Shown: positions 1 to 25,884 of the stretch, in pieces
Layout: each line of letters begins with the position of its first letter
Position numbering within the stretch: position 1 is the stretch's first letter
The notes under the pieces: model-generated
Databases searched by the model: none
What the model was told of the DNA's origin: nothing
What the model saw: only the letters and a program-made list of their open reading frames with translations
Made by a program: the position numbers and the translations under genes
IMG/VR virus record: IMGVR_UViG_3300010399_000075
Coordinates: 1 to 25,884 of that record
DNA length: 25,884 bases
Reading direction: 5' to 3' (one strand)
From: a virus

Positions 1-145
1 GGGACTGGGTCCTTCTGCGTGTACCACGTATCTTTGCTAAGAGTAACAGCGAAGCCACGTGCACCGCTAAAAGGATTGCAATTGCCCACGCAATTGCCCC
101 GATTATCTCGCTGAATCTGCTCAGCCAAGTATCTATTGCTTCCAT
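1..145 (-). CDS. Nested small membrane protein, partial at left edge
   Basis: An ATG at 143-145 lies 7 nt after a GGAGG and opens a frame to the edge (48 codons). It is nested in another frame inside the exported-protein ORF that starts at 215. The product begins MEAIDTWLSRF, has a long hydrophobic helix over residues 14-37 (rich in Ala, Ile and Leu) and then a basic tail (KIRGTRRRTQ). This is a one-TM layout, possibly N-out/C-in by the positive-inside rule. The direct repeat GCAATTGCCC (78-87 and 90-99) encodes Ala-Ile-Ala-Trp/Ala-Ile-Ala here and Gly-Asn-Cys repeats in the other frame. The nested arrangement recalls spanin pairs, but the order and motifs do not match Rz/Rz1. Function is unknown. 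Confidence 0.5.
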   Translation of the reverse strand, partial: MEAIDTWLSRFSEIIGAIAWAIAILLAVHVASLLLLAKIRGTRRRTQS

Positions 146-215
146 AATTGGCCTCCGCGGGCGCATGTGATAGGTTTAAGGCGAGAATTGCTGCGTATAA
201 GTACACACTAGCCAT
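1..215 (-). CDS. Exported small protein, partial at left edge
   Basis: The frame is open from an ATG at 213-215 to the window edge (71 codons, no stop). A GGAG Shine-Dalgarno sequence lies about 8 nt upstream. The N-terminus looks like a signal peptide: a hydrophobic core (VYLYAAILALNL, residues 4-15), then a small-residue stretch HAPAEA that fits signal peptidase I cleavage near residues 20-22. The mature part begins NYGSNRY and has a closely spaced cysteine pair (GNCVGNCNPF). There is no lipobox, so it is not an obvious Rz1-type lipoprotein. The start overlaps the end of the 208-417 gene by 8 nt. A second frame (1-145) starts inside it with its own better ribosome site, so either or both may be expressed. 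I do not recognise a family; an exported periplasmic protein is inferred. Confidence 0.55.
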   Translation of the reverse strand, partial: MASVYLYAAILALNLSHAPAEANYGSNRYLAEQIQRDNRGNCVGNCNPFSGARGFAVTLSKDTWYTQKDPV

Positions 216-417
216 TGTTTTTCTCCGTGTCTTGGTACTCGTACCTGCCCTTGAGGTCGAACAGAGTAGCGTTCATCCACTCATGTTCAGTGATTTCGAA
301 CTTGTTACCGGGTATGGCTTGGATGTCACCACCCACCGCCCTACCATTGGTCTCGGCCACCTTGCCACAGTAGACAAGGCCGAAGCACCAGTAGTAATAG
401 AAATAGTACTTAGTCAT
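208..417 (-). CDS. Hypothetical small protein (69 aa)
   Basis: The ATG at 415-417 overlaps the stop of the upstream gene (TGATG), so translation is probably coupled. An in-frame TTG one codon earlier is a less likely start. The N-terminus is unusually aromatic (a Tyr/Phe/Trp-rich run YYFYYYWCF), followed by a mixed polar region with no motif I recognise. It is not a clear TM helix because tyrosines dominate. It is part of the leftward small-gene operon and its end overlaps the next gene by 8 nt. No function is assigned. Confidence 0.6.
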   Translation of the reverse strand: MTKYYFYYYWCFGLVYCGKVAETNGRAVGGDIQAIPGNKFEITEHEWMNATLFDLKGRYEYQDTEKNNG

Positions 418-605
418 CAACCTTCTCCCTTGATCTCGATGGTGGCATTAACGCTCACCTTATAAGGAAGTATTCCGAAACCATCTATGATTTCGAAACA
501 CTCGGTGAGGTTGACAGAGGTACCCATCTGAGTGCGACGGGTTTCCGTATTGGTGACACTCCACTGCCAACCGTTCTTCTCGTCATAGACGATTAGAACA
601 ATCAT
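417..605 (-). CDS. Hypothetical small protein (62 aa)
   Basis: It starts at ATG 603-605, overlapping the stop (TGA at 602-604) of the zinc-finger gene as ATGA, and ends overlapping the next start. The product begins MIVLIVYDEKNGWQW and alternates hydrophobic and polar residues in a way that suggests a small beta-rich domain. There is no strong Shine-Dalgarno, so expression probably relies on coupling to the upstream gene. No family recognised. Confidence 0.6.
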   Translation of the reverse strand: MIVLIVYDEKNGWQWSVTNTETRRTQMGTSVNLTECFEIIDGFGILPYKVSVNATIEIKGEG

Positions 606-874
606 CGCGGCACCACACCGTGACGCATTTCCTTGAGCAAGCGAGCGATCTCGCGGGTGCGACGCTCTTGTGCCTCCCGTAGCTCGCGGAGATTAATCAT
701 CATCTGCCTCTCTTTATCCGAGAGGTTGTCACCACCGCAGTTGTGAGATCGGCGATGGTTCATCAATTGGTGTTGCTTTGGAAAGGTAACACCACATCCC
801 GTGCAGTACGCACGACGCGCAGGCTTATCCATCCTACGCTGGGTAGTCCTGTATCTTTTATTGTTATAGCCCAT
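602..874 (-). CDS. Classical C2H2 zinc-finger protein (90 aa)
   Basis: The start at 872-874 is chosen because AAGGAG lies 6 nt upstream; the longer frame from 928 has no better site. Residues 24-44 match the classical C2H2 finger in full: C24-x2-C27-x3-F31-x5-L37-x2-H40-x3-H44, including both hydrophobic core positions. The segment before the finger is strongly basic (RYRTTQRRMDKPARR). The C-terminal half (about 52-84) is a charged, probably coiled-coil helix. Bacterial zinc-finger regulators of the Ros/MucR type have a different, shorter spacing, so this looks like the eukaryote-type spacing. A nucleic-acid-binding or protein-binding regulator is inferred; the target is unknown. It is coupled by ATGA to the next gene. 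Confidence 0.75.
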   Translation of the reverse strand: MGYNNKRYRTTQRRMDKPARRAYCTGCGVTFPKQHQLMNHRRSHNCGGDNLSDKERQMMINLRELREAQERRTREIARLLKEMRHGVVPR

Positions 875-936
875 AACTTTCTCCTTGACAAGGGTTAATC
901 TCACCTGTATACTGCGCCGAGCCGGCAAGGATACTA

Positions 937-946
937 TACCTAGGTA
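937..946. repeat. 10-bp perfect palindrome TACCTAGGTA
   Basis: It lies in the 96-nt gap between the 34-aa membrane protein and the zinc-finger gene. On the minus strand it is followed at once by TATAGTAT. A related palindrome, TACCATGGTA, sits inside the leftward promoter at 6558-6586. A protein-binding site is possible; the 10-bp size alone could be chance. Confidence 0.3.
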
Positions 947-970
947 CTTAAGGTACGCCGGTAGGCGGGG

Positions 971-1075
971 TTACGAAGGCAAGAAGTACCACGCTACGAC
1001 AGAGATTACCAAGATAACAAAGCACACCAAAGCGTAGACAAACTCCTGTTCTAGCCAGTCAGGTTTGTTAGTCAT
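971..1075 (-). CDS. Single-TM microprotein (34 aa)
   Basis: A very strong ribosome site (GGAGGAGG) directly precedes ATG 1073-1075. That ATG overlaps the stop of the 1072-1212 gene as ATGA, so I prefer it to the longer frame starting at 1168. The product is a short acidic head (MTNKPDWLEQEF) followed by one hydrophobic helix (about residues 13-31) ending WYFLPS. The strong ribosome site suggests high expression. A membrane-inserted microprotein such as an inhibitor, a small holin-like or a host-modulating peptide is possible, but nothing in the sequence decides among them. Confidence 0.65.
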   Translation of the reverse strand: MTNKPDWLEQEFVYALVCFVILVISVVAWYFLPS

Positions 1076-1212
1076 TTCCTCCTCCAACGTATCAAGTACA
1101 ACGCATGTACATCGGGCCGACGAGAGTGCTTCCTCGCCATCTTGCGGGTAGGGAATAGTAAGTAACAATACTTACCTTCCCTCTCGACTACGAGATAAAA
1201 CATATAGATCAT
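1072..1212 (-). CDS. Hidden 46-aa coupled gene
   Basis: The ATG at 1210-1212 overlaps the stop of the NYN gene (TGA, 1209-1211) and has GGAGG 7 nt upstream. The stop (1072-1074) overlaps the next start as ATGA. Coupling on both sides, plus filling the gap exactly, supports a real gene. The product begins MIYMFYLVVEREGKYCYLLF and ends with a very basic tail (RKMARKHSRRP and RWRRK). The basic C-terminus could bind nucleic acid; no family is recognised. Confidence 0.6.
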   Translation of the reverse strand: MIYMFYLVVEREGKYCYLLFPTRKMARKHSRRPDVHALYLIRWRRK

Positions 1213-1781
1213 GACCCACCTCCCTCAAGGAACCGTTGTGCACGTTCGGGACGATCCCAATAGAACTTAGCTTTGTAGTCAGGGTCCATCAGATCAATGA
1301 ACTCATTGGACTGGCGGCGGAGTTCGTCAGCCACCATACTGGGCCGTGTAAGACACGTCGATACGACCGTGACCTTCACTCCCTGTGACTGTACGTCCTC
1401 CACCGCCATCCGAAAGTCTCCATCCCCTGTGAAGAGAACGATATGGTTAGCCCACCGTGCAGCTTTCAGGATGTGCACGGCAATCTCAACATCCATATTG
1501 CCCTTCATTTCAGGGCGCGAGCCTCCATTATCGAAGTACTTCACAGGCTTAGAGACCAAGACGTAACCATTGTATGAGATGTGGTCGATCATCTTGAAGA
1601 GATTGTTAGGAACCTTCGGGTCCTTCTCAGGCAGAGCAGTGAAGTACATAGCCTGCTGAGGCTTGAAGTATTTCAATGTCTTCTGCCAATCGATCTGATA
1701 ACCCAGTACACGCTGGGTTTCATACGCATTGGCCCCGTCGATCAATAGGGCCGTGACTTCGTTGGGTCTACTGAGCCACAT
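1209..1781 (-). CDS. NYN-domain (LabA/DUF88-like) ribonuclease
   Basis: The product is 190 aa from ATG 1779-1781, chosen because GGAGG lies 7 nt upstream; a longer frame from 1832 has no ribosome site. The family hallmarks are clear: a first strand with ALLIDGANAY (D15, N18), a central helix with KGNMDVEIAVHIL (D97), and a fourth strand with HIVLFTGDGDF (D120, D122). These acidic residues form the metal-binding site of NYN/PIN-like nucleases, which cleave RNA. The C-terminus (about 160-190) is charged and may be a flexible tail. The start overlaps the preceding gene by 14 nt and the stop overlaps the next gene by ATGA. A role in host or phage RNA processing during takeover is inferred. Confidence 0.88.
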   Translation of the reverse strand: MWLSRPNEVTALLIDGANAYETQRVLGYQIDWQKTLKYFKPQQAMYFTALPEKDPKVPNNLFKMIDHISYNGYVLVSKPVKYFDNGGSRPEMKGNMDVEIAVHILKAARWANHIVLFTGDGDFRMAVEDVQSQGVKVTVVSTCLTRPSMVADELRRQSNEFIDLMDPDYKAKFYWDRPERAQRFLEGGGS

Positions 1782-1980
1782 AGAAACCTCCATCCCATTC
1801 ACCTTCCCAGTTATTACGGAAACCAGGACCACCGGGCTTACGAGAGTCTCGCACCTCGCCAGGAGTACGAGCCTTAGTCCACCACCGTCGGCGCACTTCG
1901 CCAGTTCGGCTGTCGTAGTACGTAGTCTCGCCGGTGTTACTGTTCACCACCTTGTTTGTATGCCTCTTTCTCCGCTTCAT
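1768..1980 (-). CDS. Basic small protein (70 aa)
   Basis: ATG 1978-1980 is preceded by AAGGGGAAAG, and the gene overlaps the end of the zinc-ribbon gene by 44 nt in another frame. The product starts KRRKRHTNK, continues with a polar segment (NSNTGETTYYDSRTGEVRRRWW) and a Gly/Pro/Arg-rich middle, and ends WDGGFYVAQ. The basic, low-complexity composition suggests nucleic-acid binding or disorder. Directly upstream of and overlapping the NYN gene, it might be a partner, but only position supports that. Confidence 0.55.
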   Translation of the reverse strand: MKRRKRHTNKVVNSNTGETTYYDSRTGEVRRRWWTKARTPGEVRDSRKPGGPGFRNNWEGEWDGGFYVAQ

Positions 1981-2104
1981 CTTCTTTCCCCTTCTTGCAG
2001 TCCCGACACAGCCAAGTCAGCTTGCCTTCGTCATCATATCTCTTGATGTTTCTACCCCGGCCACAACCTTGACACAGGCCCCATGTTTTAGATGTGGCTG
2101 CCAT
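1937..2104 (-). CDS. Zinc-ribbon small protein (55 aa)
   Basis: The start at 2102-2104 gives a compact 55-aa protein whose only fold is a zinc ribbon, C11-x2-C14-x18-C33-x2-C36 (CQGC...CRDC), with a charged C-terminal tail (KKGKEDEAEKEAYK). AAGG lies about 10 nt upstream of this ATG, inside the end of the preceding gene, which it overlaps by 17 nt. A longer frame from 2233 would add an unlikely antisense-looking N-terminus. Four cysteines in this pattern bind one Zn; such ribbons commonly bind nucleic acid or RNA polymerase. Target unknown. Confidence 0.65.
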   Translation of the reverse strand: MAATSKTWGLCQGCGRGRNIKRYDDEGKLTWLCRDCKKGKEDEAEKEAYKQGGEQ

Positions 2105-2378
2105 TGATCTCAACCTTCTTGTGAGAATGCTTACAATACTTAGGCTCGGAAACCCAAGCTTGAGCGATGTCACTGTGGCTGGTCGGTCCCATGAGTGTAC
2201 GGGACAGACTAATAGCGTATGCCTCATTGACATAACACTCGTGGTAGTATAGTCTGGTGGGTTCGTGCCACAAATAATACAGCACGGTACCCGGTTCCAC
2301 TGGTGGCTGGCCGATACGTCTCCGCATCAGGCCATTGACCAACCCAATGACCTTACATGGGATTTCAGGATTAATCAT
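2088..2378 (-). CDS. Hypothetical protein (96 aa)
   Basis: ATG 2376-2378 overlaps the stop of the preceding gene as ATGA and has AAGGA upstream; an in-frame ATG at 2399 lacks a ribosome site. The segment MINPEIPCKVIGLVNGLMRR is followed by aromatic, histidine-rich stretches (YYLWHEPTRLYYHECY) and a Cys/His-rich end (YCKHSHKK). The end resembles part of a metal site, but no full motif is present. No family recognised. Confidence 0.65.
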   Translation of the reverse strand: MINPEIPCKVIGLVNGLMRRRIGQPPVEPGTVLYYLWHEPTRLYYHECYVNEAYAISLSRTLMGPTSHSDIAQAWVSEPKYCKHSHKKVEINGSHI

Positions 2379-2623
2379 GAGTATGGTCCTTGTTTCCAAT
2401 ACAACAAGACGACTCCAGCCTTGATGCCTCTGTCTTCATCGCCGAGTTCCCTCCCAAACTCGAAACCCTGACGGATAGCAGGTACAGGGTAGTTGGGTGG
2501 TTCCAAGCCACACATATAACGGCGTGTCTTTGGATTGCTGGCAAACGGTGCAATGTACGCAATACCCGCAGCTACACCATTAGCCGAATGGTGTACGGTT
2601 CCCAAGTAACCAGGTCTAATCAT
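2375..2623 (-). CDS. Hypothetical protein (82 aa)
   Basis: ATG 2621-2623 follows a strong TAGGAGG at about 6 nt. The product begins MIRPGYLGTVHHSANGVAAG, has a hydrophobic N-terminal half and a mixed C-terminal half ending YWKQGPYS. The stop overlaps the start of the next gene (ATGA), supporting both reading frames. No motif is recognised. Confidence 0.65.
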   Translation of the reverse strand: MIRPGYLGTVHHSANGVAAGIAYIAPFASNPKTRRYMCGLEPPNYPVPAIRQGFEFGRELGDEDRGIKAGVVLLYWKQGPYS

Positions 2624-2632
2624 AGTATCCTC

Positions 2633-2704
2633 CTAGCGGGTGAGGTAAATCACCCATTCAGCGAGCCAGTCTCGCCAACGCACGACGTGATGATCGTGTT
2701 GCAC
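2633..2704 (-). CDS. Candidate 23-aa microgene, GTG start
   Basis: A GTG (2702-2704) sits immediately after the stop of the 2705-2926 gene, 6-7 nt downstream of GGGAGGGG, and opens 23 codons. The stop TAG (2633-2635) is inside the ribosome site of the next gene. The product is charged and Trp/His-rich (begins MQHDHHVVRWRDWLAEW), plausibly an amphipathic helix. The position exactly fills the gap, but the short length leaves chance open. Confidence 0.35.
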   Translation of the reverse strand: MQHDHHVVRWRDWLAEWVIYLTR

Positions 2705-2926
2705 TCACCCCTCCCATTTACCCGTATTGATGTGAAGAGTGATCACATCAAAGAACTGATTGATGTTGGAACGCCAGACAGCCAGATAAATGTACGAACC
2801 TGACTCATCGACAATCAGGCCGTCGAAGTTGACAACCTGAATGGTAAACGAGCCCCGATGCTGCATCATCTGGTATGAACAGCCAGTGGTATCCGAACGA
2901 TAAGTAATCTTAGGCTGATTGGTCAT
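2705..2926 (-). CDS. Hypothetical protein (73 aa)
   Basis: The start at 2924-2926 is chosen over the frame from 2983 because GGAGG lies 7 nt upstream. The product (MTNQPKITYRSDTTGCSYQM...) alternates hydrophobic and polar residues (FTIQVVNFDGLIV, SYIYLAVWR), suggesting a small all-beta domain. No family recognised. Its leader carries the hairpin at 2960-2987. Confidence 0.65.
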   Translation of the reverse strand: MTNQPKITYRSDTTGCSYQMMQHRGSFTIQVVNFDGLIVDESGSYIYLAVWRSNINQFFDVITLHINTGKWEG

Positions 2927-2959
2927 TGTATCCTCCATTGTATAGTCCAAACACACGTA

Positions 2960-2987
2960 TAGCGTAGGTGATTTCTCACCCACGCTA
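2960..2987 (-). promoter_or_regulatory. 12-bp hairpin with GAAA tetraloop
   Basis: On the minus strand, UAGCGUGGGUGA pairs with UCACCUACGCUA (one G-U wobble) around the GNRA loop GAAA. It lies in the 74-nt gap between the 3001-3321 and 2705-2926 genes. The downstream sequence is only weakly U-rich (UGUGUUUGG), so it is a poor terminator. An mRNA stability or processing element, or an attenuator, fits better. Confidence 0.55.
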
Positions 2988-3000
2988 CACAGTTATAGTA

Positions 3001-3321
3001 TTATTCGTCGCCGGACAGCATATTCGCCCGACGATTGACCCATTCCTCGTGCTCGCGCTGCTGGTTCGCACAGAAGCGGATAGCTTCCGGCGAAGGCAAC
3101 CGACCACGGTAAATCGGCGGTGCTTCCTTCAGAATGGGCTTGCGGGACACGATAACATCCATCAAGCGCAGCGTGGCTTGCGGTCCGCTGTCCTTGACGT
3201 ATTTCTTGTCGTGGGGGTCCCAAATAGCGAGTTCCCAGACTTGATTGACGCAAGTCGGGGAAAGCTGTCGCCAACTCGGTTCGATCAGATGGTTACCACT
3301 TTCGGCAAATACGATTGACAT
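3001..3321 (-). CDS. Hypothetical protein (106 aa), first gene of leftward operon
   Basis: ATG 3319-3321 follows AAAGGAA at about 7 nt and is the first gene after the promoter at 3366-3394. The product begins MSIVFAESGNHLIEPSW, is soluble and mixed, with a charged C-terminal helix (FCANQQREHEEWVNRRANML). There is no TM segment and no recognised motif. As first gene of an early-type operon it may act soon after infection. Confidence 0.7.
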   Translation of the reverse strand: MSIVFAESGNHLIEPSWRQLSPTCVNQVWELAIWDPHDKKYVKDSGPQATLRLMDVIVSRKPILKEAPPIYRGRLPSPEAIRFCANQQREHEEWVNRRANMLSGDE

Positions 3322-3365
3322 TTAGTTTCCTTTCGCTTTGCTCTGGACGCTTGCCCAGTATATTC

Positions 3366-3394
3366 ATTGTCCCACGTCTAAAGGCTTATGTCAA
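3366..3394 (-). promoter_or_regulatory. Sigma-70 promoter for the left operon
   Basis: On the minus strand the -35 TTGACA (3389-3394, perfect) is 17 nt from the -10 GACAAT (3366-3371, 4 of 6). The start site would be near 3359, about 38 nt upstream of ATG 3321. Host RNA polymerase recognition is inferred. Two palindromes lie upstream (3466-3477 and 3521-3536). Confidence 0.7.
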
Positions 3395-3465
3395 ATGGGA
3401 TGTACCCCCCATACGGTTACGACTACCCTACCTAAGCCCTTCGTCTGACCCCCATCCCCTTACCT

Positions 3466-3477
3466 GTGCAATTGCAC
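3466..3477. promoter_or_regulatory. 12-bp palindrome GTGCAATTGCAC
   Basis: A perfect palindrome 71 nt upstream of the -35 of the left-operon promoter. It shares the TGCAA/TTGCA half-sites with the 14-bp palindrome at 5346-5359, which is also upstream of a leftward promoter. Candidate operator. Confidence 0.4.
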
Positions 3478-3520
3478 CACCTTAGCTCCTTATGTGGCCG
3501 ACCTATCATCTTTTTTACCT

Positions 3521-3536
3521 ATCACAATTTTGTGAT
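3521..3536. promoter_or_regulatory. Inverted repeat ATCACAA-TT-TTGTGAT
   Basis: Arms of 7 bp around a 2-nt centre, in the gene-free interval 3322-3576 upstream of the left-operon promoter. Symmetry and position fit a dimeric regulator site; no regulator is identified. Confidence 0.4.
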
Positions 3537-3576
3537 GGTGCACTGCGGTAGCTGCACTGCACAATCACGCAGACAT

Positions 3577-3607
3577 GCGAAAGCCCCCCGGCCAAAGCCG
3601 AGGGGCC
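3577..3607 (-). terminator. Intrinsic terminator of the two-gene GC-rich unit
   Basis: On the minus strand GCCCCUCGGC pairs with GCCGGGGGGC (10 bp, one U-G wobble) around a UUUG loop, 15 nt after the stop of the 95-aa gene, followed by a short UUU. It separates the 3622-5097 unit from the left operon and its own promoter. Confidence 0.75.
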
Positions 3608-3621
3608 ATTTGATCCGGGTA

Positions 3622-3909
3622 TTATTCGGCAGCCATGTCGAGGTGATGGCTGGGAACCGTGATGGCCTTCGCTGCCCGTGCAATGTCGGCAACGTCGGCA
3701 TAGGAGAGGATCACCTTGATCCCGCCTTGCGTGTGGAGTTCCACGCCAGCGAAGGCGATACGGTCGGGTATTGAATTGAACCCGTCCGCAATCTCTTGAG
3801 CCTCGTTAGCTGTACGACAGCCGACGATTGCCTTGTCAGAGAGGTAACGGGTTGACGTATCGCCCTTGCCCTTGATGGTTTCGATTTGAGTAACAACAAC
3901 GTGTCGCAT
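3622..3909 (-). CDS. Hypothetical protein (95 aa)
   Basis: The start at 3907-3909 is chosen because AAGGGAG is 8 nt upstream; the longer frame from 3954 would run through the intercistronic hairpin. The product begins MRHVVVTQIETIKGKGD and has a helix containing ANEAQEIADGF, a segment like those that follow the first strand in small alpha/beta domains, and an Ala-rich helix DVADIARAAKAI. No family recognised. Second gene of the unit behind the 370-aa protein, with a terminator just after it. Confidence 0.7.
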   Translation of the reverse strand: MRHVVVTQIETIKGKGDTSTRYLSDKAIVGCRTANEAQEIADGFNSIPDRIAFAGVELHTQGGIKVILSYADVADIARAAKAITVPSHHLDMAAE

Positions 3910-3946
3910 AGTAGTCTCCCTTACCGTGCGGTAGTGCACGTCAAGA

Positions 3947-3964
3947 CGGGGCACGTATGCCCCG
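3947..3964 (-). promoter_or_regulatory. Intercistronic hairpin, 7-bp GC stem
   Basis: CGGGGCA and TGCCCCG flank a 4-nt loop between the stop of the 370-aa gene and the ribosome site of the 95-aa gene. There is no U-tract, so mRNA stabilisation is more likely than termination. Confidence 0.45.
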
Positions 3965-3984
3965 CCCTAGCTTGCACTTGCAGA

Positions 3985-5097
3985 TCAGGCGGCTTTGCGT
4001 TCCTTGCCCTTGATATCTTCGAGCCGGTCCTTGACGGACGGGATATCAAGGATGGTGTTGCAGAACTGCGCGATATCATAGATATCGGAGAGCAGATCGT
4101 TAGCACCGGCCACGGCGATATGTTCTTTCAGGAACATACCGTAGAGTTCCCGCTTCGGATCAGCCATCAGCTTGTTGCCGATGAACTCGCCAATGTCGCC
4201 GATACGGGCGGCAAAGGTCTTGTTGGTATTGATAGCAACCGGCGCGTCACTCGTTGCCGGATCACCACCCTCGTCGCCTTCTTCTTGCTCACGCTTGGCT
4301 GTCAGCTTGAGGCTATCGAACGAACCGCCCAATTCGGCGGCCGCCGCTGCATCGAACTGCATGAACCCGGAAATCGAATAGAGTTTCCATTCGTCTTCCG
4401 GTTTCTCTGTGTTCCAGACCTTTATGGGTTTGGACACGCGCCGAACGTTACCGTCCTTGTCCATCAGCGGAGCCGCAGCACATTCGGCCAGCTTGTTGAC
4501 CGCAACGAGTTGCTTTTCCAGCGCCATTGCGTCACGCAACGCCTTGACGCCTTTGTTCTGCTGCGAAACGAGGTCTTCCCGCATGTTCTCCAAATCCACC
4601 GGGTTCAACGCCCGGATAGCTTCGGGAACAGCGGCTTGGTTGGCGTTGTCGTCCTTGGCCAGCGCGATATGCGCCAGCGCCGACGCGATCCGCTTGCCTT
4701 CCGGCATGTTTTGAAGAAAGAATTTCAGATAGAAGGAAGTCTTGCGGAACTTCTTGTTCCCGTCCTTGAAGTAGGGTTCGTCGTATTTGTCGGGGCAAAG
4801 CCCGACTTCGGAACCCGGCGTTGGGAACTTGGCCAGAACTTCCGGTGCAACCTTGTCCTTGATAACCCTAAGGATCAACCAAGGCCCGGCGGCAACGTCC
4901 TTGCCAGCTTCCACCGTCCGCACAATGATCGCGTCAACATCGTTCGTCGGGAATGTCTTTGCGAGTTCATCGGAGAGGGAAACCATTGACTTTGCAATGG
5001 CTTCCTTCTGCTGGTCTGTCAGCTTGGGCAGCGCAACGGCTGCGTTGGCGTTGTGACCAACAACGGCGGCGGTATTCAAGAGTGTTTCGGTTGTCAT
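3985..5097 (-). CDS. Unknown 370-aa protein, largest leftward gene
   Basis: ATG 5095-5097 has TGAGGA about 8-9 nt upstream. The product is soluble. It has an Ala-rich N-terminus, a long mixed alpha/beta first half (about 20-200), a strongly acidic linker near 270-290 (REQEEGDEGGD), and a helical C-terminal part (about 295-360) ending in a basic tail (KGKERKAA). The acidic linker resembles those of DNA- or RNA-binding phage proteins but proves nothing. GC content is much higher than in the neighbouring regions (60% in a sampled 60-nt line at 4801-4860). It has its own promoter (5286-5314) and a 180-nt leader, so it is probably made in quantity. I do not recognise the family; a role in replication or host takeover is a guess. 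Confidence 0.8.
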   Translation of the reverse strand: MTTETLLNTAAVVGHNANAAVALPKLTDQQKEAIAKSMVSLSDELAKTFPTNDVDAIIVRTVEAGKDVAAGPWLILRVIKDKVAPEVLAKFPTPGSEVGLCPDKYDEPYFKDGNKKFRKTSFYLKFFLQNMPEGKRIASALAHIALAKDDNANQAAVPEAIRALNPVDLENMREDLVSQQNKGVKALRDAMALEKQLVAVNKLAECAAAPLMDKDGNVRRVSKPIKVWNTEKPEDEWKLYSISGFMQFDAAAAAELGGSFDSLKLTAKREQEEGDEGGDPATSDAPVAINTNKTFAARIGDIGEFIGNKLMADPKRELYGMFLKEHIAVAGANDLLSDIYDIAQFCNTILDIPSVKDRLEDIKGKERKAA

Positions 5098-5285
5098 GAT
5101 TTTATCCTCACTTGATGCACGGTTCCCCCGTGCGGGGTCTTAAGATCGCGGCTGGAAACCAGACATGGCTTGGCCGCAAATACATGCGACGACATACCAT
5201 AGCCTACCAGACCGATAGCTTGGCCATTCAGAGCAGGGGAGCAGCGAACCCGTAGGGCTGCGAACCATCTCTTGACCGTGCTTAG

Positions 5286-5314
5286 ATACTATCGGCTCGA
5301 AGGGACTGCGTCAA
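5286..5314 (-). promoter_or_regulatory. Sigma-70-like promoter for the 370-aa gene
   Basis: On the minus strand the -35 TTGACG (5309-5314) is 17 nt from the -10 TAGTAT (5286-5291). The start site would be near 5279, giving a leader of about 180 nt. A 14-bp palindrome (5346-5359) lies 31 nt upstream. Confidence 0.6.
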
Positions 5315-5345
5315 CCGGGATGAAGTCACGAAAGCGTTACAAAGT

Positions 5346-5359
5346 ATGCAATATTGCAT
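5346..5359. promoter_or_regulatory. 14-bp perfect palindrome ATGCAATATTGCAT
   Basis: Fully symmetric, 31 nt upstream of the 5286-5314 promoter. Half-site-like copies follow (ATTGCA near 5393, TGCAT near 5413). It shares TGCAA/TTGCA with the palindrome at 3466-3477. Candidate operator. Confidence 0.45.
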
Positions 5360-5440
5360 GGCTCCCGGCCGGAACTCCTAAAGGTGAACTATATTGCACT
5401 ATCAATAGATACTGCATTATAGTTCTACCATAAGGGTTCC

Positions 5441-5495
5441 CTAAGGTTACCTTAGTATACTGTTGTAATTATGCTACGGTCCTAAGGGTATTAGG
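5441..5495. repeat. CTAAGG inverted-repeat cluster
   Basis: CTAAGGT-T-ACCTTAG (5441-5455) is a 7-bp-arm inverted repeat. CCTAA-GGGTA-TTAGG (5481-5495) is a second with 5-bp arms. Further CCTAA words follow near 5510. The shared word suggests repeated binding sites rather than a terminator. Confidence 0.4.
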
Positions 5496-5541
5496 GTTTC
5501 TTATAGTATCCTAATGGTGCAGTGCAACCTTGCCCCGGCAG

Positions 5542-5593
5542 TGGCATAACGTATTTTGTATGCCAGCCCGGCGGGTGGTATGTGGCATGCCAC
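5542..5593. repeat. TGGCAT inverted-repeat pair
   Basis: TGGCATA and TATGCCA (5542-5548, 5559-5565) flank a 10-nt AT-rich spacer. GTGGCATGCCAC (5582-5593) is a perfect 12-bp palindrome of the same half-site with no spacer. The TGGCAT word therefore occurs four times in 52 nt. This fits iterons or an operator; there is no U-tract for termination. Confidence 0.45.
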
Positions 5594-5628
5594 CATAGGG
5601 GGTTGGGGGGTCATGAGGCGGCAATGAA

Positions 5629-5730
5629 TTACACCTCGAAAATACCTCGCCAGATTTTTTTATCTTCCTCAGTTATGAACTTAAGAACTATTTTAGAAAC
5701 TTCTACAGCTAATTTATCTTCTTTGGTCAT
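5629..5730 (-). CDS. 33-aa charged microprotein
   Basis: ATG 5728-5730 overlaps the stop of the 28-aa membrane microgene (TAATG). The product MTKEDKLAVEVSKIVLKF... continues to a charged end (EEDKKIWRGIFEV) and is probably one amphipathic helix. Last gene of the AT-rich cluster. Support is coupling and position only. Confidence 0.45.
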   Translation of the reverse strand: MTKEDKLAVEVSKIVLKFITEEDKKIWRGIFEV

Positions 5731-5816
5731 TAGAATATCTTAGTATAAAGGAATATCCCTACCCCTAATAATAAAAACATACTACCGAAGGAATATACTA
5801 GATTCCAATCAATCAT
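5730..5816 (-). CDS. 28-aa single-TM microprotein
   Basis: ATG 5814-5816 overlaps the stop of the preceding membrane gene (ATGA), and its stop overlaps the next start (TAATG). Residues 6-24 are one hydrophobic helix (LVYSFGSMFLLLGVGIFLY) ending TKIF. Coupling on both sides supports it; function unknown. Confidence 0.5.
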   Translation of the reverse strand: MIDWNLVYSFGSMFLLLGVGIFLYTKIF

Positions 5817-5983
5817 TTCTTAATCCATTTTAGAAATTTAATTAAACCATAACCAATTATGGTTAAGGAAGCCATACTTACTAAGAACATAACAATATCA
5901 AAGCTATTGTCATTTGTAGTTACACCTGCGTAAGGGGAATATCCAGAGAACTGGCTCCAGATATCAGGTAGGTCGGTAATCAT
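5813..5983 (-). CDS. Single-TM small protein (56 aa)
   Basis: The start at 5981-5983 is favoured because GGAG lies upstream and it avoids overlap with the previous gene; the longer frame from 6061 has no ribosome site. The N-terminal half is polar (MITDLPDIWSQFSGYSPYAG), followed by a hydrophobic helix (about 32-49, VMFLVSMASLTIIGYGLI) and a basic tail KFLKWIKK, giving N-out/C-in by the positive-inside rule. Could be a small holin, antiholin or exclusion protein; nothing decides. Confidence 0.6.
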   Translation of the reverse strand: MITDLPDIWSQFSGYSPYAGVTTNDNSFDIVMFLVSMASLTIIGYGLIKFLKWIKK

Positions 5984-6011
5984 TTCGTGTATTCTCCAGT
6001 TATCGGCTTCT

Positions 6012-6155
6012 TCAGGCCGGGATATCGGTAGGGGTATCGGTCTTATCAGTAGATCGGTCATTTATTAATCTTTCAATATACTCACGGCGCTTCTGGGACT
6101 GTCGATCCAGAACTTCCATCATCCGCTTTATCTCGTCTTCCTGCCAATCGCTCAT
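6012..6155 (-). CDS. 47-aa helical protein overlapping upstream gene
   Basis: ATG 6153-6155 has GGAG 8 nt upstream inside the 3' end of the 93-aa gene, which it overlaps by 74 nt in another frame. The product begins MSDWQEDEIKRMMEVLDRQS and is a charged helix through about residue 34, then a Thr/Asp/Pro tail. Both frames have plausible composition. Function unknown. Confidence 0.5.
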   Translation of the reverse strand: MSDWQEDEIKRMMEVLDRQSQKRREYIERLINDRSTDKTDTPTDIPA

Positions 6156-6363
6156 CGAATTTCTCCAGTATCTTTCTAAACTTATGTAAATCTTTGGGTG
6201 AATTCTGGCATTTCCTCGCAATGGCCATTAGAAGCTCACTGATGCGTTTTATGTCTTCTCCGCTAGGGTGGGTGCGGACCACCTGTTCTAACGCATCCAC
6301 GGGCTCCGTAGGGCCTCCTAGAGGCATTTTAATTCTCTTCGAGGGATCAATTATCCAATTCAT
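6082..6363 (-). CDS. Hypothetical protein (93 aa)
   Basis: ATG 6361-6363 overlaps the stop of the upstream gene (ATGA) and has AAGGAA at about 8 nt. The product begins MNWIIDPSKRIKMPLGG, has two probable helices (DALEQVVRT, IKRISELLMAIARKC) and a charged helix (LHKFRKILEKFDERLAG), then a disordered tail. The leucine/charge pattern suggests a helical bundle. No family recognised. Confidence 0.6.
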   Translation of the reverse strand: MNWIIDPSKRIKMPLGGPTEPVDALEQVVRTHPSGEDIKRISELLMAIARKCQNSPKDLHKFRKILEKFDERLAGRRDKADDGSSGSTVPEAP

Positions 6364-6539
6364 GTAATTTCCTTGATTTCTACACCATCGACGCATATTC
6401 CGTCGATTTTAGAGCCGTATTTGTTTTCAGCCCAAGCGTAGGCTTCTTTGTAAGTCTTGGCTTCGTACTTTAAGCTTTGATTTAAGTATACTGCAAATGT
6501 CAAATTTCTATAATCCTTGTTTCAATGTACTACTTTCAT
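6360..6539 (-). pseudogene. Small gene with in-frame TGA at codon 6
   Basis: ATG 6537-6539 lies 12 nt below the promoter start region and has AAAGGAA upstream, but the frame reads MKVVH then TGA. It continues open for 53 more codons as a coherent protein: YRNLTFAVYLNQSLKYEAKT, a segment with AYAWAENKYG, then ICVDGVEIKEIT, ending on the next gene's start (ATGA). TGA differs by one base from TGG (Trp). Options are a nonsense mutation or sequence error, readthrough, or a short leader followed by restart at TTG (codon 13, AAGGA 10 nt before). The intact downstream frame and coupling argue that it is or was recently a gene. The status is uncertain, so pseudogene is provisional. Confidence 0.5.
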
Positions 6540-6557
6540 AGTATTTCCTTTACAAGT

Positions 6558-6586
6558 ACTATACTACCATGGTATAATGTTGTCAA
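6558..6586 (-). promoter_or_regulatory. Near-consensus sigma-70 promoter, leftward
   Basis: On the minus strand a perfect -35 TTGACA (6581-6586) is 17 nt from -10 TATAGT (6558-6563, 5 of 6). The start site would be near 6551, only about 12 nt from ATG 6539. The spacer contains the palindrome TACCATGGTA (6565-6574), so a bound protein there would block the promoter. It drives the 6539-5629 cluster. Confidence 0.8.
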
Positions 6587-6606
6587 GGGTTTATATTGCC
6601 TATTAA
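6580..6606 (+). promoter_or_regulatory. Weak candidate rightward late promoter
   Basis: TTGTCA (6580-6585) overlaps the -35 of the opposing promoter and is 15 nt from TATTAA (6601-6606); the spacing is short. No better host-type promoter is visible before the first late gene at 6652, so late transcription may start upstream or need an activator. Confidence 0.25.
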
Positions 6607-6651
6607 TGCTAGCTAACCCCATAGGTAATTCAATTAAAGGAATATATATTT

Positions 6652-7005
6652 ATGGCACTACTTAGAAATCGTGAAGTCTCCATCGCCGGTCGGGCTGATG
6701 GTGCTGATACTTCACCTACATATACTGTTATCTACAAGAACGGCGAACGTGAGAACGTCCTTCTGTCGGAACTCCAGCTCACCAAGCAGGAAGCTGACGA
6801 CATGAAGAAAGCCCACGGCGAGAATGTACTCGTCGGCGTGAACGTCGTTGAAGACAAGGATCTTCAGGATCTCCGCGATAAGCAAGATCGTACTAAGATC
6901 GAAGAGAATCAGAAGAAACAGGGTACTGATCCTGTTGAAGTCAAGCGCGTTATGGTTGATCCGGCAGAAGTCGCTGAGAAGTCTCCCGCTAAGAAAGCTA
7001 AATAA
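6652..7005 (+). CDS. Hypothetical first late gene (117 aa)
   Basis: AAAGGAA lies about 10 nt before the ATG. The N-terminal third is a small beta-rich segment (PTYTVIYKNGERENVLLSEL). The remainder is charged helix (TKQEADDMKKAHG, LQDLRDKQDRTKIEENQKKQ) ending in a Lys-rich tail (KSPAKKAK). It begins the rightward operon and is overlapped by the next start (TAATG). It could take a small-terminase place by position, but I see no helix-turn-helix or other support for that. Function unknown. Confidence 0.7.
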   Translation: MALLRNREVSIAGRADGADTSPTYTVIYKNGERENVLLSELQLTKQEADDMKKAHGENVLVGVNVVEDKDLQDLRDKQDRTKIEENQKKQGTDPVEVKRVMVDPAEVAEKSPAKKAK

Positions 7006-7145
7006 TGACTACAGCTCTACACACCGTTAAAATCATCTTTGCCGTCGGCTTCATTGTCGCAGGCACAGTGGCTCTCTGGTTGGCTCGTGACCTTGCTCTA
7101 CCCCTCTTCGTAGGTGGCATTGCTTGGTGTAAGATCCCGGAGTAA
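7005..7145 (+). CDS. Small two-segment membrane protein (46 aa)
   Basis: ATG 7005-7007 overlaps the previous stop (TAATG); the stop is 2 nt before the next gene. The product has a hydrophobic helix (about residues 9-26, KIIFAVGFIVAGTVALWL) and a second short hydrophobic run (ALPLFVGGIAW) before the end KIPE. Possible holin-like or virion-associated membrane peptide; no family recognised. Confidence 0.65.
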   Translation: MTTALHTVKIIFAVGFIVAGTVALWLARDLALPLFVGGIAWCKIPE

Positions 7146-7147
7146 AA

Positions 7148-7420
7148 ATGCCCTTATATGCTTCCGACGGTAGTACCAACATAAGTGTTGTCAATGGTAA
7201 TACATACGTTGGTAGGTACGCCCCAAACGGAAGTCTAAACGTCGTCCAGGGTAATGGAGCATCCTACACAGGATTCCATCACCCTAGTGGCGCTCTGTAC
7301 GTAGTCAATGCAGGTTCCAATAAGGGTAAACATTCTCCGACTGGGGGTATTCATGTATCTACTTCAGCCAATAGCGCTGGAGCGGATAGAGTAACCGTGG
7401 TTTCGGGAAGTTTAACTTAA
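7148..7420 (+). CDS. Repeat protein with four beta-type units (90 aa)
   Basis: The product is mostly four degenerate units of about 20 residues with the pattern (Y/H)-x-(P/S)-x-G-x3-V-V: YASDGSTNISVV, YAPNGSLNVV, HHPSGALYVV and HSPTGGIHVS. Gly, Ser and Asn fill the turns, which fits a small beta-repeat structural domain such as those on phage particles. It starts 2 nt after the 46-aa membrane gene and its stop overlaps the next ATG (TAATG). A minor virion or decoration role is inferred from repeats and position. Confidence 0.7.
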   Translation: MPLYASDGSTNISVVNGNTYVGRYAPNGSLNVVQGNGASYTGFHHPSGALYVVNAGSNKGKHSPTGGIHVSTSANSAGADRVTVVSGSLT

Positions 7421-7710
7421 TGCCCTTGATTGAATATTCAGTGAGTCTTGGAAATCTTCTTACGATCTTCGCGACCGTAGGCTCCGTAATGACCTTCATG
7501 TATACCATGCGTGGTGACATTTGGGTTGTCAAAAACGATATCAAACACTTAGAGGAAAGCCAGAAGTCCCTAGCAGAGGCATTCAGCCAGCTGGGTAAGA
7601 TCCTTACTGCAGTTGCAGTCCAGGATACTAGGTTAACTATGATTGAACGAAAGATCGACGAACTCGCACATGGACAAGGTTATGTCGACGCAAGGAAAGA
7701 TAGAACCTAA
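7420..7710 (+). CDS. N-terminal TM, coiled-coil protein (96 aa)
   Basis: ATG 7420 overlaps the previous stop. One TM helix (about 10-28, LGNLLTIFATVGSVMTFMY) precedes a heptad-like helix (about 36-85: NDIKHLEESQKSLAEAF, QLGKILTAVA, MIERKIDELAHG). The topology (membrane-anchored at the N-terminus, long coiled coil) is that of inner-membrane spanin subunits, but no outer-membrane partner is obvious nearby. It is followed by a protein of opposite layout (coiled coil then TM). A lysis or virion role is possible. Confidence 0.65.
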   Translation: MPLIEYSVSLGNLLTIFATVGSVMTFMYTMRGDIWVVKNDIKHLEESQKSLAEAFSQLGKILTAVAVQDTRLTMIERKIDELAHGQGYVDARKDRT

Positions 7711-8144
7711 TGCCTAATAGAATACCATCTCTTGGTGGTGTCGTTCCTGTTCCTGATCCTACTAAACTCACAACTGATGCTGTAGACAAGGCTAAAGTAG
7801 AAGTAGACGTACGTCTTAGTTCCATGAAGGAATTAATGGATGAGAAGTTCAGGGGCGTGGCAGCTGAGTTTGCTATGAGAGATACAGCCCTTCAAGCAGC
7901 ATTGAAAGCTGCAGAAGCCGCTGTAAGACAACAAAACGAATCAAATACCGTAGCTATAGATAAATCAGCTACAGCCTTTACCAAACAAATCGATGGGCTC
8001 GATGAGAAGATCAATGACCTCAAAGAACGTATGTCTGAATTATCTAGTAAGAACTACGGAGCCATTGGTGCTTACATCGTAGGTGCCGTAGGCATTATAG
8101 CGATTGTTATAACTCTAGCAGCTACATTATTTAGACACGTATGA
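7710..8144 (+). CDS. Coiled-coil protein with C-terminal TM (144 aa)
   Basis: The long helical region (about 25-112) contains RDTALQAALKAAEAAVRQQN and LDEKINDLKERMSEL, and a single C-terminal TM helix (about 118-140, AYIVGAVGIIAIVITLAATLF). This layout recurs in small phage proteins annotated as membrane-anchored coiled coils. It is coupled to both neighbours (TAATG in, ATGA out to the terminase). Tail-anchored coiled-coil protein is secure; role in lysis or assembly is inference. Confidence 0.75.
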   Translation: MPNRIPSLGGVVPVPDPTKLTTDAVDKAKVEVDVRLSSMKELMDEKFRGVAAEFAMRDTALQAALKAAEAAVRQQNESNTVAIDKSATAFTKQIDGLDEKINDLKERMSELSSKNYGAIGAYIVGAVGIIAIVITLAATLFRHV

Positions 8145-9706
8145 AAAAGCCCAAATCTGAAGTCGAAGCACGTCGTGACGAACGGCGTAAGCTCGCTGAG
8201 AGTTCATTAGAAGAATTTATTAAACTGGTACACCCTAAACGTATGTTAGGAAATATCCACCGTGAAGTTATAAGCTGGTGGACTTCCTCTAACGCAAAGA
8301 GTCATCAGTTGTTATTGCTACCACGTGACCACATGAAGTCCGCATTGATTGCGTACCGTGTGGCATGGGAGCTTACTAGAGACCCAACACTAAGGGTTCT
8401 TTATATTTCAAGTACTTCAAATCTTGCTACTAAGCAGTTGAAGTTCATTAAAGACATATTTACCGACGATACTTACCGACTGTATTGGCCAGACATGGTC
8501 AATAAAGAAGAAGCCAAACGCGAGAAGTGGACTGAAAGGGAAATCTCCCTTGATCACCCTCGTCGAAAAGAAGAGAACATACGTGATCCCTCTATCTTCA
8601 CTGCGGGACTTACTAGTAACATTGTTGGTATGCACTGTGACATTGCCGTACTTGATGACGTGGTGGTACAGAGTAACGCATACCTCGAAGACGGACGAGA
8701 CAAAGTAAGGGATCAATACGGTCTATTGTCGTCCATCGAGAGTGTTAACTCACGGGAGTGGGTCGTAGGCACACGTTACCATCCGAAAGATTTGTATAGT
8801 ACTCTATTGGAGATGGTAGTTGAAAGTCACGACGAATTTGGCCATATTACAGAAAAAGTCCAACTCTTTGAAGTCAAGGAGTACCCAGTCGAGTCAGCAG
8901 GTGACGGCACTGGAGAATTCCTCTGGCCACGGCAGCAAAGATCAGACGGCAAGTGGTTTGGCTTCGACGACAGGATACTCGCTCAAAAGCGAGCACAGTA
9001 CGTCAACAAAGTTCATTTCCGCGCTCAATATTATAATGATCCTCACGATGTTGACAGTTCTCCTATTAATCGGAGTCTATTTCAATACTACGATCAGACT
9101 TGGTTGGCTCGAAGAGATGGTGCGTGGAACTTCAAAGGGAATAGACTTAACGTCGTTGCCGCTGTAGACTTCGCTTATAGCACAGCTAAAGCAGCTGACT
9201 ATTCTTGCGTAGTCGTCCTAGGTGTCGATGGTAATCATAATTACTACATCTTTGAGATCGATCGCTTCAAGACAGCTCAGCCCTCTGAGTACTTCAAGCA
9301 CATACTCAAGCTCTACGAGAAGTGGGGCTTCCGTAAAATACGTTGTGAAGTCTCTGTAGCCCAGCAAGTTCTGGTCAATGACTTCAAAGAAAATTACATT
9401 AGACCGCTCGGCCTATCACTATCGGTTGACGAGTACCGTCCGAGCCGCTGGCAGGGGTCTAAGGAGGAGAGAGTCTTCTCTATACTCGAGCCTAAATATA
9501 CTAATCAACAAATCTACCACTACCAAGGTGGTAACATCCAGGCTTTAGAAGAAGAACTTATCTTCGCAAACCCGGCACACGATGACATCAAAGATGCTCT
9601 AGCATCCGCAATTGACTTCGCTACCGCGCCTGTAGACCTATTTAGACAGCAAAAGGATAATCAACCTGTGTTTCAATACCATAGCCGTTACGGTGGTGTA
9701 GCTTGA
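8141..9706 (+). CDS. terL: Terminase large subunit
   Basis: The product (521 aa) has both terminase domains. The ATPase part has a degenerate Walker A (LPRDHMKSA, about 60-68), Walker B CDIAVLDDV (166-174) with the acidic pair, and the coupling segment VVGTRYHPKDLY (208-219). The nuclease part begins with AAVDFAYSTAKAADYS (acid at about residue 343) and has a late acidic motif in HDDIKDALASAIDFA. It cuts and packages the genome into the procapsid through the portal. Length is typical for podoviruses. It starts on the previous stop (ATGA), and the portal starts on its stop (TTGA). Confidence 0.95.
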   Translation: MKKPKSEVEARRDERRKLAESSLEEFIKLVHPKRMLGNIHREVISWWTSSNAKSHQLLLLPRDHMKSALIAYRVAWELTRDPTLRVLYISSTSNLATKQLKFIKDIFTDDTYRLYWPDMVNKEEAKREKWTEREISLDHPRRKEENIRDPSIFTAGLTSNIVGMHCDIAVLDDVVVQSNAYLEDGRDKVRDQYGLLSSIESVNSREWVVGTRYHPKDLYSTLLEMVVESHDEFGHITEKVQLFEVKEYPVESAGDGTGEFLWPRQQRSDGKWFGFDDRILAQKRAQYVNKVHFRAQYYNDPHDVDSSPINRSLFQYYDQTWLARRDGAWNFKGNRLNVVAAVDFAYSTAKAADYSCVVVLGVDGNHNYYIFEIDRFKTAQPSEYFKHILKLYEKWGFRKIRCEVSVAQQVLVNDFKENYIRPLGLSLSVDEYRPSRWQGSKEERVFSILEPKYTNQQIYHYQGGNIQALEEELIFANPAHDDIKDALASAIDFATAPVDLFRQQKDNQPVFQYHSRYGGVA

Positions 9707-11520
9707 CCGGTAAAGTCGTACAAGTAGACGACGTCATCACCCCCGATAGACGTGCTACCAAAATCGTAGAACAATGGCAGACGTGGATTAATATGCGTCG
9801 TGTTGCCGAGAATGAGTGGACAGAGATACGTCAATACGTATTTGCTACTGATACATCACACACAAGCAATTCTTCCCTGCCTTGGAAGAACCGGACAACT
9901 ATTCCTAAGCTCTGTCAGATCAGAGACAATCTCTATTCCAATTACTCCGCTACTGAATTCCCCAATAGGGTTCCCATCATATGGGAAGCCAATGAGAAGG
10001 ATGCAGACAGCAAGCGTAAACGTGATGCCATTACCAACTATATGCAGTGGGTTATGGAACAGCCTTCCTTTAAAGCCGAAATGGATAAAGTCATCCTTGA
10101 CTATATCGATTACGGCAATTGTTTTGTCACAGTGGACTGGGTAGACCAGAGGGTAGACCAAGAAGGTCATATTCAATCTGGGTACGTAGGTCCTATGGTA
10201 CGGCGTATCTCGCCTTTAGATATCGTTATGAACCCGACGGCAGAGGATTTCCTTTCTTCTCCCAAGGTCATTCGTAGCGTAATCAGCATGGGTGAACTCA
10301 AAGAGATCATGCAGCGGATGTCTAACGATGAGAACGCTGAGGAATACGCAGAACTCTATAAGTATCTCACAGAGATCCGTTCTAATGCCCGTACCTCTAC
10401 AGGTGAGTGGCAAGAACGAGACAACATGTACACTGTAGATGGTTTCTCTTCCTTCCAAGATTACCTCAAGGGTGACAACGTAGAGATCCTTACATTCTAC
10501 GGAGATCTATACGACAGTACAGACGGGATGTTCTATAAGAACCATGTCATTACCGTAGTCGATCGTCACAAGCTTTTGGGTATGAAACCCAATCCGTCTT
10601 TCTTCGGGTATCCCCCGATTTACCATTCGCCATGGCGTCGTCGTCAAGACAACCTGTGGGGAATGTCTCCGCTTGCCAATTTGGTGGGTATGCAATACCG
10701 CATCGATCATATGGAGAACATGAAGGCCGACATGATGGATCTTTCTACGTATCCTGTACAGAAGGTACAAGGTTTCGTGGAAGACTTCACATGGCAGCCC
10801 GGCGAGAAGATATTCGTATCTGAAGAAGGTGATGTCAACCTAGTCCAGCCTAACATTAACGTACAGCAACTCGTCCAAGACATTGGAATGATGATGCAGT
10901 TGATGGAAGAAATGGCCGGCGCACCTAAGGAAGCTATGGGCTTCCGAACCCCCGGTGAGAAAACTAAATATGAAGTCCAACGACTTGAGAACGCCGCTTC
11001 TAGGGTCTTCCAAAACAAGATACGTCAGTTCGAAGAGCAGATCGTTGAGAGGGTACTCAATGCAATGCTTGAGTTGGCTCGACGCAACCTCGTCGGAGTT
11101 ACAACGATCAAAGTATTTGACGATGAGCTTAAAGCTGCTTCCTTCCAGGCGCTTACGGTTGAGGACATTACTGGCATCGGCCGCATTAAGCCGGTTGCTG
11201 CTAGACACTTCGCGGAGCAAGCCGAGCTTATACAAAACCTCACTAGCATGGCACAATCTCCCCTTTTCCCGGTCGTACAGCCCCATATGTCCGGTATCAA
11301 ACTCGCTAAGCTGTTTGAGAAGGCATTTAATATGGAGCAGGAAGAAATCATGCTTCCCTTCGTAGCCTTGACTGAACAGGCAGATGGTCAGCGTATGCAG
11401 CAGGCTCTACAGGAGCAGGTACTCCAAGCAACACAGACTGCATCCGGAATGGGTGAAGACTTCGATATGCAACCCTCCGCACAGCAAGTCCAACAGATGG
11501 CAGGAGCGCCCCCGCAATGA
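9703..11520 (+). CDS. Portal (head-tail connector) protein
   Basis: The 605-aa product sits directly after the terminase and matches podovirus portals: WTEIRQYVFATDTS and LPWKNRTTIPKLCQIRDNL near the N-terminus, NCFVTVDWVDQ, a wing/stem region, PPIYHSPWRRRQDNLWG, and a Gln-rich tail (MQQALQEQVLQ, QPSAQQVQQM). It forms the dodecameric ring through which DNA enters and leaves. The frame starts at TTG 9703, overlapping the terminase stop; the next ATG (9793) would remove 30 residues that look portal-like. No clear Shine-Dalgarno is seen, so coupled translation is likely. Confidence 0.93.
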   Translation: MTGKVVQVDDVITPDRRATKIVEQWQTWINMRRVAENEWTEIRQYVFATDTSHTSNSSLPWKNRTTIPKLCQIRDNLYSNYSATEFPNRVPIIWEANEKDADSKRKRDAITNYMQWVMEQPSFKAEMDKVILDYIDYGNCFVTVDWVDQRVDQEGHIQSGYVGPMVRRISPLDIVMNPTAEDFLSSPKVIRSVISMGELKEIMQRMSNDENAEEYAELYKYLTEIRSNARTSTGEWQERDNMYTVDGFSSFQDYLKGDNVEILTFYGDLYDSTDGMFYKNHVITVVDRHKLLGMKPNPSFFGYPPIYHSPWRRRQDNLWGMSPLANLVGMQYRIDHMENMKADMMDLSTYPVQKVQGFVEDFTWQPGEKIFVSEEGDVNLVQPNINVQQLVQDIGMMMQLMEEMAGAPKEAMGFRTPGEKTKYEVQRLENAASRVFQNKIRQFEEQIVERVLNAMLELARRNLVGVTTIKVFDDELKAASFQALTVEDITGIGRIKPVAARHFAEQAELIQNLTSMAQSPLFPVVQPHMSGIKLAKLFEKAFNMEQEEIMLPFVALTEQADGQRMQQALQEQVLQATQTASGMGEDFDMQPSAQQVQQMAGAPPQ

Positions 11521-11777
11521 TGGCACAATGGACAAAGAACCTCGATAAAGACGAGGACAAGAAGAATTTTCAGAATAGTATTTTAGGTTCCAGACCCGTC
11601 CTAGAACGACTATATGAACTCCTCGATGAAGAGGAAAGGGACCTTGATAGTTCCGAACTTAAGGAAGCTGTGTATGATTCTCCTAGTTGGAGTGCCTTAC
11701 AGGCTCACAAGAACGGTCAACGATCAATGATCCGTAAAATCAAACAACTTATAAATCTGGACCAACAGAAAGCATAA
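11517..11777 (+). CDS. Hypothetical protein between portal and scaffold (86 aa)
   Basis: Starts with two Met codons overlapping the portal stop. The product is charged and helical (MMAQWTKNLDKDEDKKNFQN, LYELLDEEERDLDSSELKEA) and ends with a basic helix. No TM segment. Position between portal and scaffold suggests a head-assembly accessory role; no family recognised. Confidence 0.7.
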   Translation: MMAQWTKNLDKDEDKKNFQNSILGSRPVLERLYELLDEEERDLDSSELKEAVYDSPSWSALQAHKNGQRSMIRKIKQLINLDQQKA

Positions 11778-11778
11778 A

Positions 11779-12549
11779 ATGAATCTATTAGAAGACACTA
11801 ATCAGGAAGACCATATCCAGATTGATCCGAATAAGAATTACCTCGACGAACTCGTCGGTGAAGGTAAGAAATTCAAAACCGTTGAAGATCTTGCCCGTGG
11901 TAAAGCTGAAGCGGATACGTACATCGAACACTTCAAGCAACGTCATGATGAACTTCGTGAATACGCCCAGAAGCTTAAATCGGAGTACGAAGCCGGACCA
12001 TCCCTTAAAGAGCTTATCGACCAGCTTAAGAACTCTAAGGCGTCTAACAACGACAACACCCAGAGCGTGAATGAAGACAAGTCCGATACCCTTAGTATGG
12101 AAGAGTACCAGAAATTAGTCCGTCAGGAGATTGCCGCTAACAAGCAGCTTGATCGTGAAGAGTCTAACTACGCTACTGTCCAAGCTAAGCTCATAGAGAC
12201 ATGGGGGCCTAACTACGCTTCCGTTCTCAAATCACAAGTATCTCAACTCGGTTTATCAGCAGATTTCGTAAATGACCTTGCCCGCAAACATCCACAAGTT
12301 CTTTTCAAGACCTTGGGACTTGACAGTCAACGACAAAGCGAAAACTTTCAGGCCCCGTTTAAATCAACGAACAAGTCTGACCCTTTTAATTCAGGTGCTC
12401 CTAAGCGCACTTGGACTTATTATGAGAAAATGCGTAAAGCCGAACCACTGAAGTACTTTGATCCGAAAACCCAAGACCAAATGTTTAAAGATGCCGAATC
12501 ATTAGGGGATAACTTTAATGATGGAGATTTCCAAAAACGTTTTGGTTAA
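11779..12549 (+). CDS. Capsid assembly scaffolding protein
   Basis: The 256-aa product sits just upstream of the major capsid gene, is strongly charged and helical (EDLARGKAEADTYIEHF, RQEIAANKQLDREES), and ends with a short C-terminal region including YYEKMRKAEPLKYFDP. It has Asn/Ser-rich linkers and no TM segment, as expected of scaffolds that are removed after assembly. Assignment rests on composition and position rather than on a conserved motif. Confidence 0.75.
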   Translation: MNLLEDTNQEDHIQIDPNKNYLDELVGEGKKFKTVEDLARGKAEADTYIEHFKQRHDELREYAQKLKSEYEAGPSLKELIDQLKNSKASNNDNTQSVNEDKSDTLSMEEYQKLVRQEIAANKQLDREESNYATVQAKLIETWGPNYASVLKSQVSQLGLSADFVNDLARKHPQVLFKTLGLDSQRQSENFQAPFKSTNKSDPFNSGAPKRTWTYYEKMRKAEPLKYFDPKTQDQMFKDAESLGDNFNDGDFQKRFG

Positions 12550-12573
12550 TTTTTAATCAAAGGAGACTAACAT

Positions 12574-13533
12574 ATGGCTAGTGGTTTTACAACCCTAACT
12601 AATGAACATCTCATTCGTGCAAACATCTATAGTAATCAAATTACTAAGATGTTCCAGGATGACCTGTTCGCCATGCGTTTTGTCAGGACGATTACGGATT
12701 TTCCGGATGGTACGACTCTTAATATTCCCCGTCTGGGTCAGGCAGAACAGTCTGACTTCGCAGAAGGTCAAGCAATCAAGTACAACAAATTCGACACTGG
12801 TAACTTTACGTTCCAGATCGATCAGTATAAGTACTCGGCTAACTCGATCTCTTCGAAGTTCAAACGAGATTCTTTCTGGTCGGCGCAAGTTCAGGCAGCT
12901 TTTGCTCCCGAACAGCACCGAGCCCTGATGAAGGGATTTGAAGCTCGTGTCTTCAACCGTGCAAACGCCTCTCAAACCGCTACTTCCCTGAACAACTATA
13001 ATGGTGCTGCGCATCGTTGGGTTGCTTCGGGTACCAACGAAACCATCGCTCTTAAAGACTTTATGCTTGCTGAGTTCGCACTCCGCAAGGCTAATGTCCC
13101 GATGCGTAACCTCGTCGCCATCGTCGATCCCTCCGTTGCATTCGCAATTGAGAACTCGACCAACGCAGTCAGCCTGCTTTCGCCTATGCCCAAGTGGGGT
13201 AACATGGTGAATGAAGGTCTGGTGTCTGGCTTCCAGTTCCGCTTCAACATCTATGGCTTCGATGTCTACATCTCGAACTATCTTCCCAATGGTATCGCTG
13301 AAACCATCAATGGCCGTTCTACGACTGTTGGTGTGGCAAACCTGTTCTTCTCGGCTGACCCCGGTGACACACTGCCCTTCATCGCTGCCTTCCGTCAGAT
13401 GCCCACCGTTTTCTCGGAGTTCAATAAAGACCTCCAGCAGGACGAATTCCTGACTATTTGTGAATACGGTGTCCAGGTGTACCGCCCTGAAAACCTCGTC
13501 ATCGTCCTCAGCGACGTCGACCAAGTTGTTTAA
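12574..13533 (+). CDS. Major capsid protein (HK97 fold)
   Basis: AAAGGAG with an 8-nt spacer gives a strong ribosome site, fitting the most abundant virion protein. The 319-aa sequence has the N-arm/E-loop type start (TLNIPRLGQAEQSDFAEGQA, IKYNKFDTGNFTFQID), a long spine-helix region (FMLAEFALRKANVP followed by LVAIVDPSVAFAIEN), and a P-domain/A-domain end (GFDVYISNYLPNG, RQMPTVFSEF). No protease or delta domain is visible, as in scaffold-dependent podoviruses. Follows the scaffold gene and precedes a probable decoration gene. Confidence 0.9.
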   Translation: MASGFTTLTNEHLIRANIYSNQITKMFQDDLFAMRFVRTITDFPDGTTLNIPRLGQAEQSDFAEGQAIKYNKFDTGNFTFQIDQYKYSANSISSKFKRDSFWSAQVQAAFAPEQHRALMKGFEARVFNRANASQTATSLNNYNGAAHRWVASGTNETIALKDFMLAEFALRKANVPMRNLVAIVDPSVAFAIENSTNAVSLLSPMPKWGNMVNEGLVSGFQFRFNIYGFDVYISNYLPNGIAETINGRSTTVGVANLFFSADPGDTLPFIAAFRQMPTVFSEFNKDLQQDEFLTICEYGVQVYRPENLVIVLSDVDQVV

Positions 13534-13545
13534 AGGAGATACATA

Positions 13546-14040
13546 ATGGCACAAATGGATAACACTGGTCTTTACCAGAAATTCGGTGTAGAACAAACCG
13601 TCACCCAAGCGGGTGGCGAGTACCGTAATAACAGCAAAGAGCGGGAGATCGAAATTCTGATCAACCTTGCTACGCTCACTGAAACTGAGTCTGTTGTTAC
13701 CGGTGCAGACAACATCTTCTTCCCTGCCGGGGTGAAGATCACCGAAATTGAAATCCTCGTTGAAACCGCCGCCGCAACTGGCGTCGCGATCGACCTTGGT
13801 TTCGTCCGTACTGATCGTACAACTGAAATCGACTACGATGGCCTTCTGGCTGCGTTCGTCACTGCGACAATGACTGTTGGTAACAAAGTCGTTCTCCGCA
13901 AGGGCGGCACTCAGGCAGGTGCTATGGTAGGTAGCGGTGTAGCTACTACCAATGTCGGCCACATTACTTGCTCTCGCACCACTGCGACTGCATTTACTGC
14001 GGGCGTCATCAAAGTAACTATTCGTTACGAGCGACCCTAA
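13546..14040 (+). CDS. Probable capsid decoration protein (164 aa)
   Basis: A strong AAAGGAG ribosome site and position directly after the capsid gene suggest a highly made particle protein. The product has low complexity and beta-rich segments (ILINLATLTETESVVTGADN, KITEIEILVETAAATGVAI) and ends GVIKVTIRYERP. Gly/Thr/Ala-rich strands fit a small capsid-surface or head-completion protein. Just upstream of an intrinsic terminator. No family named. Confidence 0.7.
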   Translation: MAQMDNTGLYQKFGVEQTVTQAGGEYRNNSKEREIEILINLATLTETESVVTGADNIFFPAGVKITEIEILVETAAATGVAIDLGFVRTDRTTEIDYDGLLAAFVTATMTVGNKVVLRKGGTQAGAMVGSGVATTNVGHITCSRTTATAFTAGVIKVTIRYERP

Positions 14041-14047
14041 TAGGAAT

Positions 14048-14074
14048 GGGGGCTTCGGCCCCCTTTTCTTTCTT
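14048..14074 (+). terminator. Intrinsic terminator after capsid genes
   Basis: GGGGGC-TTCG-GCCCCC forms a perfect 6-bp stem with a UUCG tetraloop, followed by TTTTCTTTCTT. It is rightward only; the other strand has no U-tract. Seven nucleotides after the stop of the decoration gene, it probably sets a high level of capsid transcript relative to the tail block. Confidence 0.92.
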
Positions 14075-14085
14075 AAAGGATTAAA

Positions 14086-14976
14086 ATGGCAAACGTTTCT
14101 CACGCCTCATTAACAGGCTCTAATCTTCACGAACCCAAGGGTGTTGCTACAGCAGCCATTGGTACGGTGTATGTTGCGAACGGCTCTGGCAGTGGAAGCT
14201 GGACTGACGTAGGCACCGCCTCTTTCACGGGTATGATCGCTGACTTCATTACTCCAGTAGCTCCTACGGGGTGGTTAGAGTGTGATGGCGCGACAATCTC
14301 TACAACTACTTATTCTGCTCTCTATAACGTCATGGTTATCCACAACAGTGGAACCAGAAGTAATGGAAGTCCTATTATAACCAGCATGGTTACATCTACG
14401 GGTGTCTTCGCTGGTATGTACGTCTTTGGAGCAGGCATTCCAACTGGTACTACTATCCTTACGGTAGACTCCGGTTCTCAAATAACTCTTTCTAATAACG
14501 CTACTTCTTCAGGTACTGCAGCGTTCGATGTCTCTCCGTGGCTACTGAATACAGGAACTATCCAGCTTCCTAACCTTACTATCAATGGTAAGTTTAGACG
14601 TTCTAGAAGTTCTACTACTCAAATTGGTCAAACCCAAGCCGATCAGAATAAATCCCATACTCATACTCTGAGTGTAACTGGTACAAGTAGTTCTGACGGT
14701 GCACATACACATACCGTAAATATAACTGATCCGGGCCATGATCATTTTGCAAGAATTGTGTCTAGTGGTGCTTCAGGTACTCTAGCTCAAAATATCGGTG
14801 TCGGCGGTGACACCATGGATAACAAAACAGGTACTCGTGTTACAGGTATTACTGCTGCTACTGTTTCTAATGGTGCACATACTCATACGATGACTTCAAC
14901 TGGTACATCCGGTTCTGAGGGTGGAACTGAAGCCAGACCTACTAGCATTATTGTCCTGACTTGCGTTAAAACTTAA
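14086..14976 (+). CDS. Tail collar-domain fibre protein
   Basis: The 296-aa product has the tail-collar signature near residues 45-80 ([19 protein letters not shown] then TYSALYNVM), like fibre/receptor proteins of several tailed phages. The C-terminal half has four histidine motifs (SHTHT, AHTHT, GHDH, AHTHT), which in T4 gp12-type trimers bind a metal ion on the axis. It ends [14 protein letters not shown], a typical collar C-terminus. Gly/Thr/Ser-rich repeats separate these. AAAGGA gives its ribosome site after the terminator; the next fibre starts on its stop. A receptor-binding or base-of-tail fibre is likely. Confidence 0.85.
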
Positions 14977-16973
14977 TGACTAAACTTACTCTATCTAACG
15001 TATCTAACCTACAGAACGAGTCTACTGTTGTAACTGCCCTTACAGCTAATAATACAGCTACGTCTACGGCTATGGAGAATACCCTCTCTAGGGATGGTAC
15101 TCTTCCTAATCATATGAATGCCGACTTTGATATGAATGGCAATCGTATTATTAATCTACCTGATGCTACGACTGAACAAGAGCCTGCTACGTATAGCCAG
15201 CTTCTTGAACATGTAGATGCTCTCGAGAATGGCGCTGTAATTGATGCTAGTTTTATTACTTTAGGAACTGATCCGACTCTTATTAATGAAAGAGTCCTTA
15301 CTGCAGGTAATGGTATTGACTTCGCTGATACTGGTCCTCAAGGCACCCTTGTAATAAGCACTGACAATACTGAGATAGACAATCAACCGGGTACTCTTAC
15401 CAACAAGAACATCAGTCTTGGTAGTAATACGTTAACAGGCACGACTGCTCAGTTTAATACAGCTTTGACTGATAACGATTTCGCTACTCTAGCTGGTGCA
15501 GAAACTCTTACTAATAAGACAGTAAATTTCACTAGTAATACGTTAACTGGAACTAGGGCACAATTTAATACAGCGCTTAGCGATGATGACTTTGCTACAT
15601 TAACGGGAACAGAAACTCTTACTAATAAGACGTTGACAGCTCCTGTTATGACTACCCCAGTACTTGGTACTCCAGCTTCTGGTACTCTAACAAATGCTAC
15701 GGGTCTACCCATATCTACAGGTGTTTCTGGATTAGCCGCTGGTATAGCGACCTTCTTGGGAACTCCAACTTCAGCAAACTTAGCAACGGCGGTTACAAAT
15801 GAAACGGGTTCTGGAAATCTTGTTTTCGCTACCAGTCCTACTCTTGTTACTCCTATTCTTGGTACTCCTACATCCGGAACCTTAACTAACGCTACTGGTC
15901 TTCCAATATCCACAGGTGTCTCAGGATTGGGTACAGGCGTTGCCACCTTCTTAGGTACCCCTTCATCTGCTAATATGTCGGCTATGCTTACAGATGAAAC
16001 TGGTTCAGGCTCCAATGTATTTGCTACTTCACCCACATTAGTTACCCCTAATCTAGGTACGCCTTCTGCAGCCACTCTCACCAACGCTACGGGTTTACCT
16101 GTAGCGACTGGTATATCTGGGCTCGGAACCGGCGTTGCAACTTTCCTTGCTACTCCTTCCTCAGCTAACTTAGCTACAGCAGTCACTAATGAAACTGGTA
16201 GTGGTGCATTAGTATTTGCAACCTCTCCTACTTTAGTTACTCCTGCTTTGGGTACACCTGCCTCAGGTGTCCTTACAAATTGTACTGGCTTGCCCCTAAC
16301 AACTGGTGTAACTGGAAATCTTCCAGTAGGCAATTTGAACAGTGGTACTGGTGCCTCAGCTACTACCTTCTGGAGAGGTGATGGTACTTGGGTTACTCCC
16401 TCAGGTAGCGGCGATGTCGTAGGTCCTGGTTCTGCAACTGATAATGCCGCAGCTAGATTTGATACTACTACTGGTAAGTTAATACAAAACTCAGTCTTAT
16501 TGATTGCTGATACTACAGGTGATCTTTCTAAGACCGGTGCTGGGGGTCTTGATATCGAAGGCACTAATACTAACGACAGTGCTCCAACTGGTTATAAAGG
16601 TGAGGTTATGTCCAACTCTGCGAGTGGAAACCTTACGAGTGCTACTTCTGCAAATAGAGGACAGATTACACTTACTGCAGGAGATTGGCTCTTGTTTGGG
16701 GGTGGAATATTCTCTGGATCTGGTGCTACAATAACTACGGACGTAAAACTTGCTCTTAACAACGTAAGTGCTACAATTCCATCTTCGACTGCACTCCAGT
16801 TTTTCCAATTTAGAAATGGTGCAGGTATTACAGATTTCTTGTATGCTCCCATGGTAGGTCCGTGGAGAGTGTCTCTCGCGTCTTCAGAGACTTGGTACTT
16901 AGTTGCCCAAGCTACATTCACTACAAGTACTTTCGGTTGTGGTGGAACTATATTCGCAATAAGAATGCGTTAA
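14976..16973 (+). CDS. Repeat-rich tail fibre (665 aa)
   Basis: Overlaps the previous stop (TAATG). The N-terminal part contains [20 protein letters not shown], the attachment-type motif seen at the start of many phage fibres. Residues about 142-215 are two 37-aa repeats with TNKT-type starts, and residues 230-446 hold three full 65-aa repeats plus a partial fourth (units begin [16 protein letters not shown]). The C-terminal domain (about 470-665, after [11 protein letters not shown]) is beta-rich and ends [13 protein letters not shown]. Repeats of this kind form trimeric beta shafts. A receptor-contact fibre is inferred. Confidence 0.85.
15399..16313 (+). repeat. In-frame fibre repeats, 111-nt and 195-nt periods
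   Basis: Two 111-nt units (37 aa) begin at 15399 and 15510, ending at 15620. Three 195-nt units (65 aa) begin at 15663, 15858 and 16053, with a partial fourth from 16248 to about 16313. The protein pattern is well kept while codons differ, so these are old duplications under selection, not recent copies. Confidence 0.9.
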
Positions 16974-16986
16974 CAAAGGATTTAAA

Positions 16987-17964
16987 ATGATTGATGTTTC
17001 TCAGGCTCCCTACAACGTTGTCGGCGATTGGAATGGAAGTGATACTACAGCTACTAATAATACAGCTGCCCTACAAGCAGCGATTGCAGATGCCCAAGCC
17101 AGTAATACCCTAGGTGGTGTTGTTGATAATGGTGGAACACAAGGGGACACAATCCTCTTGCCTAAGGGCTCCATTATGTTTGATGATACTCTAACTCTTG
17201 GTGATGGTGTTTCCTTCCAAGGCAGCGGAGACTTCGCAACTAACTTACGAGTTAAAGGTAATTTCGCATCTAATAAACACAGGATTAGACTAGGTTCCCC
17301 CGGAGATACATTGTCTTCATTCGGTGGCCGTCTTAGTAATCTTGTTGTCTCCCAACCAAAAACATTGGAAACCAATTCGGATATTGCCCTAGTTTATACT
17401 AATGATGTCCAAGATGGTACGATTATGGATCACGTCCTCTTAAGAGGATTCCAGACCCGTTGTTTCGTTGGTGAAGTCGGCTATGGTGGCGCAACGCTTA
17501 TTCGTATGAGACAACTTGGTGGAAATACACGGCGTGCTGCTGGTGCTGTTCCTGCCTTCTCATTCGATTACGGTGAAGGTACAATGATTGACGTCGAAGG
17601 CTTTGAACCTTCTGGTGGTCGTATTGATCCTACCGATCCTAATAGCCCAAGTGCTCCGGGTTCTGTCGGTTGTTACGTACGCGGTGGCTTTGGTAGCTTC
17701 CGTCACGTACACGGTGAATTACTTGAAACCTGTATGCTTCTGAATTTGAAATCAACTAAATGTTTCTGTGATATTAACTTCATGACCGGCGGTCCAGAGA
17801 ACCACTACGAAATCGTAGTCCAAAACAATGCAGCTCAGTTGAATAGGATTAGACTAGCTAATATAGTTCGTAACGGTAGTCCCCCCACTAATCCTCTCGT
17901 TTTAAATGGTCAAAGTGGTGGCAGTCATATCTTCAACGATATCATTGATCCCATAAGGATTTAA
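16987..17964 (+). CDS. Beta-helix tailspike, pectate-lyase-like
   Basis: AAAGGA precedes the ATG. The 325-aa product opens with the usual spike pattern: YNVVGDWNGSDTTATNNTAA (a calcium/turn-like GDG-type region and NTAALQAAI helix), then DTILLPKG and DGVSFQGSG, the first rungs of a right-handed beta-helix. Rung-like stretches continue (IMDHVLLRGF, GSFRHVHGELLETCMLL), with Gly and Asn turns. This fold carries capsule- or LPS-degrading depolymerases in podoviruses. No catalytic residues can be assigned. It is shorter than most tailspikes, which often exceed 500 aa, so it may be only the attachment and helix part. Confidence 0.8.
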   Translation: MIDVSQAPYNVVGDWNGSDTTATNNTAALQAAIADAQASNTLGGVVDNGGTQGDTILLPKGSIMFDDTLTLGDGVSFQGSGDFATNLRVKGNFASNKHRIRLGSPGDTLSSFGGRLSNLVVSQPKTLETNSDIALVYTNDVQDGTIMDHVLLRGFQTRCFVGEVGYGGATLIRMRQLGGNTRRAAGAVPAFSFDYGEGTMIDVEGFEPSGGRIDPTDPNSPSAPGSVGCYVRGGFGSFRHVHGELLETCMLLNLKSTKCFCDINFMTGGPENHYEIVVQNNAAQLNRIRLANIVRNGSPPTNPLVLNGQSGGSHIFNDIIDPIRI

Positions 17965-17965
17965 T

Positions 17966-18757
17966 ATGAAATATACACTACTTGAATTAACCCAGACTGT
18001 CTTGTCTTCAATGGACAGTGATGAAATTAATTCAATCAATGATACTGTAGAAAGTCAGCAAGTCGTAGAAGTCATCAAGACTGTTTACGATGACATCATC
18101 AGTCGTGGGGATTTAACTACTAATAAAACCCCATTCAACCTCACAGCTAGTACAGATCCCCTCAAGCCTATCATAATGACCAAACCAGAGGGTATCGAGC
18201 GAATTGAATGGATTAAGTATAATACCCAGAAGCTTGCAGATACGGTTCCGGCTTGGACTAACATGACTTACATTCCTCCTATGGACTTCATTGATTACAT
18301 GCATGGCTATAATCAAACGGAAAGCAACGTCGAAAGCTTTACGCATACCATAGATAGTTACGTAATTACGTTTACATACAGGAATGACGTAGCCCCTCAT
18401 TACTATACATCTTTCGATGACAACGAGATATTCTTCGATAGCTACGATGCCGAGGTAGATAGTACTCTACAATCGTCTAAAAGTCTTTGCTACGGACTTA
18501 AGATTACTGACTTCCAGAAGACTGATACTTTCGTACCAAACCTTCAGCCACAACAGTTTGCTTTACTTCTTAATGAAGCTAAGTCTTTGGCGTGGGCTGA
18601 ACTCAAACAGTCTGTACATCAGAAGGCTGAAGTATCGGCCCGTCGTAATTGGCGTCATCTTCAGAAGACCCGCCAAGAAATCCCTAATACTTCTGGTGAT
18701 CTACTGAACAATGCACATAATTTCGATAGGCTTCCTAACTATGCCCGGCGTCGTTAA
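17966..18757 (+). CDS. Tail tubular protein A-like
   Basis: The 263-aa product matches the T7 gp11 layout: an N-terminal helix pair (TLLELTQTVLSSMDSDEIN, VVEVIKTVYDDIISR), a central beta region (IERIEWIKY, IDSYVITFTYRND) and a helix-rich end (ALLLNEAKSLAWAELKQS, SARRNWRHLQKTRQE). It forms the ring between portal and nozzle. Coupled by TAATG to tail tubular B, its usual partner. Confidence 0.85.
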   Translation: MKYTLLELTQTVLSSMDSDEINSINDTVESQQVVEVIKTVYDDIISRGDLTTNKTPFNLTASTDPLKPIIMTKPEGIERIEWIKYNTQKLADTVPAWTNMTYIPPMDFIDYMHGYNQTESNVESFTHTIDSYVITFTYRNDVAPHYYTSFDDNEIFFDSYDAEVDSTLQSSKSLCYGLKITDFQKTDTFVPNLQPQQFALLLNEAKSLAWAELKQSVHQKAEVSARRNWRHLQKTRQEIPNTSGDLLNNAHNFDRLPNYARRR

Positions 18758-20886
18758 TGCCACAGCAGTCTAGCGTCTTCGCAGAAAACAGTTTTATAAA
18801 TGGCGTCGTAACAGAAGCCACTGGTCTTAACTTCCCTGATAAGGCAGTCAAAGAAGCGTACGACTGTATCTTCGACTTAGATGGTAGTGTCTACCGTCGT
18901 CTAGGGTTTGATTTTGAAACTAACTTCCAAACTAAGACTATCAACAGAGACAACAAAGTAATTAAGAGTTATCTCTGGCAGAACGTATCAGGTAATGGAA
19001 ACGTTACTGTAGTTGTTGTTCAAGTAGGTAATACTCTGTATTTCTACGAGACTACTGGAAGCGGAAGCTTTTCAGAGGGGGCTCAGACAACTACAGTAAC
19101 TCTTACTCCAGTTTCAGGCGCACCTTCTACTGATACCGTAGAAGCCCAATTCTGTGATGGTAATGGTTACTTAATCGTAGTCCATCCCTACTGTGAGCCC
19201 ATGCGTATCGATTACGATCCATCAGGTCACGCCGCGTCTGCTACTAATATCATCCTTAAGATCAGGGACTTCGAAGGGGCAAGTACTGATCCCTACGCAG
19301 TAGACTTCAGACCTACTACTACCTTTGGGGCTATGAATACCCCACATTGGTACAACTTGACTAATCAAGGTTGGACTAGTACTAACCTTACCGCATGGGA
19401 TGCTGCCCAGACGACTATGCCGTCTAACGCAGATGTTATGTGGAGGTTTAAGGATTCGTCAGATAACTTCGATGCTAGTTCTACTAGTGTAGCTAGAGTT
19501 AACTCTGGTAATACCCCAGCACCTAAGGGTTATTATATACTAACTCTATCCAACCAAGATAGACCTGCTGCTGTAGGCTCTGCTCCCGGTAGTGTACCTA
19601 GTACAACTACTGGTTTTCAACGTCCGTCTGTATGTGCTTTCTTCGCAGGTAGAGTATTCTATGGTGGTATTAATTACGTTGGTTTCAACTCTAATATATA
19701 CTTCACTCAGATTATAGAACGTCTAGATCAATACGGAAGTACCTACCAAGTAAATGATCCCACTTCCGAGAATCTATTTGATCTACTCCCCAGTGATGGT
19801 GGAGTAATAAGTATTCCTGAAGCAGGAACCATTATTAAGATGTTCACAGTCCCCGGTGGTCTGTGTGTATTCGCGGCTAACGGCTTGTGGTTTATCACAG
19901 GTTCCACCGGCTTAGGTTTCACAGCGACAGATTACGCAGTCCTTAAGATTGCAGACATCTCTACTATCTCTGACGCATCCTTTGTTAATATCAACGGTTT
20001 TCCCGCTTGGTGGAATGCAGAAGGTATTTATGTTCTTCAGGGTCAGCAGGGTGGTCTTCCGACTGTCAAGTCTTTGACTTACGATACGTTCAAGACCTTC
20101 TACGATGAAATACCCGTTACATCTAAGAGGTACGCTAAAGGATTCTACGATAAGACTGATGGTATCATCCGTTGGATTTACCGTAGTGAAACTACCACAG
20201 AGTTAAACGAAACCTACGAGTACGATAGAGTACTAAACTATAACGTAAGAACTAACGCTTTCTTTCCTTGGACTATTACAGATAGTCCTGTGAAGGTCCA
20301 TAGTATATTATCTTCTGAACTCGTTACCCGTCCTGTTTTAATCAACAACGTAGTTGCGAACGGAGGCGTTGATAACGTCATAGATGGATCAGGTAATCAA
20401 GTAATTGCTTTTGCTGACAGTGGTAGTGATGACCAACAAATAGATAAGTACTTAGTTTCCTACTTCGATGGTACCGACTATAAGTTTACATTCGCTAATG
20501 TTCATAGTGAGTTATTGAAAGATTGGTTCTCTTACGATGACTTCGGAGTACACTACGATAGTTACTTCATAACGGGATATAAACTCCCTGGTCAGGCTAT
20601 AAGAAAGTCTCAGAATTGCTGGGTACAAATCTATAGTCGACTTGATGATGAAGTAATGTACCGCTTCCAAGCTATCTGGGACTTCGCAACAACGGGTTCG
20701 GGTACAGGTAGATGGAGTACAAATCAATTAATCATCCATGATGATCTCGATTACAGTAACGCCTCTAGAAGGCTTAAAGTAAGAGGCCATGGTAAAGCCC
20801 TACAATTCAGAGTGTCTTCCGTAGAAGATAATAACTTCGATATAATCGGATGGACTACTTTACAAACTATAAATGGAGTCCCGTAA
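18757..20886 (+). CDS. Tail tubular protein B-like (nozzle)
   Basis: The 709-aa product begins FAENSFINGVVTEATGLNFP, typical of T7 gp12-type nozzle proteins, and is beta-rich throughout. Characteristic segments are RPSVCAFFAGRVFYGG (about residue 290), IKMFTVPGGLCVFAANGLWF and WNAEGIYVLQGQQGG. It forms the hexameric nozzle at the tail tip. Length is near that of T7 gp12 (794 aa). Starts on the stop of tail tubular A; the lysin starts on its stop. Confidence 0.88.
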   Translation: MPQQSSVFAENSFINGVVTEATGLNFPDKAVKEAYDCIFDLDGSVYRRLGFDFETNFQTKTINRDNKVIKSYLWQNVSGNGNVTVVVVQVGNTLYFYETTGSGSFSEGAQTTTVTLTPVSGAPSTDTVEAQFCDGNGYLIVVHPYCEPMRIDYDPSGHAASATNIILKIRDFEGASTDPYAVDFRPTTTFGAMNTPHWYNLTNQGWTSTNLTAWDAAQTTMPSNADVMWRFKDSSDNFDASSTSVARVNSGNTPAPKGYYILTLSNQDRPAAVGSAPGSVPSTTTGFQRPSVCAFFAGRVFYGGINYVGFNSNIYFTQIIERLDQYGSTYQVNDPTSENLFDLLPSDGGVISIPEAGTIIKMFTVPGGLCVFAANGLWFITGSTGLGFTATDYAVLKIADISTISDASFVNINGFPAWWNAEGIYVLQGQQGGLPTVKSLTYDTFKTFYDEIPVTSKRYAKGFYDKTDGIIRWIYRSETTTELNETYEYDRVLNYNVRTNAFFPWTITDSPVKVHSILSSELVTRPVLINNVVANGGVDNVIDGSGNQVIAFADSGSDDQQIDKYLVSYFDGTDYKFTFANVHSELLKDWFSYDDFGVHYDSYFITGYKLPGQAIRKSQNCWVQIYSRLDDEVMYRFQAIWDFATTGSGTGRWSTNQLIIHDDLDYSNASRRLKVRGHGKALQFRVSSVEDNNFDIIGWTTLQTINGVP

Positions 20887-21650
20887 TGAGCCTTGCTCAA
20901 GCAAATCTAAAACGATGGAATGACTGTCACATCTCTGCTGAGATGGGTCCAGTCTTCAAACAAGCTGCAGATAGAATTAATCTTCCCCAGAACCGTCACC
21001 GCTACGAAGCCGTATCTAAGATGGTTAAAGAAGCCGGCTATTCCCAGATCCCTTGGGAGTTCATTGCCGTTGCACATAACCGTGAGTCTAATGGTAACTT
21101 CGATACATACTTAGGCAACGGTCAACCACTCAGTCAGAAAACTACAATCGTTCCTAAGGGTCGTGGTCCTTTCAAGGATTGGGAAGCAGGTGCACTCGAT
21201 GCATTGATTAACTGCCCACCGTACGCTGCCAAGAATAAAGATTGGTCTATCGGTGGTACCCTCGCTAAACTGGAGGAATACAATGGTCTCGGCTATGCTA
21301 GCAAGGGAGTTCCTTCTCCTTACCTCTGGGCTGGTACTGACCAGTATGTTAAAGGTAAGTATGTTAGTGATGGGAAGTACGATCCTAATCATGTGGATAA
21401 ACAACTCGGAGCCGCCGGTCTCCTGAAGTTCCTTGGCTACGGTCGTAAAGGTCCTACAGGTCTTGGTTCAGTCGTCGTAGCCGCTGGTACAGCTGCTGCC
21501 GCTGGTGCCGCAACACAATCGCCTTCATGGTGGATGTGGGCTCAGGATCATTGGGTTGTCCTTGGTCTTGCTGTCGTTGGTCTAGCTATCGTTGCTGATC
21601 TTTGTATTGCCCTCTACAACAACGAAAAGAATCAACTCCATGTTGGATAA
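20886..21650 (+). CDS. Lysozyme/muramidase-like lysin with C-terminal TM
   Basis: The start at 20886 overlaps the nozzle stop; the frame from 20850 is less likely. The 254-aa product has a wall-degrading fold of the lytic type: FIAVAHNRESNGNFDTYLGN (E67 the probable acid), VPKGRGPF, DALINCPPY, LEEYNGLGYASKG, SPYLWAGTDQYVKGKYV. This set of motifs matches a family of small lysozyme-like proteins common in alphaproteobacteria and their phages. The C-terminal part is Ala-rich and ends with a TM helix (about 223-244) and a short tail. A membrane-tethered lysin, or one needing release by the holin, is inferred. No signal peptide at the N-terminus. Confidence 0.82.
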   Translation: MSLAQANLKRWNDCHISAEMGPVFKQAADRINLPQNRHRYEAVSKMVKEAGYSQIPWEFIAVAHNRESNGNFDTYLGNGQPLSQKTTIVPKGRGPFKDWEAGALDALINCPPYAAKNKDWSIGGTLAKLEEYNGLGYASKGVPSPYLWAGTDQYVKGKYVSDGKYDPNHVDKQLGAAGLLKFLGYGRKGPTGLGSVVVAAGTAAAAGAATQSPSWWMWAQDHWVVLGLAVVGLAIVADLCIALYNNEKNQLHVG

Positions 21651-21888
21651 ATTTACAATCTGGTGGGATAAACTCAAAGCCTTCTTCAAGCGCTCTGAAG
21701 TTATCCTTTACTCCCGTCTTCAAACTCTATCTGGTTTCGTACTTGCCGTACTCGGTACTATTGACTGGCAGCAGATCTCTACATGGGATTTCACTACGCC
21801 TAAGCAAACTGTTTGGCTTGGTGTCGGTCTGATTGTTAACGGTTCGGTTACCGAACTCTTGAGGCGTCGTAACTCGGCCTTAACGTAA
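21640..21888 (+). CDS. Putative two-TM holin-like protein (82 aa)
   Basis: The start at 21640 overlaps the lysin end by 11 nt; the frame from 21592 would begin inside it. Product: amphipathic N-terminus (MLDKFTIWWDKLKAFFKRSE), TM1 (about 29-43, LSGFVLAVLGTIDW), a loop, TM2 (about 57-71, VWLGVGLIVNGSVTE) and a basic tail (LLRRRNS). Size, two TM segments and location after the lysin fit a class II holin. No motif proves it. Confidence 0.65.
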   Translation: MLDKFTIWWDKLKAFFKRSEVILYSRLQTLSGFVLAVLGTIDWQQISTWDFTTPKQTVWLGVGLIVNGSVTELLRRRNSALT

Positions 21889-22322
21889 TGATGGGATTAC
21901 TTGCCCTAATACCCGGACTGTTTACTACAGTCAACGGGATAACTAATGCGATCTCTAATGAACGGTTAAAGCTTATACAAGCTAAGACTGACCAAGAAAA
22001 GATCGCTGCTCAAGAACGTATAACTTCATTACAGGCAAAACGAGATGTCCTCATTGCAGAAAGTGGTCGCAGTAGCTTTAATGCTTACGTGCGTGGTAGT
22101 ATTGGCCTTTTCGTATCTCTGATACTAGGTAAGTTACTCTTCTGGGATAAAGCGGTCGGCTCTCTAGCCGGGTGTTCTGGTAGGTTCGGTAGTCAAGATG
22201 GTTGTAATATCTTCTTGACTGACCCCCTCGATGCCAACCAATGGGCAGTTATTACTGCAGTCATTGGTTTCTACTTCCTCTACGAAGGTGCCGTTAACGT
22301 CACAAGGATTATTAAAAGCTAA
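21888..22322 (+). CDS. Phage holin, GTA-type 3-TM family
   Basis: ATG 21888 overlaps the previous stop. The 144-aa product has a hydrophobic N-terminus (LLALIPGLFTTV), a charged coiled-coil helix (about 23-58, SNERLKLIQAKTDQEKIAAQ), a TM (about 68-86, VRGSIGLFVSLILGKLLFW) and a final TM (VITAVIGFYFLYEGA) before a basic end. That layout and the WDKAV...NQWAVITAVIGFYF pattern match the holin family found in gene-transfer agents and phages of alphaproteobacteria. Forms membrane lesions for lysin access. Confidence 0.78.
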   Translation: MMGLLALIPGLFTTVNGITNAISNERLKLIQAKTDQEKIAAQERITSLQAKRDVLIAESGRSSFNAYVRGSIGLFVSLILGKLLFWDKAVGSLAGCSGRFGSQDGCNIFLTDPLDANQWAVITAVIGFYFLYEGAVNVTRIIKS

Positions 22323-22636
22323 TGTTAGTAAATTATGATATAGAAGAAAGACGTCGTGGGAAGATGAAGTCCGACGACCGAGTACTCGTGCTTGCTCCAA
22401 TGGAAGGTAAACCTTCTTTGTCTGCTAGCGGTTCTGTAGACAAACGGTTATTCAAGGGCGAGAATACCCTTCACGCCTTATACGATGTCAATACTGGTAC
22501 TTGGAAGATGGCCTATGAAATGGGTGGTCTGCCAGGTGGCCTTGAAGGTAAGTTTACTACATTCAATGAACTCGTAGACACAGCTAGGGGTTACTTCAAA
22601 CGGCGTAACGTAGAAATCATAGAAATAAAAGAATGA
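22322..22636 (+). CDS. Hypothetical protein (104 aa)
   Basis: TAATG-coupled to the holin. Charged N-terminus (IEERRRGKMKSDDRVLVLAP), Gly-rich middle, aromatic part (YDVNTGTWKMAYEMGGLPGG) and a helix with a basic patch (FKRRNVEIIEIKE). No TM segment. No family recognised; its stop overlaps the GNAT start. Confidence 0.7.
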   Translation: MLVNYDIEERRRGKMKSDDRVLVLAPMEGKPSLSASGSVDKRLFKGENTLHALYDVNTGTWKMAYEMGGLPGGLEGKFTTFNELVDTARGYFKRRNVEIIEIKE

Positions 22637-23055
22637 GAATAGCAACACCAGAAGACTTTAGTACAGTCAAAGAAATGGTCATGGACTTTATTAAAGTCTC
22701 TGGCTACAACGACTACGCAGATCAAGACGTCCTAGATGCTTTGATTTTTAATATGCTCGCAGGTCCTCAGAATGAAAAGATAATCATCCTTACCGATGGT
22801 GGCTTTCTTGCTGGTAGGGCTACACAGTTTCCTTTCGGTAAGCACTTGATAGCTTCTGAGATAGCTTGGTGGGTTAATCCCGATAGCCGTGGTAACAAAG
22901 AAGGAACTCAACTCCTTGAGGCCTTTGAGTTCTGGGCTAAGGAAAAGGCTGGTTGTTCTTTAATCACTATGACTTCTCTCTCCGAAACTATCGGGGAAAT
23001 CTATGAGAAGAAGGGCTATAAGCTTTATGAAAGAGCTTATATGAAGGTACTGTAA
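22633..23055 (+). CDS. GNAT-family acetyltransferase
   Basis: The 140-aa product has the GNAT fold order: N-terminal helix pair, strand KIIILTDGGFLAGRA, then strand ASEIAWWVNPDSRGNKEG with the acetyl-CoA loop R86-GNKE-G91, helix LLEAFEFWAKEKAG and the C-terminal YEKKGYKLYERAYMKVL. The loop is a degenerate form of the canonical R-x-x-G-x-G/A (K89 replaces the middle Gly). It probably transfers an acetyl group from acetyl-CoA to an unknown protein or small molecule. It lies in the late operon between the holin and the ejection genes, coupled to both. Confidence 0.85.
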   Translation: MRIATPEDFSTVKEMVMDFIKVSGYNDYADQDVLDALIFNMLAGPQNEKIIILTDGGFLAGRATQFPFGKHLIASEIAWWVNPDSRGNKEGTQLLEAFEFWAKEKAGCSLITMTSLSETIGEIYEKKGYKLYERAYMKVL

Positions 23056-23987
23056 TGGCCGCACTAACTGCTCTTACTTTAGCTGCTGGCATAGGGACTA
23101 TGGCTTATGGAGCTTACAACTCCTACCAAGGCCAACAGCAAGCTAAGCAAGGTGCTCAACAGGCTGCAGCGGGAGCAGCTATACAAGCCCAGGCTGCACG
23201 TGAACAGGCTGCTATATCCAAAGAGCAGGCTGCGAGTAGTGTTGTTTTTGCTGGACAGGAACGGGATGTCAACATCCTTGCTTCCCAGCAGAGTATAGCA
23301 GCTAGTAACCAAAGCTTCGATATCAACAAGGGTATCATCGCTGGTGAGCGTAGTATTGAAGAACAGAAGCAGAAAGCTATGGAGCTTGATGCTAGACGTC
23401 AGCAATTAGAAGTAATACGCAATCAACAGCGTGGACGCGCACTCTCACTGACTACTGGTGTATCACAGGGTGGTAGTGGCTTCGTCGGTGGATCGTCTGC
23501 CCGAGGTGGCGCACAAGGCCAGATCTCCGGTCAGACTGGTGTTAACCTTCTGGGTATTCAACAGAACCTCCAGATTGGCAGGGACATCTTCGGGCTTAAC
23601 CAAGGTATCTCTAATAACCGTGTTGCTCAGGCAGAACTCGAACATACGTATTCGCTTCAGCAAGCAGCTAATCAAACTACTAAAGCTAGTACGGCGTATA
23701 ACTACGCAGTCGCTAACGCTGGCTTCCAGACACGTCTTGCTGATACTCAGACACTGATGAGTCAAGGTCAAGGTCAAGTCAATATGGGTCAAGGTCAGAT
23801 GCAACTCGGTGGAATGCAATCCCAATTCGGTGGTCAACTTATGGCCGCAGGTCCTCAGATATTCTCTGCAGGTACAAACTTCAGTCAACTTTCTGGCTCA
23901 AGCTTCTGGGGGTCCGCTAACAACTACAGTAGTAATTACAACAACGTTGGCTTCAATGGATCACCCTTCATGAAATTATTCGCTTAA
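23055..23987 (+). CDS. Internal virion (ejection) protein, Q-rich
   Basis: The 310-aa product starts with an N-terminal hydrophobic segment (ALTALTLAAGIGTMAYGAY), then long Gln/Ala-rich helices (QQQAKQGAQQAAAGAAIQAQ) and a Gly/Gln-rich C-terminal half (LMSQGQGQVNMGQGQMQLGG). This composition and the position after the nozzle and before a huge protein fit T7 gp14-like ejection proteins, which leave the capsid to extend the tail into the cell. No enzyme motif is present. Confidence 0.78.
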   Translation: MAALTALTLAAGIGTMAYGAYNSYQGQQQAKQGAQQAAAGAAIQAQAAREQAAISKEQAASSVVFAGQERDVNILASQQSIAASNQSFDINKGIIAGERSIEEQKQKAMELDARRQQLEVIRNQQRGRALSLTTGVSQGGSGFVGGSSARGGAQGQISGQTGVNLLGIQQNLQIGRDIFGLNQGISNNRVAQAELEHTYSLQQAANQTTKASTAYNYAVANAGFQTRLADTQTLMSQGQGQVNMGQGQMQLGGMQSQFGGQLMAAGPQIFSAGTNFSQLSGSSFWGSANNYSSNYNNVGFNGSPFMKLFA

Positions 23988-25884
23988 TGGCAAATCCTTT
24001 AGTAAATCCTGAACAAGAAATACCCCCGATCGGTGGCCCCCTCGAACTGGGTCAGCCGACGTACAACGTCGATCCTATATCTACACCACAAGAAACCTTT
24101 AGTGTAGATACAGACCTTACAACCTCTCCAGTAATAACCCCAGAGACTGCAGAGAAGCGTGCCTTTAAGTTTAAGTACGGACTAGACGAAGTACTCAAGA
24201 AGTCCCAAGAGGAAATCTACAGTGACATAGCTGGTGGCAACGAAGGTACTCTTCGTGAAATAGCTGCGGCTGAAGTAGACAAACGAAAGTACGACGCTAT
24301 TCCTAAGGTTATAGCTGAAGTAGAAGCTAGGAAGGGTTCTCCCCTTACGCTTAAAGAGACTTCAAATATAGCCAATATGGTTAGGGATATGACTAAGTCC
24401 ACTGATCCCAGTAGCGTTCTAGAAGAAGCCTACGGTAAACACTTCGTAGCTACTCTGGATAGAGAAGCTATGTCTAATCCTGACAGCTTCCTGAATAAGG
24501 CTAAGCAACAGTACCCTGAAGAAGTAGCTGAGATCTTCAATGAGAAAGCTACGTTAGTCACTAAGCGTGAGTACGCTCAGACTCTCTATGAGAATATCGA
24601 AGATGAGCGTAAGAGCCAAGGCTGGGTTCCATTTCTTGCTGATACAGCTAAGTTCATGGTCCCGGGTTACGAAGACATAAAGCTTCGTGGCAACGTAAAA
24701 GGTGTGGGTGTATTCTCAACTGGTGGTCTGGGTACTAACCTAGAACTACAGGCTAAGAAACTCCTTCAGCTTCCCTTCGACGAATTCAAAGTACAGCTAA
24801 AAGAAATCTCAGATAACCTCCGTAAGGATAATCCTCAGATAGCTTCTGAGTTTGTCAAGTCCGTCATGGGTATGTCTACGGAAGATCTAATCCTTAAGAC
24901 TAGCGTTTTGCCTATGAGCGTATTCGGAATAGGTCTAGGCAAGGCTAGTGTTAAAGCTGGTGCAGCCGCAATAAGAGGTGTAGAGAATGTCACTGGAAAA
25001 CAAATACTCAAAGATACAGCAAAAGCCGCAGAAGATATCGCGAAAGCCGCAGCAGATCCACAGGTCTCCAAGAGCACGATAGAAGCTGCCGCTGGCAACC
25101 TCAAGGAGTCAGCGATCACACGTGCTACTACTAATGCAGTAGGAGACATGTCTGGTAAGCCACGGGCTACTGAGAGAGCTATAGAAAGTCTCTCCGGTAC
25201 ATTCCGCGTCGATGATGCTGAGATGGCCGCAGGTCCAGGTAGGTTCGGTCAGGATATCGTCAATAGAATTGAAGAGTCCTCGAATACCGTACAGACTAAT
25301 ATGTTCAAAGCCATTGAGGAAATGCAGAAGGTAGATCGCCTACCTGATGTAATGGCTACAGAGAATGGCGTACGTGCTGTAATCGAAAGTGTCAAGGACA
25401 GATATACTGGACTGAAGAATATCATTATTGATACTTCTCGTCCGTATAAAGAAAAGATTAGTAATACTTGGTTGGTAGATATGCACCTCGGTCAAGCCGA
25501 TGGTACGTACTTCTCCAGCCGTCAGGTTGCAGAGAACTACAAGAAGTTCCTTGGTCTTAAGGATGGTGAGTTCCTTGAAGGTGCAGACAAGGCTCGTACT
25601 CCGGATGTTAAGTTCGCTAAGCAATTAGAAGGATACATAGCTGAGGCTGAAGCCAAGATCGCTGATATCGAAAAGCGTATGGCTGATAATGTCTATTCCC
25701 GTCCAGACAAGATGAAGAAAGACGCAGAGACATTAGAGTTTCTTAAGAACGAAGCTATTCCTAATTACAAAGAAGAGCTTGGTTTGCTGACATCTAAGCA
25801 AACAGCTACTGTCGAGCAACAGGGATTAGGTTTCTACTTAAAGGTTACACGACCTGTAAATGAGACTTCGCCTATCATAAGACA
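23987..25884 (+). CDS. Large internal virion protein, partial at right edge
   Basis: ATG 23987 overlaps the previous stop (TAATG), and the frame has no stop to the edge: 632 codons. The product begins MANPLVNPEQEIPPIGGPLE and has alpha-helical charged stretches (KSQEEIYSDIAGGNEGTLRE) and a possible membrane-interacting segment near residues 305-315 (LPMSVFGIGLG). Near 320-345 there is an Ala-rich helix, and coiled coils follow near 535-585. Its N-terminus does not show a lytic transglycosylase motif; that could lie beyond the edge. Size and place fit T7 gp15/gp16-type ejection proteins. Confidence 0.8.
   Translation, partial: MANPLVNPEQEIPPIGGPLELGQPTYNVDPISTPQETFSVDTDLTTSPVITPETAEKRAFKFKYGLDEVLKKSQEEIYSDIAGGNEGTLREIAAAEVDKRKYDAIPKVIAEVEARKGSPLTLKETSNIANMVRDMTKSTDPSSVLEEAYGKHFVATLDREAMSNPDSFLNKAKQQYPEEVAEIFNEKATLVTKREYAQTLYENIEDERKSQGWVPFLADTAKFMVPGYEDIKLRGNVKGVGVFSTGGLGTNLELQAKKLLQLPFDEFKVQLKEISDNLRKDNPQIASEFVKSVMGMSTEDLILKTSVLPMSVFGIGLGKASVKAGAAAIRGVENVTGKQILKDTAKAAEDIAKAAADPQVSKSTIEAAAGNLKESAITRATTNAVGDMSGKPRATERAIESLSGTFRVDDAEMAAGPGRFGQDIVNRIEESSNTVQTNMFKAIEEMQKVDRLPDVMATENGVRAVIESVKDRYTGLKNIIIDTSRPYKEKISNTWLVDMHLGQADGTYFSSRQVAENYKKFLGLKDGEFLEGADKARTPDVKFAKQLEGYIAEAEAKIADIEKRMADNVYSRPDKMKKDAETLEFLKNEAIPNYKEELGLLTSKQTATVEQQGLGFYLKVTRPVNETSPIIR

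Follow-up and report, generated by a model that had tools for sequence, protein, structure and literature searches.

A nested gene pair at the contig edge

The window, the whole stretch of DNA analysed here, comprises an entire IMG/VR virus record (25,884 bases), so that the contig ends at its left edge. Two overlapping reading frames on the minus strand run off this edge. Their features, together with a landmark gene of the region, are as follows.

3-215, minus strand: 5´ part of the outer gene, encoding a putative exported protein (ORF from the ATG at 215; homologs in G001/G002, L083/L084 and G004)
150-215, minus strand: predicted signal peptide of the outer protein, MASVYLYAAILALNLSHAPAEA, with heuristic cleavage after AEA and no lipobox
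223-226, minus strand: Shine-Dalgarno sequence GGAG of the outer gene, from the sequence
2-145, minus strand: inner gene, encoding a small single-transmembrane (TM) protein with a basic C-terminal tail, in the +1 frame relative to the outer ORF
152-156, minus strand: Shine-Dalgarno sequence GGAGG of the inner gene, from the sequence
38-106, minus strand: predicted TM helix of the inner protein, IIGAIAWAIAILLAVHVASLLLL (hydropathy 2.50 over 18 residues; a homolog is modelled as one helix)
78-87 and 90-99, plus strand: two copies of the repeat GCAATTGCCC, with 12-nt spacing
1209-1799, minus strand: NYN-domain gene, marking the conserved slot upstream of the pair (PF01936, E=6e-22)

An earlier sequence-only reading of this DNA had proposed a signal-peptide ORF starting at ATG 215 and a TM ORF in another frame starting at ATG 145, both reaching the left edge, and both were borne out. 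The outer ORF encodes 71 aa up to the contig edge (MASVYLYAAILALNLSHAPAEA, then NYGSNRY...) and the inner ORF, in the +1 frame, encodes 48 aa (MEAIDTWLSRFSEIIGAIAWAIAILLAVHVASLLLLAKIRGTRRRTQS), with zero stops in either. Each ORF was also found to have its own Shine-Dalgarno sequence, as had been claimed (226-223 for the outer, 156-152 for the inner). A second in-frame inner ATG at 166 lacks a Shine-Dalgarno sequence, and the relatives favour ATG 145. Signal peptides, here and in the relatives, were called by eye or by heuristic. The direct repeat, noted before as GNC-type in one frame and AIA-type in the other, indeed translates as GNCVGNC in the outer and as AIAWAIA in the inner frame, and since the spacing of the GCAATTGCCC copies is 12 nt, both frames are kept across it. 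This repeat is particular to the window phage and is missing from the relatives in the alignment. We also considered CCTATCACA, which is conserved in the signal-peptide DNA, as a promoter-like repeat and rejected it, the extended form being no more frequent than chance in the window.

The inner proteins consist of one TM helix and an arginine-rich C-terminal tail. The model of an inner homolog showed a single helix spanning residues 2-40, with pLDDT ~90 over the first 30 residues and a low-confidence basic tail. Given the arginine-rich tail and the positive-inside rule, the topology is probably N-out/C-in. The AlphaFold model of the outer protein had a pLDDT of 42 and no confident fold. Searches of Pfam, PHROGs, NCBIfam and PADLOC gave no convincing match to either protein and none above a curated cut-off, and no convincing match was found among PDB sequences.

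Two further observations were made in the window. A 34-aa single-TM protein is encoded at 971-1075 (minus strand) between the NYN and zinc-finger genes, and a 50% identical relative lies directly past the NYN gene in L088. At 3500-3535, in an intergenic region with minus-strand genes on either side, CCTATCA[CT] occurs twice, 16 nt apart, together with CACAATTTTGTG; paired CCTATCA copies are also present in G001 (L107), G004 and G019, and these pairs possibly represent a regulatory element.

The pair in related phages

The window portal matches PHROG 332 and is ~45% identical to the portals of Salinivibrio CW02, Vibrio ICP2 and Pseudomonas GP100, and the window phage is therefore a distant relative of the Zobellviridae. 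In this family the two strands are divided between structural genes and genes for replication and regulation, with replication on the minus strand (PMC9960094). The nested pair shares its strand with the NYN gene and, in relatives, with the primase-helicase; it is not grouped with the genes for terminase, portal and capsid or with the lysis-like genes.

Relatives were sampled by a portal scan, which gave 39 related loci, with G004 found by synteny and L083 and L084 by an NYN-alignment scan. The same nested pair occupies the same gene slot in four further lineages (G001/G002, L083, L084 and G004), where the order is the NYN gene, one or more small genes, the pair, and a gene related to or positioned like a 167-aa gene of G001. 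The window outer protein matched L003/G001 with E=5.7e-5 and also matched G002, and in G001 and G002 a +1 inner ORF starts at the corresponding point (outer A-N-[YH]-G). The inner ATG is in the +1 frame in 5/5 lineages (offsets 70, 73, 97, 97 and 106), with a Shine-Dalgarno-like sequence upstream, and the G001 outer gene has a strong one, AGGAGG.

Complete outer proteins in the relatives are 102-179 aa and inner proteins 43-61 aa, and both the length of the outer protein and the presence of a C-terminal TM segment vary. G001/G002 encode an outer protein of 179 aa with a C-terminal TM and an inner protein of 61 aa; G004 encodes proteins of 147 aa, again with a C-terminal TM, and 43 aa. The outer and inner proteins are 102 and 57 aa in L083 and 115 and 46 aa in L084, and these two outer proteins lack the C-terminal TM and share two conserved cysteines. 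Inner proteins are 18-35% identical to that of G001. The G004 homology is weak (25%), and its pair was missed by the architecture scans. The sequence-only reading had held that an early stop in one frame, or its lack of conservation in relatives, would count against the pair. The inner frame does stop early in the relatives, but it does so as a complete protein of 43-61 aa, so the stop is not refuting, and conservation was seen in both frames.

The pair is absent from the relatives L087, L088, L092, L093 and L095, and from the NYN-side slot in G005, G006 and G007. In G005 this slot holds a secreted RlpA/DPBB lytic-transglycosylase-like protein (L054:10535-10954, minus strand; PF03330, E=5e-22). 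No relatives were found in IMG/VR by peptide patterns from either frame of the window, in GenBank phages by DNA search or, with the homologs, by tblastn, or in the bacterial genomes searched. When the outer proteins of G001, G004 and L083 were used as queries, the only contig not already known was L049, which is identical to G001 across the pair. An architecture scan of the fetched loci detected only these pairs (G004 missed) and one case in G006. This G006 pair is unrelated and lies ahead of the DNA polymerase gene (L057:7614-8156, plus strand; inner ORF 7687-7914). It comprises an exported 180-aa outer protein, possibly with a cysteine peptidase/CHAP-like fold as judged by eye and with zero Pfam matches, and a +1 nested 75-aa TM protein with its own AGGAG (synonymous-recode P=5e-4).

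Signs of constraint on the two frames

Nested +1 TM ORFs with an ATG and a Shine-Dalgarno sequence are not very rare in these genomes, being found in 23/255 ORFs. Upon synonymous recoding with the outer protein held fixed, an inner frame equally open and hydrophobic arose in ≤0.15% of samples in every lineage; the window's own value was 0.8% under a more heavily smoothed codon table. However, control ORFs chosen for hydrophobicity gave equally small shuffle P values, and we therefore down-weighted the per-lineage values and regard the pattern in the window by itself as suggestive only. It is the recurrence in relatives that makes it more than chance.

The comparison of silent and nonsilent changes in relatives, suggested by the earlier reading, pointed, over G001 vs G002, L083/L084 and G001 vs L083 taken together, to constraint in both frames. 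In the overlap of G001 and G002, where there are six substitutions in total, 5/6 are silent in the inner frame and 0/6 in the outer; when changes of the same kind were placed at random, P was 0.012 for the inner frame and 0.15 for the outer. In the ungapped TM block of G001 vs L083, the BLOSUM score is +18 for the inner frame and -28 for the outer, and the common inner TM core reads VDGLIVLL / ADGLILFI. Further downstream it is the outer frame that is conserved, in the motif PxPYxxxWxxPxxQTA (E=4e-8 across 40 aa), with 16 invariant residues in this region across L083, L084 and G001. Between L083 and L084, differences at codon positions 1/2/3 of the outer frame are 0.54/0.36/0.43 in the TM half and 0.41/0.31/0.72 in the tail half, and the third-position excess is present in the tail and post-overlap parts.

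Both frames thus appear to be under selection. Recurrence in lineages not picked for the pattern, the limited identity of the outer proteins over the TM half (20-43%) and the substitution, BLOSUM, motif and codon-position evidence make dual coding in the nested pair very likely, and its conserved position, frame and architecture are likewise supported. The candidate new nested pair of the sequence-only reading is accordingly supported, with dual coding in five lineages and no known-family match.

Two readings would leave only one real protein. The inner TM frame could be an unexpressed side effect of codon usage and of homology in the outer frame, with the exported protein alone being real, as the chance nested TM ORFs of these genomes and the low identity of the inner proteins to that of G001 might suggest. 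The primase-helicase gene provides a parallel, a recurrent +1 open frame without evident function: ten such genes of the group share a frame open for ~110 codons over the Walker-B region (e.g. L084:9420-10910, L058, L057, L054), which mostly ends at a conserved stop and is probably a by-product of the conserved helicase. We consider this reading of the nested pair quite improbable, given an inner TM core conserved where the outer frame is not (G001 vs L083), the bias of the G001/G002 changes toward silence in the inner frame, and the recurrence of start, Shine-Dalgarno sequence, frame and length in five lineages. It is harder still to credit the converse, an accidental outer frame over an inner TM protein that alone is real. 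It would fit the 11/15 G001/G002 changes that are nonsynonymous in the outer frame and a signal-peptide part without strong third-position excess, but is opposed by the invariant motif residues across G001, L083 and L084, by the third-position excess beyond the TM half, by the match of the window outer protein to L003, and by the strong Shine-Dalgarno sequence of the G001 outer gene and the recurring signal peptide.

Possible roles at the envelope

The explanation we favour, and consider reasonably probable as a whole, is a genuine overprinted pair of podoviruses distantly related to the Zobellviridae that would act at the envelope; the pair looks real because the same nested layout is found again in four further lineages of phages. 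The outer gene would encode a signal-peptide protein exported to the periplasm, with an additional C-terminal TM anchor in G001 and G004. Directly downstream of the signal-peptide codons, the inner gene, with its own ATG and Shine-Dalgarno sequence, would produce a 43-61 aa inner-membrane protein with one helix and an arginine-rich cytoplasmic tail. Both proteins probably are made from one mRNA in a fixed ratio and probably act jointly at the inner membrane/periplasm.

Of the roles considered for the pair, an early one is the most likely, in superinfection exclusion or in takeover or blocking of a host envelope function. We infer this tentatively from position and evolution rate, since location on the replication strand and fast divergence favour an early host- or phage-facing envelope role. 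Outer aa identity between L083 and L084 is 0.38-0.67 by segment, vs 0.75-0.87 for three neighbours; a fourth neighbour, a 69-aa gene, has an identity of 0.57. Most neighbours, but not all, thus diverge more slowly than the pair.

The sequence-only reading had remarked that the pair recalls spanins while breaking their rules, and this was upheld, spanin membership failing on lipobox and gene order. An i-spanin has an N-terminal TM, an o-spanin a lipobox, and a u-spanin a lipobox and a C-terminal TM (PMC6139136). One of the three spanin gene architectures, an embedded or overlapped gene in another frame, is present in all five lineages. Neither frame of the pair has an o-spanin lipobox, the periplasmic coiled-coil domain of an i-spanin is absent, the inner protein ending in a short basic tail without a long periplasmic domain, and PF03245 (Rz) had zero matches in 12 genomes. 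A two-component spanin of the Rz/Rz1 type was ruled out by the missing lipobox, the reversed order and the replication strand. A unimolecular spanin was rejected as well, given the absent lipobox and a C-terminal TM found in G001/G004 but not in L083/L084.

A lysis device of another kind, a lipobox-free spanin replacement or a holin/antiholin regulator in phages without spanin lipoproteins, is an unlikely account. A lipoprotein scan of every frame, which recovered lambda Rz1 as a control, gave zero matches in the window and G019 and only implausible ones in G001 and G004, so that no frame of the group genomes examined holds a convincing lipoprotein gene; together with the missing Rz match, this would leave room for such a device. 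Spanin-less phages are known (~13% of genomes; PMC6139136), and the outer proteins of G001/G004, with signal peptide and C-terminal TM, resemble a u-spanin minus the lipid. Yet members without the pair (G005, G007, G020 and G021) also lack convincing lipoproteins; there is thus no complementarity, and the lack of spanins does not implicate the pair. The pair also lies on the replication strand, away from the lysozyme-like and holin-like genes at 20850-22319, and the L083/L084 outer proteins have no C-terminal TM.

Somewhat less likely again is a role of the inner protein as a small membrane toxin that would act by depolarisation or by inhibiting envelope synthesis, with the outer protein an exported modulator or independent. 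A single TM with a basic tail is found in type I toxins and single-gene lysis proteins, and the G004 inner protein weakly matched a model of type I toxins (E=0.004, well short of the cut-off); this match, however, reflects generic hydrophobic composition, and any toxicity is hypothetical.

Overprinted envelope gene pairs are of a known kind, and we matched this order and composition to no known pair; to our knowledge, Rz/Rz1 is the main known case of nested phage envelope genes. A conserved pair in the opposite order and without a lipid anchor broadens the known uses of overprinting and provides a case with visible inner-frame selection. It marks a candidate early membrane function in uncultured phages without recognisable spanins, where standard annotation would probably call just one of the two ORFs. 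The pair could even represent a novel class of envelope device made of two nested proteins, exported outside and TM inside, serving phages without a spanin lipoprotein in lipid-free outer-membrane disruption or as a compact superinfection-exclusion module. We hold this to be doubtful; if true, the unrelated G006 pair would have arrived at this layout independently.

Several characterized systems come closest to the pair. T4 Spackle and Imm, one a small exported periplasmic protein and the other a small protein of the inner membrane, are both made early and act in superinfection exclusion. The pair resembles them in combining an exported small protein, with two conserved cysteines in L083/L084, and a small inner-membrane protein, but the T4 genes are separate, zero relationship was found, and an exclusion role is here one that we only infer. 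The nested small TM lysis proteins phiX174 E, encoded inside D, and MS2 L likewise have a single TM and basic segments and are read in a shifted frame over another gene. They differ in that the outer gene here encodes an exported rather than a structural/scaffold protein and that the window phage has lysozyme-like and holin-like genes of its own, and there is no sequence match. The unimolecular spanin T1 gp11 shares an N-terminal export signal and C-terminal TM with the G001/G004 outer proteins; the pair differs in having no lipobox and lying outside the lysis cassette, and in the lack of the C-terminal TM in L083/L084. Embedded spanins also differ in gene layout: ~70% of the embedded o-spanins begin at 0.4-0.5 of the length of their host gene (PMC6139136), whereas the inner gene here begins close to the 5´ end of the outer one, in a pair located outside the lysis cassette. 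In lambda Rz/Rz1 the outer gene encodes a TM protein and the embedded gene a lipoprotein, whereas here it is the embedded product that has the TM segment, and the outer product is exported without a lipobox; the two systems are alike in encoding two envelope proteins per DNA stretch, in a +1 inner gene with its own Shine-Dalgarno sequence, and in constraint that is segregated between the frames.
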